A DNA stretch of 64,000 bases from Nitratireductor luteus (GTDB lineage: Bacteria; Pseudomonadota; Alphaproteobacteria; Rhizobiales; Rhizobiaceae). The notes under the pieces were generated by a model. That model was not told where the DNA came from and ran no database searches. It was given only the letters and a program-made list of their open reading frames with translations. The position numbers and the translations under genes were made by a program. Shown one piece after another: positions 1 through 64,000 of this stretch (position 1 is the stretch's first letter; every line of letters begins with the position of its first letter). The stretch spans positions 1-64,000 of the forward strand of contig NZ_JAOANW010000010.1 of assembly GCF_026162365.1 (NCBI RefSeq). The letters run 5' to 3'.

Positions 1-124
1 GGAGACATTGCCACCGATCACCACCGCCGCTCTCCCGCGGCGCAGGCCGCGCGCGGCTCCAAACGCACGCCCGTCTGATCGGCCGCCGAACGCGTCAGAA
101 TAAACGGGCGGTGAGAGAAGTGGG

Positions 125-1906
125 CTAGAGGAGCGGGAAGAACCAGCTGATCGCGAGCACGCTGGCCGCACCTACGACGATGTTCATGGGCACGCCCACC
201 TTAAGGAAGTCGGCGAAGCGGTAGTCGCCGGCGCCATAGACGAGCGTATTGGTCTGGTAGCCTATGGGCGTCGCGAAGCTTGCGCTCGCGCCGAACATCA
301 CCGCCACCACGAAGGGGCGCGGATCGACGCCCAGTTGGCCCGCCAGCCCGATGACGAGCGGCGTAAGCAGCACGGCGATCGCGTTGTTCGTCACGAGTTC
401 CGTGAGCACCGAGGTGAGTATGTAGACGGCGAACAGCGCCACCAGCGGCGGCATCTCCGTAAGCCACGGCGCTGTAACCGCGACCAACAACTCGATGCTG
501 CCGGCATTCTGCAGGCCGATACCCACCACGAGCATTGCAAAGATCAGCACGAGGATGGAACCCTCGACCGAATCCCAGGCCTCGTCGGCGTCGATGCATC
601 GCAGCACCAGGATGCCCGCCACGGCCATCAGGGCGAGCGTGCCGATATCCCCGACATTCCAGGCCGCAAGCAGGACTACTGCGACAAGAGCCAGCACGGC
701 GATCGGCGCCTTGCGCCGGCGAAAAGCACGGCCGCTCGGCCGCGATACGGAGACAAGATCGGCTTCCTCCGCCAGCGCATCGAAGCTGGCCGAAGGTCCC
801 TCGAGCAGCAGCTTGTCCGCCGGTCGCAGCCGCACATTGTCGAGATCTGGCCCCGGAATGTGACGGTGCCGGTGGGCGCCCAGCACGCGCACTCCGAAAC
901 GGCGACCCAGCGTGAGATCGGCGATGCGTTGGCCGACGCTTGACTTGTGCGGGGCAACGATCACCTCGACCACCACGGTCTCGCCCCTGCCCTCCGGCCC
1001 GCGGCGCAATCCCACGCGCAGTTCCGGCTCGTCGTTGAGGGTCAGGAGCTCCGACGTCGTCGACATGAAGAGGAGGGCATCGCCCTTCTCCAGCACCCGC
1101 TCATCGTATCCGCTGCGCAGCAATTCGCCGCCGGTGCGTGCGCCGATGATCCTGAGGCCGGGGCGATGGAATTCCGTGATCTCGCGGAGCGGCAGGCGTG
1201 TGAACTTGCCTTCCTTGCGGATAGTAACCTCGGACAGGAACTCCGTCTCGCCCTCGCGGGTCTCCTCCCCCGCGGCCCCCCGGTCGGGCAGCAGGCGCCG
1301 GCCGATCAGGAGCATTGTCACCAACCCTGTGGCTGCCGCGATGGCTCCCACCGGCGTGATTTCGAAGATCGAGAAGGGCTCGAGCCCGTTCTGCCGCGCC
1401 ACGCCATCGACCAGCAGGTTGGTGGACGTGCCGATAAGCGTCAGCGTTCCGCCAAGGATGGAGGCATAGGACAGCGGGATGAGAAAGCGCGTCGGCGCGA
1501 CTTCCAGCACCCCTGCCAGCCTGATGACGATGGGTATGAGAATCAGCACCACCGGGGTGTTGTTCATGAAGGCGGAGGCGACGATCGTGGCGGCAATGAA
1601 AATGGCACCGGCAATAAGTGGCCGGTTTTCCGCGCGCCCGATGATGGCCTCCGCAACCGCCTCCAGCACGCCTGTCCGTATGAGCGCGCCGGACAGGATG
1701 AACATGGCGGCAATCGTGATGGGCGCGGGATTGGAGAAAACATCCATCGCCTCTGCCGGCGCCACCAGGCCGAGCAGCATGAAGAGCGCCGCTCCCCCTA
1801 CGGCCGTCACCTCTGGCGGATAAATCTCCAGGATGAAGACGACCAGCATCAGCGCCAGGACCAGCAAGCCGACCTGGGCCTCGTATCCGCTGATAAGATT
1901 TTCCAT
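125..1906 (-). CDS. SLC13-family anion permease with central TrkA-C (RCK_C) domains
   Basis: A 593-residue inner-membrane transporter of the SLC13/DASS (divalent anion:sodium symporter) type. Two repeat halves each carry the family hallmark: NNTP at residues 115-118 with GTSTN at 159-163, and TNNAIA with QTNTLVYG near the C-terminus. A soluble block at about residues 225-400 contains two TrkA-C-like domains ending in GDALLF and ADKLLLEG. Several hydrophobic helices precede and follow it. Known members carry sulfate, thiosulfate or dicarboxylates; the substrate cannot be read here. The ATG at 1906 starts directly before the first membrane helix (MENLISGYE) and is preferred to a start 58 codons upstream, whose extension is Arg/Pro-rich and unlike the family. 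It lies downstream of, and in the same direction as, the dct genes, with a 233-base gap. Confidence 0.85.
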
Positions 1907-2002
1907 GAAGGGAACCCCAGCACTGAAGCTGCGCCACGACTGTTGCGCCAGCCAGCCTAAATGGCGACCGGCATCAAAGGTTCCGCAATCCCGCAAACGA
2001 GC

Positions 2003-2024
2003 GGGGCGGCACTGAGGCCGCCCC
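2003..2024. terminator. GC hairpin between the SLC13 gene and dctM
   Basis: A perfect 8-bp inverted repeat (GGGGCGGC at 2003-2010, GCCGCCCC at 2017-2024) with a 6-base loop, downstream of dctM on the minus strand. There is no T-run on the minus side, so it is at best a weak terminator or a processing hairpin. Confidence 0.35.
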
Positions 2025-2095
2025 TTCGAACCGTGCTTGGGAGGAGGAAAGCCGATCCGACGGCTACAGAATCCTCCCAAATGCTTAAAGATTGG

Positions 2096-2111
2096 TTAAC
2101 GAACCCTTAAC
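2096..2111. promoter_or_regulatory. CtrA-like box TTAA-N7-TTAAC
   Basis: TTAA at 2096-2099, seven bases, then TTAAC at 2107-2111. This is the full CtrA recognition pattern known from alphaproteobacteria. It sits about 190 bases upstream of the SLC13 gene start and just past the dctM stop. Binding is inferred from the motif alone. Confidence 0.35.
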
Positions 2112-2139
2112 ATTTCGAACTATTCGGCGGGTCCCATCA

Positions 2140-3759
2140 CTACCTGGACATGATCTCCGGTCCCATCAGGCTGTAAGGTAGCCAGGTGGAAAGGATCGGC
2201 ATGTAGGTCACCAGGATCAGGAACGCGAAGAGTACGGCCACGAAAGGCAGCGCCGCCTTCACCACCTGTATCAGACTCATGCCGGTTATCCCCGACGTGA
2301 CGAACAGGTTGAGCCCGATTGGCGGGGTAATCATGCCGATCTCCATGTTCACCACCATGATGATGCCAAGGTGCACCGGATCGACGCCGAGTTCCATGGC
2401 GATGGGGAAGACCACCGGCGCAACGATGAGCAGCAAGCCCGAAGGCTCCATGAACTGGCCACCGAGCAGAAGCAGCAGGTTGATCGCGATCAGGAACGTG
2501 AACCAGTTGAAGCCCGCACCTATCATCAGGTCGGTAATGGTTTGGGGAATGCGCTCCGATGTCAGCACATGGGCAAACAGCAGCGCATTGACGATGATGA
2601 ACATCAGCATCACGGTCGTGCGCGCCGCATCTACCATCACCTTGCGCGTATCGTCGTTGAAGAAGGCGCGGAAGAAGTTCCGCCCCATCAGCGAGAGGTT
2701 GCGTCGCCAGATCGGCAGGCTCGCAATCAGATACCCTGGAATGTTCAACGGATTGGACTCGCGGTCCCGCCATAGCGCGTAGGCCACCATGATCGCGAGC
2801 GACAGCGCCACGCCCAGCAAGGTGCGGCCGCGCAATGTCACACCCGGTAAATCGGCTGCGGCGAAGAATGTCAGGATCATCCAGACGAAGAAGAAGGCGA
2901 CGGCGTAGACACTGGCCGAAAAACCGACCCGGGCGCGTTTGGGATCGTCCTGACGCAGCCATTTCTCGCCCTTCATTGGCCCCATGTCGCGGTAGACGAA
3001 CAGAGCCACGGCAAAGGCATAGACGGCCGCCACGGATGCCGCTTCCGTCGGTGTGAATACACCACCATAGATGCCGCCGAGGATGATGATGATGAGAAAG
3101 AGGCCCCATCCCGCTTCCTTGCCGCCTTCCAGGATTTCGCCGAAGCCCTTCCATTCCTCCGCCGGCAGGTTCTTGACGCGCGCCATCACATAGATGGCGA
3201 TCATCAGCATCAGGCCGGCCACGATGCCCGGTATCACACCGGCCAGGAACATGCGTCCGACAGATACGTCGGTCGCCGCTGCATAGACAACCATCACGAT
3301 GGACGGCGGGATGAGAATGCCGAGCGTGCCGGCATTGGCGATGATGCCGGCTGAAAACTCCTTGGTGTAGCCCACTTGCCGCATGCCGGCGATGGCGATC
3401 GTGCCGATGGCCACCACGGTCGCCGGCGACGAGCCGGAGAGTGCTGCGAACATCATGCAGGCAAGGACCGACGCCATGGCCAAGCCGCCTTTGAAGTGCC
3501 CGACGGAAGCAATGGCGAAGCGGATGATGCGCCGCGCCACCCCGCCCGTCGACATGAACGCGGAAGCCAGAACGAAAAACGGAATGGCCAGCAGTGTGTA
3601 GTTCTGGGAGGCCGTAAACAGTTGCAGCGCCACCGACGAAACGGAATCGTTGGAGAAGAACGTGATGATGATGAGCGACGACAAGCCCAGCGATACGGCC
3701 ACCGGCACACCGAGAAATAGCAGCGACAGGACCAGAACGAAGAGAATGAGCGATTCCAT
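2140..3759 (-). CDS. dctM: TRAP transporter large permease subunit, extended form
   Basis: Membrane subunit of a tripartite ATP-independent periplasmic (TRAP) transporter that carries the substrate with cation symport. Family signatures are a first hydrophobic helix at the N-terminus, AALSGSSPATVVAIG near residue 105, GTLGILIPPS near 150, GGIYGGVFTPTEAA near 240 and GMITPPIGLNLFV near 475. At 539 residues it is about 100 longer than the usual 425-440. The surplus follows the TPTEAA motif, roughly residues 255-370, and includes at least two further hydrophobic stretches. It lies 5 bases after dctQ, so the two are translated together. The substrate is probably a C4-dicarboxylate or related organic acid, because dctBD are adjacent, but this subfamily also takes other carboxylates. 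Confidence 0.92.
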   Translation of the reverse strand: MESLILFVLVLSLLFLGVPVAVSLGLSSLIIITFFSNDSVSSVALQLFTASQNYTLLAIPFFVLASAFMSTGGVARRIIRFAIASVGHFKGGLAMASVLACMMFAALSGSSPATVVAIGTIAIAGMRQVGYTKEFSAGIIANAGTLGILIPPSIVMVVYAAATDVSVGRMFLAGVIPGIVAGLMLMIAIYVMARVKNLPAEEWKGFGEILEGGKEAGWGLFLIIIILGGIYGGVFTPTEAASVAAVYAFAVALFVYRDMGPMKGEKWLRQDDPKRARVGFSASVYAVAFFFVWMILTFFAAADLPGVTLRGRTLLGVALSLAIMVAYALWRDRESNPLNIPGYLIASLPIWRRNLSLMGRNFFRAFFNDDTRKVMVDAARTTVMLMFIIVNALLFAHVLTSERIPQTITDLMIGAGFNWFTFLIAINLLLLLGGQFMEPSGLLLIVAPVVFPIAMELGVDPVHLGIIMVVNMEIGMITPPIGLNLFVTSGITGMSLIQVVKAALPFVAVLFAFLILVTYMPILSTWLPYSLMGPEIMSR

Positions 3760-3764
3760 CCAGG

Positions 3765-4460
3765 CTACTCCTTCAGCGCGTCGCGGTTTTCGCTCACAAG
3801 GTCTTCAGCCTCGTGGCCCGCAATGATGAGTTCCCGCTCGCCCCGGTAGATGGCGATGACACCTTGAAGTGCTCTGAAGGCCAAAAGAGCCAGACCCACG
3901 GGCAGCATCAGGTAGGCCACCCAGCGCTGCACCCGGTCCTGCAGCCCGAAATTCTCCTGCATCCACATGGGGTAGCGCAGGTCGTCGAGCCCAGTGCCTC
4001 GGTCGAACATGAAGGTCCAATAGCCGATCGCGCCGGTCTGGCGCCAATTGGTGGAAACATCGGCGCCCAGCCAGGCAAGCCAGCCTGCGTACAGCAGTAA
4101 GAAGGCATAGAGGAAGGTGCAGAGCGCGGCGAAGATGGCGGCGATGCGGAAGGCCGGCTTCGGCATCAGCCGCACGAAGGCGTCGACCCCGAGATGGATG
4201 CCGTTCTTCACGCCGTAGCTCATGCCGAAGAGGATCAGCCAGGCAAAGGCGATGCGCGTAAACTCGAGCGCGCCTTGCCAGCCGCTGTTGAACCCGTAGC
4301 GCGCGATCACCTGGGTGAAGGATACGAAGGTGATGGCGGCGAGAAGAAGTGAAAGAACGTTTTCTTCAAGGCGGCCGACGGCAGCCGGATAGCGTCTTTC
4401 GGCGAAGAAAAGTACGGTCACCAACGCAATCAGCGCCAGCGACGGCCAAAGCAGTTCCAT
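3765..4460 (-). CDS. dctQ: TRAP transporter small permease subunit, extended form
   Basis: A 231-residue membrane protein with the four-helix DctQ layout. A hydrophobic N-terminus is followed by the core ARYGFNSGWQGALEFTR and GMSYGVKNGIHLGVD, where the helix-2/3 region pairs with DctM. Typical DctQ proteins are 160-190 residues. The extra length is a soluble stretch at about 130-180 (WRQTGAIGYWTFMF...RYPMWMQENFG) between the third and fourth helices. The matching enlargement of DctM suggests the two co-evolved. It is separated from dctP by a 198-base gap holding a strong hairpin. Confidence 0.88.
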   Translation of the reverse strand: MELLWPSLALIALVTVLFFAERRYPAAVGRLEENVLSLLLAAITFVSFTQVIARYGFNSGWQGALEFTRIAFAWLILFGMSYGVKNGIHLGVDAFVRLMPKPAFRIAAIFAALCTFLYAFLLLYAGWLAWLGADVSTNWRQTGAIGYWTFMFDRGTGLDDLRYPMWMQENFGLQDRVQRWVAYLMLPVGLALLAFRALQGVIAIYRGERELIIAGHEAEDLVSENRDALKE

Positions 4461-4626
4461 GTCGATTGCCTCCCACGAGCGAAATAGCCGCGCCGTTCCC
4501 CGGATTGACCTGGCGCGTCATCTTCCGTGCCCGTGCGTCCGCCTGGACGCACGGCAATGCTGTTATTCGCTACCTGACGCACCGGGCGTTCCGGATATTA
4601 GTCCCGGTTTGCTCCGATGCGCCCGA

Positions 4627-4648
4627 CGCACCCGCCGAAGCGGGTGCG
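4627..4648 (-). promoter_or_regulatory. dctP-dctQ intercistronic hairpin
   Basis: Nine perfect base pairs (CGCACCCGC with GCGGGTGCG) close a tetraloop that reads UUCG in the minus-strand transcript, about 10 bases past the dctP stop. There is no U-tract. Such hairpins often stabilise the 3' end of an abundant binding-protein message while lowering expression of the membrane subunits; that role is inferred. Confidence 0.5.
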
Positions 4649-4658
4649 CCTCTATCCG

Positions 4659-5657
4659 TCAGGAGCCGGTATTGGCCGCCGCCTGAATAAGGTCGGCGCC
4701 AATATCGCTCTCGAACTTCTCCCACACGGGCTTCATCGTGGAGAGCCATTCCTGGCGCTGCTCCGGCGACAGCTCGCGGATTTCGCCGCCCGCATCGAGG
4801 ATGTTCTGGCGGCAGGCTGCTTCCTTGTTGGCAACGTCGGCATTGGCCTCGACCGTCACCTCGTTGACGATCGTCAGGAACTGGTCGCGCACCTCCGGCT
4901 CGAGGCCCTCAAGCCATTCCGTCGAGGTCACGAGCAGATAGGACAGGAGCTGATGGTTGGTTTCGGTTATGCCGTCCTGAACCTCGAAGAATTTCTGGGT
5001 GTAGATGTTGCACCAGGAGTTCTCCTGCCCGTCGACGACGCCCGTCTGCAGCGCGCTGTAGACCTCGTTGAAGGCCAGCTTCTGCGCGGAAGCCCCCATG
5101 GCCTCGATCATCGCCACAGCCACGTCCGACGTCTGCACGCGGAACTTCAGGCCGGCCGCATCGCTCGGCACGTTAAGGGGCTTGTTCGCCGAGAACTGCT
5201 TGAGGCCGGACATCCAGTAGCCGAGCCCCGTATAGCCCTCGTCCTCCATGACCGTGAGCAGTTCCTTGCCGTTGTCCGACTGGATGAAGGTGTTGACCGC
5301 ATCAAGGGAAGGGAAAAGGAAAGGCAGGTCGAAAAGCCGGTATTTGAGGGTGTATGCCTCGAACTTCGCCAATGACGGCGCCGCCAGTTGCACATCGCCC
5401 AGCAGCAGCGCTTCCATCACCTTGTCGTCATCGTAAAGGGTGGAGTTCGGAAAAACCTCCATACAAGCGGTTCCGTTCATCTCCTCATTGATGCGATTGG
5501 CAAGGAGGACGGCCGCTTCTCCCTTGGGGTGTCCCTTTTCGGCCACCACATGGCTGAACTTGATGACCATCTCGCCATCATCGCAATTGGCGGAAGCTGC
5601 CGAAGTGCCGATTGCCAGCATTCCGGCGGCCGTGAGCATGAGTCCGAGTTTTTTCAT
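4659..5657 (-). CDS. dctP: TRAP transporter periplasmic substrate-binding protein
   Basis: A 332-residue extracytoplasmic solute receptor of the DctP family. A signal peptide (MKKLGLMLTAAGMLAIGTSA, cleavage probably around residue 23) leads into the mature domain, which has the family patterns IKFSHVVAEKGHPKG, FDLPFLFPS, LKFRVQTSDV and NEVYSALQTGVVDGQEN. The conserved Arg in FRVQ is the residue that contacts the substrate carboxylate in the family. It is transcribed after dctBD and before dctQM. A strong ribosome-binding site (GTGGAGGAG) precedes the ATG. Confidence 0.93.
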   Translation of the reverse strand: MKKLGLMLTAAGMLAIGTSAASANCDDGEMVIKFSHVVAEKGHPKGEAAVLLANRINEEMNGTACMEVFPNSTLYDDDKVMEALLLGDVQLAAPSLAKFEAYTLKYRLFDLPFLFPSLDAVNTFIQSDNGKELLTVMEDEGYTGLGYWMSGLKQFSANKPLNVPSDAAGLKFRVQTSDVAVAMIEAMGASAQKLAFNEVYSALQTGVVDGQENSWCNIYTQKFFEVQDGITETNHQLLSYLLVTSTEWLEGLEPEVRDQFLTIVNEVTVEANADVANKEAACRQNILDAGGEIRELSPEQRQEWLSTMKPVWEKFESDIGADLIQAAANTGS

Positions 5658-5729
5658 GGTGTTTACTCCTCCACATTATTTTCTGCGAACGTCGCCCGCA
5701 GCAGCGGCGAAAGGAAGCGAGCTGCCGCC

Positions 5730-5741
5730 CTGTTGCAACAG
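5730..5741. promoter_or_regulatory. Palindrome in the dctP upstream region
   Basis: A perfect 12-base palindrome CTGTTGCAACAG lies about 75 bases upstream of dctP, inside a larger 7-bp inverted repeat (GCTGCCG 5721-5727, CGGCAGC 5754-5760). It could be an activator or repressor site for the TRAP genes. I could not find a correctly spaced sigma54 -24/-12 element beside it. Confidence 0.35.
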
Positions 5742-5838
5742 CTTCGGGCCGGACGGCAGCGCTTTTTTCCGCCGCCCTCGGAAAAATGGGTGGATGTGGT
5801 AACATTCATCTTCCCGCGCTGTACCCCAATAGTAACAG

Positions 5839-7185
5839 CTATCCCGCAGAGCGGAAGCTGGACCGATCCATTCCGTGCTTCTGCATCTTTTCGTAGAGCG
5901 TCTTGCGGCTGATGCGCAGCGCCTCGTAGGTCGGCTTCAGCCGCCCGCCATTCGCTTCCAGCTCGGCCGCGATCACCTGGCGCTCGAACGCCATGACGCG
6001 TTCGGAAAGCCCGCCGGCATCGGCCGTCATCATGGCTTCATCCTGTCCGTCCAGCCCCAGCACGAAGCGCTCGGCCGCATTGCGCAATTCGCGGACATTG
6101 CCGGGCCATTCCCTCATCGCCAACTTCATCAGCAGCGCCGGCCCCGGCTTGCGCGCCTCGACGCGATAACGCGCCGCCGCATCCTGGGACAACAGGGCAA
6201 AGAGTGCGGCGATGTCGTCGCGGCGGCGGGCCAGGGGCGGCATGTGTAGCGTCATGACGTTGAGCCGGTACAGAAGATCGCCGCGAAAAGCCCCGTTTGC
6301 AGCGGCGCTTTCCAGATCGACCTTGGAGGCGGCGATGAAACGGGCGTTGAGGGGGATGGCGTCGTGCGAGCCGAGCCGCGTCACGGTGCGGTCCTGGACG
6401 ACGCGAAGGAGCTTGGCCTGCACGTCGAGCGGCATCGCATCGATCTCATCAAGGAACACCGTGCCGTTGCGCGCGTGCTCGAATTTGCCGAAGCGCGCCC
6501 GTGTCGCGCCCGAGAAGGCGCCGACCTCATAGCCGAATAGCTCCTGGTCGATCATGCCCGTCGGCAGCGCGGCGCAATTGATCGTGACGAAGGGCCTGTC
6601 TCCGTCGCCGCTGAGGTCATGGATGGCGCGCGCGGCAATTTCCTTGCCGGTGCCGGTATCGCCGATGATCAACACGTCCGACGGTGTCTGCGCGACCGCG
6701 CGGATCCGGTTCCGCAATTCGATCATGACCGGCGTGCGGCCGGCAAGACGGGCTTCGAGATTGTCCCAGCGGCTGGCCACCTTGTCGCGCAGCCTACGGT
6801 TTTCCAGCGTGAGCTGCCGCTTTTCCACCGCGCGCACGATGGAATCCACGAAGCGTTCGGTGGCGAAAGGCTTTTCGATGAAATCATAGGCTCCGGCGCG
6901 CATCGCATCCACGGCAAGATCGATGTCCCCATGGCCCGTAACCAGGATGACGGGAAGGTCCGGATCGATCTCCAGCGCCTTGCGCATCAACTCCATGCCG
7001 TCGGAGCCCGGCATGCGGATATCCGTCACCAGAACGCCGGCGAAATTGCGCGAAAGGGCGGGCAGCGCTTCCGCCGCCGAGGCCGCGGTGCGCACCGGCA
7101 CATCGGCAAGTTCCAGGAGCTGGGTTGCAGCGCGCCTGATGTCGGCATCGTCGTCGACGAAAAGAACTTCGAAACCCTCGGTCAT
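5839..7185 (-). CDS. dctD: C4-dicarboxylate transport response regulator, sigma54 activator
   Basis: A 448-residue NtrC-family regulator in three parts. The receiver domain has acidic residues D11-D13, phospho-acceptor D55 in LVTDIRMPG and the Lys of IEKPFA. The central AAA+ sigma54-interaction domain has Walker A GDTGTGKE and Walker B TVFLDEID. The C-terminal Fis-type helix-turn-helix covers LRISRKTLYEKMQKHG. The loop that touches sigma54 reads GAFSGA rather than GAFTGA, a conservative change of a kind tolerated in DctD proteins. The start overlaps the dctB stop by 4 bases (ATGA), so kinase and regulator are co-translated. It presumably activates dctPQM just downstream. Confidence 0.9.
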   Translation of the reverse strand: MTEGFEVLFVDDDADIRRAATQLLELADVPVRTAASAAEALPALSRNFAGVLVTDIRMPGSDGMELMRKALEIDPDLPVILVTGHGDIDLAVDAMRAGAYDFIEKPFATERFVDSIVRAVEKRQLTLENRRLRDKVASRWDNLEARLAGRTPVMIELRNRIRAVAQTPSDVLIIGDTGTGKEIAARAIHDLSGDGDRPFVTINCAALPTGMIDQELFGYEVGAFSGATRARFGKFEHARNGTVFLDEIDAMPLDVQAKLLRVVQDRTVTRLGSHDAIPLNARFIAASKVDLESAAANGAFRGDLLYRLNVMTLHMPPLARRRDDIAALFALLSQDAAARYRVEARKPGPALLMKLAMREWPGNVRELRNAAERFVLGLDGQDEAMMTADAGGLSERVMAFERQVIAAELEANGGRLKPTYEALRISRKTLYEKMQKHGMDRSSFRSAG

Positions 7186-8954
7186 TGAGCCGCCTCGCTG
7201 GCCTCAAGCGCGCTTTCGAGCTCGACCGTAAATACGGCGCCCTCGCCATGATTGGCGGCTGTCAGCCGGCCGCCGAAATCCTTGATGATGTTGTAGGAGA
7301 TCGACAATCCCATACCCATGCCCTTGCCTACCTCCTTCGTCGTAAAGAAGGGGTCGAACATACTGGCCAGCGCCTCTGGCGCAATGCCGGAGCCGTGGTC
7401 GCGCACGGCCACCAGCGTGCGGTCGCCCTGACGGCGCACCGACACCTCGATGATGGGATCGGAAACGCCCTCCATCGCGTCGAGCGCATTGGAGAACAGG
7501 TTCACGAAGACCTGCTGCAGGCGCACCGGCCCGCCGCGCACGCGGACATCGCCCTCCGCCATGTCGAGTTCGACCCGTGCGCCCGCCTCGCGCAGCCGGG
7601 CGCCCAGCACGGCCATCGCATCCTCGATGACCTTCGTAATCGAGGCATTGCCGAAGGTCGGGTTGGGCTTGCGGGCGAAGTTTCTGAGGTGGCGGGATAT
7701 GTCGGCCATCCGGTCGGTCAGTTCCGATATGCGGCGGATATTGTCGCGCGCCTCCTCGCCGCGGCCCCGCTCAAGGTATTTGAGCGCGTTGTCGGCATAG
7801 GATTTGGTTGCCGCCAAAGGTTGATTGAACTCGTGCGACAGTGAGACCGACATCTGGCCGAGTGCCGCCAGCTTGCCCGTCTGCACCAGCTCCGACTGTG
7901 TTCGGCGCAACTGCTCCTCCGCCTGCCGGCGCTCGTGCACCTCCCGTTTCAGCGTCTTGTTGGACTGGCTGAGCGCCCGTGTGCGGTCGCGTACGACCCG
8001 TTCGAGCCGCAACGATACGGCCCGGTCGCGCCGCCCCCTCAGCGTCACGACATACTGACGGTTGATCAACGCCTGGACACCGAGACTGGCAAGCAGCACC
8101 AGTCCGCCCGCGATCGCGCCCCAAAGGAGTCGGGCGATGTCTGCCGAAGCCGTACTGGAAAGGACGTGCAGTTCCCAATCCAGCAATGGCAGGAACCGGC
8201 TCGCATCGAGATGGGCCCGCCATCCCTCGCTTGTCTCGTAAAGGAGCTTGTCGCCATCCGCCTGCATGATCTCCGGCTCCGGGCGCAGCCGCCACTTGGA
8301 GCGGTTGGAAAGGAAGATGTTTCCGTTCTCTGCGACCACATAGATCGGGTTGGCCGAAAGCGACCATGTCGCCTCGAGCCGGTCCAGGCTGACAAAGACG
8401 GCAACGATGGCCACCACGGCCGTGTCCGGCCCGCGGATCCCGCTTGTGAAGACATAGGCGCGCTGGCCGTGCGCGAAGGTGAAGGCCTCGCGGCCGAGCT
8501 GCCCGAACTTCGCCGCGCGCACGAGTTGCGACGATGGGTCGAGCCGGCTGTCGTCGAACAGGCTGAGGCCGGAGGCGATGGGCTCGCCATCGGTCGTGAA
8601 GAACACCACGTCGAGCGCGCTCGACAGCCCGGCCGCCTGCACGCCGATCCTCCATACGGCCTGCCTGTCGACCTGTTGGCCCGGTTCAGAAAAGAGCGCC
8701 CGCACATCGCCGCGCCGGCTCAGCGTTCCAGCCAGCAGCCGGTGCTTGTCGAGCATGCCCGAAAGCGCTTCGGCCTGCACGGCAAGTGTCTCGCGGGCCG
8801 AGGCGCGCAGATTGGCCTCCATCGCGCCGCCGGCATAGGAGGCGGTGAAATAGGCTGCGGCGCAGACCACGCCCAAGGTCGCGATCAGGTTCAGGAAGCC
8901 GTATCGGCGATACCTGCGCGCCAGAGCTCCTCCGCTTGGCATCTCAGTCCCCAT
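7182..8954 (-). CDS. dctB: C4-dicarboxylate sensor histidine kinase
   Basis: A 590-residue membrane kinase. One helix (about 20-42) and a second (about 275-298) flank a periplasmic double-PDC-like sensor region, as in DctB. A coiled-coil linker (about 310-360) follows. The dimerisation domain carries phospho-acceptor H374 in SLSHEFNQPLAATKSYADN, and the catalytic ATPase domain has N-box VFVNLFSNALDAMEG, then DHGSGI, FDPFFTTKEVGKGMGMGLS. It acts with DctD, whose gene overlaps by 4 bases. The start is uncertain between 8954 and an in-frame ATG at 8942 that has a better-spaced GGGGA. Confidence 0.9.
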   Translation of the reverse strand: MGTEMPSGGALARRYRRYGFLNLIATLGVVCAAAYFTASYAGGAMEANLRASARETLAVQAEALSGMLDKHRLLAGTLSRRGDVRALFSEPGQQVDRQAVWRIGVQAAGLSSALDVVFFTTDGEPIASGLSLFDDSRLDPSSQLVRAAKFGQLGREAFTFAHGQRAYVFTSGIRGPDTAVVAIVAVFVSLDRLEATWSLSANPIYVVAENGNIFLSNRSKWRLRPEPEIMQADGDKLLYETSEGWRAHLDASRFLPLLDWELHVLSSTASADIARLLWGAIAGGLVLLASLGVQALINRQYVVTLRGRRDRAVSLRLERVVRDRTRALSQSNKTLKREVHERRQAEEQLRRTQSELVQTGKLAALGQMSVSLSHEFNQPLAATKSYADNALKYLERGRGEEARDNIRRISELTDRMADISRHLRNFARKPNPTFGNASITKVIEDAMAVLGARLREAGARVELDMAEGDVRVRGGPVRLQQVFVNLFSNALDAMEGVSDPIIEVSVRRQGDRTLVAVRDHGSGIAPEALASMFDPFFTTKEVGKGMGMGLSISYNIIKDFGGRLTAANHGEGAVFTVELESALEASEAAQ

Positions 8955-9024
8955 CTTCTTGTTTTGAGCCCGTTATATCACGCGTCATGCCCGCAGGAAG
9001 GGCGGAGCCGATTAGAGGCGGCGG

Positions 9025-10110
9025 CTACTGCCCGGATCGCATCCGCTCCACCGACACCGCCCTGACCAGCGCCACGATCTCCTGCCCTGGCGACAATCTC
9101 AGCAAGCGCGCCGAGCGGCTGGTGACACGCGCGAAGATCGTCTGCCCCTCGAAATCCATCGCAACATCGGTAACAGGCCCCCGGCTCTCCACTCGGGTGA
9201 TCCGGCATGGAAGCTGGTTGCGTATGGACAATTCTTCATGGCAACGGGTGGCAAGCGCCACCTCGGAGGCATCGATGCGCAGCCGCACGCGGTTTCCGGG
9301 GCGCATATCCGCGCCCGGCAGCTCCATGACCGAAGAGCCGACGGCCACCTCGACCGTTTCGCCATCCTCGTGGAAAGCAGCTACCCTGCCATCGATCAGC
9401 GCCACGGGTGCATCGTTGGCGCGGGCATAGGACGCCCCGGCGCCACCGAGGACATCAGCCGGCGTGCCGGTCTGGACGACCCGGCCGTCCTCGATCACCA
9501 CCACGTGGTCAGCAAGGCGCATCACTTCCTCCGGCTCGTGGCTGACATAGATGACGGGTATGCGCGCCTCGCCGGCAACCGCTTCGAGATAGGGAAGGAT
9601 CTCGCCGCGCCGCTGGCGGTCGAGCGAAGACAAGGGCTCGTCCATCAGCAGGATTTCCGGCTCGGCCAGAAGCGCCCGCCCGATCGCCACCCGCTGTCGC
9701 TCGCCGCCCGACAGGGTTTCGGGAAAGCGGTCGAGCAGCGTTTCGAGGCCAAGAAGCGCAACAATTTCCTCAAACCGCCGCGTCGCCCGCCGCCGGCCCG
9801 CCCACCGCGCATAGGTGAGATTGCGCTGGACGGACAAATGCGGGAACAGCCGGCCGTCCTGGAAGACGAATCCGACATTGCGCGACTGGGGAGAAAGATC
9901 AATGCCGCGTTTCGTGTCCAGAAACACCCGCCCGCCCGCAGCGATGCGCCCCACTCCCGGCCGGATCGTCCCGGCGATCATCTTTAGGATCGTCGTCTTG
10001 CCTGCGCCGGAGCGTCCGAACAAGGCGGTCACACCCGGTCCGGCTCCAAATGCCGCGCGGATTGCGAACCGGCCGGCGCTGCCCGTGACGTCGACTTCGA
10101 GCTGATTCAT
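9025..10110 (-). CDS. modC: Molybdate ABC transporter ATP-binding protein
   Basis: A 361-residue ATPase of the molybdate importer. Walker A FGRSGAGKTT (about 32-41), the Q-loop in GFVFQDGRLFPHLSV, signature LSGGERQRVAIGRAL and Walker B ILLMDEPLSSLD are all present, with the H-loop in VSHEPEE. The C-terminal part (about 290-355) is a TOBE/Mop-like domain (RNQLPCRITRVE, QTIFARVTSRSARLL) that binds oxyanion in ModC. Its start overlaps the modB stop by 4 bases. Sulfate/thiosulfate CysA is similar in the ATPase core, but the modA and modB neighbours fix the assignment. Confidence 0.92.
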   Translation of the reverse strand: MNQLEVDVTGSAGRFAIRAAFGAGPGVTALFGRSGAGKTTILKMIAGTIRPGVGRIAAGGRVFLDTKRGIDLSPQSRNVGFVFQDGRLFPHLSVQRNLTYARWAGRRRATRRFEEIVALLGLETLLDRFPETLSGGERQRVAIGRALLAEPEILLMDEPLSSLDRQRRGEILPYLEAVAGEARIPVIYVSHEPEEVMRLADHVVVIEDGRVVQTGTPADVLGGAGASYARANDAPVALIDGRVAAFHEDGETVEVAVGSSVMELPGADMRPGNRVRLRIDASEVALATRCHEELSIRNQLPCRITRVESRGPVTDVAMDFEGQTIFARVTSRSARLLRLSPGQEIVALVRAVSVERMRSGQ

Positions 10111-10790
10111 GGGCTAGCCCTGCCCTTGAGCCGCCGCGCCACCCACTCCGAGGCCAGCACGGCGGCGAGCGCGATGAGCACCGAGGCCAGGATCAGTCGC
10201 AGCGCGGCCGCGTCCCCGGCTGGTGTCTGCAGCAGCGAATAAATCGCCAGCGAAAGTGTCTGCGTCTCGCCGGGAATGTTGGAAACGAAGGTGATGGTCG
10301 CGCCGAACTCGCCCAACGCCTTGGCGAAGCCAAGTGTCGCGCCCGCCATCACACCCGGCAGCGACAGAGGCAGCGTGACCGTGGCGAATATCATGAGGCG
10401 CGATGCCCCCAGCGTAGCGCTCGCCTCTTCCAGCCCCCGGTCGACAGCTTCCAGCGACAGCCGTATCGGACGAACCAGAAGCGGAAATGCCATGAGGCCC
10501 GCGGCCAGCGCCGCACCGGTCCACCGGAATGCAAAGCTGAAACCAAAGGCCGCGTCGAGCACCCGACCTATCGGCCCGCGCGAGCCGAACAGGACGAGCA
10601 GCCCGTATCCCGTCACCACCGGCGGCAGAACCAGGGGAAGGGTAACCAATGCCTGGAGGAGGCTCTTCCCCGGAAATTCCCTGCGCGCCAGCAGCCACGC
10701 CGCAAGAAACGCCACTGGCAATGCGAACAGGATGGCGGTCAGCGCCACCTTCGCGGACAGCAGGATAATCGAGGTTTCCACCTCACTCAT
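10107..10790 (-). CDS. modB: Molybdate ABC transporter permease
   Basis: A 227-residue inner-membrane permease with about five helices. The EAA loop, which docks on the ATPase, reads LEEASATLGASRLMIFATVTLPLSLPGVMAG. The PPVVTGYGLL motif is typical of ModB. The start overlaps the modA stop by 4 bases and the stop overlaps modC by 4 bases, a tightly coupled modABC operon. Confidence 0.92.
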   Translation of the reverse strand: MSEVETSIILLSAKVALTAILFALPVAFLAAWLLARREFPGKSLLQALVTLPLVLPPVVTGYGLLVLFGSRGPIGRVLDAAFGFSFAFRWTGAALAAGLMAFPLLVRPIRLSLEAVDRGLEEASATLGASRLMIFATVTLPLSLPGVMAGATLGFAKALGEFGATITFVSNIPGETQTLSLAIYSLLQTPAGDAAALRLILASVLIALAAVLASEWVARRLKGRASP

Positions 10791-11551
10791 TGCCGCCGGT
10801 CCTCCGGAACCGGCGCAAAGCCGTAACGGGCGAAGATCGCCCGACCTTCAGCCCCCGAAAGAAAGTCCAGGAAGTTTTCGGCGGCAGCCGTGCCCTTTCT
10901 CGTCGCGGCCGCCGGGTAGACGATCGGCGGGTGGCTGTCCCCAGGGAACGTATAGACGCGCACCAGATCGTCGCTTGTGGCCTTCTGGTCCGACCCGTAG
11001 ACGATCGCCGCGGTCACTTCGCCCCGGCGCGCAAATTCCAGCGCGACCCGGACATTTTCGGCGAACACAGCGCCATCCCTCAGCCTCTCCCACAATCCCA
11101 GGCTTTCCAGGGCAGCCTTTGCATACATGCCGGCCGGCACATGGCCGGGGTCGCCCATGGCAAAACGGCCCCGCCCCAGAAGCACACGCGGATCAGCTAT
11201 CTTCGGCATGGGACCCGCCGCTGCAATCACCAGGTCATTGCCGGCAATGTCCCGCCGGCTGGGCCCGCGCAGGAGGCCCGCACCTTCGAGCCGGTTCATC
11301 CAATCCTGGTTGGCCGAGATGAAGATATCGGCCGGCGCACCCGCTTCTATCTGGCGAGCCAGCACTGAACTCGACGCGAAGGAGACGATGACTTCCGCAT
11401 CGATCGTCCGCCCGAACGCTTCAACGGCAGCGTCTATCGCCTCTTTCATGCTGGCGGCGGCGAAGACGACAATCTTGTCCGCCGCGAGGCTGGCAGACGC
11501 AGTGGCCAGCACGAATGACGTTGCCAAGACGACGGCGAGCAGCTTCCTCAT
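10787..11551 (-). CDS. modA: Molybdate-binding periplasmic protein
   Basis: A 254-residue solute-binding protein. A signal peptide (MRKLLAVVLATSFVLATASA, cleavage near residue 24, ASLAA/DK) is followed by VFAAASMKEAIDAA, the Ser-rich anion pocket typical of ModA, then SFASSSVLARQIEAGAPADIF. The ATG at 11551 is chosen because GGAGG lies 6 bases upstream; the frame is open for 36 more codons but that extension has no signal-peptide character. First gene of modABC. I saw neither a ModE-type palindrome nor a Moco riboswitch in the 203 bases upstream. Confidence 0.92.
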   Translation of the reverse strand: MRKLLAVVLATSFVLATASASLAADKIVVFAAASMKEAIDAAVEAFGRTIDAEVIVSFASSSVLARQIEAGAPADIFISANQDWMNRLEGAGLLRGPSRRDIAGNDLVIAAAGPMPKIADPRVLLGRGRFAMGDPGHVPAGMYAKAALESLGLWERLRDGAVFAENVRVALEFARRGEVTAAIVYGSDQKATSDDLVRVYTFPGDSHPPIVYPAAATRKGTAAAENFLDFLSGAEGRAIFARYGFAPVPEDRRQ

Positions 11552-11754
11552 CACATCCTCCATAGGCCATGCGGCGCGACCGGGCCTTGCAGACCCGAGG
11601 CCGGATGTCGGCGGGTACGAAACCGGGTGTGATGGTAGCCAGCAGCTGCATCCGCGCACCGGACGCAGCGCCGGCCTTGGCGCAAGGGCGGCCGATCACC
11701 GCCGCCCGTTGTTGCCACAATAGGTTGCCATTGCGGAAGGAAGCAAGTGGCTCG

Positions 11755-12453
11755 TCAATTCACGGTATCAGCGACAGTCGCCTCGATGTGGTCGACCAGC
11801 GCATCGGGCAGCTTCAGCCTGCCGGCCAGCATATCGAGATACCCGCGCTCGGCCCGGCTTTTCGGATCGATGGTGAGACGCGATGCGGTATAGAGCTCGA
11901 TCTTCTGGGCATCGGTCTCGGCCGCATCCACCAGGGCGTCGAGGTCGACGGGTTTTTCAAGCTCCTCGACGAGGAACGCCTCGGCTTCCTCGCCGATCCC
12001 GGACAGGCGCAGGCGGTCGGCGATCTTCTTGCGTTCTGCTTCATCGATATGGCCATCGGCCCGCGCCGCCGCGACCATGGCGCGCACCAGCGTAAACGCG
12101 AATTCCTGCTCCCCCTGGGGCGCCTGGGCCGGATCGAAAGTCGTACCGGCGGGCGGCGGTAGCAGATCGCCGTCTTCGACGGTCGCCGCCTCTGGCTTCT
12201 TGCCACTCTGGTAATTCTGATAGGCCTTGTAGGCGAGGCCGGCAACAGCAGCCATGCCGCCCAGCTTCACCGCGTTCTTGGTAAGTTTACGCCCTGTCCC
12301 GGTGCCGAGCAGCACCGCCACGATCGCTCCCGTGGCCAACGGATTGTCCTTGGCAAGCTGCGTCACCTGTCCAGCCTTGTCCCGTACGGTACTCTCCGTC
12401 CCCGGAACATTGCTGCCCAGAAAATCGTCAAGCAGCTTTCTTGGATCGATCAT
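11755..12453 (-). CDS. DUF533 / TerB-like tellurite-resistance-fold membrane-associated protein
   Basis: A 232-residue protein of the DUF533 family (YebE-like). Residues 1-40 are polar, about 42-75 form a glycine-rich hydrophobic segment (GAIVAVLLGTGTGRKL, KLGGMAAVAGLAYKAYQNY), and the C-terminal half is a helical TerB-like domain (TLVRAMVAAARADGHIDEAER, then IDPKSRAERGYLDMLAGRLKLP). AADGHIDEAE-type repeats resemble acidic metal-binding helices of TerB. The function is unknown; related genes are stress-induced in enterobacteria. The start at 12453 has a GAGGAG site; an upstream extension of 74 codons is rejected. Confidence 0.8.
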   Translation of the reverse strand: MIDPRKLLDDFLGSNVPGTESTVRDKAGQVTQLAKDNPLATGAIVAVLLGTGTGRKLTKNAVKLGGMAAVAGLAYKAYQNYQSGKKPEAATVEDGDLLPPPAGTTFDPAQAPQGEQEFAFTLVRAMVAAARADGHIDEAERKKIADRLRLSGIGEEAEAFLVEELEKPVDLDALVDAAETDAQKIELYTASRLTIDPKSRAERGYLDMLAGRLKLPDALVDHIEATVADTVN

Positions 12454-12571
12454 GGCGTTCTCCTCGTGAAACTCGGTTCCCCGCGCCCCCTTTTTACGCG
12501 ATCTCAGGTAGGCGGTGCCGGCGGAAAATACAATGCGGCATTGTACGAAGAACCCGAAGGATCGCAGCTTT

Positions 12572-13504
12572 TCAGCCCTGGCCGATGGGAAAGGCGCGTC
12601 CGCGCTGGCGCGCCAGTTCCACCTGCCGCTGCCTTTCGGCATAGCGCGCGCGTTCCGCCTTGCTCTTGCCGTCATGACAATGGGGGCAGGAAATGCCTTC
12701 CCTGAAATGCTCGGACTGCCGCTCCTCGGGCGTCAGCGGATGTCGGCATGCGCGGCACAGCGTGGCGCTTCCTTCCACGAGCCCGTGGCCCACCGACACG
12801 CGCTCGTCAAAGACGAAGCACTCGCCTTCCCAGAGGCTGTCGTGGGAGGGCACTTCCTCCAGATATTTCAGAATGCCGCCCTTGAGATGAAACACGTCGT
12901 CAAGCCCCCGCATGCGCAGATATGCCGTTGCCTTCTCACAGCGAATGCCGCCGGTGCAGAACATCGCCACCTTACGGTCCTTGAGCCTTTCGAGATTTTC
13001 ATCCACCCAGCGGGGAAATTCGGTAAAGCTCTGCGTCGACGGATCGATGGCGTCACGAAAGGAGCCGATGGCCGTCTCATAGGCGTTGCGCGTATCGATG
13101 ACGACCGTGTCGGGCTGCGAGACGAGCGCGTTCCACTCCCTTGGATCGACATAGGTGCCGGCCTGCGCCGCCGGATCCACGCCTTCCACGCCCATGGTCA
13201 CGATCTCCTTCTTCAGCCGCACCTTCATGCGGTGAAAAGGCATATGCGAGGCATGGCTGTACTTGAAATCCGGAACGCCCAGCCCCGGAATGGCCGTGAG
13301 ATGAGCGACGAGTTCGACTATTGCATCGGCACTGCCCGCCACCGTGCCGTTTATACCTTCATGCGCCAGGAGCAGCGTCCCGCGAATGCCGAACCTGCGG
13401 CAAAGCGCGATCAACGGCTCCCGCTGCGCCTCGAAATCATCGAAGCGCGCAAAGCGGTAAAGCGCCAGCACGGTGATCGGCTCGTTTGCTTCAGTTTGCT
13501 GCAT
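12572..13504 (-). CDS. trhO: tRNA uridine(34) 5-hydroxylase, rhodanese family
   Basis: A 310-residue YceA/TrhO protein, which makes 5-hydroxyuridine at the tRNA wobble position using oxygen. An N-terminal acylphosphatase-like domain (about 1-100, LLLAHEGINGTVAGS) precedes the rhodanese domain with the catalytic cysteine C183 in MFCTGGIRCEKA. The C-terminal tail has two CxxC-type pairs (CRACRHPL and CPHCHDGK), probably a zinc site. It is divergent from the muramidase gene, with 145 bases between the starts. Confidence 0.93.
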   Translation of the reverse strand: MQQTEANEPITVLALYRFARFDDFEAQREPLIALCRRFGIRGTLLLAHEGINGTVAGSADAIVELVAHLTAIPGLGVPDFKYSHASHMPFHRMKVRLKKEIVTMGVEGVDPAAQAGTYVDPREWNALVSQPDTVVIDTRNAYETAIGSFRDAIDPSTQSFTEFPRWVDENLERLKDRKVAMFCTGGIRCEKATAYLRMRGLDDVFHLKGGILKYLEEVPSHDSLWEGECFVFDERVSVGHGLVEGSATLCRACRHPLTPEERQSEHFREGISCPHCHDGKSKAERARYAERQRQVELARQRGRAFPIGQG

Positions 13505-13649
13505 AGGCGCGTCCTACGCCGCGATCGGGGCAAAGGCAAGATGCAGAGTCGGGCCCTTTTCCTGCCGCAAAATAATTTTTGCACCTGATTTATCCACGCT
13601 GGCCGGTCCTGGGGGACAATGCTCTGCAACGCAATGGAGACAGCGCCCG

Positions 13650-14561
13650 ATGATATCCGCAGACACCGCCAGAACGATCGCCGAAGCCGCTGTCGAGGCA
13701 GGCTTCGAACCCGCCGCCCTACTGGCCCTGGTCGAGGTCGAGAGCGCCGGACGCACGCACGTGCTCGTCGATGGCCGGAAGGAACCGTTGATACGGTTCG
13801 AGGCCCATTACTTCGACCGTCGCCTGGAAGACGAGACGAGGCAGCGGGCGCGAGACGAAGGGTTGGCATCGCCACGGGCCGGCGCGGTACGCAACCCGCC
13901 CAGCCAGGCCGCCCGCTGGGCACTCCTGGAACGGGCCTGCCGGATCGACCGCAACGCCGCCTATGAATCCGTCTCATGGGGCATCGGCCAGGTCATGGGC
14001 GCCCACTGGTCGCGGCTCGGCTACGAAAACGTGGAAGCCCTGGTGGCCGCAGCGCGCAGCGGCGTGGAGGGGCAATTGCGCCTTACCCTGCGCTATATTG
14101 CCATGGCCGGTCTGGCCAATGCCCTGAAGGAGAAAGATTGGCAGGCTTTTGCACGCGGCTATAATGGACTCGGCTACGCCCGCAACGGCTACCACCTGAA
14201 ACTGTCCCTGGCCTATCGACGTCACGCGCGCGGCCCTGTCGGGACACCGGAAATGCAGCCGAGGCAGAAGCCAGCCAGAACCGGGGTTTTGCGCACCGGG
14301 GACACCGGTGCCCAGGTCAGGCATGTCCAGACCTTACTCTGCGCGCTAGGCTATCCGGTCCCTGTCGACGGCGTGTTTGGACCTCGCACCCGCGCGGCCA
14401 TCCTGCGCTTCCAGCGATCGGAAGGTCTGCGTCAAGATGGTATAGTCGGCGCTGAAACGCTCGCAGCCATGGAACAGGACCTGCCGCTGGCCCAAGCCGG
14501 CCATCGGTTCCGCAAGGTGTTCATGGCCTTCTGGCGTCGCGTCGGACGCTTGATCCTGTAG
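13650..14561 (+). CDS. N-acetylmuramidase (phage endolysin type) with peptidoglycan-binding domain
   Basis: A 303-residue cell-wall hydrolase. Residues about 5-195 match the N-acetylmuramidase family common in phage endolysins: ALVEVESAG with likely catalytic Glu31, then LIRFEAHYFDRRL, SWGIGQVMGAHW and FARGYNGLGYARNGYH. A C-terminal peptidoglycan-binding domain (about 210-280: GAQVRHVQTLLCALGYPVPV, GVFGPRTRAAILRFQ) follows. No signal peptide is seen, as in holin-dependent endolysins. The ATG at 13650 is preferred because upstream residues in the open frame are unlike the family and overlap the trhO promoter. No other phage gene is nearby. Confidence 0.85.
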   Translation: MISADTARTIAEAAVEAGFEPAALLALVEVESAGRTHVLVDGRKEPLIRFEAHYFDRRLEDETRQRARDEGLASPRAGAVRNPPSQAARWALLERACRIDRNAAYESVSWGIGQVMGAHWSRLGYENVEALVAAARSGVEGQLRLTLRYIAMAGLANALKEKDWQAFARGYNGLGYARNGYHLKLSLAYRRHARGPVGTPEMQPRQKPARTGVLRTGDTGAQVRHVQTLLCALGYPVPVDGVFGPRTRAAILRFQRSEGLRQDGIVGAETLAAMEQDLPLAQAGHRFRKVFMAFWRRVGRLIL

Positions 14562-14649
14562 CGCACCGGTCAAATCCAACCGCCCAGGACATTTGTACTT
14601 TGCCGCTGAATCGGTTTAAGGAAACGCGAAGCCATCGCAGGAGCCAGTC

Positions 14650-15291
14650 ATGATTAAGAAGACGGAACGACTTGTGGAAATTCTGTCGGGCCAGCCCGTC
14701 ATTCCCGTTCTCAAGATCGACCGGCTCGCCGATGCCGTGCCCTTGGCCCGGGCGCTCGCGAAGGGCGGGCTGCCGGCAGTGGAAATCACTCTGCGCACTC
14801 CCGACGCGCTGGACGCCATCCGGCTCGTCGCCGACGAAGTCCCCGAGGCGATCGTCGGCGCCGGCACCATTCTGTCGGCCAGGGACTATGCAAGCGCAGT
14901 AAGTGCCGGCGCGCAGTTCATCGTCTCGCCCGGCACCACCCAGGAGCTTCTGGATGCGGCCGGCCAGTCGGAAATCCCCTTTCTCCCCGGCGCCATCACC
15001 CCCAGCGAGATCATGGCAGTCCGCGAGGAAGGCTATCGGGTATTGAAGTTCTTCCCGGCGGAACAGGCAGGCGGCGCGTCTTTCCTGAAATCGCTCTCCT
15101 CGCCCATCGCCGACATCCGTTTCTGCCCGACGGGCGGCATCTCCCCGAAGAACGCGAATGACTACCTTTCCCTGCCCAACGTCTTGTGCGTTGGCGGCTC
15201 CTGGGTCGCGCCTGACGATGCATTGCAGGCAGGCGATTGGGATCGCGTCGAGAAGCTCGCGCGCGAGGCCTCCCTATTGCATAAGGGTTGA
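14650..15291 (+). CDS. eda: 2-dehydro-3-deoxy-phosphogluconate (KDPG) aldolase
   Basis: A 213-residue class I aldolase of the Entner-Doudoroff pathway that splits KDPG into pyruvate and glyceraldehyde-3-phosphate. The N-terminal PVIPVLKIDRL, the catalytic Glu in LPAVEITLRTPDALDAI, GAGTILS, FIVSPGTT, FLPGAITPSEI, the Schiff-base Lys in VLKFFPAE, and FCPTGGI are all in place. The length is typical. A GCAGGAGCC site precedes the ATG and a strong intrinsic terminator follows the stop. edd and zwf are not in the window. Confidence 0.95.
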   Translation: MIKKTERLVEILSGQPVIPVLKIDRLADAVPLARALAKGGLPAVEITLRTPDALDAIRLVADEVPEAIVGAGTILSARDYASAVSAGAQFIVSPGTTQELLDAAGQSEIPFLPGAITPSEIMAVREEGYRVLKFFPAEQAGGASFLKSLSSPIADIRFCPTGGISPKNANDYLSLPNVLCVGGSWVAPDDALQAGDWDRVEKLAREASLLHKG

Positions 15292-15324
15292 CCGGATCAG
15301 GCGGAGTAGAAGGCTGATCGTTTG

Positions 15325-15352
15325 AAGCGCCGAGCATTGCCGGCGCTTTTTT
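15325..15352 (+). terminator. Intrinsic terminator of eda
   Basis: An 8-bp stem (AAGCGCCG with CGGCGCTT, 8-base loop) runs straight into a T-tract. The T-tract overlaps the stop codon of the convergent DUF882 gene. It serves eda; in the other direction it lacks a good U-run. Confidence 0.85.
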
Positions 15353-17195
15353 ATCGCGCCGCGAACTTCGCGACCGACAGGAAGGTCACGGCCTTGCCGG
15401 TGAAGCGCCGCGCGTCAGCAATCATCCCGTCTTGCTGGAAACCGTCCGTATAGACTGCGCTGGGCGCCTTGGCGATCTGCGGCGTAAAGGACGGTGCTTT
15501 GGTCCGATGTGTCTTGTTGATCACCGAATCACGGCTGAGCACCAGTTGTCCTCCACTGGAATGTACCGGCATCACCAAAGGCTTCGGCTCCGGACGTGCA
15601 TCGTCTGGACCGGGCTTCGCGCTCTTGGGCGTCGTTCTTGCGCTCTCGGCAATTGCCCGAACAGCAGTGCCCTTTGACGTATCCTGAAGCATGGCAAGAC
15701 GGGGCGAAGCCGAAATCGGGCTGGCGCTCTTTTCCAGAGCGTCCTGCGTGGGTGCGGATGAAGCCATGGGCATGGCGGTGGCTGCTTCGACCGCAGCCGC
15801 CTTTGCATCCGGCACGGCATCGGTAAGCGCCGCAACGACGTATTCGGTCGGAACAGTCGCGTCCGGCTCGGCCACCGCAGTCAGGGCTGGAGTCGCGTCA
15901 TCGCGCGGAGTCTGGTCGTTCGAGGCAAGAAGTTCGGCAATCGCATCCGCCGGGCCAGCCCCTTCGGGCCGCCGCGTCGGCGTGACGAAAGCAGTAGTCG
16001 TCGGAAGATCATCTTCCTCATCCGCCTTCACCGACGCCACCTGCACTGCCGGTGTCGCGTAGTCCGGCCTCGGCGAGGGCACGGGAACCCGCTTGGTAAA
16101 CTGGAACGGAATCTCGTCCGGGGCAGGTGCTTCGGCGACAACAGCCTCTGCCTGCAACTGCTCGGCGTCCGGGGTCCCGGGCTGGGCTTGCTGCGCAGGA
16201 GGCGGAGCAACGGAAGCGACCGCAAGTTCGGTGCCTACGCCGATGTCGGGACGCGGTGCCGCGCGTGGCAGCGGCAGGGCACGGGCGGGCAAAGCCGCCA
16301 GGATCGTCGCCGGTGTCTCAGGCTCAGGCGCGGGCTGAGCGGCCTGCGCCGGCGCGCGTGCCGCTGGCGGAGCAGCCGCGACCTGCGTGACGGATTCGGC
16401 CGTATCCTCTTCCTCGTCGGCGCCGCCGCCAAACAGCGCGGCAAGCAGCCCGCGGCCACGGGGGCGGGTGCTTTCATCGGCGATCTGGACAGTTCCGCCG
16501 TTGCGTTTGCGGGCCTCATAGGAAGCCAATGCCTGCTGATAGCCGGGCAGCGGCTTTCCGTCCGTCGGCACATGCAGCGTCTTTCCGTCGGGGAAGACGG
16601 CGGCTAGCTCCTTGCGGCTCATGCGGGGCCAGTGACGCACATTGCCAACATCCAGGTGAATGAAGGGGGAGCCCGAACGCGGATAATAGCCGACTCCGCC
16701 TGCTTGCAGTTTAAGCCCGGCATTGCGCAGGCTCGAAAGCTTTACGCCCGGAATGTAGAAATCGATAGCCTTGCCGAGCATATGCTGGCTTTTCTTGGCC
16801 ACACCATTGGAGCGGCTCCGCAGCATCGCATTGGTCTGCGGCGACCGGTAGGCAGAGACCACATTGATATAGTCGCGAGCGCCGGTAGCCTGATAGACCT
16901 CCCAGAGCACATCGAGCAGGCGCGGGTCCATCTTGGTCGGCTCGTTGCGCCGCCAGTCCCGCAGGAAACGGTTGATTTCGTTGAGACCGCTCTGGATATA
17001 GCGCCCGTTGCGCTTGTACGTGATTTCCGCCCGCTCTTTCGTATGAATGAAATACAGCTTGAGCGTCCGCGTTTCCGCGCTGGCTGGAGCGGCGGCAAGG
17101 ATGAATGCAATGGCTATAAGAAACCCGGCTGCCACGTTCCTGGAGCCGAACAGTGCCTTGCGCCATCCATGATGTCGAACGTCGTTGTTTTTCAA
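15351..17195 (-). CDS. DUF882 (YcbK/M15-like) cell-wall protein with long Pro/Ala-rich tail
   Basis: A 614-residue exported protein. After a hydrophobic signal segment (about 20-38, ending APASA/E), residues about 40-200 form a DUF882 domain of the peptidase M15 fold, with presumed zinc ligands in SQHMLGKAID and FIHLDVGNVRHW. This family trims peptidoglycan peptides. The remaining 400 residues are low-complexity, rich in Ala, Pro, Glu and Thr, without a visible domain, and may be a disordered periplasmic spacer. The start is a TTG at 17195 without a convincing ribosome-binding site; an internal GTG (20 codons later) just before the signal helix is possible. Confidence 0.8.
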   Translation of the reverse strand: MKNNDVRHHGWRKALFGSRNVAAGFLIAIAFILAAAPASAETRTLKLYFIHTKERAEITYKRNGRYIQSGLNEINRFLRDWRRNEPTKMDPRLLDVLWEVYQATGARDYINVVSAYRSPQTNAMLRSRSNGVAKKSQHMLGKAIDFYIPGVKLSSLRNAGLKLQAGGVGYYPRSGSPFIHLDVGNVRHWPRMSRKELAAVFPDGKTLHVPTDGKPLPGYQQALASYEARKRNGGTVQIADESTRPRGRGLLAALFGGGADEEEDTAESVTQVAAAPPAARAPAQAAQPAPEPETPATILAALPARALPLPRAAPRPDIGVGTELAVASVAPPPAQQAQPGTPDAEQLQAEAVVAEAPAPDEIPFQFTKRVPVPSPRPDYATPAVQVASVKADEEDDLPTTTAFVTPTRRPEGAGPADAIAELLASNDQTPRDDATPALTAVAEPDATVPTEYVVAALTDAVPDAKAAAVEAATAMPMASSAPTQDALEKSASPISASPRLAMLQDTSKGTAVRAIAESARTTPKSAKPGPDDARPEPKPLVMPVHSSGGQLVLSRDSVINKTHRTKAPSFTPQIAKAPSAVYTDGFQQDGMIADARRFTGKAVTFLSVAKFAAR

Positions 17196-17280
17196 CTCGT
17201 GGCCTTGTCGGCTGGAACTGTCCCCGAAGCGATTGTCTGGAGGCTCTCCTGCCCCCGAAACACCCTAAGTCTCTATCCTA

Positions 17281-17288
17281 ATGGTTAA
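17281..17288 (-). promoter_or_regulatory. TTAACCAT motif (CtrA-type half site)
   Basis: TTAACCAT on the minus strand, 86 bases upstream of the DUF882 gene start. This 8-mer is the alphaproteobacterial CtrA-type half motif. It is short enough to occur by chance. Confidence 0.25.
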
Positions 17289-17403
17289 TCGAGCCTTATC
17301 GAAGTAGCAATGCCCTTAGACAATGGCGATAAAGTGACGGGCTTGAAGTGCATTAAGGCTCGGTAAATAAACGCTTAAAAGCACCATGGAGAAGGTTGGA
17401 GGC

Positions 17404-18924
17404 TCAGCCCTGGCGCGAGCGCTCGTCGCCCGGCTCGATGCCCATTTCCTTGAGTTTGCGATAAAGTGTGGAGCGGCCGATGCCGAGTCGGCGCGCCACT
17501 TCGCTCATCTGGCCGTTATAATGGTCGATGGCGAACCGTATGATCTGATGTTCCAGCGCTTCCAGCTTCTGCACCTGCCCCCGTTCGTCGAGGATACGCA
17601 AGAGACCGGCATGCAGCGGCTGCCGCTCTACCTGAGCATTCTGTGCTTGATCCGCCAAGGCGAACACCCGGTCCTGCACGACCGGCCGCTCGTCCGGAAC
17701 ATCTTCGAGCACGTCTTCATCGATCCCGTGCACCTGCGCTCGGATCTGAGGAAAATCCACCGCCGTCAGCGCCTCGGCCTCGCAAAGCACCATCGCGCGG
17801 AACACGGCGTTTTCGAGCTGGCGGATATTGCCCGGCCAGTCATAGCTACTAAGCATCTCCAGGGCATCCGCCGAAATGCCCCTGATCTTCCGGCCATGCG
17901 TCGAATCGGCAAAGCGTCCAATGAAGTGCTGAACCAGGATCGGCACGTCTTCCTTACGGTCGCGAAGCGGCGGCACCATGATCGGGAAAACATTGAGGCG
18001 GTAATAGAGATCCTCCCTGAACCGTCCCTCCTTGACCCGCTGAAGCAGATCGTGATTGGTCGCTGAAATCAGCCTTATATCGACCTTGACGGTTCCGCGC
18101 CCGCCCACCGGATCGACCTCGCCCTCCTGGATGGCGCGCAGCAGCTTGACCTGGACATCGAGCGGCAGATCGCCGATCTCGTCGAGGAACAGCGTTCCCG
18201 TGCTTGCCTCGACGAACTTGCCCGTGTGTTTTTCCGTTGCGCCGGTAAACGCGCCCTTCTCATGGCCGAAAAGGATGCTTTCCACGAGATTGTCGGGTAT
18301 CGCGCCGCAATTCACTGTTACGAACGGCTTGCCGCGCCGTACGCTCTCGCCGCGAATGGCCTGCGCGATCAGTTCCTTCCCGACTCCCGATTCGCCCTCT
18401 ATGAGAATGGGAATATCGGTTGCCGCCGCCTTCTGGCAGAGCCGGAGAACCCGTGCCATGGCCTCGCTGCCGGTGACGATGTCGCGCAGGGAGAAGCCGC
18501 TGCCGCGCCGCGCCGGCTTCTTGCGCGCCGCGCCACCCAATTCCTGTACCTTCAGGGCGTCGCGCAAGGCCCTGCCAATGCGTTCCGGCGAGGCCGGTTT
18601 GACGACGAAATCGAACGCGCCCGCCCGCATCGCCTCAACCGCGGTGTCGATGCCGCCCTTGGCCGTCTGAACGATGACAGGCACGTCGAAATTGCGTTCC
18701 CGCAAGCGCTCCAGCACTTCGATGCCGCCCATGCCGGGCATGACGAGGTCGAGTATGACGGCGCGCAGACCATCTGCCCCGCGCTGTTCGACCAAGTCCA
18801 TCGCCGCCGCCCCGCTCTCTGCCAACTGGGTGGACATGCCAAGCCGCCCTACCACGGCCTCCAGAAGGCGGCGCTGCACAGGATCGTCGTCGACTATCAA
18901 TACCGCATCGGACATGTTTGCCAC
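17404..18924 (-). CDS. NtrC-type sigma54-dependent response regulator, no adjacent kinase
   Basis: A 506-residue regulator. The receiver domain has D12-D14 and phospho-acceptor D59 (VILDLVMPGMGG). The AAA+ domain has Walker A GESGVGKE, an intact GAFTGA loop (HEKGAFTGATEKHTGK) and GTLFLDEIGDLPL. The C-terminal Fis helix-turn-helix reads ARRLGIGRSTLYRKLKEMG. About 80 residues of unusual linker (DEDVLEDVPDERPVVQDRV and following) separate AAA+ from the DNA-binding part. No histidine kinase is adjacent. The GTG at 18924 is favoured because AGGAAG sits 4-5 bases upstream; an ATG three codons in is the alternative. The target genes are unknown. Confidence 0.88.
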   Translation of the reverse strand: MANMSDAVLIVDDDPVQRRLLEAVVGRLGMSTQLAESGAAAMDLVEQRGADGLRAVILDLVMPGMGGIEVLERLRERNFDVPVIVQTAKGGIDTAVEAMRAGAFDFVVKPASPERIGRALRDALKVQELGGAARKKPARRGSGFSLRDIVTGSEAMARVLRLCQKAAATDIPILIEGESGVGKELIAQAIRGESVRRGKPFVTVNCGAIPDNLVESILFGHEKGAFTGATEKHTGKFVEASTGTLFLDEIGDLPLDVQVKLLRAIQEGEVDPVGGRGTVKVDIRLISATNHDLLQRVKEGRFREDLYYRLNVFPIMVPPLRDRKEDVPILVQHFIGRFADSTHGRKIRGISADALEMLSSYDWPGNIRQLENAVFRAMVLCEAEALTAVDFPQIRAQVHGIDEDVLEDVPDERPVVQDRVFALADQAQNAQVERQPLHAGLLRILDERGQVQKLEALEHQIIRFAIDHYNGQMSEVARRLGIGRSTLYRKLKEMGIEPGDERSRQG

Positions 18925-19074
18925 AGCTTCCTGAAAATCGCGCGAATGTACACGTGGGCGGACTGGAACAATATGGCACAGGCTTCTAAACAGGCATTCA
19001 AGAAACCCGGTGAACGAATCCTTCGCGCCTTGTGGCGCATTTGAACCGCAGCATTAAAACCTATGGAGCAATTT

Positions 19075-20964
19075 ATGGCCTATCGCTCAGGCTCAGGCGC
19101 AAAGCTTCCCCATGCCCCGGCGGCACAAGGCGCGGACGGCACGAGGATAAGCGGCGCCCTCGGCGATCTGCCGGAGTGGAACCTGGCCGATCTGTACCCC
19201 GCCATCGATTGCGCGGAATTGACAGCCGATCTGAAGCGGGCGGAAGAAGACGCCATCGCATTTGAGAAGGCCTGGAAGGGGCAGTTGGAGGCAGAAGCCG
19301 CCAAAGGGGCGGCAGGCAGGCTTGGCCGGGCCGTGCGGGAGTTCGAGGTGCTGGATGAGCTCTTCGGCCGCATCGGCTCCTATGCCGGCCTCACCTATGC
19401 CGACGATACCTCCGACCCAAAGCGGGCGAAGTTCTATGGCGACGTGCAGGAAAAGCTCACCAATGCGAGCACCCATCTCCTGTTCTTCTCCCTGGAGCTC
19501 AACAAGATCGACGACGCACTGATTGAGAAGGCGCTCGCGGAGGATCCCGGCTTCGGCAACTATCGCCCCTGGATACTCGATCTGCGTAAGGAAAAACCGC
19601 ACCAGCTCGACGACAGGAGCGAGCAATTGTTCCACGAGAGCTTCGTCATAGGGCGCGGTGCATGGAACCGCCTTTTCGACGAGACCATGACCAGCCTGCG
19701 CTTCGATGTGAATGGCGAGGAACTGTCCCTGGAGCCGACCTTGAACCTGCTTCAGGACGCCGACGGCAAAAAGCGGCGCCAGGCGGCCGAAGCCCTTGCC
19801 GAAACGCTGCGCGGCAACATGCGCGTCTTCACCCTGGTCACCAACACGCTGGCCAAGGAGAAGGAGATATCCGATCGCTGGCGCAGCTTCGCCGACGTCG
19901 CCGATTCACGCCATCTGGCGAACCGTGTAGAACGGGAAGTCGTGGACGCGCTGGCGCAGTCGGTGCACGAGGCCTATCCGCGCCTGTCGCACCGCTACTA
20001 CGCCATGAAGGCGAAGTGGCTCGGCATGGAAAAACTCAACCATTGGGACCGCAACGCCCCGCTGCCGGATACACCCCAGACGGTCATCGCTTGGGAAGAG
20101 GCGCGCGAAATGGTGCTGTCCGCCTATCACTCATTCGCGCCGGAAATGGCTGAGATCGCAAGCCGCTTCTTCGACCGCCGCTGGATCGACGCCCCTGTGC
20201 GGCCGGGCAAGTCGCCGGGCGCCTTCGCCCATCCCACGGTGCCCTCGGTCCACCCTTACGTCCTGTTGAACTATATGGGCAAGCCGCGTGACGTGATGAC
20301 GCTCGCCCACGAGCTCGGCCACGGCGTCCATCAGGTGCTCGCCGGCGAACAGGGCGCGCTCATGGCCTCGACGCCGCTGACGCTTGCCGAAACGGCTTCC
20401 GTGTTCGGCGAGATGCTCACCTTCCGCTCACTGCTCGACCGCACCGCCGACCGCCGCGAGCGCAAGGCCATGCTGGCCCAGAAGGTCGAGGACATGATCA
20501 ATACGGTCGTGCGCCAGATCGCCTTTTACGAGTTCGAGCGCAAACTGCATCTGGAACGGCGCAAGGGCGAGCTGACATCCGATCGGCTGGGCGAATTGTG
20601 GCTCGAGGTCCAGAAGGAAAGCCTCGGGCCGGCGGTGGACCTGCGTGAGGGATACGAAACCTTCTGGGCTTACATTCCCCACTTCATCCATTCGCCCTTC
20701 TACGTGTATGCCTATGCGTTCGGCGACTGTCTGGTAAATTCGCTGTTCGCCGTCTACCAGCAGGCGGAGGAAGGCTTTCAGGAAAAATACTTCGAGATGC
20801 TGAAAGCCGGCGGAACGAAGCACCATTCCGACTTGCTCGCGCCCTTCGGCCTCGACGCCTCAGACCCGGCCTTCTGGAATAAGGGGCTTTCGGTTATCGA
20901 GGGGTTGATCGACGAGTTGGAGGAACTGGACGAGGCATCGACGTCCAGCGACACTGCGCTGTAG
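19075..20964 (+). CDS. pepF: Oligoendopeptidase F (M3 family)
   Basis: A 629-residue cytoplasmic zinc metallopeptidase that degrades short peptides. The zinc motif HELGHGVHQ begins at H412, and the third ligand Glu lies in LAETASVFGEM about 27 residues on. Family patterns PEWNLADLYPAID near the N-terminus, VHPYVLLNYMGKPRDVMTLA before the zinc site and FYVYAYAFGDCLV near the C-terminus fit the pepF/M3B clade. The ATG at 19075 is chosen because GGAGC lies 8 bases upstream; the ATG 12 bases earlier overlaps that site. Confidence 0.93.
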   Translation: MAYRSGSGAKLPHAPAAQGADGTRISGALGDLPEWNLADLYPAIDCAELTADLKRAEEDAIAFEKAWKGQLEAEAAKGAAGRLGRAVREFEVLDELFGRIGSYAGLTYADDTSDPKRAKFYGDVQEKLTNASTHLLFFSLELNKIDDALIEKALAEDPGFGNYRPWILDLRKEKPHQLDDRSEQLFHESFVIGRGAWNRLFDETMTSLRFDVNGEELSLEPTLNLLQDADGKKRRQAAEALAETLRGNMRVFTLVTNTLAKEKEISDRWRSFADVADSRHLANRVEREVVDALAQSVHEAYPRLSHRYYAMKAKWLGMEKLNHWDRNAPLPDTPQTVIAWEEAREMVLSAYHSFAPEMAEIASRFFDRRWIDAPVRPGKSPGAFAHPTVPSVHPYVLLNYMGKPRDVMTLAHELGHGVHQVLAGEQGALMASTPLTLAETASVFGEMLTFRSLLDRTADRRERKAMLAQKVEDMINTVVRQIAFYEFERKLHLERRKGELTSDRLGELWLEVQKESLGPAVDLREGYETFWAYIPHFIHSPFYVYAYAFGDCLVNSLFAVYQQAEEGFQEKYFEMLKAGGTKHHSDLLAPFGLDASDPAFWNKGLSVIEGLIDELEELDEASTSSDTAL

Positions 20965-21026
20965 GACCGCAGCTTCCGGCGGAAACGAAGCACGAGTACT
21001 GACCAGGCTGGAGCCTCGAATTCACC

Positions 21027-22193
21027 TTGGCAACAACTGATACCCGTAGGAGAACCCACCTCGCCCGTGCCTTCTTTCGCAATGACCTGACGGGCCAACG
21101 ACTGGGCTTTGCCGGGCCACGGGAACTCCTGCTGGCGCACCGTCCTCGCGAAGTCGCCGAAATGCTCGATGCCGCCGAGGCGCACCGTCTGGCGGGTAGG
21201 TGGTTGGCCGGCTACATTTCCTATGAGGCGGGCTACGCGCTCGATCTTTCGCTCGTTTCCCACATGCCTTTGGTACGGCGCGCACCGCTCGTCTGCTTGG
21301 GCGTATTCGACGCACCATCGGATGCGGGCGACGTACCGGTCTCGGATCAGGACCCCGACCTTTCCCAACCGGTTGCCCAATGGAGCCTCGACGACTACCG
21401 CACGCGCTTCGACGCCCTGCACCGTCATCTGGCGCTTGGCGACTGCTATCAGGGCAATCTCACCTTTCCGGTTCGCGCGAAATGGCGAGGCGAGCCTTTC
21501 GCGCTGTTCGAGCGGCTGACCGCCCGCCAGCCGGTGCGCTATGCCTCCTTCATCGACCTTGCCGGCCCGGTGGTCCTGTCGCGTTCGCCCGAGCTGTTCT
21601 TCGAAGTATCGGGCAACGGCTTCATCGAAACCATGCCGATGAAGGGTACCATGCCGCGCGGCACCACCGCCGAGGAAGATCAACGACTGAAGGAGCTTCT
21701 GCACTCCGACCCGAAGAACCTGGCCGAGAACCGGATGATCGTCGATCTCCTGCGCAACGACATCTCCCGCATCAGCGAAGTCGGTACGCTGGAGGTCCCC
21801 GAGCTATTCCGAATCGAGACCTATCCCACCGTTCACCAGATGGTCAGTCGCGTGCGCGCGCGCCTTGCCGAAGGAGCCACGCTGCGGGAGATTTTCGCGG
21901 CACTCTTTCCCTGCGGCTCGGTTACCGGCGCGCCCAAGATCAGCGCCATGAAAATACTGCGACGGCTGGAAGGCGGCGCGCGCGACGTCTATTGCGGCGC
22001 AATCGGCTGGGTCGCGCCGGACGGGCGCATGCGTTTCAACGTCGCCATCCGCACGATCGCGCTCCATGACGAGGGGGAGGCCGTGTTCAACGTGGGCGGC
22101 GGCGTGGTCTTCGATTCCACCGCCGAAGGCGAATATGAAGAAGCGCTCCTGAAGGCCCGCTTTGCGACGGGCGAGGTGCCGCGAACGCCATAG
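21027..22193 (+). CDS. pabB: Aminodeoxychorismate synthase component I
   Basis: A 388-residue chorismate-using enzyme for p-aminobenzoate and folate synthesis. It has the anthranilate-synthase-I fold signatures GDCYQGNLTFPV, SPELFFEV, IETMPMKGTMPRG, NLAENRMIVDLLRND and CGSVTGAPKISAM, ending with VGGGVVFDST. It is a stand-alone synthase: the aminodeoxychorismate lyase domain fused in some relatives is absent. The start is a TTG at 21027 with only a weak GGAG about 13 bases upstream, so the exact N-terminus is uncertain. It lies 62 bases after pepF. Confidence 0.9.
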   Translation: MATTDTRRRTHLARAFFRNDLTGQRLGFAGPRELLLAHRPREVAEMLDAAEAHRLAGRWLAGYISYEAGYALDLSLVSHMPLVRRAPLVCLGVFDAPSDAGDVPVSDQDPDLSQPVAQWSLDDYRTRFDALHRHLALGDCYQGNLTFPVRAKWRGEPFALFERLTARQPVRYASFIDLAGPVVLSRSPELFFEVSGNGFIETMPMKGTMPRGTTAEEDQRLKELLHSDPKNLAENRMIVDLLRNDISRISEVGTLEVPELFRIETYPTVHQMVSRVRARLAEGATLREIFAALFPCGSVTGAPKISAMKILRRLEGGARDVYCGAIGWVAPDGRMRFNVAIRTIALHDEGEAVFNVGGGVVFDSTAEGEYEEALLKARFATGEVPRTP

Positions 22194-22318
22194 CGCCCGG
22201 CAGGCGACCTTTCCACCGCGTTAGGGCTGTTGGCCATTTTCGCTTTATTGTGACGTTGAACTGTGTTTTTCCAACGCGATCGCATGCTTCCCCCGGACAT
22301 TGAGGAGAACCATCCCAA

Positions 22319-23764
22319 ATGGCGAAAAACGACTGGCCCGTCCACGGCGAGATTTCCGGCCCCATCGTGATGATCGGCTTCGGCTCCATCGGACGAGGGA
22401 CACTTCCTCTCCTCGAGCGTCATTTCAAATACGACAAGTCGCGCATGGTGGTGATCGACCCCAGCGACGAGCATCGCAATCTGCTCGACGAACGCGGCAT
22501 CAAATTCGTCCAGGCCTATGTGACCAAGGAGAACTACAAGGAGTTGCTCACGCCGCTCCTGACCGAGGGCGAAGGCCAGGGCTTCTGCGTCAATCTTTCC
22601 GTCGACACCTCCTCACTCGACCTGATGAAGCTATGCCGCAAGCTGAAGGTTCTCTATATCGATACCGTCGTCGAACCGTGGCTCGGCTTCTATTTCAACA
22701 AGACCGCGGACAACGCCTCGCGCACCAATTATGCACTGCGCGAAACCGTGCGCCAGGAGAAGCGCAAGAACCCCGGCGGCACCACGGCGGTCTCCACCTG
22801 CGGTGCGAATCCGGGCATGGTCTCCTGGTTCGTCAAACAGGGTTTGGTGAACCTGGCCGGCGATCTGGGCGTCGACATCAAGGAACCAGGGTCGGAAGAC
22901 CGCGAGGGCTGGGCGAAGCTGATGAAGAAGCTTGGCGTTAAGGGCATCCATATCGCCGAACGCGACACCCAACGCACCAAGAAGCCGAAGCCCATGAACG
23001 TCTTCTGGAATACTTGGTCCGTCGAGGGCTTCATATCGGAAGGGCTGCAACCGGCTGAACTCGGCTGGGGCACCCACGAGAACTGGAAGCCCAAGAATGC
23101 GCGCAAACAAAAAAAGGGATGCAAGGCTGCGATCTTCCTGGAGCAGCCGGGCGCAAACACCCGCGTGCGCACCTGGTGCCCGACACCGGGCCAGCAATAC
23201 GGCTTTCTCGTCACCCACAATGAATCGATTTCGATCTCGGACTACTACACGGTCCGCGACAGGAAGGGTAAAGTCGCCTACCGCCCAACCTGCCACTATG
23301 CCTATCACCCCTGCAACGACGCAGTGCTTTCGCTTCATGAAATGTTCGGCGCCTCCGGCAAGGCCCAGCCCGTTCATCATGTGCTCGACGAGAACGAGCT
23401 TGTCGACGGCATCGACGAGTTGGGCGTGCTGATCTACGGCCACGAGAAGAACGCCTATTGGTTCGGCTCGCAGCTCTCGCTCGAAGAAACACGTGAGTTG
23501 GCCCCTTACCAGAACGCCACCGGCCTTCAGGTCACGTCAGCCGTTCTCGCCGGCATGGTCTGGGCACTCGAAAACCCCGAAGCCGGCATCGTTGAAGCCG
23601 ACGAAATGGATTACCGACGCTGCCTGGAAGTACAGCTTCCCTATCTCGGTCCGGTGAAGGGCTACTATACCGACTGGACGCCGCTCGAAGGCCGCTCTGG
23701 GCTTTTCCCCGAAGACGTCGACGAAAAAGACCCATGGCAATTCCGCAACATTCTCGTGCGCTGA
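22319..23764 (+). CDS. hss: Homospermidine synthase
   Basis: A 481-residue NAD-dependent enzyme that makes sym-homospermidine from putrescine (or spermidine plus putrescine), the common polyamine of rhizobia. The N-terminal Rossmann motif GFGSIGRGTLP (about 20-30) and the conserved stretches VNLSVDTSSLDLMKLC, YIDTVVEPW, VSTCGANPGMVSW and GAYPxxPCNDAV-like CHYAYHPCNDAVLS match the bacterial family, whose usual length is about 475-480. A GAGGAG site precedes the ATG. It has its own 125-base upstream gap. Confidence 0.93.
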   Translation: MAKNDWPVHGEISGPIVMIGFGSIGRGTLPLLERHFKYDKSRMVVIDPSDEHRNLLDERGIKFVQAYVTKENYKELLTPLLTEGEGQGFCVNLSVDTSSLDLMKLCRKLKVLYIDTVVEPWLGFYFNKTADNASRTNYALRETVRQEKRKNPGGTTAVSTCGANPGMVSWFVKQGLVNLAGDLGVDIKEPGSEDREGWAKLMKKLGVKGIHIAERDTQRTKKPKPMNVFWNTWSVEGFISEGLQPAELGWGTHENWKPKNARKQKKGCKAAIFLEQPGANTRVRTWCPTPGQQYGFLVTHNESISISDYYTVRDRKGKVAYRPTCHYAYHPCNDAVLSLHEMFGASGKAQPVHHVLDENELVDGIDELGVLIYGHEKNAYWFGSQLSLEETRELAPYQNATGLQVTSAVLAGMVWALENPEAGIVEADEMDYRRCLEVQLPYLGPVKGYYTDWTPLEGRSGLFPEDVDEKDPWQFRNILVR

Positions 23765-23842
23765 TGCCCATCGGACATGTTTTGCTTGCATTCCCCATCT
23801 TTTGTGGCGAATGAATCAGGCATTCGAGGAGAGGAGGCTGCT

Positions 23843-24223
23843 ATGGTCAATTTTCGCAGGGTTGGGCCGCTGGTCACGGTCGTGACGGCTCTAATCGTCT
23901 CTGGCTGCGTAGGTGGCGTGGCACCGCGCGAGATCGCGTCGCGCCCCACCGGCGTCGAAGGCCAGTGGATGGACACCCAAAGGGTCGCGATTTCGACATT
24001 CTCTGGAGGCCGCTTCGATTCTGTCGCCACCGATACGGGCAACAGGCTCTCAGAAGGCACCTACCATATGCGGGACAGAAACAATGTGGAAATCACGATG
24101 ACCTCGCTTATCCGCCAGACAAGGACGAGCGTCAATTGTGCACTGGTTTCGCCAAGCCAACTGAACTGCACCAACGCCTCCGGCCAAAACTTCGTTCTGA
24201 CCCGCCGCGGCGGCGTATCCTGA
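23843..24223 (+). CDS. omp10: Omp10-like outer-membrane lipoprotein
   Basis: A 126-residue lipoprotein. The signal peptide ends in a lipobox (LIVSGC, Cys22), and the mature part resembles the small Brucella lipoprotein Omp10 as I remember it. Shared patterns are the G-W-D start of the beta domain (EGQWMD), FSGGRFDSVATDTGN, LSEGTY, VEITM, and the end VNCALVSPSQLNCT then FVLTRR. Two Cys (in VNCA and LNCT) probably form a disulfide. Its role in the envelope is not established; in Brucella it is a surface antigen. GAGGAGG lies 7 bases before the ATG at 23843. Confidence 0.8.
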   Translation: MVNFRRVGPLVTVVTALIVSGCVGGVAPREIASRPTGVEGQWMDTQRVAISTFSGGRFDSVATDTGNRLSEGTYHMRDRNNVEITMTSLIRQTRTSVNCALVSPSQLNCTNASGQNFVLTRRGGVS

Positions 24224-24317
24224 TCACACGCCTTTGAAATACCGCACAAGGGCCATGGCCCTTGCGCACCGGCATGCCCGCCTGCAATAAAGCCACCGGA
24301 CAATTGCGGGAGGAGCA

Positions 24318-25571
24318 ATGGCCGCCTATTACGATGCGTCCGAGACACGCGATCCGTCCGAGCGCGAAGCGGAACTTTTCACGCGCCTGCCGGATTTTCT
24401 TCACCGCGCGGCCACCGAGGCGCCGGGGCTTGCGTCATGGCTTTCGAACGTGGACCTTGCCGCCGTCAGGACGCGCGGCGATCTCGCGCGCCTTCCGGTT
24501 CTGCGCAAATCCGAACTGCTGGAGCGCCAGCGCGCCGACCCGCCTTTCGGCGGCTTCGTTCCCCCCAGCTATCTGAAGGGCTCCCGCCTTTTCATGTCGC
24601 CCGGACCCTTGTGGGAAGCGCAGCCGCCTGGCGCCGATCCCTGGGGCGCGGCGCGGGCTTTCTTCGCCGCCGGCGTGCGCCCCGGCGACATCGTCCACAA
24701 CGCATTCGCCTATCACATGACGCCAGGCGGCTTCGTACTGGACGAAGGCGCGCGCGCCTTCGGCTGCGCCGTGTTTCCCGCCGGCACGGGTAATACCGAC
24801 ATGCAGGTGGAAGCCGCCTCTCATCTGCGTCCCGCCGTCTATTGCGGCACGCCCGATTATCTCAGGGTCATGCTGGACCGGGCGGAAGAGATGGGCCACC
24901 CGCTGACCTCGTTCAAGCGCGGCCTGGTCTCCGGAGGCGCGCTCTTTCCTTCCCTGAGAGAGGAATATGCCGGCCGCGGCATCAGCGTCTACCAGTGCTA
25001 CGCCACCGCTGAATTCGGTGTCATCGCCTACGAGACCTGCGACGAGGACGGCGTCCCGCTGCCCGGCATGGTGCTCAACGAGGACCTCATCGTGGAGATC
25101 GTCCGCCCCGGCTCCGACGAGCCGGTGCCGGACGGTGAGGTGGGCGAGATCGTGGTAACGAGCTTCAATCCCGCCTACCCGCTCGTGAGGCTCGGCACCG
25201 GCGACCTTTCGGCCGTCCTGCCAGGCCAAAGCCCGTGCGGCCGCACCAACCGCCGCATCAAGGGCTGGATGGGCCGCGCCGACCAGCGCACCAAGATCAA
25301 GGGCATGTTCGTCGATCCGAAACAGGTGGCCGAGCTCCTGCGCCGCCACCGCGAGCTCGCCCGCGCCCGCCTTGTCGTCACCAGACGCAACGAGAGCGAC
25401 AGCATGGCCCTGTATGTCGAGCCGGCAGACGGTGCCGTGGTCGACCGGGAAGCCGTGGCAGCCTCGTTGAGGGATATAACCAAGCTTGGCGGCGCGGTCG
25501 AAGTGGCCGCGCCCGGAACCCTGCCTAACGATGGCAAGGTGATCGCCGATGAAAGGCAATACGTCGGCTAA
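24318..25571 (+). CDS. PaaK-like (phenylacetate-CoA ligase family) adenylate-forming protein
   Basis: A 417-residue member of the acyl/aryl-CoA ligase superfamily, nearest to PaaK. The N-terminal LPVLRKSELLERQ, the core YCGTPDYLRVML, GGALFPSLREEY, CYATAEFGVIAYE and EIVVTSFNPAYPLVRLGTGDLS, and the C-terminal NDGKVIADER (possible catalytic Lys) fit. The Ser/Thr-Gly-rich P-loop that binds ATP phosphates in these enzymes is replaced by FMSPGPLWEAQPPG (about 92-105). This divergent motif looks like a subfamily feature, so the reaction is uncertain. A GGGAGGAGC site precedes the ATG. Confidence 0.8.
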   Translation: MAAYYDASETRDPSEREAELFTRLPDFLHRAATEAPGLASWLSNVDLAAVRTRGDLARLPVLRKSELLERQRADPPFGGFVPPSYLKGSRLFMSPGPLWEAQPPGADPWGAARAFFAAGVRPGDIVHNAFAYHMTPGGFVLDEGARAFGCAVFPAGTGNTDMQVEAASHLRPAVYCGTPDYLRVMLDRAEEMGHPLTSFKRGLVSGGALFPSLREEYAGRGISVYQCYATAEFGVIAYETCDEDGVPLPGMVLNEDLIVEIVRPGSDEPVPDGEVGEIVVTSFNPAYPLVRLGTGDLSAVLPGQSPCGRTNRRIKGWMGRADQRTKIKGMFVDPKQVAELLRRHRELARARLVVTRRNESDSMALYVEPADGAVVDREAVAASLRDITKLGGAVEVAAPGTLPNDGKVIADERQYVG

Positions 25572-25750
25572 GTTGAACCCAAAACAAGGGTTGCGGGGGA
25601 CGTACCACCGGCACAGGTTTCCCTTGCATCGGACCAGACCCGGTGGGAACATGCTGCCCAGCAGGCGTTACGAAACCGACACAGGCTGACACTACAACCG
25701 GACTGCTGTCGCGCGGTGACACCGGCTTAGCCACCTTCGGGAGATGAACA

Positions 25751-27661
25751 ATGAAGAAGCTCGCCCTATTTGCCCTGACTTCGTCGGCGCTTGCCCTCAC
25801 GGCGACCCAGTCCTTTGCCGATTACACGCTCAATATCCTGCACATCAATGACTGGCACAGCCGCATCGAATCCATCAACAAATACGATTCGACGTGCTCG
25901 GCCGAAGACGAGGCGGAGGGCAATTGCTTTGGAGGCGCGGCACGGCTGGTGACGGCAGTGCGCGACCGGCGGGAGGCGCTTGACGGCCAGAACGTCCTCT
26001 TCCTCAACGCCGGCGACAACTTCCAGGGATCGCTCTTCTACACAACCTATAAGGGTGCGGTCGAAGCCGAGTTCCTGAACCTGATGAAGACCGACGCCAT
26101 GGTCGTCGGCAACCACGAATTCGACGACGGCGAGGACGGCCTCGCCACTTTTCTCGACAAGGCGGAGTTCCCGGTTCTGGGTTCTAACGTTAAAGCCAGC
26201 GAGGCCTCCAGCCTCGGCGACCGGGTGAAGGAATATGTCATCCTCGGAGAGGGCGGCGAGAAGATCGGCATCGTCGGCGCGGTGGCGAACGACACGGCCG
26301 AGCTTTCATCGCCAGGCGAGAATGTGAGCATCATAGAGGACGTGGAAGGTATAACCGCCGCCGTCGAGGCCGCAAAAGCCGAGGGCGTCAACAAGATCAT
26401 TGCCGTAACCCATGTCGGCTATCCGCGCGACCTTGCCGCCATCGCCAAGATACCAGGCGTGGACGTCGTGGTGGGCGGCCACACCAACACGCTTCTGTCG
26501 AACACGATCGAAGGTGCCGAGGGCCCCTATCCGACCATGGTGGACAATCCGGACGGCTACCAGGTGCCTGTCGTGCAAGCTGCCTCCTACTCCAAATATC
26601 TGGGCGAACTGAAGGTGGTGTTCAACGATGAGGGCGTCGTGACGGAAGCCACCGGCGACGTGCATCTTCTGGACGCGACCGTGCAGCCGGACGAAGCCGT
26701 CGCCGAGCGGGTCGCCGAACTGGGCGGCCCCATCGAGGAGCTCAAGCAGAAGGTCGTTGCCCAGACCACCGCCCCTATCGATGGCAGCCGCGAGAACTGC
26801 CGCGCTGGCGAATGCGAGATGGGCAACGCCGTCACCGATGCAATGCTTGCGCGCACGAAGGACCAAGGGGTTGATTTCGCCATCACCAATGGCGGGGGCC
26901 TGCGCGCCTCTATCGACGCAGGCGAGGTGACGATGGGCGAGGTGCTCGGCGTCCTGCCTTTCCAGAACACGCTCGCCACCTTCCAGATCAAGGGCGAGGA
27001 TGTCATCGCCTCGCTCGAGAGCGGCGTCAGCCAGCTCGAAGAAGGCGCCGGGCGGTTCCCGCAAGTCTCCGGCCTGCGCTTCTCGTTCGATCCGTCCGTT
27101 GCACCGGGCGAAGGCCGGGTAAGCAATGTCGAGGTCAGCGAAAACGGCGAATGGCAGTCGATCGATCCCGACAAGACATATTCAGTGGCCACCAACAACT
27201 TCATGCGCAACGGCGGCGACGGCTACAAGCTCTTCGCCGAAAAGGCTGAAAACGCCTATGATTATGGGCCGGGCCTGGAAGAGGTCTTCGCTGATTATCT
27301 GACCGAAAACAGCCCCTACCAGCCAGCCATAGACGGACGCATCACCAAGGTCGAGGCCGCGACGGCTTCTGCCGGAGCCACGGAAGAGGCGAGCGGTCCT
27401 TCCGCCGATATGGCCGGGGAAAGTGCCGACGGCACGGCTGAACCCGGTGAAGCAGCAGCCGATACGCCCATGGCGAGCGAAACGACCATGGCCGAGGATG
27501 GGCAGAGCCATACTATCGCGCGCGGCGACACCTATTGGGATCTTGCCCAGCGCTTCTACGGCGATCCCCGCAAGTGGCGGACCTTGGCGGAAGCCAATCC
27601 CGACCACACGGCCCGTCGGCTGATGGTCGGGGCGGCAATCGTCGTCCCCGCTGCCGAATAG
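25751..27661 (+). CDS. Periplasmic 5'-nucleotidase/metallophosphatase with C-terminal LysM domain
   Basis: A 636-residue exported enzyme. The signal peptide ends SFA/D (residue 23). The calcineurin-like metal site is made by HINDWH (31-36), NAGDN (86-90), GNHEFDD (120-126), THVGY and GGHTN. The 5'-nucleotidase C-terminal domain has TNGGGLRASIDAGEVTMGE and ATNNFMRNGGDGY. After an Ala/Glu/Ser-rich linker (about 540-580), a LysM module (IARGDTYWDLAQRFYGDPRK, residues about 585-634) closes the protein. LysM would tether the enzyme to peptidoglycan. Role: scavenging nucleotides by removing phosphate. GGGAG precedes the ATG. Confidence 0.88.
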   Translation: MKKLALFALTSSALALTATQSFADYTLNILHINDWHSRIESINKYDSTCSAEDEAEGNCFGGAARLVTAVRDRREALDGQNVLFLNAGDNFQGSLFYTTYKGAVEAEFLNLMKTDAMVVGNHEFDDGEDGLATFLDKAEFPVLGSNVKASEASSLGDRVKEYVILGEGGEKIGIVGAVANDTAELSSPGENVSIIEDVEGITAAVEAAKAEGVNKIIAVTHVGYPRDLAAIAKIPGVDVVVGGHTNTLLSNTIEGAEGPYPTMVDNPDGYQVPVVQAASYSKYLGELKVVFNDEGVVTEATGDVHLLDATVQPDEAVAERVAELGGPIEELKQKVVAQTTAPIDGSRENCRAGECEMGNAVTDAMLARTKDQGVDFAITNGGGLRASIDAGEVTMGEVLGVLPFQNTLATFQIKGEDVIASLESGVSQLEEGAGRFPQVSGLRFSFDPSVAPGEGRVSNVEVSENGEWQSIDPDKTYSVATNNFMRNGGDGYKLFAEKAENAYDYGPGLEEVFADYLTENSPYQPAIDGRITKVEAATASAGATEEASGPSADMAGESADGTAEPGEAAADTPMASETTMAEDGQSHTIARGDTYWDLAQRFYGDPRKWRTLAEANPDHTARRLMVGAAIVVPAAE

Positions 27662-27789
27662 CAGAACCGGCAAAGCATCTATCGGTCTCGCCCCTGTCGG
27701 CGGGACCACCCTTCCCCTGCGGCCACAAGCGCCATTGTATTTATCCGCTCCTCCACTAGCTTCAAGGCGCGCATAGGAGCTGGATTGAG

Positions 27790-28854
27790 ATGACGTTGAA
27801 AACGATGCCGGAAGCCGGGGCCGCCAAGTCTGCGACGGTACTTCCCGAGGGACACCCGCCGGTCAGGATCGGCAAGGTCGGCGTCCTGCTCGTCAATCTT
27901 GGCACGCCCGACGGCACCAGCTACTGGCCCATGCGGCGCTATCTTCGCGAATTCCTGTCGGACAAGCGGGTGATCGAATGGCCGCGCGCCATCTGGTATC
28001 CCATTCTGTACGGCATCGTGCTGAACACCCGACCGAAGAAATCGGGCGCGGCCTACGACACGATATGGAACAGGGAGCGCAATGAATCGCCTCTGCGGAC
28101 ATTCACCCGCTCCCAGGCCGAGAAACTGGCAGGAACGCTCGAAGGGCTCGACAATGTCGTTGTCGATTGGGCCATGCGTTATGGCAATCCCTCCATCGAG
28201 ACGGTCACCAAGAGCCTGATGGAACGCGGCTGCGAACGCATCGTCATGTTTCCGCTCTACCCGCAATATTCCGCGACCACCACGGCAACCGTGAATGACA
28301 AGTTCTTCGAGGCGCTGATGAAGATGCGCTTCCAGCCGGCGATCCGCACCATACCTTCCTATCAGGACGAGCCGGCATATATAGAAGCGCTCGCACGTTC
28401 CATAGAACAGCACCTGGCGACGGTCGACTTCGAACCGGAGGTGGTGATCGCGTCCTATCACGGCATTCCGCAGAGCTATTTCCGGCGCGGCGATCCCTAT
28501 CACTGCCACTGCCAGAAGACGACGCGGCTGCTGCGCGATCGGCTCGGGTGGGACGAGGCGAAATTGATCACCTGCTTCCAGTCCCGTTTCGGCCCGGAGG
28601 AATGGCTCCAGCCCTATACGGACAAGACGGTGGAGAAACTGGCGCGCGACGGCGTGCAGTCAATCGCTGTCCTTAATCCCGGCTTCGTCTCCGACTGCCT
28701 GGAAACGCTTGAGGAAATTGCCATCGAGGCAGGCGAAATCTTCCACGAGGCAGGCGGCCGGAACTTCACCCACATACCTTGCCTTAACGACAGCGCCGAA
28801 GGCATGGCAGTGATTGAAACTCTCGTCCGTCGCGAATTGGCGGGATGGGCTTAA
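27790..28854 (+). CDS. hemH: Ferrochelatase
   Basis: A 354-residue enzyme inserting iron into protoporphyrin IX, the last step of protoheme synthesis. It has the N-terminal VGVLLVNLGTPDGTSYWPMRRYL, DWAMRYGNPS, MFPLYPQYSATTTATV, the active-site His in SYHGIPQSYFRRGDPY, and TCFQSRFGPEEWLQPYT. The C-terminal NPGFVSDCLETLEEI with the conserved Glu is intact. GGAGC lies 9 bases before the ATG. It stands between the 5'-nucleotidase and the stomatin pair in the same direction. Confidence 0.95.
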   Translation: MTLKTMPEAGAAKSATVLPEGHPPVRIGKVGVLLVNLGTPDGTSYWPMRRYLREFLSDKRVIEWPRAIWYPILYGIVLNTRPKKSGAAYDTIWNRERNESPLRTFTRSQAEKLAGTLEGLDNVVVDWAMRYGNPSIETVTKSLMERGCERIVMFPLYPQYSATTTATVNDKFFEALMKMRFQPAIRTIPSYQDEPAYIEALARSIEQHLATVDFEPEVVIASYHGIPQSYFRRGDPYHCHCQKTTRLLRDRLGWDEAKLITCFQSRFGPEEWLQPYTDKTVEKLARDGVQSIAVLNPGFVSDCLETLEEIAIEAGEIFHEAGGRNFTHIPCLNDSAEGMAVIETLVRRELAGWA

Positions 28855-28942
28855 AACAGGACAGCCACCCTCTTACCTATAGGTCGCAATCTGTGAGATA
28901 GTGCGGCAGCTTTAATCCATTTCCACCCGCAGGGATCACGCA

Positions 28943-29890
28943 ATGCTTTTTTCAGGTCTCGATATTCTTATTCCGGTCCTCGTCGTCCTTGTCCTCCTGC
29001 TGCTGTTCGTCAGCGTCAAGACGGTGCCGCAGGGGCATAATTACACGGTCGAACGCTTCGGCCGCTACACGCGCACGCTTTCACCCGGCCTCAATATCAT
29101 CACCCCCTTCATCGACCGCGTTGGCGCGAAGATGAACATGATGGAGCAGGTGCTGGATGTGCCGACCCAGGAGGTCATCACGCGCGACAACGCCATTGTC
29201 GCCGTGGACGGCGTTGCCTTCTACCAGGTGTTAAGTGCGCCGCAGGCGGCTTATCAGGTATCCGGCCTGGAGAACGCCATACTCAACCTGACCATGACCA
29301 ATATACGTTCGGTCATGGGCTCCATGGATCTCGATGAGCTTCTGTCGAACCGCGACATGATCAACGAAAAGCTCCTGCGCATCGTCGATGAGGCAGCCAA
29401 TCCGTGGGGCATCAAGATGACCCGCGTTGAGATCAAGGACATCAACCCGCCCGCCAACCTCGTTGAATCGATGGCGCGGCAGATGATGGCCGAACGCAAC
29501 AAGCGCGCTCAGATTCTCGAAGCCGAAGGTCTCAAGCAGGCCCAGATCCTTGAAGCCGAGGGCCGGCGCGAAGCCGCTTTCCGCGACGCCGAGGCGCGCG
29601 AGCGCGCGGCAGAAGCCGAAGCCCGCGCCACCCAGGTCGTCTCCGAGGCCATTGCCAAGGGCGACGTTCAGGCGGTCAACTACTTCGTCGCGCAGAAATA
29701 TACCGAAGCGCTCGCCAAGATCGGTTCGTCGGCCAACAACAAGATCGTGCTGATGCCTTTCGAAGCGTCTTCGCTGATCGGAACGCTGGGCGGCATCGGC
29801 CAGATCGCGCGGGACGTGTTCGGCGAGGACGGCAAGAGCCCGCGCCCCTCCACACCCCGTCCGCCGACGACCGGCCTGGCCCGCGATTGA
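28943..29890 (+). CDS. SPFH/stomatin-family membrane protein (QmcA-like)
   Basis: A 315-residue slipin-type protein. A single N-terminal membrane helix (about 6-27) is followed by the SPFH domain ([60 protein letters not shown]) and an Ala/Glu-rich coiled coil (about 185-245). These proteins form membrane-bound rings that scaffold or restrain proteases. It is followed 9 bases later by an NfeD-type gene, the classical stomatin-NfeD operon. GCAGGGATC precedes the ATG. Confidence 0.9.
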
Positions 29891-29899
29891 GGCCCGGCC

Positions 29900-30361
29900 A
29901 TGCTTCAATCGATTCTGACCGAACTCGGCCCATGGAACTGGATGGTGCTTGGCTTCGTCCTGCTGGCGCTCGAATTGCTTGTCCCCGGCATTTTCCTTCT
30001 ATGGATCGGAGTTGCCGCCATCCTGACCGGCGCGCTCGCGCTGCAATTCTGGGGCCTGGCCTGGTTGACCTGGCAGGTGCAGGTCCTCGTCTTCCTGGCA
30101 TTGTCCATCGCTTCGGCGCTCATCGGCAAGAGGCTCATGGACGCGCGGCGGGCGAACGACACCGATCAGCCGCTGCTTAACAAGCGTGCGGAGCAGCTTG
30201 TTGGGCGCACCGCCTCACTGGAGGAACCCATCGACAACGGCTATGGCCGCATCCGCATCGACGATACCACCTGGCGCGTCTCCGGCCCCGACCTGCCAGC
30301 CGGGACCCGCGTGCGGGTGACGAACGCAGATAGCGGCGAGCTCAAGGTCGAGAAGGCCTGA
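29900..30361 (+). CDS. NfeD-family membrane protein, stomatin partner
   Basis: A 153-residue short NfeD protein: two or three membrane helices (about 12-80, including ALELLVPGIFLLWIGVAAIL) and a C-terminal OB-fold domain (about 95-150: LVGRTASLEEPIDNGYGRIRIDDTTWRVSGPDLPAG, split here only for description). It lacks the protease domain of long NfeD proteins. Its place 9 bases after the SPFH gene fixes the pairing; the couple probably shapes membrane microdomains or controls FtsH-like proteolysis. Confidence 0.87.
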   Translation: MLQSILTELGPWNWMVLGFVLLALELLVPGIFLLWIGVAAILTGALALQFWGLAWLTWQVQVLVFLALSIASALIGKRLMDARRANDTDQPLLNKRAEQLVGRTASLEEPIDNGYGRIRIDDTTWRVSGPDLPAGTRVRVTNADSGELKVEKA

Positions 30362-30369
30362 GCGCAGAC

Positions 30370-31365
30370 CTACGCCGCTCCGATACGCAGAAGGTCGTGC
30401 AGGTGGACGATGCCAACCGGCTTGTCCCCCTCGACCACCATCAGCGTGGTGATCGCCGAGGAATTCACCATCTGCAGCGCGGTGGCGGCCAGCGTGTCGG
30501 GCGCGATGGTCTTGGGATTGCGGGTCATCACCTGGTCCACACTCATCGACAATATGTCGCTGTCCATGTGGCGTCTGAGGTCGCCATCGGTGATGATGCC
30601 GGTCAGCCGGCCGTCGGCGGCTGCCACACCGACGCAACCAAATCCCTTTCTCGAGATTTCGAGAATGGCTTCCCGCATTCCGGTACCGGTGGAAACCAGC
30701 GGCAGGTCCCCGCCCGAATGCATGATGTCGCCCACATGCATCAGATTGGCGCCAAGCTGTCCGCCTGGGTGAAATGTCCGGAAATGATCGGGTGTGAAGC
30801 CACGCGCCTCCAGGAGTGCGATGGCCAGCGCATCGCCGATGACGAGTTGCAGCAGCGTCGAGGTCGTCGGCGCCAGCCCGTGAGGGCATGCTTCGGCCGC
30901 CTTGGGCAGGCGGAGCACGACGCTCGATTCGCGCGCAAGCGCCGACTTTTCGCCGGAGGTGATGGCGATGAGCGGTATCGAGAAGCGTCTTGCATAGGCA
31001 ACAATGCCCTTCAGTTCGGCGCTTTCCCCCGACCATGAAAGTGCGATGATCACATCATCGCGGGCGATCATCCCGAGGTCTCCGTGATTGGCCTCGGCGG
31101 GATGCACGAAATAGGCCGGCGTTCCCGTGGAGGCGAGCGTCGCGGCGATCTTGGAACCGATATGGCCACTCTTGCCGACCCCGGTGACGATGACGCGGCC
31201 GGAGATGCCGCTGATCGCGTCAACAGCCGCCGCGAAAGGTTCGCTCAGCCCGTCGGTCAGGGCCTGGCTCAGTTCCGCGAGCCCCTTCCGTTCGGTCTCG
31301 AGCGTCCGCATCGCCGAAGCGATAGCCTGTGCCGGATCGGTCTTTTTTCTGGGTGCGCCGTGCAT
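30370..31365 (-). CDS. kdsD: Arabinose-5-phosphate isomerase (KpsF/GutQ family)
   Basis: A 331-residue enzyme converting ribulose-5-phosphate to arabinose-5-phosphate, the precursor of Kdo in lipopolysaccharide. The SIS domain has VTGVGKSGHIGSKIAATLASTG, FVHPAEANHGDLGM, SWSGESAE and CPHGLAPTTSTLLQL; FHPGGQLG links to two CBS domains (about 200-330) ending IVHLHDLLRIGAA. The start is uncertain. The frame is open to an ATG at 31431, but the 22 extra residues (two Cys, no family match) and the usual length favour 31365. Divergent from the beta-barrel gene. Confidence 0.9.
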   Translation of the reverse strand: MHGAPRKKTDPAQAIASAMRTLETERKGLAELSQALTDGLSEPFAAAVDAISGISGRVIVTGVGKSGHIGSKIAATLASTGTPAYFVHPAEANHGDLGMIARDDVIIALSWSGESAELKGIVAYARRFSIPLIAITSGEKSALARESSVVLRLPKAAEACPHGLAPTTSTLLQLVIGDALAIALLEARGFTPDHFRTFHPGGQLGANLMHVGDIMHSGGDLPLVSTGTGMREAILEISRKGFGCVGVAAADGRLTGIITDGDLRRHMDSDILSMSVDQVMTRNPKTIAPDTLAATALQMVNSSAITTLMVVEGDKPVGIVHLHDLLRIGAA

Positions 31366-31457
31366 GCGATGGCGCTTAGCGCTTTCACCAGCCAATGTCC
31401 AATCCTCTTTGCCGGCACAGGCCGCGCACATGTTCGTTCGCGCAATTCAACTATGTG

Positions 31458-31465
31458 TTAACCAT
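31458..31465 (+). promoter_or_regulatory. TTAACCAT motif (CtrA-type) in the kdsD / beta-barrel divergent region
   Basis: TTAACCAT, followed 19 bases later by an AT-rich TTTAATTA, in the 157-base region between the two divergent starts. The 8-mer is the alphaproteobacterial CtrA-type motif; regulation of either envelope gene is inferred. Confidence 0.35.
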
Positions 31466-31522
31466 CGGCGTTTACCGTTTAATTACCAGGGCCCGACGGG
31501 CCGCACGAGAATTCGGGTAGCA

Positions 31523-33169
31523 ATGTCGCGATTACCTCCGGCAGGGAACTACGCTGTTTGGCGGCTGGCTGCCTTTGCCGGCCCGCTGCTTTTTGCCCAG
31601 GCCGTTCATGCGCAGGAATACCAGCTTCGCGGTGCCGTGAACGAGCAGGAAGTCAGCTCCAGTCTCCTCGCCGGGGGAACGGGAGGCATACCGGCCCCTG
31701 CCTACGAACCGGCGAGCCAAGGAGCGGTTACCGACGAGGAAATGGACACGCTGTTTCCTTCCGGAGAAGGCGTCGGCACGACGATCTCACAGGAGCCGTT
31801 CCCGCCGTTGAACCCCTCCGCCCGACCGGTATCGCGCCCGAGTGCCCGCACCAACGACGCCGAGGATCCCAGCTCTTCCACGGCGGCTGACGCGAACCCG
31901 CCCGACGCCGGAATTGATGATCTGAGCACCGGAGGCACGCGCCCGGCCGGTCCCGTCGAATCCAAATATCTGGAAGAGCCGCGGCGGCTCAACCAGCCTG
32001 TCGTGCCCGTGGAAGGGCAGGCCAGGGACGAGCCGCAGGACCCCTATGCGCCGCTCGGCCTGCGGATCGGAACGTTCAATGTCGTGCCGCAGCTCGAACA
32101 GGGTCTGACCTGGACGTCGAACGCCAATAACAGTCCCGACGGCGGCGAAGCAGTGCTCTCCCAGACCACGCTGCGCCTTCGAGCCGTGTCCGACTGGTCG
32201 CGCCACGGGGCGACGGCCAACGCCTTCGGCACCTACCGTAAATCTATCTCAGGCGAGGAAGTTTCCGAGCTGGAAGGCGGCGCGGACGCCGCGCTCCGGC
32301 TCGACTTCGCCGACGACCTCACGGGCAACGCATCGCTCGGCTACCGGGCCGCCCGCGAATCCGCCTCCTCCCCGGTGGCGATCGCCAGCGTCGATCGGCA
32401 GCCGCTGCGTCACACGATCGATGGCACGCTCGGCATCGAAAAATCCCTCGGGCGCCTTCGGCTCGGCCTTGCCGGCGACGTCACACGCATCCAGTACGGC
32501 GAAGCGGAGTTGAGTGACGGCACCCGCCTTTCGCAGGACGACCGCAACTCGACCCTGGCCCTGATGCGGCTTCGCGCCGGATATGAGATATCCCCCAGCC
32601 TCGCGCCATTCGTGGAGGTCGAGGGCGGGCGCCGCTTCTACGATGAGGAAAACGACAGCGCCGGCTATGCCCGCTCCGCCACGCGCCTGGGCGCCCGCGC
32701 CGGACTGGCGGTGAACGTGTCGGAGAAACTGTCGGGCGAAATCTCGGCCGGCTGGATTTCGGAGGATTTCGAAGATTCCCGTCTTGAAACGATCTCCGGC
32801 CTGGCCCTCGCCGCCGCCATGGAATGGTCGCCGGTGCGGGAGACGACCGTACGCCTCGACGGGTCGACAATCATTGAGGGTACCACCGATGCAGGCCAGA
32901 GCGGCTCCATGCTTTACTCTGGAACGCTGCGCGCCTCACGGAATCTGCGTGCCAACCTCACCGGCGAAGCGGCATTCGGCGCCGCCTACCGCGACTATGT
33001 CAGCGGCGGCCATGATCTGATCCTGAGCGGCGAGGCAAGCCTTACCTGGTGGTTGAACCGCTATGCCGGCTTGGTCGGCCGGGCGCGCCATGAGCGCCAG
33101 ACGAGCAGTCTGCCCGACCGTGACTACGAGACCACGAGCGTCTTCATGGGTGTGACCCTGCGCCGCTGA
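31523..33169 (+). CDS. Outer-membrane beta-barrel protein (putative porin 2-like)
   Basis: A 548-residue exported protein. A signal peptide (about 1-30, ending AVHA/QE) precedes a 160-residue polar, Pro/Ser/Thr-rich stretch. The remaining ~370 residues alternate polar and hydrophobic residues in short amphipathic strands (LGLRIGTFNVVPQLEQGLTW, ANAFGTYRKSI, LRLGLAGDVTRI), a beta-barrel pattern like the BBP2/beta-barrel porin 2 family. It ends in strand TTSVFMGVTLRR instead of the usual terminal Phe. The substrate is unknown. The ATG at 31523 has no clear ribosome-binding site but is followed at once by the signal peptide. Convergent with galU, 12 bases apart. Confidence 0.8.
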   Translation: MSRLPPAGNYAVWRLAAFAGPLLFAQAVHAQEYQLRGAVNEQEVSSSLLAGGTGGIPAPAYEPASQGAVTDEEMDTLFPSGEGVGTTISQEPFPPLNPSARPVSRPSARTNDAEDPSSSTAADANPPDAGIDDLSTGGTRPAGPVESKYLEEPRRLNQPVVPVEGQARDEPQDPYAPLGLRIGTFNVVPQLEQGLTWTSNANNSPDGGEAVLSQTTLRLRAVSDWSRHGATANAFGTYRKSISGEEVSELEGGADAALRLDFADDLTGNASLGYRAARESASSPVAIASVDRQPLRHTIDGTLGIEKSLGRLRLGLAGDVTRIQYGEAELSDGTRLSQDDRNSTLALMRLRAGYEISPSLAPFVEVEGGRRFYDEENDSAGYARSATRLGARAGLAVNVSEKLSGEISAGWISEDFEDSRLETISGLALAAAMEWSPVRETTVRLDGSTIIEGTTDAGQSGSMLYSGTLRASRNLRANLTGEAAFGAAYRDYVSGGHDLILSGEASLTWWLNRYAGLVGRARHERQTSSLPDRDYETTSVFMGVTLRR

Positions 33170-33181
33170 AATTGCATCCGC

Positions 33182-34060
33182 CTACCCTTCCTGCGCCAGG
33201 ATATCGCGGGCGAAACGTGTGATGAACGGCTTCAGGTCCTCGCGTTGCAGTGCAAAGGCGAGATTGGCCTCCACGAAGCCTTCCGGCGAGCCGCAATCGA
33301 AGGTACGGCCTTCATAGATGTGCGCGTAGAAGGGTTGTTCGGCGTGCAGGCGCAGCATGGCGTCGGTGATCTGGATTTCGCCGCCGGCCCCCGTCTCCTG
33401 GTTCTCCAGAAGCGCAAAGATTTCCGGCTGAAGAATATAACGGCCGTTGATGTAAAACGGCGACGGCGCGTCCTCAGGTTTCGGCTTTTCCACCATGGCG
33501 GTGATCTCGAAGCCCGAATGAGCGTCCTTGCCGCGTCCGACGATGCCGTATTTGTGGGTCTCGGAGGGATCGCATTCCTCGACGGCGAGGATGTTGCCGC
33601 CGGTCTGCTCGTAGAGGTCCACCATCTGCTTCATGCAGCCCGCTTCCGATTGCATGATCATGTCGGGCAGCAGCAAGGCGAAAGGCTCGTTGCCCACCAG
33701 CTCCCGCGCGCACCAAACGGCGTGGCCGAGCCCCAGCGGCACTTGCTGGCGGGTGAAACTCGTCTGCCCCGGCTGCGGCTGCATCGCCTTCAGGCGCTCG
33801 AGGATTTCTGTCTTTCCGCGCCGCGAAAGCGTGTCGTAAAGTTCCACCTGCACATCGAAATGATCCTCGATGGCAGATTTGTTGCGGCCGGTCACGAAGA
33901 TCAGATGCTCTATACCTGCTTCACGCGCTTCATCCACCACATACTGGATGACCGGTTTGTCGACCACCGTCAGCATTTCCTTGGGCAACGCCTTGGTCGC
34001 TGGCAGGAACCGCGTTCCCAGGCCGGCGACCGGAAACACGGCTTTACGGATCTTCTTCAT
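33182..34060 (-). CDS. galU: UTP-glucose-1-phosphate uridylyltransferase
   Basis: A 292-residue nucleotidyltransferase making UDP-glucose for surface polysaccharide. The N-terminal [22 protein letters not shown] motif (described in parts: G-L-G-T-R-F-L and the Lys of PKEM), [48 protein letters not shown] and [12 protein letters not shown] are typical. kdsD, the barrel gene and the transglycosylase around it make this an envelope-biogenesis neighbourhood. Confidence 0.95.
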
Positions 34061-34248
34061 GCAAAAGGCCCCTTTTCAAGATCGGTTGGTGGAAAGACAC
34101 GCATCGGTCAATGCGCGGGGAATGGGTTGGTTGCGCCGTGAAATAGCGCGAATTTTCTGGCATCACACATCATGCACGATTCCTATGGTAAACTCTTTAC
34201 TAACCGCAATAGGCGATCATGGGGCACGAATTTCCTTTGGAGGTTGGA

Positions 34249-35472
34249 ATGTTGTCACGCCGAACCCTTTCAGGCTTCATTGCGCGCGGGTTTCTCGTAG
34301 GCGCACTTCTCGCAGCCGGCGCAGTTTCGCCTGCCCGGGCGGATGCCGGCTTTCAGCGGTGGGTCGCACAGTTCCGTTCTGTCGCGATCCAGAACGGCGT
34401 TTCCGGCGAAGTCTACGATCGCGCCTTCCGCGGCATCACCGCGCCTGATCCGGAAGTGTTGGAAAAGGCCCGCTATCAGCCGGAGTTCCGCGCCGAGCCC
34501 TGGGAGTATTTCGACAACCGGGTGCAGGAAGAGGCTATCCGCACGGGACAGCAGCTTGCGCGCCAGTGGAAGCCGTGGCTGGATCGCATCGAGCGCCAGT
34601 TCGGCGTGGATCGCTCCGTGTTGCTGGCCATCTGGTCGATCGAATCGAACTATGGCGCAGCTCTCCAGAACGACCGCATCATGCGCAGCCTGCCGCGCTC
34701 CCTGGCCACGCTCGCCTATGCCGACAGCCGCCGTGCCAAGTTCGCACGCACGCAGCTTATCGCTGCGCTGAAGATCCTGCAGCGCGGCGACGTCACCGAA
34801 CGCCAGCTCACCAGTTCCTGGGCCGGCGCCATGGGGCACACGCAGTTCATCCCGACCAGCTACCAGGCCTATGCGGTCGACATGGACGGCGACGGCCGCC
34901 GCGATATCTGGAATTCGGTGCCCGATGCGCTGGCCACTGCGGCAAACCTCCTGCGCAAGAATGGCTGGCGCCCCGGGGAAACCTGGGGCTATGAGGTCGT
35001 TCTCCCCGGAGGCCGCAAATTCCCGGCCGGCAACATGTCGCTCCAACGGTGGGCATCCATCGGCGTCGTGCGCGCCAACGGCAAGGCCTTCCCACGTCCG
35101 TCTGACAGCGCGGAGTTGAAAGTGCCGGACGGGCGCGCCGGCCCCGCATTCCTGATGACCAGGAATTTCTCCGTCATCAAGCGCTACAACAATTCCGACA
35201 AATATGCGATTGCCGTCGGGCTCCTTGCGGACCAGATAGCCGGCTATGGCGGCCTCGTGCGCGATTGGAGCCGGCCGTTCGAACGCCTGTCCTTCGGCGA
35301 AACCGAAGAGCTGCAGAAGCGGCTGGGCGCGCTTGGCTATTATGATGGGCCGATCGACGGCAAGATCGGCTCGGGCTCGCGCAACGCCATCAGGCAATTC
35401 CAGGAGCGCATGGGGCTTAACCAGGACGGCCATCCCAGCAAAGAGGTTCTAAGGAAGCTCCGGGGGAACTAA
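34249..35472 (+). CDS. Lytic murein transglycosylase (MltB/SltB family) with peptidoglycan-binding domain
   Basis: A 407-residue periplasmic enzyme cleaving the glycan strand with 1,6-anhydro ring formation. The signal peptide runs to about residue 32 (PARADA). The GH103 domain carries catalytic Glu132 in AIWSIESNYGA, then GAMGHTQFIPTSYQ and DMDGDGRRDIW. A C-terminal peptidoglycan-binding domain (ELQKRLGALGYYDGPIDGKI, about 340-405) follows. No lipobox, so it is a soluble type rather than lipoprotein MltB. The ATG at 34249 has TTGGAGG 6 bases upstream and is preferred over one 30 bases earlier. Confidence 0.9.
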   Translation: MLSRRTLSGFIARGFLVGALLAAGAVSPARADAGFQRWVAQFRSVAIQNGVSGEVYDRAFRGITAPDPEVLEKARYQPEFRAEPWEYFDNRVQEEAIRTGQQLARQWKPWLDRIERQFGVDRSVLLAIWSIESNYGAALQNDRIMRSLPRSLATLAYADSRRAKFARTQLIAALKILQRGDVTERQLTSSWAGAMGHTQFIPTSYQAYAVDMDGDGRRDIWNSVPDALATAANLLRKNGWRPGETWGYEVVLPGGRKFPAGNMSLQRWASIGVVRANGKAFPRPSDSAELKVPDGRAGPAFLMTRNFSVIKRYNNSDKYAIAVGLLADQIAGYGGLVRDWSRPFERLSFGETEELQKRLGALGYYDGPIDGKIGSGSRNAIRQFQERMGLNQDGHPSKEVLRKLRGN

Positions 35473-35556
35473 AATTCCTTGCGTTCCGGCTGAATGCGGA
35501 AAACAACGATGGAGCGCAGTTCGATATCCGGCAGGACGTGCGGCAAGGAGGACATC

Positions 35557-36792
35557 TTGCTCATCGGCACAAGGACGAGGAAAATTCTGGCCAAGGCGGT
35601 ACTGGTTGCCGCCGCTTGCGGCTTTGCCCTCGCCGTTGTTCCGCCCATTGCCGGCACCGCGGAGGCCCAGGAGCTGATCCGCAGGCGTGGTCTTCTCGAC
35701 ATGCTTTTCGGCGGGCCGCCGGAGCGCCAGCTACCGCCCGCGCAAGCCGCACCCAGCCGGCAACGGCAAAGCGCACCGCCTCCTTCCACGCGCAGGCAGT
35801 CGAGCAGACCGTCGCAGCGGGCCGCTCGCCCCGCCCCGCCACCGGAGCCTGAGGTCGAGAAACTGGAGAATGCGCGCGTTGTCCTCGTCGTCGGCGACTT
35901 TTTGGCAAGCGGTCTGGCCGAGGGCCTGCAGGCAGCCTACCAGGAATCGCCCGGCGTCGTCATCGTCGACCGCACCAATGGCTCCTCCGGCTTCGTGCGC
36001 GACGACTACTATGACTGGAATGCGGAAATCACCGGCATAGTGGAGGAGGTCGACCCGGCCGTGGTTGTCGTCATGATCGGTTCCAATGACCGCCAGCAGC
36101 TCGTCATCGACGGCCAGCGTGAACGCCCGCAAACGGAGCCCTGGATCCAAGAATATGAAAGGCGGGTGAACGCTTTCGCCACCGCGCTCAAGGATGAGGA
36201 CGTGCCCTTCATCTGGACCGGCATGCCGCCATTCAAATCGCCGAGCATGTCGTCCGACATGCTGGCCTTTAACGACCACTACAAGAAGGCCTCCGAGAAC
36301 GCCGGCGGGACTTTTGTCGACATATGGGAGGGCTTCGTCGACGAGAGCGGCGCCTTCGTCTTCACCGGACCCGATATCAACGGTCAATCCGTGCGCCTGC
36401 GTGGCAGCGACGGCATCAATTTCACCCGCCCGGCCAAGCGCAAGGCGGCATTCTACGTGGAAAAACCGCTGAACAAGCTGCTCGGCGACGCCGTGGCGCC
36501 CGACATCGAGCAGTTCGACATCCAGAATCTTCCGATGCCCGGCCTGCTGACGATAGAACCCGAGATGATCGACCGCACCGGACCGATCTCGCTGGCGGGC
36601 CCCGAACTGGACGGGAACAAGGAACTGCTGGGCGCCTCGCACCAACCCGTGCCCGAAACGGAAAAGCGATCGCCGCCCCTGGAAGCTGGAACCGTTCCAG
36701 GCAGGGCCGACAGCTTCGCTCTCGATCCGACCCCTGCCGGAGCTGAAACGGAAGACACCGCGGCCGAGACCACGACGTCGATCCTTCCCTGA
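35557..36792 (+). CDS. DUF459 SGNH-hydrolase-fold protein with altered catalytic motifs
   Basis: A 411-residue exported protein. After a signal peptide (about 8-38, ending AEA/Q) and a Pro/Arg/Ser-rich linker (about 50-105), residues 108-310 follow the SGNH fold: [31 protein letters not shown] and [13 protein letters not shown]. The block-I serine (GDS) is Phe115 and the block-V histidine (DGIH) is Asn288, so hydrolase activity is doubtful. The TTG at 35557 is taken as start because AAGGAGG lies 5 bases upstream; two earlier ATGs (35494, 35509) lack one. It follows the transglycosylase gene. Confidence 0.82.
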
Positions 36793-36816
36793 TACCTCAA
36801 TGGTGAGCCCCGCCGC

Positions 36817-38274
36817 TCAGCGCGGCAGAACCGTCTCGCCCATCAGAAACTCGTCGATCGCGCGAGCGGCCTGGCGGCCCTCACGAATTGCCCAGACCAC
36901 GAGCGACTGGCCGCGCCGCACATCGCCCGCCGCGAAGAAGCGGTCGACATTGGTGCGGTAGTCCTCATCGTTGGCCACCACGTTGGTCGAGTTGCGGCGG
37001 TCGGTTGTAGTCTCCAGCGTGGAGTCCAGTTCCCTGAGCACGCTCTCCTCGTTGGGCCCGGCAAAACCGATGGCGATAAAGGCGAGGTCGGCCTTGATGA
37101 TAAATTCCGTGCCCGCCACCGGCTTGCGCTTTTCATCCACCTCACAGCACTTCACGCCGGTCAGTTCGCCGTCCTCGTCGCCGACGAACTCGAGCGTGGC
37201 CACCTGGAACTCCCGTTCCGCGCCCTCCGCCTGCGATGAGGACGTGCGCATCTTGGTGGCCCAGTAAGGCCACACAGTAAGCTTGTCTTCCTTTTCCGGT
37301 GGCTTGGGGCGAATGTCGAGCTGGGTCACGCGCACCGCGCCCTGGCGGAACGCCGTGCCCACGCAGTCCGAAGCCGTGTCACCGCCCCCCACCACGACGA
37401 CATGCTTGCCGCCTGCCAGGATCGGCTCTTCCGGCCAGGCGGTGGACTGGATATCCTCTCCCCCTACCCGCTTGTTCTGCTGCACCAGGTAGGGCATGGC
37501 GTCATAGACGCCGTGAAGCTCCACGCCCGGGATGCCGGCAGGGCGCGGCTTTTCCGAACCGCCGCAATAAAGCACCGCTTCGTATTCGGCCAGCAGTTCC
37601 TCGACCGGCTTGTCCACGCCGACATTGACCCCGCAATGGAACACCACGCCTTCACCCTGCATCTGCTCGATGCGGCGGTCGATATAGTGCTTCTCGATCT
37701 TGAAATCGGGAATGCCGAAACGCATCAGCCCGCCGGGCCGGCTCTCGCGCTCGTAGACATGCACCTCGTGGCCGGCGCGGCCGAGCTGCTGGGCAGCCGC
37801 CATGCCAGCCGGGCCCGAACCGATGATCGCCACCCGCTTGCCGGTCTTCCTGTCGGCCGGCTGCGGGCGCACATAGCCCAGTTCATAGGCCTTGTCGGCA
37901 ATCGCCTGCTCGATGGTCTTGATGGCGACGGGAATGTCCTCGAGATTCAGTGTGCACGCTTCCTCGCATGGCGCAGGGCAGATGCGGCCCGTCCATTCGG
38001 GAAAGTTATTGGTCGAGTGCAGATTGCGGATCGCCGTCTCCCAGTCTCCCTGGTAGACGAGGTCGTTCCAGTCCGGGATCTGGTTGTGCACGGGACAGCC
38101 CGTCGGACCGTGACAATACGGAATCCCGCAGTCCATACAGCGCGCGGCCTGTTTCTCGACTTCCTTGTCCGACATAGGCAACGTGAATTCGCGGAAATGG
38201 CGAATGCGATCGGCCGCCGGCTGATACTTGTGCACCTGCCGGTCGATTTCGAGAAACCCTGTAACCTTGCCCAT
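36817..38274 (-). CDS. gltD: Glutamate synthase (NADPH) small subunit
   Basis: A 485-residue flavoprotein feeding electrons from NADPH to the large subunit. The N-terminal iron-sulfur motif has cysteines at 46, 49, 54 and 60 ([18 protein letters not shown]). The FAD-binding [20 protein letters not shown] and NADP-binding GGGDTASDC follow. The ATG at 38274 gives the family start MGKVTGFLE with AAGGGA upstream; an ATG two codons earlier is equally open. It is transcribed after gltB, separated by a 51-codon ORF and a 115-base gap. Confidence 0.94.
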
Positions 38275-38389
38275 ACTCATCCCTTGTTCCTGACGGCCCG
38301 ATCAGGCCCGCAACCAGTTTTCGATCCTCAATCCCGGAACCCGGGAGAATTCCTTGCCGCATCGTTCCGGGCACCCGTCACACCGGTGG

Positions 38390-38545
38390 CTACGACGGCC
38401 CCCAGTACCAGTAGGCAAACCCGATGACCGCACCCAATACGACGATTTCTGCTCCTGCCCTGCCAGCCATCAGATAGACTGCCATTGGAATCGCTACGGC
38501 GACCAGAAGCGACACCAGGGCGTGAACGAGCCTTAGCGCGCTCAC
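38390..38545 (-). CDS. Small membrane protein inside the glt operon
   Basis: A 51-residue protein read from a GTG that overlaps the gltB stop (GTGA, 4 bases), a translational-coupling arrangement. Two hydrophobic segments ([20 protein letters not shown] and [16 protein letters not shown]) would make a helical hairpin in the inner membrane, ending GPS. No family is recognised. Its position between gltB and gltD means it is made with glutamate synthase; whether it has a role in nitrogen assimilation is unknown. The overlap and membrane pattern support it, but it is too short to be certain. Confidence 0.6.
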
Positions 38546-41500
38546 TCCGCCGCCACACCCATCCGCATACGCTCCATCTCTTCGAGCGCGCGGCGATACT
38601 CGACCGGCATCACCTTGCGAAATTTCGGCCGGTACTCCGCCCAATTATCGAGAATTACCCGCGCCCGCTCGGAGCCCGTGTAGTGGAGATGGTTGGCGAT
38701 CAGCTTGGCAAGGCGCTCTTCGTCGTGCCGGGTCATGTCGCCGGAGACGTCGACGCGCCCCTTGTGCGCAAGGTCGCCGCCGTGGTGGTGCAGCTTTTCG
38801 AGGATGTCGTCTTCCTCCGGCACCGGCTCCAGCTCGACCATCGCCATGTTGCAGCGTTCGGAGAAATCACCAACCTCGTCCAGCACATAGGCCACGCCGC
38901 CCGACATGCCGGCAGCGAAGTTGCGCCCCGTCTGGCCGAGCACGACCACCACGCCGCCCGTCATATATTCGCAGCCATGGTCGCCGACACCCTCCACGAC
39001 CGCAACCGCGCCGGAATTGCGCACGGCGAACCGCTCGCCGGCCACACCCCGGAAATAGCACTCGCCCTCGATGGCACCGTAGAGCACCGTATTGCCGACG
39101 ATGATGGACTCCTCCGGCACGATCTTCGACTGTTCCGAGGGTCTGATGACGATGCGACCGCCCGAGAGGCCCTTGCCGACATAGTCATTGCCGTCGCCGA
39201 TCAGCTCGAACGAGATGCCGCGCGCCAGGAATGCGCCGAAGGACTGGCCCGCCGTGCCCGTCAGGCGCACTGAGATAGTGTCGCGCTTCAGCCCCTTGTG
39301 GCCATAGCGTTTGGCCACCTCACCCGAAAGCATCGCTCCCGTGGAGCGGTCGATATTGCAGATGTCGAAGTCGAGCCGGACCGGTTCCCTGTTCTCCAGC
39401 GCCGGCATCGCGGCGGCGATCAGCTTGCGGTCAAGAATATCCTCGATCGGATGCTTCTGCCGCTCCGTCCAGCGGATTGCGTTGTCCGGTGCATCAGGCT
39501 TGAAGAAGATGCGGCTGAAATCAAGCCCCCGCGCCTTCCAATGCTCCACCAGGGTCCGCTTTTCCAGAAGCTGGGAATGACCGACGATCTCCTCGAGCTT
39601 ACGCACCCCCATCTCGGCCAGGAGTTGGCGCACTTCTTCGGCGATGTAGAAGAAGTAGTTGATGACATGCTCCGGCGTGCCCTTGAAGCGCTTGCGCAGC
39701 ACCGGATCCTGCGTGGCGATGCCAACGGGACAGGTGTTGAGATGGCACTTGCGCATCATGATGCAGCCCGCCGCGATCAGCGGTGCGGTGGAAAAGCCGA
39801 ACTCGTCCGCCCCCAGCAGCGCGCCGACGATCACGTCGCGCCCGGTCCTCAGACCCCCGTCGACCTGCAGCGCAACGCGCGAGCGCAGACCGTTGAGCAC
39901 CAGCGTCTGGTGCGTTTCCGCAAGGCCCATCTCCCACGGGCTGCCCGCGTGCTTGATGGAGGTGAGCGGCGAGGCGCCAGTGCCGCCATCATAGCCGGCA
40001 ATGGTGATGTGGTCGGCGCGCGCCTTGGCCACACCGGCCGCAACCGTGCCGACGCCGACCTCGGAGACGAGCTTGACCGACACGTCGGCCGTGGGATTGA
40101 CGTTCTTCAGGTCGAAGATGAGCTGCGCCAGATCTTCGATGGAATAGATGTCATGGTGCGGCGGTGGTGAGATGAGCCCGACGCCCGGCGTCGAGTGGCG
40201 TACCTTGGCGATGGTCGCGTCCACCTTGTGGCCGGGCAACTGCCCGCCCTCGCCCGGCTTTGCGCCCTGGGCCACCTTGATCTGCATCATGTCCGAATTG
40301 ACAAGGTATTCAGTCGTCACACCGAAGCGTCCGCTCGCCACCTGCTTGATGGCCGAGCGCTCGGGATTCATTGAGCCGTCGGGTAGCGGCAGGAAACGGT
40401 CTGCCTCCTCGCCGCCCTCGCCCGTGTTCGACTTGCCGCCGATGGCGTTCATGGCGCGCGCCAGCGTCGTGTGCGCCTCGCGGCTGATGGAACCGAAGGA
40501 CATGGCGCCCGTGGAGAAGCGCTTGACGATATCGACCGCCGATTCGACATCTTCCAGCGGCACCGGCTTGCGGCCCGTTTCGTTCGCCATCTTGATGCCG
40601 AACAGCCCGCGAATGGTCTTCGCACGCGCGCTCTCGCCGTTGATTAGATTGGAAAACTCCTGATAGGACTCCCACGACTTCTTGCGCACAGCGTGCTGCA
40701 AGGTGGCGACGGCATCCGGCGACCATATATGGTCCTCGCCGCGAATGCGGTAATTATATTCTCCGCCGACCTCCAGCGAGTCCTGCAACACCGGGTCCGG
40801 GCTGAACGCCGCGCTGTGCCGCAGGACGGTTTCGCGCGCGATCTCCTCCAAGCCGATGCCCTCGATGGTCGTCGCCGTGCCGGTAAAGTAGCGCTCGACG
40901 AAGTCGCTCTTCAGCCCCACCGCGTCGAAAATCTGCGCGCCGCAATAGGACTGGTAGGTAGAGATACCCATCTTCGACATCACCTTGAGGATGCCCTTGC
41001 CGATGGACTTGATATAGCGCTTCACCACCTCGTTCGGATCGACCTCCGGCGGGAACTCCCCGCGCGCATGCATGTCGAGCAGCGTGTCGAAGGCGAGATA
41101 GGGGTTGATGGCCTCGGCGCCATAGCCGGCAAGACAGGCGAAGTGATGCACCTCGCGCGGCTCACCCGATTCCACGACCAGCCCCACCGCGGTTCGTAGA
41201 CCCTTGCGGATGAGGTGATGATGCACCGCGGCCGTTGCCAGCAGCATCGGAATGGCGATCCGGTCCGGTCCCATCTGCCGATCGGACAGGATGATAATGT
41301 TGTAGCCGCCGGCCACCGCCGCTTCGGCGCGATCGCATAGCCGGTCGAGCGCACCGGCCATGCCGGCCGCCGCTTCAACCGCCGAATAGGTCACGTCCAG
41401 CGTCTTGGTGTCGAAGCGATCCTCGGTATGGCCGATGGAACGGATCTTCTCCAGATCGCCGTTCGTAAGGATCGGCTGGCGCACCTCCAGGCGCTTGCGG

Positions 41501-43290
41501 CGCGAGCTTCCTACCAGGTCGAAGATGTTCGGCCGCGGCCCGATGAAGGAAACGAGGCTCATCACCAGTTCCTCGCGGATCGGGTCGATCGGCGGATTGG
41601 TGACCTGGGCGAAATTCTGCTTGAAATAGGTGTAGAGCAGCTTCGACTTGTCCGACATCGCCGAGATCGGCGTATCGGTCCCCATGGATCCTATACCTTC
41701 CTGACCGGTGGTCGCCATCGGCGCCATCAGCATCCTGGTGTCTTCCTGCGTGTAGCCGAACGCCTGCTGGCGGTCGAGCTGCGACACATCCTTGCGCAGC
41801 GCCCGCGGCTCCACCGGGTTCAGCTCTTCCAGGATAAGCTGGGTGTTCTTCAGCCACTCCTTGAACGGATGCTTGGTCGCGATCTCCGCCTTCGACTCGT
41901 CATCGGATACGATACGCCCCTGCTCCAGATCGAGAAGCAGCATACGGCCCGGCTGCAGCCGCCACTTGGAAACGACGTTCTCCTCCGGCACTACCAGCGC
42001 GCCGGCTTCCGAAGCCATGATGACACGATCATCGTCCGTCACCAGATAGCGGGCTGGGCGCAAGCCATTGCGGTCCAGCGTCGCGCCGATTTGACGACCG
42101 TCGGTAAAGGCAACCGCCGCCGGACCGTCCCACGGCTCCATGAGCGCGGCATGATACTCGTAGAAGGCCTGACGTTCCGCGCTCATCAGCTTGTTGCCGG
42201 CCCACGCTTCGGGGATCAGCATCATCATGGCGTGCACCATGGGATAGCCGCCCTGGTAGAGGAACTCGAGCGCATTGTCGAAGCAGGCCGTGTCTGACTG
42301 ACCCTCGTATGAGATCGGCCACAGCTTGGAGATGTCGTTGCCGAACAGCTCCGAATCGACCGAAGCTTGGCGCGCGGCCATCCAGTTGACGTTGCCGCGC
42401 ACCGTGTTGATCTCGCCATTGTGGGCGACCATCCGGTAAGGGTGCGACAACTTCCAGGAGGGGAAGGTGTTGGTGGAGAACCGCTGATGCACCAGCGCCA
42501 GCGCCGATTCGAAACGCTCGTCCTTCAGGTCGTGGTAATAGGCGCCGAGCTGATAGGCGAGGAACATCCCCTTGTAGACGATGGTTCGCGCCGACAACGA
42601 CACGATATAGAAGCCGTTGTCCCTGCCTTCCGTTTCGTGATGAATGCGCCCGGAAATGACCTTGCGCAGGATATAAAGGCGGCGCTCGAAATCCTCTTCG
42701 TCCGTGACGCCCGCGCCGCGCGCGATGAAAACCTGCCGGTGGACAGGTTCCGCAGCAACGATCTCAGGGGCCTTGGACAGGCAGGAATTGTCGACCGGCA
42801 CGTCGCGGAAGCCGAGCAGGATTTGACCCTCCGAACGGACCGCATCCGCGATGACTTCCTCGATATGATCCTGCATGGCCTTGTCCTGCGGCATGAAGAC
42901 ATGGCCGACGCCATAGGTGCCGGGTGCGGGAAGTTCCAAGCCCTGCCTTGCCATCTCCTCGCGGAAGAGACCGTCGGGGATTTGCACGAGCATGCCAGCA
43001 CCGTCGCCTACCAGCGGGTCGGCACCCACCGCGCCGCGATGGGTGAGATTCTCCAGCATCGCCAGCCCGTCGCCGATGATGGAATGGGACTTCTTTCCTT
43101 TCATATGCGCAACAAAGCCCACGCCGCAGGCATCGTGCTCGTTGCGGGGATCATAAAGACCCTGCGCGGCCGGCAGGCCCCGCGCGGCATAAAAGGCACC
43201 GTTAGCCGTGGAACCGCGTTTGGCGGTGATCGTCCCGTCCTGTACGGCGGACATCCGTCCGATCGATACAGATGGCGTCATTTCCGTCAT
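38542..43290 (-). CDS. gltB: Glutamate synthase (NADPH) large subunit
   Basis: A 1582-residue enzyme converting glutamine plus 2-oxoglutarate to two glutamates. A 54-residue propeptide precedes the N-terminal-nucleophile cysteine C55 ([14 protein letters not shown]) of the glutaminase domain. A central domain, the FMN-binding synthase domain ([32 protein letters not shown]), the 3Fe-4S cluster segment [15 protein letters not shown] and a C-terminal GXGXG beta-helix domain ([20 protein letters not shown]) follow. The ATG at 43290 has GGAGGAA 7 bases upstream; the earlier ATG (43305) contains that site. A long upstream region with a palindrome precedes it. Confidence 0.95.
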
Positions 43291-43774
43291 CGCTACTTCC
43301 TCCACGTCTGGCCCCGGGAGCCGGGGCGTCGATCACTTGCGGGCGGGCCTCGTCATTGGCGGCACATCCCGATTTTCAGCTCGGCGCATCTTTCGAAAAG
43401 CCGGAAGCGCGCTAGCCGCATTTGCCGGCATACGCATCTTCTTATGAGCGTTCCGCGCCGTATCCGCCGCCTCCCGCCGCGTTCGCACAAGCCAGATCGC
43501 CCGAACCGCTATTATAACCAATTCGGTCACTAGTTACGCGAATAAATAAGACAGTACTACTGTCCTATTTGCTGACATGCCAGAAAATCACAGATCGCAC
43601 AAGACGAAAACACAAAAATTCATCGGATTAGAGCAACAAAATTGCGGGATATCCGCCGAACCCGCAACTTCCGGAAGAGCGAAGCGCCCCTCCACAGGCC
43701 CCTCCGTGTCGGTCCCTTGCGTCCATCGCAGTCGACTGTCAATTTGCTGCCGCATCCATGGGATCCCAGCAAGT
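43291..43774. other. Divergent regulatory region gltB / aldolase-like gene
   Basis: 484 bases without a convincing gene. It holds the gltB leader (43291-43330), an AT-richer stretch around 43500-43570 and a 27-bp near-perfect palindrome at 43544-43570. A 66-codon in-frame extension of the aldolase gene begins at 43577 but is Arg/Ser/Cys-rich and unlike the family. Confidence 0.7.
43544..43570. promoter_or_regulatory. 27-bp near-perfect palindrome, probable operator
   Basis: Arms AAATAAGACAGTA and TACTGTCCTATTT around a central C match at 12 of 13 positions. The region is AT-rich compared with its surroundings and lies 205 bases before the aldolase-like gene and 254 before gltB. The size and symmetry fit a dimeric repressor site. 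I do not recognise the regulator. Confidence 0.6.
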
Positions 43775-44857
43775 ATGAATTTCGCCTCCGACAACTGGGC
43801 CGGAGCCCATCCGGCAATCAGTGCAGCCCTTCATCGTCACGCCGATGGCTTTGCGCCCGCATATGGAACAAGCGAACTCGACCGCAAGGTGGAAATGCGA
43901 TTCTGCGAGATATTTGAGCGTGAGGTCGCGGTCTTTTTTGTCGCCACCGGCACCGCCGCGAATGCGCTTTCGCTCGCCGCCGTCAACCGGCCCGGCGGAG
44001 TCGCCTTCTGCCACAACGAAGCCCATGCCCGCGAGGATGAAGGCGGCGCGCCCGAATATCTGACCGGCGGCGCACGCCTTTGCGGCATCTCCGGTGCCGA
44101 AGGCCGTATGGACCCTCAGACCCTTGAAGAAGCGATCGGTCGCTTCCCTCCCGAATTCGTCCATGCCGGCCAGCCCATGGCCGTTTCCCTGACCCAGGCC
44201 ACGGAAGTCGGCACCGTCTACAGCCTTTCCGACATTGAAGCGATCAGCGGCATTTGCCGCAATCATGCTCTTCCCCTGCACATGGATGGAGCCCGCTTCG
44301 CAAACGCGCTTGTGGCCCTGGACACCACACCGGCGGAAATGACCTGGAAGCGCGGCATCGACATCCTGTCCTTCGGCGGCACGAAGAATGGCTGCTGGTG
44401 CGCGGAGGCGATTGTCGTGATGGACCCGGAAAAGGCGCGAGACCTTCCCTTCATCCGCAAACGTGCCGCTCATCTCTTTTCCAAGAGCCGGTTTATCGCC
44501 GCCCAGTTCGACGCCTATTTCGAAAATGGCCTTTGGCTCCGAAACGCGTCTCACGCCAACGAGATGGCAAAGCGTCTGGCCGGCGCCCTGGAGGGGTCGT
44601 CCGACGCACGTCTTGCCTGGCGCCCCGGCGCAAACGAGGTGTTTGCCATTCTCTCATCGAAGGCAGTCGCTCATCTCGAGAAAAACGGCGCCCGGTTCCA
44701 TTCTTGGTCGGCTCCCAACGATGCCGCCGACAAGCCAGGCCCTGGGGAGGTACTCTGCCGGTTCGTCGCATCCTATGCCACCACGCCCGAGGAAATCCGG
44801 GAATTCGAGAAGCTCATCGGATCCATTCGCACCCCGTCCGGAAGAGTTCACGCATGA
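43775..44857 (+). CDS. Low-specificity L-threonine aldolase-like PLP enzyme
   Basis: A 360-residue pyridoxal-phosphate enzyme of the beta-eliminating lyase/threonine aldolase family, which splits threonine or allo-threonine into glycine and acetaldehyde. The start MNFASDNWAGAHP is typical. VFFVATGTAANALSL binds the cofactor phosphate, LPLHMDGARFANALVAL carries the ring-binding Asp, and the Schiff-base Lys is in LSFGGTKNGCW. The ATG at 43775 has only a weak ribosome-binding site, but homology begins exactly there. A 107-base gap with a hairpin separates it from the bufferin operon. Confidence 0.85.
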   Translation: MNFASDNWAGAHPAISAALHRHADGFAPAYGTSELDRKVEMRFCEIFEREVAVFFVATGTAANALSLAAVNRPGGVAFCHNEAHAREDEGGAPEYLTGGARLCGISGAEGRMDPQTLEEAIGRFPPEFVHAGQPMAVSLTQATEVGTVYSLSDIEAISGICRNHALPLHMDGARFANALVALDTTPAEMTWKRGIDILSFGGTKNGCWCAEAIVVMDPEKARDLPFIRKRAAHLFSKSRFIAAQFDAYFENGLWLRNASHANEMAKRLAGALEGSSDARLAWRPGANEVFAILSSKAVAHLEKNGARFHSWSAPNDAADKPGPGEVLCRFVASYATTPEEIREFEKLIGSIRTPSGRVHA

Positions 44858-44915
44858 GTGAACAAATATTCGCGTTCGATTGATTTCCAAGTGAACAGCG
44901 CCTCTGGAAAAGTTA

Positions 44916-44941
44916 TCGAGCCGGTCAACCTCCGGCTTCGA
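44916..44941 (+). promoter_or_regulatory. Hairpin upstream of bufA
   Basis: TCGAGCCGG (44916-44924) and CCGGCTTCGA (44932-44941) pair with one bulged base around a 7-base loop, followed by TTTAACC. It lies 23 bases before bufA. It could be a weak terminator for the aldolase gene, an operator, or a 5'-UTR element of the buf operon. Confidence 0.4.
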
Positions 44942-44964
44942 TTTAACCTCGAGAGGAGAAATGC

Positions 44965-45288
44965 ATGTCCACAAAGAACATAGTAGGCGCGGCCTATCTG
45001 GCCAGCGTCGTTACCGCCGCTCTTGCTTCAGGTGCCGCCGCGGCCCCGTTGAGCGAGGCCGAGGCCAAGGCTGCGATGGATGCCGGCATGGAGAAATGCT
45101 ACGGTGTCTCCCTAGCTGGCCAGAATGACTGCGCCGCCGGTCCCGGCACCACCTGCGCCGGCACTTCCAAGGTCGATTATCAGGGCAACGCCTGGAAATT
45201 CGTCGATGGCGGCACCTGCACCACGGTGGAATTGCCCGGCGACCGCATGGGCTCGCCTGAGCCGCTCGACAGGGACATCCCGTCGTAA
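44965..45288 (+). CDS. bufA: DUF2282 bufferin precursor peptide (BufA1-like)
   Basis: A 107-residue precursor of a ribosomally made, post-translationally modified peptide. The hydrophobic leader/signal (about 5-27, ending AAAA/P) would export it to the periplasm. The core carries four cysteines, C45, C56, C64 and C85, in [27 protein letters not shown] and GGTCTT, the pattern of DUF2282. In characterised bufferins a MNIO enzyme turns core cysteines into thiooxazole groups and the product sequesters copper. First gene of a four-gene operon. GAGAGGAG precedes the ATG; the ATG four bases earlier is out of frame. Confidence 0.88.
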
Positions 45289-45323
45289 GGCTGAAGCTCA
45301 GAAACTGCGCCGGGAAAAAGACC

Positions 45324-46247
45324 ATGGTGAATGAACTTCCAAAAAAGCCAGCAACTCATGGCCGTTTCCCGGCATTCAACCCTATCGGTCGTGCCGGCGC
45401 CAGCTTCAAGCCGCAGCATTTGGAAGCTATCGCTGCCGAGCCCGACTCTATTGGTTTTCTTGAAGTGCATGCGGAAAACTACATGGGCGCGGGAGGACCG
45501 CCGCACGCAGCGCTCACGAAAATCCGCGAAATGCTTCCCGTGTCGCTGCATGGCGTATGCATGTCCATCGGCGGCCTTGACCCGCTGGACAAGGAACATC
45601 TGGCACGTTTCGCCGGCCTCGTCGAACGCTACGAGCCCTGCCTCGTATCGGAGCACCTTGCCTGGTCGACCCATGACGACGTCTTCTACAACGACCTCCT
45701 TCCCCTGCCTTATACGAACGAAACGCTGGCGCATGTCTGCGCGCATATAGATCAGGTGCAGGAAGCCATCGGCCGGTCGATGCTTCTGGAAAACCCGTCC
45801 ACCTACGTGCTTTTCAAGGAATCCACGTGGAAAGAGACCGACTTCCTGCGCGAGGTCGTCCGCCGCGCCGGCTGCGGACTGCTGCTCGACGTCAACAATG
45901 TCTTCGTTTCCGCCACCAATCACGGCTACAGCGCTACCGAATATCTGGCCGACTTCCCCCTTGAGCATGTCGGCGAAATCCATCTGGCCGGCCATGACGA
46001 GCAGGAAGACGATGAAGGCGCGCCGCTGCTTATCGACAGCCATGACCGACCCGTGGCAGACCCGGTCTGGACCCTCTACGAGATGGTAATCGCCAGGCAG
46101 GGACCGATCACCACACTCGTCGAATGGGACGCCGACATCCCCGACTGGCCGGTGCTCAGATCCGAGGCCATGGCTGCCGAGACGATCCTGAAACGACAAA
46201 GCATCGCGCCTGACGCAGGAAAGCGCCATGCAATCCACCTCTCATAG
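45324..46247 (+). CDS. bufB: MNIO-family peptide-modifying enzyme (DUF692, BufB)
   Basis: A 307-residue multinuclear non-heme iron oxidase with a TIM-barrel fold. Candidate metal ligands are H49 ([11 protein letters not shown]), H76 (SLHGVCMS), E110-H111 (VSEHLAWS), E156 (LLENPS), D189/N192 ([10 protein letters not shown]), H220/H224 ([12 protein letters not shown]), H240 and E267/D269 (VEWDAD). The family oxidises cysteine side chains of its partner peptide, encoded 35 bases upstream. It overlaps bufC by 20 bases. The full set of ligands suggests an active enzyme. Confidence 0.92.
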
Positions 46248-47058
46248 AGGCGACGGCGCACCGGCTGCCGCAAGAAGCTACGGCGCGGCATTCAGCGCCG
46301 CCATCCTCGACCCTGACCAGCCCAAGCCCGACCGGATAACAGGCCCACGCGGCAAAGCCGCTGACAAACGCTTCAACGTCTACCGCAACAACGTCACCTA
46401 TAGCCTCGTGACGGCGCTTGCGGAGATATTCCCCGCCGTTGCACGTCTGCTGGGCGAACACAATTTCCGCCTGGTTGCCCGCGACTTTCTGCGCGCCCAC
46501 CCGCCGCGCTCACGCATGGTCATCGAATATGGGCATGAGTTCGCCGGCTTTCTCGCAAAGCTCGAGCCGGTTCGCCATTTGAAATACCTTCCCGACCTCG
46601 CCCGTCTGGAACGCGCCTGGCTGGACGCCTATCACGCGGCCGATGCCGCGCCGCTGGCACCGGAGGAAGTCGGAACGTTGCCTCCGGAGGCCCTGGCCGG
46701 TGCGTGCTTCATTTCGCATCCAGCCGCCCGCATCGTCCGCTCCCGCTACGCCATCCACGCACTCTTCACTGCCAACCGCGGCGGAGAAATGCCCGAGCGC
46801 ATCGATGCCGGCGAGCCGGAGAGCGTGCTGATCACCCGCCCGAACTTGCAGGTGAAAGTCTACAAGCTCGCGCCCGGCCAGTTTTCGTTCATCGAAGCAC
46901 TGATGTCTGGACGGAATTTGCAGGCGGCCGCTGAAGCCGCCATCGGGAATACCCCCTCGTTCGACCTCGCTCCGGCCATCGGCCTGCTCATCGAAAGCGG
47001 AGCCTTTCACGCATGCATGGGGGCAGAGAGGAACGCGGGGGGAAAACAAAAAGGATGA
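46228..47058 (+). CDS. bufC: DUF2063 MNIO partner protein (BufC)
   Basis: A 276-residue protein of the DUF2063 family, regularly encoded after DUF692 genes. The N-terminal helical domain has [32 protein letters not shown] and [23 protein letters not shown]; the C-terminal part (about 165-265) includes [20 protein letters not shown]. In studied systems the partner recognises the precursor leader and presents it to the MNIO enzyme. The start overlaps bufB by 20 bases and the stop overlaps the DoxX gene (ATGA). Confidence 0.9.
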
Positions 47059-47666
47059 CGAGTTTGAGACCAATCGAGAAGATCGCAGGCCTGCACCACC
47101 GGGTGTTCACTGCTCTTGAGGTCGGCACGGAGCGCTGGCTGCTCGGCCTGGCGGCGCGCTTCGCCTTTCTGGCCGTACTGTATTTCTACTTCCTCAATTC
47201 AGCGCGCACCAAGGTGGGCGAAGGGCTCTTGGGCTTCTTCAATCTTTCCGACAGCGCCTACTTCCAGATCGCCCTGCCCGCGGTCGAGGCGGCCGGCTTC
47301 AACGTCTCGAACTTGGCTTTCCTACCGTGGACGCCCATCGTCTGGGCCGGCACCTACGCCGAATTCGTCCTGCCTCTGCTCATCGTCCTCGGGCTGTTCA
47401 CACGGCTCGCCGCACTCGGCATGATCGGCTTCATCGTCGTGCAGTCCATCGTCGATATCACCGTGCACAATGTCGGGGCGGAGACCGCTGGCGCCTGGTT
47501 CGACCGCTTCTCCGATGGCCTGATCTGGGATCAGCGCACGCTCTGGGCCTTCCTGCTGGCCTATCTGGTGATCAAGGGTGCCGGTTACATCTCCCTGGAC
47601 GCCCTGCTCTGCCGCTGGGTCGTGAGCCGCCAGCTTCCGGAAAAGGCTGCCGGGAGTCATATCTGA
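47055..47666 (+). CDS. DoxX-family membrane protein of the bufferin operon
   Basis: A 203-residue protein with four predicted helices, including FAFLAVLYFYFLNSA, FVLPLLIVLGLFTRLAALGMIGFIVVQS and TLWAFLLAYLVIKGAGYIS. DoxX proteins often end DUF2282/DUF692/DUF2063 operons; the role may be a quinone- or thiol-linked membrane step, but that is not proven. The ATG at 47055 overlaps the bufC stop by 4 bases; an earlier in-frame ATG at 47013 would lie deep inside bufC. A strong terminator follows 9 bases after the stop. Confidence 0.86.
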   Translation: MTSLRPIEKIAGLHHRVFTALEVGTERWLLGLAARFAFLAVLYFYFLNSARTKVGEGLLGFFNLSDSAYFQIALPAVEAAGFNVSNLAFLPWTPIVWAGTYAEFVLPLLIVLGLFTRLAALGMIGFIVVQSIVDITVHNVGAETAGAWFDRFSDGLIWDQRTLWAFLLAYLVIKGAGYISLDALLCRWVVSRQLPEKAAGSHI

Positions 47667-47674
47667 AACGACAA

Positions 47675-47704
47675 TGGCGGCGCCTGTTGCGCCGCCACTT
47701 TTCA
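47675..47704 (+). terminator. Intrinsic terminator of the bufferin operon
   Basis: A 9-bp perfect stem (TGGCGGCGC with GCGCCGCCA, 5-base loop) followed by CTTTTC, 9 bases after the DoxX stop and before the convergent hsp20 gene. Confidence 0.85.
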
Positions 47705-47742
47705 TTGACAAGCCTTGGGAACGCTTCCCGTCAGGCCGCTGT

Positions 47743-48201
47743 CTAAGCCTCGATCTGCTTGCCAGCGTCTTTGGTGGCGCTCGAGATCGGTATCTGGCGC
47801 GGCTTCATCTCCTCGGGCACGCTACGTACGAGATCGATATACAGAAGGCCGTTCTTCAGCGCGGCGCCCTTGACCTCGACATGATCGGCCAGTTGGAAGC
47901 GGCGCTCGAAGCTCCGGCCCGCGATGCCGCGATAGAGCAGTTCGGCGCCTTCGTTCTCCTGCTCCTCGCTCTTCTCGCCCTTGATCGTAAGCAGATTGCG
48001 ATGAGCCTCAACCGAGATGTCATCCTCGGAGAAGCCGGCGACGGCCATCGAGATGCGATAGGCGTCGTCACCCGTACGCTCGATATTGTAGGGCGGATAG
48101 GTCTGCCCATTGTCGGGCTGGGCAAGCGAATCGAGCATGCTGAAAAGACGGTCGAAGCCGACCGTCGAACGGTAAAGCGGGGAAAAATCGACATGACGCA
48201 T
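47743..48201 (-). CDS. hsp20: Small heat-shock protein Hsp20 (IbpA-like)
   Basis: A 152-residue alpha-crystallin-type chaperone that holds unfolding proteins. N-terminal MRHVDFSPLYRSTVGFDRLF, crystallin domain YPPYNIERTGDDAYRISMAV, AHRNLLTIKGEK, RGIAGRSFERRFQL and GLLYIDLVRSVPEE, and an I-x-I-type tail (RQIPI) are present. The ATG at 48201 has GGAGG 8 bases upstream; the longer frame (35 codons more) is the untranslated leader. An RpoH-type promoter and a ROSE-like leader precede it. Confidence 0.93.
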   Translation of the reverse strand: MRHVDFSPLYRSTVGFDRLFSMLDSLAQPDNGQTYPPYNIERTGDDAYRISMAVAGFSEDDISVEAHRNLLTIKGEKSEEQENEGAELLYRGIAGRSFERRFQLADHVEVKGAALKNGLLYIDLVRSVPEEMKPRQIPISSATKDAGKQIEA

Positions 48202-48298
48202 GGGTCTGTCCTCCATTTGAGCAACATTTGCGTTCTGATCTCGGTCGAAACCCGTTGACGGCGTTTCCAGGAGACCAACAGCCCCGTTCCGGCGGCTG
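48202..48298 (-). promoter_or_regulatory. ROSE-like RNA thermometer in the hsp20 leader
   Basis: The predicted leader of about 97 bases ends in TTGCTC-AAAT-GGAGGA just before the start codon. In ROSE elements a U-(U/C)-G-C-U segment pairs imperfectly with the AGGA of the ribosome-binding site and melts on heating. The spacing and the UUGCU motif fit. The folding was judged by eye only. Confidence 0.55.
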
Positions 48299-48304
48299 CA
48301 CAGC

Positions 48305-48335
48305 AAATTTGGGAACTCATTCTGACGGCTTCAAG
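48305..48335 (-). promoter_or_regulatory. RpoH (sigma32)-type promoter of hsp20
   Basis: On the minus strand, CTTGAA (48330-48335) and, 16 bases on, CCCAAATTT (48305-48313) resemble the heat-shock consensus CTTGAA / CCCCATnT. A start near 48298 would give a leader of about 97 bases. Confidence 0.6.
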
Positions 48336-48586
48336 ACCTGGCCCGACAATGCAGATGAACGACAGCTGAACGAGGCTTTCGGCCTGCGTTCAGATCGCCC
48401 TGTTAAGGTCGTCGTCATTGGTTGTTCGGAGCGTTTGCATCGTCCCTTCCAAGCGCTCCGGCAAAGGCCGGGGGCGGCCCCGCCGCCTCCGGCATGCCCT
48501 TGGCAAGCCGCTTTCGCCTTTGAAAGCTTTTGCTTTTATCCGGCCCGCTCTTTATCACGATGGGATTGCAACTAGTGTCGGCCGCG

Positions 48587-49555
48587 ATGACTGAGTTCTT
48601 TCGCCAGGTACCGGAAAATCCCGCTCCCACCGGTGCCAAAGCCGGGATAATGAAAGCTGCGGACGGGCTTGATATCCGTTATGGCCTGTTCCCCAACGCC
48701 GCCCTAAACGGCACCATTGTCCTGCTGCCGGGCCGCAACGAAAGCATCGAAAAATATTTCGAAACCATAGGCGATCTCGCCAAACGCGGTTTTGCCTGTG
48801 CGATGCTCGACTGGCGCGGGCAGGGCGGCTCCGGGCGGTTGCTCAAGGATCCCCGCAAGGGACATATAGAACGCTTCGACGATTATGTGGCCGACCTCGA
48901 TCAGTTCTTTACCGAGATCGTGCTGCCGGATTGCCGCCCCCCGTTTCATTTGATGGCCCATTCGATGGGAGCGTTGATCGCGCTGCTGGCCGCGCAGGAA
49001 CTCGTCAACCGGGTGAGACGCATGATCCTTCTGGCCCCGCCGCTGGATTTTTCCGCACCGCTCTCCATGCCGGCGATGCGACGAGTAACTGGTCTTTTCT
49101 ACGTAATGGGGCTGGGCAGCCTTTACGCCCCCGGCGGCCGACGACGCGGCGGCCCGTTGCCCTTCGATGGCAACAGGCTGTCAAGCGATCGCCAGCGCTT
49201 TGCACGCAATCAGGCGATTGTCGCCCGGCATCCCGATCTTGCCATGGGCGGTCCCACTGCCGCCTGGGTTCATGCCGCGTGCGTTGCCTCGGATCGCGTG
49301 CGCGATCCCGATTTCATGGCCGCGATCCGCGTCCCGATCCTCTTCCTGGCCGCCGGCACGGATAGCGTCGTGTCCACATCGGCGATCGAGCGTTATGCGC
49401 GCGGGCTGCGCAGCGCTTCCGCGCTGACGGTCGATGGAGCCAGACATGAGCTGTTGCAGGAAGACGATTTCTACCGCGAACAGGTGCTCGCCGCCGCCAC
49501 GACCTACATACTGGGCGCGGGTGCCGCAGAGAACCGCCCCTTATCGCTAACGTAG
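48587..49555 (+). CDS. Alpha/beta hydrolase (lysophospholipase/monoacylglycerol-lipase-like)
   Basis: A 322-residue serine hydrolase of the PldB-like group. The oxyanion region is VLLPGRNESIEKYFETIGDLA, the substrate pocket ML-DWRGQGGS, and the nucleophile elbow is HLMAHSMGALIAL with its Ser; Asp is likely in LAAGTDSVVS and the His in DGARHELLQE. The natural substrate is unknown; lysophospholipids are a guess. The start is uncertain: no ribosome-binding site stands out, and the ATG at 48587 is chosen because the preceding in-frame residues look unlike the family. Convergent with hisN, overlapping by 9 bases. Confidence 0.82.
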   Translation: MTEFFRQVPENPAPTGAKAGIMKAADGLDIRYGLFPNAALNGTIVLLPGRNESIEKYFETIGDLAKRGFACAMLDWRGQGGSGRLLKDPRKGHIERFDDYVADLDQFFTEIVLPDCRPPFHLMAHSMGALIALLAAQELVNRVRRMILLAPPLDFSAPLSMPAMRRVTGLFYVMGLGSLYAPGGRRRGGPLPFDGNRLSSDRQRFARNQAIVARHPDLAMGGPTAAWVHAACVASDRVRDPDFMAAIRVPILFLAAGTDSVVSTSAIERYARGLRSASALTVDGARHELLQEDDFYREQVLAAATTYILGAGAAENRPLSLT

Positions 49556-50317
49556 CAGATCCATAGCCTGGGAATGCAGTTCGGGCGTGGCAGCGGCAAC
49601 AATATCGCCGCCCTGTTCGGCTGCCGCCCCGTCCCATCTCGTGATCACGCCGCCGGCCTTCTCGATGATGGGGATCAGCCCCACGATGTCGTAGGGTTGG
49701 AGATCGCATTCGACAACCAGGTCGACATGACCGGCCGCGACCATCGCATAGGCGTAGCAATCCGTGCCGTAGCGCGGCAGCTTCACCGCCTGCTCGACCC
49801 GGTCGTAAAGTGCCCGGCGCGGCCCGTGGAACAGAGCTGGCGTCGTGGTGCAAAGCGTCGCCTCGCCAAGTGCCGTGGTCGCCCGCGTGGCGAGCCCCCG
49901 GTTTCCGCCGGGCCCCTCGTAGAAGGCACCCTCGCCATCCGCGAAATAGAGCTCTCCCGTGAAAGGCTGCGACATCAGTCCGGCAACGGCCTTGCCCTCG
50001 ACCGTCAGGCCGACAAGGGTGCCCCACAGCGGCAGGCCCGAAATGAATGCGCGAGTGCCGTCGATGGGATCGATGACCCACACATGGCTGTGGTCGGCGT
50101 TTTCAGCCCCGAATTCCTCCCCGATGATGCCGTGTTCGGGAAATTCTTCCCGAATCAGCGTCCTTATGGCCCTCTCGGCCGCCTTGTCGGCTTCCGTGAC
50201 GGGATCGAAACCGGCAGCGAGCTTGTTGTCGATTGAGCCGCCATTGCGAAAACGCGGCAGCGTCTCCGCCGCCGCCGCGGCAGCAATGCGGCGCATGAAA
50301 TCCGGCGTCGGGCTCAT
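49547..50317 (-). CDS. hisN: Histidinol-phosphatase, inositol-monophosphatase family
   Basis: A 256-residue Mg-dependent phosphatase of the IMPase fold, of the HisN type found in alphaproteobacteria that completes histidine synthesis from histidinol phosphate. Metal ligands are E67 (GEEFG), D83 and D86 (VIDPIDGTRAF) and the later Asp in CDLQPYDIVGL. GLPLWGTLVGL after the DGTRAF motif is typical of HisN rather than SuhB. It could also act on inositol phosphates. The alpha-r8-like small RNA lies just upstream on the opposite strand. Confidence 0.87.
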   Translation of the reverse strand: MSPTPDFMRRIAAAAAAETLPRFRNGGSIDNKLAAGFDPVTEADKAAERAIRTLIREEFPEHGIIGEEFGAENADHSHVWVIDPIDGTRAFISGLPLWGTLVGLTVEGKAVAGLMSQPFTGELYFADGEGAFYEGPGGNRGLATRATTALGEATLCTTTPALFHGPRRALYDRVEQAVKLPRYGTDCYAYAMVAAGHVDLVVECDLQPYDIVGLIPIIEKAGGVITRWDGAAAEQGGDIVAAATPELHSQAMDLLR

Positions 50318-50385
50318 TCCCTATCCATTCTACAACCGGCGCACCCGTGGCTTTGTGAAAATACAACCAAAAGAGGCCGCCGCCC

Positions 50386-50413
50386 TTGACATTTGTGCAG
50401 CGCAGCATAAACT
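50386..50413 (+). promoter_or_regulatory. Sigma70-type promoter of the small RNA
   Basis: TTGACA (50386-50391), 16 bases, then TAAACT (50408-50413) on the plus strand. The only product downstream in this direction is the small RNA. Confidence 0.7.
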
Positions 50414-50419
50414 TTGATT

Positions 50420-50503
50420 CGGATGGCTTGCCGTCCTGCCCACTTTGGGCGTTTCCTCCCTAGACTTATGACCGTGTCGTGTAAACGATGCGGTCTCTTT
50501 TTA
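50420..50503 (+). ncRNA. mmgR: Alpha-r8 / MmgR-family small RNA
   Basis: Between two minus-strand genes, the plus strand has a promoter, then about 84 bases folding into three hairpins: GGATGG-CTTG-CCGTCC (50421-50436), GCCCA-CTT-TGGGC (50438-50450), and a 10-bp terminator stem (50470-50479 with 50486-50495) followed by TCTTTTT. The exposed segment between the second and third hairpin is TTTCCTCCCT (50452-50461). That 10-mer is the ultraconserved core of the alpha-r8 family, whose Sinorhizobium member MmgR (about 77 nt) limits polyhydroxybutyrate accumulation. The CU-rich core could pair with ribosome-binding sites. The family call rests on my memory of the motif plus the architecture. Confidence 0.75.
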
Positions 50504-50531
50504 TCTGGGAACGCGCCTGCTTCCGCCGCGC

Positions 50532-51419
50532 TCATTCCGCCGCAAGCGGCGAGACGAAATACTGGTCCGGAATCATCATCAGGTCGCGCACGAATTCCCG
50601 AATGTCGACGGACAGGCGGGCAAAGCCTTCCGTCCGCTCGAACGTGCGTTCGTTGAGATAGAGCCCGCGATTGATTTCGATCTGTAGGGCATGGAGCTGT
50701 TCCGCCGGTCGCCCGTAGTGCTCCGTGATGAAGCCGCCGGCATAGGGCTTGTTGTGAACGACCTTGTATCCCTTGGCCGAAAGCAGGCCGATGGCATATT
50801 CGGTCAGGCCCGGCGTTGCGGACGCGCCGAAGCGGTCACCGATGATGAAATCCGGTCGCATCCCCGCCTCGCCCACCCGGATATTGGCCGGCATGGAGTG
50901 ACAGTCGATCAGCACGGCATAGCCGAACCGCGCCCGTGTTCGGCCAAGCATTTCGGCAAGGCAGGCGTGATAGGGCCTGTAGATCGTATCAATGCGCATT
51001 AGCGCCTCGGAAAGCGGCAGCCGGCACCCATAGATATCCTGCCCCTCGCCGACGAGCTTTGGAATCGTGCCGAGACCGCCCGCCACCCGCGGCGAGCGCA
51101 TATTGGCGAACGAGGGCAGAGGCTCGTTGAACATGCGCGGGTCGAGCTCCCACGGCTCGCGATTCACATCCAGATAGGCGCGCGGAAAATTGGCCACGAG
51201 AAGCGGCGCGCCGAAGGCCGAGGCCGCGTTGAAGAGTTCGTCGACATAGCAATCCTCGGAACGCCGGATCGCCGCCGCGTCGAGACGGCTCATATTGAGG
51301 AAACGCGAGGGATAGTACCGGCCGCTATGCGGCGAATTGAACAGGAAAGGAGAGCGCTGCTCACCCGCAGAGCGAATCTCGAATGCGGGAACGTCGGAAA
51401 AATCGTCAACCGCGCTCAT
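50532..51419 (-). CDS. N-formylglutamate amidohydrolase family protein
   Basis: A 295-residue zinc-type amidohydrolase of the HutG2/N-formylglutamate deformylase family. LFNSPHSGRYYPSRFL near the N-terminus, AYLDVNREPWELDPRMF, AVLIDCHSMPANIRVG and FIIGDRFGASA carry the likely metal and substrate residues; LHALQIEINRGLYLNERTF closes the core. In histidine breakdown the family releases formate from N-formylglutamate, but no hut genes are here, so it may act on another N-formyl or cell-wall substrate. It is divergent from cpdR. Confidence 0.85.
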   Translation of the reverse strand: MSAVDDFSDVPAFEIRSAGEQRSPFLFNSPHSGRYYPSRFLNMSRLDAAAIRRSEDCYVDELFNAASAFGAPLLVANFPRAYLDVNREPWELDPRMFNEPLPSFANMRSPRVAGGLGTIPKLVGEGQDIYGCRLPLSEALMRIDTIYRPYHACLAEMLGRTRARFGYAVLIDCHSMPANIRVGEAGMRPDFIIGDRFGASATPGLTEYAIGLLSAKGYKVVHNKPYAGGFITEHYGRPAEQLHALQIEINRGLYLNERTFERTEGFARLSVDIREFVRDLMMIPDQYFVSPLAAE

Positions 51420-51623
51420 CTCAAGCCCATCAACCCCACATATCGTCCATGTTTATTTCTCCCTTTGACAAGCCTGCCACCGCGTCCAATCCCTGTCCAG
51501 TGCCCGCAGCAGGCTAGCGGCGGCAAGAAGTCTCATTCACTTGATATTTACCCTGTCCGAATCATATACGAAGACACTTCGGGGCTGCCGCAAAGGTCGG
51601 CCCGGTTTCGTTCGGTAGGCATG

Positions 51624-51986
51624 ATGGCACGAATTCTCCTTGCAGAAGACGATGAAGATATGCGGCGTTTCCTCGTCAAGGCGCTAGAGCGCGCCGGCTA
51701 CGAGGTCGTCGATTTCGACAACGGCGCCGGAGCCTATGCCCGGTTGCGCGAGGAGCCCTTCTCCCTGCTCCTGACGGATATCGTCATGCCGGAGATGGAC
51801 GGGATCGAATTGGCCCGCCGCGCGACCGAGATCGACCCCGACCTCAAGGTCATGTTCATCACCGGCTTCGCCGCCGTGGCGCTCAATCCCGATTCCAACG
51901 CGCCGCGCGACGCAAAGGTTCTGTCGAAACCTTTCCATCTCCGCGATCTCGTGAACGAAGTGGAAAAGCTCCTTCAGGCCGCCTGA
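51624..51986 (+). CDS. cpdR: CpdR response regulator (ClpXP adaptor control)
   Basis: A 120-residue single receiver domain: D9-D10, phospho-acceptor D52 (LLLTDIVMPEMDGIELARR), the Lys of VLSKPFHL and an ending EKLLQAA. Length and sequence match CpdR, which when unphosphorylated primes ClpXP for cell-cycle proteolysis (in Caulobacter it is phosphorylated by the CckA-ChpT relay). The N-terminus MARILLAEDD is the family start; the ATG one codon earlier is also possible. The frame is open much farther upstream, but that part overlaps the divergent gene and is not coding. Confidence 0.9.
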   Translation: MARILLAEDDEDMRRFLVKALERAGYEVVDFDNGAGAYARLREEPFSLLLTDIVMPEMDGIELARRATEIDPDLKVMFITGFAAVALNPDSNAPRDAKVLSKPFHLRDLVNEVEKLLQAA

Positions 51987-52063
51987 AGCGGGGCTCTTCC
52001 ACGCATTTTTCCGAGCCTGAAGCGGGCCAGTTTCCCGGTCGCCAAAAGCCCGCACCAAACCTA

Positions 52064-52093
52064 TTGACGCAGCCGCCATTTATGTGGTCTATG
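52064..52093 (+). promoter_or_regulatory. Promoter of tRNA-Val
   Basis: TTGACG at 52064-52069 and TCTATG at 52088-52093 with an 18-base spacer, ending 13 bases before the mature tRNA. Confidence 0.45.
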
Positions 52094-52106
52094 CGCCGCG
52101 TCGGAT

Positions 52107-52181
52107 GGGCGTGTAGCTCAGCGGGAGAGCACTTCGTTGACATCGAAGGGGTCACAGGTTCAATCCCTGTCACGCCCACCA
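52107..52181 (+). tRNA. tRNA-Val (anticodon GAC)
   Basis: A 75-base cloverleaf with the 3' CCA encoded. The acceptor stem GGGCGTG pairs with CACGCCC. The D-arm has AGCTCAGCGGGAGAGC, the anticodon stem CTTCG/CGAAG holds loop TTGACAT with anticodon GAC, and the T-arm has the GGTTCAATCC core. It reads valine codons GUC/GUU. Confidence 0.97.
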
Positions 52182-52323
52182 TCCACATCAAGCGTTCCGA
52201 ACCAGCCTGTACAGTGGCCGCCGGGTTTCGCCGGGCCGGATTGGCAGTGCCCTTCGTCATTGACATTCAGCGCCCTATGCCGGCCAGATACGGGCAATCT
52301 TGCGATAAACTGGGTTGGGTCCC

Positions 52324-52689
52324 ATGGGTAAGCATTCCACCGACTCTGCGTGGCGGAACGACCCGGATCGTTGGCACGGCGAATGGCAGCAGCCTGGCAC
52401 GGGAAGCGGCGTGTCGATCATCTTCAACGAAACCGATACGATCGGCTACGGCCCGGCCCTGCACAGCCACCCTTACGCTGAGACCTTCATCGTCAGGAAG
52501 GGTAGGGTGCGGTTCATTATAGGCGACGACGTCATCATTGCCACGGAGGGTGACATACTCGTGGCACCGGCAGGCGCTCCCCACCGCTTCGAGAACATGG
52601 GGCCGGAGCGGCTGGAGATGATCGACATCCATGCCAGCCCAACCTTCGTCACAGAGTGGCTCCAGACTCGCGGGATAGGAATAAAATGA
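52324..52689 (+). CDS. Cupin-domain protein
   Basis: A 121-residue single-domain cupin. The first motif holds the likely metal ligands in [18 protein letters not shown] (two His, Glu) and the second has [18 protein letters not shown] with a His. Small cupins of this type are sugar isomerases, dioxygenases or binding proteins; the substrate cannot be read. The stop overlaps the queF start by 4 bases (ATGA), so the two form an operon. The ATG at 52324 is preferred to a TTG three codons earlier. Confidence 0.75.
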
Positions 52690-53156
52690 CGGAAAAAACC
52701 GACCTCTACGGACACCTGACCCAGCTCGGCTCGGCCAGCCCTTTGCCCGCGTCGCCCGAAGAGGCCAAGCTTGAGCGCGTGCCGAACCCGCAAGCCGATA
52801 GCCCGTATTGCGTGCGCTTCACCGCACCCGAATTCACCTCGCTCTGCCCCATGACGGGCCAGCCGGATTTCGCGCATCTGGTGATCGACTATGTGCCGGG
52901 CCATTGGCTGGTGGAAAGCAAGTCCCTGAAGCTCTACCTCGGCGCGTTCCGCAACCACGGCGCCTTCCACGAGGATTGCACCGTCTCCATCGGCAGGCGG
53001 CTGACAGACCTGCTGGAACCCGAATGGCTGCGGATCGGCGGATATTGGTATCCGCGCGGCGGCATTCCCATCGATGTATTCTGGCAAACCGGACCGGCCC
53101 CGGCCTCGCTCTGGATCCCCGAGCAGGGCGTGCCGCCCTACCGCGGTCGGGGATAA
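52686..53156 (+). CDS. queF: NADPH-dependent 7-cyano-7-deazaguanine reductase
   Basis: A 156-residue enzyme of the unimodular QueF type that reduces preQ0 to preQ1 for queuosine in tRNA. The catalytic Cys54 and Asp61 lie in [13 protein letters not shown], and the QueF motif [22 protein letters not shown] binds NADPH. It is translationally coupled to the upstream cupin; AGGAAT lies before the ATG. No preQ1 riboswitch was noticed upstream. Confidence 0.94.
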
Positions 53157-53236
53157 CGCAACATCATGGATGCCCGTGAACTGGGGCGGCATAATCTGCT
53201 ATACTCACTCACGGATGCCAATCCGGGAGGATGAAA

Positions 53237-53554
53237 ATGAACACCGCGAATCTGCAGTTGGAAGGCGTTCTTATGGCCATGGCGGCGCTATGCCGCCTGA
53301 TGCGCGAACAGGGCCTTGCGACCGCCGACCAGATCGACGGCGTCATGGGGGAAGCCGAACGCGCCCTCAAGGATGACAAGTTGCGTCCCGCCGCCGTGTC
53401 CGCCGCCAACGTGGAAGCGGCACTGTTTCCTTTACGATTCCTGCGTGAGGCCAATCGGCGAGCTGACGAAGTCGAGCACGCCGCATTCAGCGGCATTGCC
53501 ACCGCGGTCGGTCAGGCGCGCCGCCAGTCCGTCGAAGCAGACGGCGGCCAGTAG
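53237..53554 (+). CDS. Small conserved-looking helical protein, unknown
   Basis: A 105-residue, probably cytosolic, all-helical protein (MNTANLQLEGVLMAMAALCR, then LATADQIDGVMGEAERALKD). No family is recognised. GGGAGG lies 7 bases before the ATG at 53237, which is preferred to the one 6 bases upstream that abuts that site. A TATACT box around 53200 could be its promoter. A second small gene follows after 34 bases. Confidence 0.65.
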   Translation: MNTANLQLEGVLMAMAALCRLMREQGLATADQIDGVMGEAERALKDDKLRPAAVSAANVEAALFPLRFLREANRRADEVEHAAFSGIATAVGQARRQSVEADGGQ

Positions 53555-53588
53555 CCTTCCACCGACTACCTGATCGAGGACGAGCCGC

Positions 53589-53870
53589 ATGTCGCAAATG
53601 ACCGTCGAGGAACTGGAAGGCGCCCTTCACGCCCAAAGGGAAACATTGGCCCTCATTCTCGCCTGGCTTGCTGACAAAGGGAATGACGATGCAGATGCGC
53701 TATGGGCAGCCATGGAAGAGCGCGCCGAACTGGAGGACCATCAGGAAGACCCCGGCGCCGTTCCCACCGATGGCCTTGCCATTGAAGGGGCGATGATGAT
53801 GGAGTTTCAACTTATACTCCGGGCAGCGCGGGCCCGTTTGGCCGAACAGAGGGAAAAGGCCGGCAGGTAG
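53589..53870 (+). CDS. Small acidic helical protein, unknown
   Basis: A 93-residue acidic protein (MSQMTVEELEGALHAQRETL, then LILAWLADKGNDDADALWAAM). It looks helical, with many Glu/Ala, and no known motif. It is in the same direction as, and 34 bases after, another small gene, and ends 18 bases before the convergent pcm gene. Translation is likely but the evidence is mainly its position and clean frame. Confidence 0.55.
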   Translation: MSQMTVEELEGALHAQRETLALILAWLADKGNDDADALWAAMEERAELEDHQEDPGAVPTDGLAIEGAMMMEFQLILRAARARLAEQREKAGR

Positions 53871-53887
53871 GTTGGCCTCCGGCTATC

Positions 53888-54541
53888 CTATTCGTTGCGC
53901 CAGCCCGCACTGCCTACCAGCGCGACAAAACGGACGGCGCACAGGTTTTCTTCGCTGGTATTGCCATGCTCGTCGAGCATAACACGGACAAGTCTCTGAT
54001 CCATCCGTGTGCCGACGGGCATGATCAACCGCCCGCCCGGCCTAAGCTGCTCTTTCCAGGCGGGCGGAACGTCCGGCCCGCCCGCCGACGCGATGATCAC
54101 GTCGAAGGGCGCCTTTTCCGGAAGACCCAGCGTCCCGTCGCCATGCACGACATGGACGTTCTCGTGGCCCAGCCGTTGAAGCCTTGCGCGGGCGGCATCG
54201 GCGAGCGGCTTATGGCGCTCGACCGTATAGACCTCATCGGCGATTTCACACATCACCGCAGCCGCGTAGCCCGAGCCCGTCCCGATCTCGAGGGCGCGCT
54301 CGCCCGGAGCCAGGCCCGAAGCCTCGATCATGTAGGCCACCACATAGGGTTGGGAGATGGTCTGGCCTTCGCCGATGGGCAGCGGGGCGTCTTCATAGGC
54401 CGAAGTCTGCATGTCCTCCGGCACAAAATCGTGACGGGCCACCTTCCCCATCGCCGCCAGCACCGTTTCATTGCCAATGCCGCGCCCGATGAGGTCACGT
54501 TCCACCATCCTCCGGCGGGCCTTCTCGAAATCCCAGCTCAT
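53888..54541 (-). CDS. pcm: Protein-L-isoaspartate O-methyltransferase
   Basis: A 217-residue SAM-dependent enzyme repairing isoaspartyl residues in damaged proteins. The family patterns RHDFVPEDMQTSAYEDAPLP, GQTISQPYVVAYM, the SAM motif ALEIGTGSGYAAAVM, VYTVERHKPLADAA and APFDVIIASAG are present. The ATG at 54541 has GGGAG 7 bases upstream; the open frame continues 67 codons farther but as a Cys/Arg-rich stretch not in the family. Confidence 0.92.
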   Translation of the reverse strand: MSWDFEKARRRMVERDLIGRGIGNETVLAAMGKVARHDFVPEDMQTSAYEDAPLPIGEGQTISQPYVVAYMIEASGLAPGERALEIGTGSGYAAAVMCEIADEVYTVERHKPLADAARARLQRLGHENVHVVHGDGTLGLPEKAPFDVIIASAGGPDVPPAWKEQLRPGGRLIMPVGTRMDQRLVRVMLDEHGNTSEENLCAVRFVALVGSAGWRNE

Positions 54542-54876
54542 CGCCAATCTCCCGAACATGTCGCCTACAATACAGGCCGAAACCGGAATCCATTTTCGGA
54601 AAGCACGATGCACAGATTCAAAAGCTCGAGCCTCCTTTGCGCGTCCGAATGGAGCACGAAGCTTCAGGGCCAATGGAACCCTACAGGCAAAACATGACCT
54701 GCATCTCGGAAGACGCTCCAGCACGGCGCCGGTTCCAACCATTACAGCAATTTAATGATATTCTTGCTGAATTCTGCCGCCATTTCGGCGTACTAACACG
54801 AGCGCAGGCGGCAACAATTGGTCCGGGCTGGGCATAACCTTACCCCTGCCGCATAATTGTTGAGCCGGAGATTTGC
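54542..54876. other. Divergent region pcm / RND efflux operon
   Basis: 335 bases without a supported gene. A plus-strand frame at 54637-54837 is open but shows no family pattern. No regulator gene is adjacent to the pump, and no clear operator was seen. Confidence 0.6.
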
Positions 54877-56040
54877 ATGTCGTGGTGGAAACAGCTCCTC
54901 TTGGGGCTCCTCATAGTGGTTGCCGCCGCCGCCGTCTGGTACCGTTTCGTACCGGGCGCGACGGAAATCGTGGCCGGATGGGGGCTGGGTCGGGCACCGG
55001 CCGAGGCGGCGGTTTCCGACGATGGCGCAACGCGCAGCGATGGTGCACGGCGCAGCGGATCAGGCGGAACGGGAAGCGCGGTCATCGCGAGACCCGTTAC
55101 CAATGCCACGATCAACGACCGTCTTACCGCGATCGGTACCGGCAAGGCGCTCCATTCGGTCGCGGTGCGGCCTTATACTTCCGGCCGCCTCGTGGAAATT
55201 CTAGCCAGGCCAGGCGAGCCGGCAGAGGCTGGCGCGGTGATCGCGCGGCTGGATGCCGAGGCTGAGGAAATCGCACTGGATCGAGCCCAGCTTGCCCTCG
55301 ACGACGCCCAGAACCGGCTTGAGCGCATCAATGCCCTTCGGTCCTCCAACACTGTGACCGCGGTCCAGCAGACCGAAGCGGAGCTTCAGGTGCGCAACGC
55401 GGCGCTGGCATTGCGCGATGCGCAGTTGGCGCTCGAAAGACGACAGATAGTAGCTCCCATTGGGGGCATGGTGGGTATCCTGCCCGTGTCTTTGGGTGAC
55501 TATGTTACCTCCTCGACGGACATCGCCATGCTCGATGACCGTTCGCAGCTTTTGGTGGACTTCTGGGTGCCCGAGAAATATGCCCAAGCCATCACCGTGG
55601 GCGCACCGCTTGTTGCCGAATCGGTCGCCCGGCCCGGCGAGCGTTACCAGGGCAAGGTTCAGGCCATCGACAATCAGGTGGACAGCACCAGCCGCACATT
55701 GCGCATCCAGGGTCTGATCGAGAATCCCGGCGACATATTGCGTTCCGGCATGGCCTTTCAGGTGGAGATGCGGTTCGAGGGGGAAAGTTTCCCGGCCGTC
55801 GACCCCTTGTCGATCCAATGGGGCAGCGACGGCGCCTATGTCTGGGTCGTTCGCAACGGCATCGCCCAAAGGACACCCGTGCGCATAATCCAACGCAATG
55901 CCGACACCGTGCTTGTCGACGGCACCTTCAGCAATGGCGACCAGGTGGTCACGGAGGGCGTGCATTCGGTTCGCGACGGCCAGCAGGTGATGGTCGCCGG
56001 CGACGAAGCCCGCAACGGCAATGCCGGCCGCGGTTCGTGA
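54877..56040 (+). CDS. RND efflux periplasmic adaptor subunit
   Basis: A 387-residue membrane-fusion protein. An N-terminal membrane anchor (about 6-24) is followed by a polar spacer, a lipoyl-like half (SGRLVEILARPGEPAEAGAV), an alpha-helical hairpin (about 125-185, LDRAQLALDDAQNRLERINALR), the second lipoyl half (RRQIVAPIGGMVGILPVSLGD) and beta-barrel domains. It links an inner-membrane RND pump to an outer-membrane channel. No lipobox. The pump gene starts 16 bases after its stop. The substrate is unknown. Confidence 0.9.
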   Translation: MSWWKQLLLGLLIVVAAAAVWYRFVPGATEIVAGWGLGRAPAEAAVSDDGATRSDGARRSGSGGTGSAVIARPVTNATINDRLTAIGTGKALHSVAVRPYTSGRLVEILARPGEPAEAGAVIARLDAEAEEIALDRAQLALDDAQNRLERINALRSSNTVTAVQQTEAELQVRNAALALRDAQLALERRQIVAPIGGMVGILPVSLGDYVTSSTDIAMLDDRSQLLVDFWVPEKYAQAITVGAPLVAESVARPGERYQGKVQAIDNQVDSTSRTLRIQGLIENPGDILRSGMAFQVEMRFEGESFPAVDPLSIQWGSDGAYVWVVRNGIAQRTPVRIIQRNADTVLVDGTFSNGDQVVTEGVHSVRDGQQVMVAGDEARNGNAGRGS

Positions 56041-56056
56041 CGGAGCGCCGAATCCG

Positions 56057-59000
56057 ATGAGCAAAGAGACCATTTCCGATACCGCAGCGGGAAGCACGGC
56101 GCTGTTCGTTCGCCGCCCCGTTCTGGCTTTCGTTTTCAACATGCTGATCGCCGTCGCGGGACTTGCCGCACTGTACGGGGTCGAGGTTCGGGAACTGCCG
56201 GACGTGGACCGTCCCGTCATCTCCATCAGCACAAACTTCGACGGAGCGGCGGCCGAGACCATCGACCGCGAGATCACCACCTTCATCGAAGGCGCGGTCG
56301 CCCGCGTCCCCGGCGTGACCGCCATTTCCTCTTCATCGTCATTCGGCAGGAGCCGCGTAACGGTGGAATTCAGCGAAAGGGTCAACCTCGACACGGCCGC
56401 ATCGGATATCCGCGACGCCGTCGGCCGTATCCAGAACCAGCTCCCCGACGACGCCGAAACCCCCACCGTGGTGAAGGCGGACGAGAATTCCGATGCCGTC
56501 ATGCGTATCGCCGTCGTCTCCGAAAACATGTCGATCGAGGACATGACCTTGTTCGTCGACGACGAGATCGTCGACAAGTTGGCCGCCGTTCCCGGCGTCG
56601 CCGACGTGCAGGTCTATGGCGACCGCAACAAGATATTCCGCGTCGATGTCGACCAGACCCGTCTCGCCAGCAAGGGCTTCACCATTGGCGGTATCGGCAC
56701 CGCGCTCGCCGACGTCGCCTTCGACACGCCCGCCGGCTCGCTCTCCAGCAATACCCAGGAACTGATCGTTCGCGCCTCGGCCACGGTACGGACATCGGAG
56801 GATTTCGAGAACATCCAATTGGCGAGGAATGTCCGCCTCGGCGATGTCGCCACCGTAACGCTCGGGCCGGACCTCGGCGAAAGCCGGCTCCGCGCCAACG
56901 GGAGCCCGGGCATCGGCCTCGGCATCATCCGACAGGCGCAGTCCAATACGCTCGACATATCGCAGGGCGTGCGCGCGGCGGTGGACGCCCTCCAGCCAAC
57001 TCTTCCCGAGGGCATGTCGGTCTCGGTTTCCAGCGACGACGCCACCTTCATCAAGGGAGCGATCAGCGAGGTCGAAATCGCCCTGGGCATTTCGGTGACC
57101 GTCGTTCTCCTGGTGATCTATCTTTTCCTCAGGGATATCCGCGCGACGATCATCCCCGGCGTCGCTATCCCTGTGGCGCTGATCGGCACCGTGGCCGCCA
57201 TCTATCTCGTCGGCTTTTCCATAAACATCCTGACGCTGCTGGCCCTGGTGCTGGCGACGGGGTTGGTCGTCGACGACGCCATCGTTGTCCTGGAAAACAT
57301 CGTACGGCGGCGCAACATGGGAATGGGGCCACGCGCGGCGGCTGTTCTGGGAACCAAGGAAGTGTTTTTCGCCGTCGTGGCGACCACCGCGACGCTGGTT
57401 GCCGTGTTCGTTCCGCTCTCCTTCCTGCCGGGTCAGGCGGGCGGGCTCTTCCGCGAATTCGGCTTCGTGCTCGCGATCTCGGTCTTTCTGTCCTCCATCG
57501 TTGCCCTGTCGCTATGCCCCATGATTGCATCGCGCGTGCTGGCGAGCGGCGACACCCATGATGCCCGTCCGAACAGTCCGCTCGGCTGGCTCGGCGGGAA
57601 GCTGACGAACCTTTATGCCCGCACGCTCCACTTCAGCCTCGATGCGCCAGCCATCATCCTGCTCGTGTCAGTGCTCTTCGCCGGCACCGCCTTCAGCCTC
57701 TACGGAACGATCAAGAACGAGCTGACGCCGACCGAGGACCGCTCGCTGGCCTTCATGCGCGTCTCCGCTCCGCAGGGCGTCAGCCTCGATTATCTCGCCG
57801 ATCAGATGCGTCATGTGGAAACCCTGCTCATGCCGCTGCGCGAGCGCGGCGATATCCGCGGCACATTCTCCATCATTGGACGAGGCAGCTCCAACAGCGG
57901 CTTCCTGGTTCTTCGCCTTGCGCCATGGGAAGAGCGCGAACGGAGCCAACAGGAAATATTGGACGAAGTGAACGCGCTTGCGCGCCAGGTGCCGGGCGTT
58001 CGCGCCTTCGCCTTCCAGCCGAACAGCCTCGGCATCCGCGGCTCGGGAAGCGGGCTCCAATTCGCCGTGGCCGGTTCGAATTACGAGAGGCTGACGGAAG
58101 CGGCCACCAACATCGTCGCTGAAATGGAGAAGGATCCGCGCTTCCGGCAGCCTCGCCTCTCCCAGGACATTACCCAGCCGCAACTGCACGTCGAAATCGA
58201 TCGCCGCCGCGCGTCCGATCTCGGCATTGACATTAACGGTCTCGGCCCCTCCATCCAGGCACTGCTCGACGGCCGCAAGATCGGCACCGTTTTCCTCGGC
58301 GACAAGAGTATCGACATAAAGCTCCTGTCGACGACCAATCCGGTCAACGACCCGACCGACCTGGAGAGCATTTTCGTCAAGACCGGCGACGGGCGTTTCG
58401 TGCCGCTGGCCACCATAACATCGCTCGATGAACAGGCGGTTCCGCCTTCGCTCTCGCGCGAGCAGCAGACACGTGTCGTTGCCGTCACCTCCGCACTCGC
58501 CGACGATTTCGCGCTGGGCGAGGCCCTTGCCGTCGCGCAGGAGATCGCCGCGCCGCATCTGCCGGAGGGGAGCCGTATCATCCCGCTGGCCGAAGCCGCC
58601 TCGCTTGGCGAAACCGCCAACAGCATGTTCACGATCTTCGGTTTCGCCATCGTCATTATCCTGCTTGTTCTGGCCGCCCAGTTCGAGAGCTTCGTCAGCG
58701 CTCTCATCATCATGGCAACGGTTCCGCTCGGGCTTGCCTGCGCAGTTTTCGCGCTGATCCTCACGGGTACCAGCCTCAATGTCTACAGTCAGATCGGGCT
58801 TGTGCTCCTCGTCGGCATCATGGCCAAGAACGGCATCCTGATTGTCGAGTTCGCAAACCAGCTCCGTGACCGCGGGCTTGGCGTGCGCGAAGCCATTGAG
58901 CAGGCCTCGCTGATCCGCCTGCGTCCGGTAGCGATGACCATGATCTGTACCGTAGTGGGCGGCCTGCCGCTCGTGCTGGCCAGCGGTGCCGGGGCCGAGG

Positions 59001-59179
59001 CACGCATTGCGCTTGGCTGGGTGATCGTCGGCGGCCTGGGGCTTTCGGCCCTGTCGACACTCTACCTGACGCCGGTGGCTTACCTGCTTCTGGGGCGTTT
59101 CATTACCCCGAAGGTGGAGGAGGAAGCCCGTCTCGAACGTGAATTGACCCACGCCGCGGACGCTTCACGTTCGCACTGA
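56057..59179 (+). CDS. RND-family efflux pump (AcrB/MexF type)
   Basis: A 1040-residue proton-driven exporter with the usual twelve-helix, two-large-loop architecture. FVRRPVLAFVFNMLIAVAGL is the first helix, GLVVDDAIVVLENI is the signature with the proton-relay Asp pair in helix 4, and VGIMAKNGILIVEFANQLRD and RLRPVAMTMICTVVGGLPLV are in the second half. Porter and docking domains follow each half's first helix. The ATG at 56057 (MSKETISD) follows GGAGC and lies 16 bases after the adaptor gene. No outer-membrane channel gene is adjacent. Confidence 0.92.
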   Translation: MSKETISDTAAGSTALFVRRPVLAFVFNMLIAVAGLAALYGVEVRELPDVDRPVISISTNFDGAAAETIDREITTFIEGAVARVPGVTAISSSSSFGRSRVTVEFSERVNLDTAASDIRDAVGRIQNQLPDDAETPTVVKADENSDAVMRIAVVSENMSIEDMTLFVDDEIVDKLAAVPGVADVQVYGDRNKIFRVDVDQTRLASKGFTIGGIGTALADVAFDTPAGSLSSNTQELIVRASATVRTSEDFENIQLARNVRLGDVATVTLGPDLGESRLRANGSPGIGLGIIRQAQSNTLDISQGVRAAVDALQPTLPEGMSVSVSSDDATFIKGAISEVEIALGISVTVVLLVIYLFLRDIRATIIPGVAIPVALIGTVAAIYLVGFSINILTLLALVLATGLVVDDAIVVLENIVRRRNMGMGPRAAAVLGTKEVFFAVVATTATLVAVFVPLSFLPGQAGGLFREFGFVLAISVFLSSIVALSLCPMIASRVLASGDTHDARPNSPLGWLGGKLTNLYARTLHFSLDAPAIILLVSVLFAGTAFSLYGTIKNELTPTEDRSLAFMRVSAPQGVSLDYLADQMRHVETLLMPLRERGDIRGTFSIIGRGSSNSGFLVLRLAPWEERERSQQEILDEVNALARQVPGVRAFAFQPNSLGIRGSGSGLQFAVAGSNYERLTEAATNIVAEMEKDPRFRQPRLSQDITQPQLHVEIDRRRASDLGIDINGLGPSIQALLDGRKIGTVFLGDKSIDIKLLSTTNPVNDPTDLESIFVKTGDGRFVPLATITSLDEQAVPPSLSREQQTRVVAVTSALADDFALGEALAVAQEIAAPHLPEGSRIIPLAEAASLGETANSMFTIFGFAIVIILLVLAAQFESFVSALIIMATVPLGLACAVFALILTGTSLNVYSQIGLVLLVGIMAKNGILIVEFANQLRDRGLGVREAIEQASLIRLRPVAMTMICTVVGGLPLVLASGAGAEARIALGWVIVGGLGLSALSTLYLTPVAYLLLGRFITPKVEEEARLERELTHAADASRSH

Positions 59180-59456
59180 CCACGACGACTTCCCAGGCAG
59201 GTTTCGGAAAAGGTCCCACGATTTTCCGGTCAGAATCTGCGGCAAACAAAGGGATATAGGCAAAGCAATCGTCGGGCGACCAACGGATGCTTGCCTGGTC
59301 GGGCCAGCCGCGTTCCGGGTCCTTCCCTGCCGAGCAAATAGCCTTTCAACGCGAGGGTTGCGTTTCCAGCCTTTACGAATGCGCGAATGGTGAACAGACT
59401 GGCCTTGTCGTCAACCTCGCCAAAGGGCGAAATCAGACGCGAACGGAAGCGCCTTC

Positions 59457-60272
59457 ATGAACTTTTTCGAAAATCTCTTTTCCCTCTCCGGAAAAAAGGC
59501 TCTCGTCACCGGTGGGGCATCGGGGATCGGCCATATGGCGGCGACCGCCATGGTGCATGCTGGCGCCCATGTCATGATCGTATCGCGTCGCGGCACCGAA
59601 TGCGATGAGGCAGCCCGCGTCTTGAACGAACTCGACGCGCCCGGCAGTGCCGAGGGCTTCGCCGGCGACGTCGGGTCGGAGAGCGGTGTGGTGAAATTGG
59701 CCGCCGAGGTCGCCCGCCGCACGGACAAGCTGCATATCCTGTTCAACAATGCCGGCCTTAGCTGGGGCGAGCGGATCGAAAGCTTCCCCTACCACGCCTG
59801 GGCGCGGGTGATGAATGTCAATGTCGCCGGGCTTTTCCACCTCACCCGCGAATTGCTGCCCTTGCTGGACAAGGCCGCAAGCGACGCCGATCCCGCGCGC
59901 ATCGTCAATCTGGGCTCGGTGATGGGCACGCAGCCCATCGCCGAAGGCGCCTACTCATATTCCGCCTCCAAGGCCGCCGTTCACCACCTGACGCGGATAC
60001 TGGCGCACGAATTCGCCGCGCGTAACATCACGGTCAACGCTTTCGCGCCGGGCCCGTTTCAGAGCCGTATGACCGCCTTTGCCACCGGGACGGAGGAAAA
60101 AGCCGCCAAGGTGGGCGCGCGGGTGCCCCTTAGCCGCATCGGTTCACCCGATGACATAGCAGGAGCGACCCTGTATCTGTGCTCGCGGGCGGGCAGCTAT
60201 ATCACCGGCGCAATCCTGCCGATCGACGGCGGCCAGTCGGCCCAGCACGGAATGAACTTGTTCAGGGACTGA
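59457..60272 (+). CDS. Short-chain dehydrogenase/reductase (SDR)
   Basis: A 271-residue classical SDR. The cofactor motif is TGGASGIGHMAA (about 19-30), NNAG is at about 98-101, the catalytic Ser lies in LGSVMGTQPIAEGAYSYSASKAAV with the Tyr-x-x-x-Lys pair, and C-terminal AGSYITGAILPIDGGQSAQH is typical. The N-terminal MNFFENLFSLSGKKALVTGG is characteristic of a gluconate/acyl-type SDR branch. Followed by a MaoC hydratase and another SDR, it may belong to a fatty- or ketoacyl-handling set; the substrate is unknown. Confidence 0.87.
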   Translation: MNFFENLFSLSGKKALVTGGASGIGHMAATAMVHAGAHVMIVSRRGTECDEAARVLNELDAPGSAEGFAGDVGSESGVVKLAAEVARRTDKLHILFNNAGLSWGERIESFPYHAWARVMNVNVAGLFHLTRELLPLLDKAASDADPARIVNLGSVMGTQPIAEGAYSYSASKAAVHHLTRILAHEFAARNITVNAFAPGPFQSRMTAFATGTEEKAAKVGARVPLSRIGSPDDIAGATLYLCSRAGSYITGAILPIDGGQSAQHGMNLFRD

Positions 60273-60308
60273 GCACCCAGTCTCTGAAAACGGAGTCGAA
60301 ACAAACCC

Positions 60309-60791
60309 ATGGAAACAATCTCCATAGATGCCGCAAAAGCGCTTATCGGCAAGGAAGTCGGTGTCTCCAACTGGCGGCTGGTGTCGCAAGAAATGATCGA
60401 TCAGTTCGCGGCAGCGACCGACGATCATCAATGGATCCACACAGATCCCGATCGCGCTGCGCGCGAGACGCCCTATGGCGGCACCATCGCCCATGGTTTT
60501 TTGTCGCTGTCGCTCCTGTCAGCCATGGTGTTCGAGGCCGTTCCGCGGTTGGACTGTGCCGCGATGGGCGTCAATTTCGGCTTTGACCGCATAAGGTTTC
60601 TCAACCCCGTCAAGTCGGGCGCCCGTGTGCGGGCCCGCTTCGAGCTGGGCGACCTCAAGGTCCGCCCTTCCGGTATCGTCGAAGTCCATTACGATGTCAC
60701 CGTCGAGATCGAAAACAGCCTGAAACCCGCGCTCACCGCGCGCTGGCTGACGCTCGCGATGCCCGACCGGGGAGGAGAAAGTGCGGCATGA
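60309..60791 (+). CDS. MaoC-family (R)-hydratase / NodN-like hot-dog protein
   Basis: A 160-residue single hot-dog domain. SNWRLVSQEMIDQFAAATDDHQWIHTDPDRAARETPYGG (quoted in short parts: FAAATDDHQWIHTD and GTIAHGFLSLSL) contains the hydratase-2 Asp-x-x-x-x-His motif and the glycine-rich turn. Such proteins hydrate enoyl-CoA, and the rhizobial NodN branch is close. It follows the SDR by 36 bases, suggesting a shared beta-oxidation-like or polyhydroxyalkanoate-related step. Confidence 0.85.
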   Translation: METISIDAAKALIGKEVGVSNWRLVSQEMIDQFAAATDDHQWIHTDPDRAARETPYGGTIAHGFLSLSLLSAMVFEAVPRLDCAAMGVNFGFDRIRFLNPVKSGARVRARFELGDLKVRPSGIVEVHYDVTVEIENSLKPALTARWLTLAMPDRGGESAA

Positions 60792-61066
60792 CCCCTCGCG
60801 GAAGGTGAAAGCTGACGTCCATCGGCCGGGACATCGACAAACGCCCGCTTGACGGCAGCGCCTCGAACCCCGAAAAGGCGGAAATCTAAGGCCGCATCGC
60901 GGAAATTTCTGGTCGGACCTATGACCGTGGATAGTGACCAATCTGAGGGGACAGGGCGAATCGTGAAACAGGAACCGGCCTGATGCGTTCTTGTTGATAT
61001 ACAGCTTTGATGGGGCGGTATCGATTCGTTCGCTCTTGGGGATAATAGAAAAAGAGGTGCGCTGCG

Positions 61067-61843
61067 ATGGCGCGTTTTGACGGTCTGACGGTGCTCCTGA
61101 CCGGAGCAACCGGCGGCTTCGGAGGGGAAATGGCCCTGCGCCTGGCGGCGGAGGGCGCGAATCTCGTATTGTCGGACCTCGATGCGCAGCTGCTGGAGAA
61201 AATGGCGGCAGCTCTCGACGCGGAAACTGCGACACTGGCCGGCGATATCACTGACGAAAACCTGTCGGAGCAGCTCGTCGCGCTGGCACTGGAGCGTTTC
61301 GGCCAGATCGACATCGCCATCAACAATGCCGGCATTGCCCAGCCATTCGTGAAATTTCACCTGATCCCTTCCGAGGAGGCGCGTCGTGTCATCGATGTCG
61401 ACCTTATGGGCGTCTTTTACGCGATGAAGCACCAGTTGCCTGCAATGGAGCGCCAGCACAGGCAGACGGGACGCAAGGGCGCGATCGTCAACGTAGCCTC
61501 GGTCGCCGGCCTCGTCGGCGCACCACGATTGGCTGCTTATTCGGCGGCCAAGCACGGGGTGCTTGGCCTCACCCGTACAGCGGCGGCGGAATACGCCACG
61601 AGGGGGATACGCGTCAACGCGGTCTGCCCCTCCTTCTCGCGCACCGACATGGTGATCGACATGCTCAAGCTCTCGCCGGCAAGGCCGGGCAAGGCAGAGG
61701 CCGGCCTTACACGCGGCGTCCCAATGAAGCGCTTGGCCGAGATCGACGAAGTGATCGAGATCATCCTTTTCGCCGCCGACCCCGCCAACAGCTTCATGAC
61801 CGGCCAGGCCCTGGCCGCCGATGGCGGCATCACGGCGCTGTAG
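61067..61843 (+). CDS. Short-chain dehydrogenase/reductase (SDR)
   Basis: A 258-residue classical SDR. The cofactor motif TGATGGFGGEMAL (about 11-23), D in VLSDLDAQ for NAD preference, NNAGIAQPF, active-site Ser in NVASVAGLVG, Tyr-x-x-x-Lys in AAYSAAKHGVLG and C-terminal GQALAADGGITAL are present. GAGG precedes the ATG. It follows the MaoC gene after 275 bases. The substrate is not predicted. Its 3' end overlaps the convergent EamA gene by 14 bases. Confidence 0.88.
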   Translation: MARFDGLTVLLTGATGGFGGEMALRLAAEGANLVLSDLDAQLLEKMAAALDAETATLAGDITDENLSEQLVALALERFGQIDIAINNAGIAQPFVKFHLIPSEEARRVIDVDLMGVFYAMKHQLPAMERQHRQTGRKGAIVNVASVAGLVGAPRLAAYSAAKHGVLGLTRTAAAEYATRGIRVNAVCPSFSRTDMVIDMLKLSPARPGKAEAGLTRGVPMKRLAEIDEVIEIILFAADPANSFMTGQALAADGGITAL

Positions 61844-62831
61844 ATCGATCCACAGGGAATGTGGAAACCCGCGTTCCATCCGGCATAGCGCAAAGTGCCC
61901 CAGCCCGGCGGGCGGCGGAAGCCCTGACGCTGCCGATCGTGGCGGTGATCGCCCCCAGGAAATAGATGCCGAGCCCGGTAAGGGTTGCCGGCGCATAATC
62001 CACCCGCCCCTCGAATGTCTGCATGAGGAATACCACCAGCGGGCCGATGGCGGCGAACGTCCCGATGGTGAGGGTGGACGTCAGCGATACTGCCTTTTGC
62101 ACCGCATATATGGGAAACGCCAGAAGCAGTAAGCCCGCGAGGAAGACATAGGCGAGATCTCCTGCCGGCACCGGCCCCTTGTCGTCCAGACCTGCAAGAA
62201 ACCCGCCGACGGCTAATAGCGTATAGAGCGGAAACCGTAACCCGAACTGCGCCATCGGCCGGACGCCCGCCTTGTCCAGCCGGGCACTGTAAAGCAGCAT
62301 GCCTGAGATCATGATGCCCGCTGCCCCGGCTAGCGCAACGCCAGACACCGCACCGGCAAGCCCACCGCGTACGAACCCCGACCAGCCGGCCATTGTTGAA
62401 AAGGACAGGGCGGCGAGGCCAAGGAAGATGATCGCGGTTCCCAAAGCCTCGGCCATATTGCGCAGCCGGGGCGCCTCGGGATAACCGAAGCGTCTCGCCA
62501 TCAAGGCAGCCAGGGGGATTGCCCCGGAAAAGATCGTGAAGGCAACGGCAGGTTCGATGAGCTGTATCGCCATCAGATAGAGGAGCCACGCACCTGCCGC
62601 TGTGAGGTTGAGGCCCGCGAGATCGCGCCCATTCGCCAACGCGGTCTCGATCTGCCCTCGGTCGAACACCGCCAGCCAGGCAAGGCCAAGCACCGTCGGC
62701 ACGCCGAACGCGCATGCCCCCACCAGAAACGAATCCATCCGCTGGAAAGCACTGCCGAAAAAAACCGCCTGGGCCGCATCCAGAAGGACGAAGGTGCAGC
62801 ACCAGATAAGGCCACGCGCTTCCGATTTCAT
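61830..62831 (-). CDS. EamA/DMT-family membrane transporter-like protein
   Basis: A 333-residue integral membrane protein with about ten hydrophobic helices in two five-helix repeats, the drug/metabolite transporter layout (LIWCCTFVLLDAAQAVFFG; AVAFTIFSGAIPLAAL; IYAVQKAVSLTSTLTIGT near the end). Its final ~30 residues are polar. The substrate is unknown; members export amino acids or metabolites. The ATG at 62831 is taken as start; a TTG two codons earlier is an alternative. Convergent with the SDR gene. Confidence 0.75.
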   Translation of the reverse strand: MKSEARGLIWCCTFVLLDAAQAVFFGSAFQRMDSFLVGACAFGVPTVLGLAWLAVFDRGQIETALANGRDLAGLNLTAAGAWLLYLMAIQLIEPAVAFTIFSGAIPLAALMARRFGYPEAPRLRNMAEALGTAIIFLGLAALSFSTMAGWSGFVRGGLAGAVSGVALAGAAGIMISGMLLYSARLDKAGVRPMAQFGLRFPLYTLLAVGGFLAGLDDKGPVPAGDLAYVFLAGLLLLAFPIYAVQKAVSLTSTLTIGTFAAIGPLVVFLMQTFEGRVDYAPATLTGLGIYFLGAITATIGSVRASAARRAGALCAMPDGTRVSTFPVDRSTAP

Positions 62832-63174
62832 AGGCAAAGGCCCCGTTTATCCCGCCACACGATAAGAGCCGGAGCTTGAAGCCGCCAAGCCCGTTTTCCG
62901 GTGATCGGGTACGGTGACCATCGTCGGTCCGGAAAGCTTGCCACAACCAGAAAGACATCAATCGCCGCTGGCGCAAGTCGGGCGCCGGCGGCAACAAGGA
63001 GCAGCCATGCCGCTGCCTTGTATGAATTCAATCGCTCCTGGCAGAGCAACTATTCCGGTATCGGCCAGATGATGGCGGGCGATCCCGAGCGCTCAAACGG
63101 TGTCATGGAGGCGACGCTGAAGATGACCAGGTTCGACATTGCCGCCCTCAAGCAGGCCTTAAGCCGCATGAGTT
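62832..63174. other. Gap with the VOC remnant
   Basis: 343 bases between the EamA gene and the MprF-type gene. Apart from the remnant at 63021-63167 and the EamA upstream region, nothing is seen. Confidence 0.6.
63021..63167 (+). pseudogene. Relic of a PhnB/glyoxalase-like (VOC) gene, C-terminal fragment
   Basis: About 49 codons (YEFNRSWQ, NYSGIGQMMAGDPERS, NGVMEATLKMTRFDIAALKQ) resemble the C-terminus of PhnB/3-demethylubiquinone-type VOC proteins, which end W-Q-x-x-P...L-x-D-P-D-x-x-x-x-R-V-M-E-A-M-L-x-M-x-K-x-D-I-A-A-L. Nothing of the rest of such a gene is recognisable upstream, and no start sits in a proper place. It is likely a decayed remnant; its reading frame is open at both ends into unrelated sequence. 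Confidence 0.5.
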
Positions 63175-64000
63175 TCACACTATTCCGCAGGCCCGGATCA
63201 GCTTCAGAAGACGCGGGAGCGACGGCCGCTTATTCATCGCGCAATAGGTCTGGCGGCATTCGCCCCCATAGCTTTCCTTGTGCCTGGCTAGTGACTGGGT
63301 GGGATAAACGAAACGCTGGGCAAGGGCGTTGGTATGGAGCAGGCGGAAAGCGCGCTTGGTAAGCCAGTCCTTGGGGAAGTCCTTTTCGTCGATACGGTGA
63401 AAAGGCATTAGGCCAAGATAGAGGCGAGGCACGCCTTCCGCCTTGAAGGCTTCGATGGCGCGCCTCACGAGGAAATAAGCGGCCAGCGGATCGGCATCGG
63501 GCAGCCAGCGGCGTGTAGCCGACAGATAGCCGGTCAGTTTGCCTTCACGGTACAGCGGATCGAAGAACGCAAAGGCGACGGGTCTGCCGCCACTGTCGAG
63601 AAGAAAAAACTTGCGGACCTCCGGCTCATCCACCAGTTGGACCGGTCGCACGAGGAAGGAGAGTTCCCGCCTGCTGGTCGTGCGGGTGCGGCGCCAGCCT
63701 AGTGATATTGCGCGGAGATCGCTTGGATCGAGCGCCGAAGGCGGCAGTTCGGCCACGTGATGTCCTGTGCGAAAAAAGCGGTTGGTCGCCGTGCGGAAGC
63801 TGCGCTTCCTTGGGCCCGCGAAATCGTATGCCTCAAGATCGAGCCAGCTTTCCACCCCGAGCTCGTTGACGGAAAAGCCTCGCTGCGCAAGCAGCGAAGC
63901 CATGTCGCGTGACATCTGCCAGAACGTCACATCCTGCTTGGCGGTAACAAAGGCGTCGATAAGCCCGGGCCATTGCTCGCGCGGTCCAAGCGGATCCCCC
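63175..64000 (-). CDS. MprF/LpiA-type lysyl-phosphatidylglycerol synthase, C-terminal part (cut by window)
   Basis: The last 275 or so codons of a gene that runs past the window end. The reading frame is open to base 64000 without a stop, and residues upstream of the GTG at 63930 (GPREQWPGLIDAF) continue the family pattern, so that GTG is internal. The piece is a DUF2156 domain: LEAYDFAGPRKRSFRTATNRFF, RRELSFLVRPVQLVDEPEVR, YLSATRRWLPDADPLAAYFLV, LGLMPFHRI. In MprF/LpiA this domain transfers lysine or alanine from aminoacyl-tRNA to phosphatidylglycerol, changing membrane charge. The membrane part would lie outside the window. Confidence 0.8.
   Translation of the reverse strand, partial: GDPLGPREQWPGLIDAFVTAKQDVTFWQMSRDMASLLAQRGFSVNELGVESWLDLEAYDFAGPRKRSFRTATNRFFRTGHHVAELPPSALDPSDLRAISLGWRRTRTTSRRELSFLVRPVQLVDEPEVRKFFLLDSGGRPVAFAFFDPLYREGKLTGYLSATRRWLPDADPLAAYFLVRRAIEAFKAEGVPRLYLGLMPFHRIDEKDFPKDWLTKRAFRLLHTNALAQRFVYPTQSLARHKESYGGECRQTYCAMNKRPSLPRLLKLIRACGIV

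Follow-up and report, generated by a model that had tools for sequence, protein, structure and literature searches.

A Buf1-type bufferin operon of Nitratireductor luteus with a conserved upstream control region that is probably not of the sigmaF–NrsF kind

Among peptides made by MNIO enzymes, bufferins constitute the largest families according to the accessible part of PMC12452194, and the only control of bufferin operons worked out in the accessible portions of the literature is that by sigmaF and NrsF. The locus considered here, which lies in a stretch of 64,000 nucleotides from Nitratireductor luteus (the window), raises the question of what controls such an operon in a genome that has no NrsF. 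The answer preferred here, to which as a whole a probability of about 0.83 is given, is that a Buf1-type bufferin operon is served by a candidate activator, a TTGATTTCC promoter and a leader stem-loop, and not by sigmaF–NrsF. The operon comprises the following features.

44965–45288, + strand: bufA, bufferin precursor (DUF2282), 107 aa; PF10048, 84.6 bits
45324–46247, + strand: bufB, MNIO enzyme (bufferin maturase), 307 aa; PF05114, 352 bits; NCBIfam NF050167 MNIO_BufB, 383.5 bits, cut-off 310
46228–47058, + strand: bufC, DUF2063-type partner protein (PME type 1 fold); PF09836, 86.9 bits
47055–47666 (alternative start 47013), + strand: doxX, membrane protein; PF07681, 28.6 bits, cut-off 23.6
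47675–47697, + strand: intrinsic-terminator-like hairpin from a terminator scan, between doxX and a convergent hsp20 gene

The four-gene bufA-bufB-bufC-doxX operon that a sequence-only reading had proposed, with its DUF2282 precursor, DUF692-type enzyme, DUF2063 partner and DoxX protein, is borne out by the open reading frames and these domain matches. The same reading had the genes packed with overlaps, which is true of bufB/bufC (20 nt) and of bufC/doxX (4 nt, ATGA, with the doxX start at 47055, likelier than 47013 since the part with homologues starts near 47084) and not of bufA/bufB, which are separated by a gap of 35 nt. It also had the operon closed by its own strong terminator; a hairpin of nine pairs does follow doxX, with a modest T tail and in a 3.5 kb scan that returned five terminator-like sites against a shuffle mean of 3.4, so that the word strong is owed to the perfect stem and the position. 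The convergent hsp20 gene (47743–48306, − strand) matches PF00011 at 73.1 bits and stays below the cut-off of the IbpA model.

The cysteines of BufA, four as predicted, stand at positions 45, 56, 64 and 85, a spacing of 11/8/21 that is the same in 153 of 171 bufA loci, and its N-terminus, as read from the sequence, is hydrophobic and signal-peptide-like and ends in an Ala-rich stretch. The metal ligands foreseen for BufB are there as ligand-type residues that are invariant in 31 chosen homologues and were aligned with 3bww. PDB sequences yielded no relatives of BufA or of BufC when searched, relatives of the latter being found only by fold; BufC is the DUF2063 partner protein with an RRE-type domain that belongs to a Buf1 cluster. 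The curated equivalog match of BufB, together with the fold of BufC, supports a bufferin-type operon. DoxX scores 20.1 bits against the NCBIfam HvfX model, below the cut-off of 80. Two other identities that were considered do not fit: methanobactin (MbnABC), since BufB reaches 53.2 bits where the MbnB equivalog TIGR04159 needs 325, and oxazolin (Hvf), since it reaches 230.9 bits where the HvfB equivalog NF003818 needs 360 and BufA has no EGKCG motif. Judged by its genes, the operon is unexceptional among Buf1 bufferin clusters, a known family, and what is novel is the variant of the control region.

From characterised relatives, BufA would be made with a Sec-type signal, after which BufB and its partner BufC would oxidise the two central cysteines, here C56 and C64, to thiooxazoles; the two central cysteines are the modified pair of bufferin in the accessible part of PMC12452194. 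Peptides with two cysteines lose 8 Da in the accessible part of PMC13097082, which would make about 4 Da for each modified Cys. The modified peptide would be exported and would sequester excess copper in the periplasm, with DoxX as a presumed accessory membrane protein. Copper is probably the function of the operon, to judge from its family. That the peptide instead buffers another metal or stress (gold, cadmium, chromate, oxidative or sulphur stress) appears quite unlikely, although Caulobacter sigmaF responds to chromium and cadmium in the accessible part of PMC3511200, and that of PMC12452194 takes up MerC fusions and a possible link to gold; the bufferins and captophorins characterised in the accessible parts of PMC12452194 and PMC13097082 bind copper.

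As to control, NrsF (PF06532) is without a match anywhere in the genome to which the window belongs, while the Caulobacter control is positive, and the best match before bufA to the sigmaF consensus GTAACC-N16-CGAA, as given in the accessible part of PMC3511200, has three mismatches, the level of shuffled sequence. Nothing resembling a sigma70 promoter came up ahead of bufA in a promoter scan. The sequence-only reading had noted the lack of a copper regulator and of an ECF sigma factor beside the operon, and this holds both for its two direct neighbours and for ten flanking open reading frames between 34.2 and 56.0 kb, one of which has no match. Its further suggestion that control may differ from that in Caulobacter is strengthened by the missing NrsF, the missing sigmaF promoter and a different conserved control region, which stands upstream of bufA, outside the piece that the earlier reading had covered. 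Elsewhere in the window lie a match to the mmgR/suhB sRNA family (50431–50510, + strand; Rfam RF00519, 55.9 bits, cut-off 41), which is about 2.8 kb beyond doxX, a tRNA gene (52107–52178, + strand; RF00005, 68.7 bits) and an RND efflux adaptor with its permease (54877–59179, + strand); the adaptor passes TIGR01730, and multidrug models score above CusA/CzcA models for the permease, which reaches no model's cut-off. The upstream region contains the following.

44848–44861, + strand: candidate operator, the palindrome TCACGCATGAGTGA (TCAC-N6-GTGA), which shares nucleotides with the stop codon that ends the aldolase-like gene upstream
44880–44894, + strand: conserved promoter element TTGATTTCCAAGTGA (class M)
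44908–44913, + strand: putative −10, columns 28–33 after the element start, from the column profile
44919–44937, + strand: 5'-leader stem-loop AGCCGG-TCAACCT-CCGGCT, close to where the transcript is predicted to start

In a sample of 151 genomes, that of the window included, DUF2282 is found in 86, MNIO in 87 and NrsF in 42 (40 above the NrsF cut-off). Only 25 of the 101 DUF2282 matches lie within 6 kb of NrsF, mostly at about 1.24 kb and divergent, and the other 76 make a bufferin precursor with no NrsF next to it the commoner case in this sample. The anchor-based set of bufA loci holds 171 entries, from 199 hits after identical 310-nt keys had been dropped: 102 in set A, found with our own profile in the surroundings of the 101 DUF2282 matches, and 69 after duplicate removal in set B, which was drawn from the 80 nearest BufB loci and is biased to close kin. 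A smaller set of 113 loci, without duplicates and loci lacking an acceptable start codon, served for the neighbour analysis, the column profile, the first upstream comparisons, the palindrome-spacing test and the RNAalifold run. A wider class consists of the 30 best-scoring loci from 100 genomes with a match and is not a random sample.

Comparison of upstream DNA places TTGATTTCCAAGTGA 85 nt before bufA. With up to three mismatches, which defines class M, this 15-mer precedes 44 of the 171 loci, 17 of them exactly, where shuffles give 0.8 loci; an exact GTAAC with CGAA at the sigmaF spacing, which defines class S, precedes 72, where shuffles give 0.2. No locus has both promoter types and 55 have neither; among the 30 best-scoring loci of the wider class, eight are S, two M and 20 neither. 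In the column profile of class M (24 non-redundant loci), A occupies column 29 in 97 % and T column 33 in 65 %, which would fit a −10 and a transcript start near column 40. Used to look for a regulon in the genome of the window, the 15-mer has six sites with at most one mismatch, one of them exact, against one in the reversed control, and exact TTGATTTCCANNTGA occurs there once. Over the 151 genomes exact TTGATTTCCANNTGA occurs 28 times against once in the reversed control, 17 times, judging from coordinates, at bufA; inspection by eye shows no palindrome at 31 nt upstream for the remaining 11.

The two classes divide according to NrsF. In set A, 32 of the 34 class M loci are in genomes without NrsF (the exceptions are G001 and G139) and all 22 class S loci are in genomes with it (Fisher p 1.3e-13, kinship ignored). 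The 55 loci in neither promoter class count against the main model, as does the fact that 34 of the 46 unclassified loci in set A are in genomes without NrsF, the other 12 being in genomes with it. A sigmaF-type ECF factor encoded elsewhere could still control the operon as in Caulobacter, by way of a degenerate promoter, and the GTAAC-CGAA pair before bufA at class S loci is found also where NrsF is not adjacent; in the window, however, NrsF is missing from the genome, the best sigmaF match does not exceed shuffles and the place is taken by another conserved element, which together make this explanation highly improbable. Expression in the window would, on the preferred reading, run without sigmaF–NrsF.

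The palindrome is common to both classes. Among TCAC and GTGA halves, a spacing of 6 is enriched and spacings of 2–5 and 7–12 are not, and, with at most one mismatch in eight allowed, 39 of 44 M loci (50 copies, shuffles 1.3) and 68 of 72 S loci (74 copies, shuffles 2.5) have it in the 100 nt that precede the promoter element. In class S it stands 24–26 nt before GTAAC in 61 of 72 loci (control windows 0/288), and in class M 31/32 nt before TTGATTTCC in 28 of 44 (control windows 1/176); in the window the distance is 32 nt. The 50 M copies fall at 31/32 (28), 42/43 (13), 63/64 (4), 74/75 (2) and elsewhere (3), the exact ones at 31 (11), 32 (4) and 42 (2), positions that read as steps of one or more helical turns. 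An exact copy is also present in 15 of the 55 unclassified loci. In the wider class, both M loci have an exact copy about 42 nt upstream, by eye, and none of the eight S loci among the 30 best-scoring has one at 25 nt. Upstream sites in helical steps are more typical of activators. It is doubtful, though conceivable, that a single repressor binds TTGATTTCC and the palindrome as one compound site, in place of an activator site and a promoter: to the eye, TGATTTCCAAGTGA retains the palindrome's GTGA half and is about 32 bp away from it, while the palindrome of class S stands 25/26 nt before a promoter unrelated to TTGATTTCC and that of class M takes the helical-step positions 31, 42, 63 and 74. 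The preferred reading is that a DNA-binding protein, likelier an activator, would sit on one face of the helix at TCAC-N6-GTGA upstream of the TTGATTTCC promoter.

A wider regulon was sought by way of TCACG-N5-GTGA in the genome of the window and none was found, the motif giving 18 strand hits where the reversed control gave 12, at 14 places of which most are inside long open frames. Over the 151 genomes the palindrome with a sigmaF promoter occurs 14 times against three in the reversed control, 12 of them at bufA. The other two (L187 and L188, near 1500) precede membrane-protein and secreted-protein genes and do not exceed the control in number. At one of the 14 places in the genome of the window (L244, 1500–1560) the palindrome and a TTGATTTG-like sequence, spaced by 36 nt and not 31/32, precede a ynjB-like transporter gene, which a GntR/UTRA-like regulator gene adjoins (gene names by eye).

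The leader that follows the promoter has a stem-loop whose place is fixed and whose arms covary in both classes. Counted from the start of the element, the best stem in the stretch from promoter to start codon sets in at 36–44 nt in 36 of 44 M loci, where 6.8 would be expected, and at 31–39 nt in 51 of 72 S loci, where 10.4 would be; the ranges were chosen after a first look at the data. The arms pair better with their own partners than with exchanged ones, both in class M (37 non-redundant loci; 15.46 vs 13.15) and in class S (49; 16.53 vs 12.40), with 0 of 10000 permutations reaching the observed value in either; in an earlier, smaller M set, 23 of 2000 did so. RNAalifold on MAFFT alignments gave no consensus structure for either class, and the leader is not covered by any family in Rfam, where a U4 match (E 0.43) is put down to chance. 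A hairpin at the extreme 5' end can stabilise mRNA, as in the ompA type. The transcript of the window operon would start at the stem-loop and would probably be stabilised by it.

The neighbourhood bears on how these counts are to be read. In the smaller set, the 32 class M loci have the aldolase-like gene upstream in 28, gltB in 25 and hsp20 in 25, and the 59 class S loci have none of the three, where more than 8 kb of DNA was at hand for 25 M and 53 S loci and shorter ones are blind to distant neighbours; class M loci are thus largely orthologous and do not count as independent events. No regulator was recognized by eye among the 25 largest conserved-neighbour clusters listed. All 16 genomes of the genus have the aldolase-like protein match. 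Seven have bufA, with bufB within 1.5 kb of the aldolase match in five and farther off in G001 and G003. Of the nine without bufA, eight show an hsp20 match that begins 77–234 nt past the aldolase match, and at that site neither bufB nor the 15-mer; the ninth has neither hsp20 nor bufB within 1.5 kb. Since the empty sites have neither bufB nor 15-mer, the unit of gain or loss looks like the operon with its control region.

That the same regulator would also serve the sigmaF-type operons is the best reading of the shared palindrome. More generally, and at only slightly better than even odds, bufferin operons of the Hyphomicrobiales may be under an undescribed factor that binds TCACG-N4-CGTGA in helical register, before a sigmaF promoter or, where sigmaF–NrsF is missing, before a dedicated TTGATTTCC promoter, with an mRNA that opens with a conserved stabilising stem-loop. 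If so, the periplasmic copper sensor would be, or would include, this factor rather than NrsF alone. A conserved operator common to operons with and without sigmaF would offer a handle on how bacteria decide to make metal buffers, and exchange of the promoter with the operator kept would give a clean example of how regulation is rewired. No description of the control variant of the window came up in a limited search of the literature.

Set beside known systems, the operon shares with the Caulobacter Buf1 operon and other DUF2282 clusters the four-cysteine precursor, the MNIO, the DUF2063 partner and DoxX. It differs from Caulobacter Buf1, by the published description of the latter, in that its genome is without NrsF and that the TTGATTTCC element, with the palindrome upstream, takes the place of the published GTAACC-N16-CGAA. 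With the sigmaF-class bufferin operons, which are mostly from Hyphomicrobiales, it has the genes, the upstream palindrome and the 5'-leader hairpin in common, whereas those operons have the GTAAC-CGAA promoter, NrsF in the sampled genomes (22 of 22) and the palindrome at 25/26 nt as against mostly 31/32 nt in the 15-mer class. Oxazolin, fontiphorin and gonophorin (EGKCG captophorins), whose thiooxazole chemistry is described in the accessible part of PMC13097082, likewise combine an MNIO with a DUF2063-type partner, and differ in their repeated EGKCG precursor, BufB of the window being below the HvfB cut-off. With methanobactin (MbnABC) the operon has the MNIO family PF05114 in common, yet its BufB fails the MbnB model, and it has a DUF2063-type partner and a signal-peptide-like precursor.
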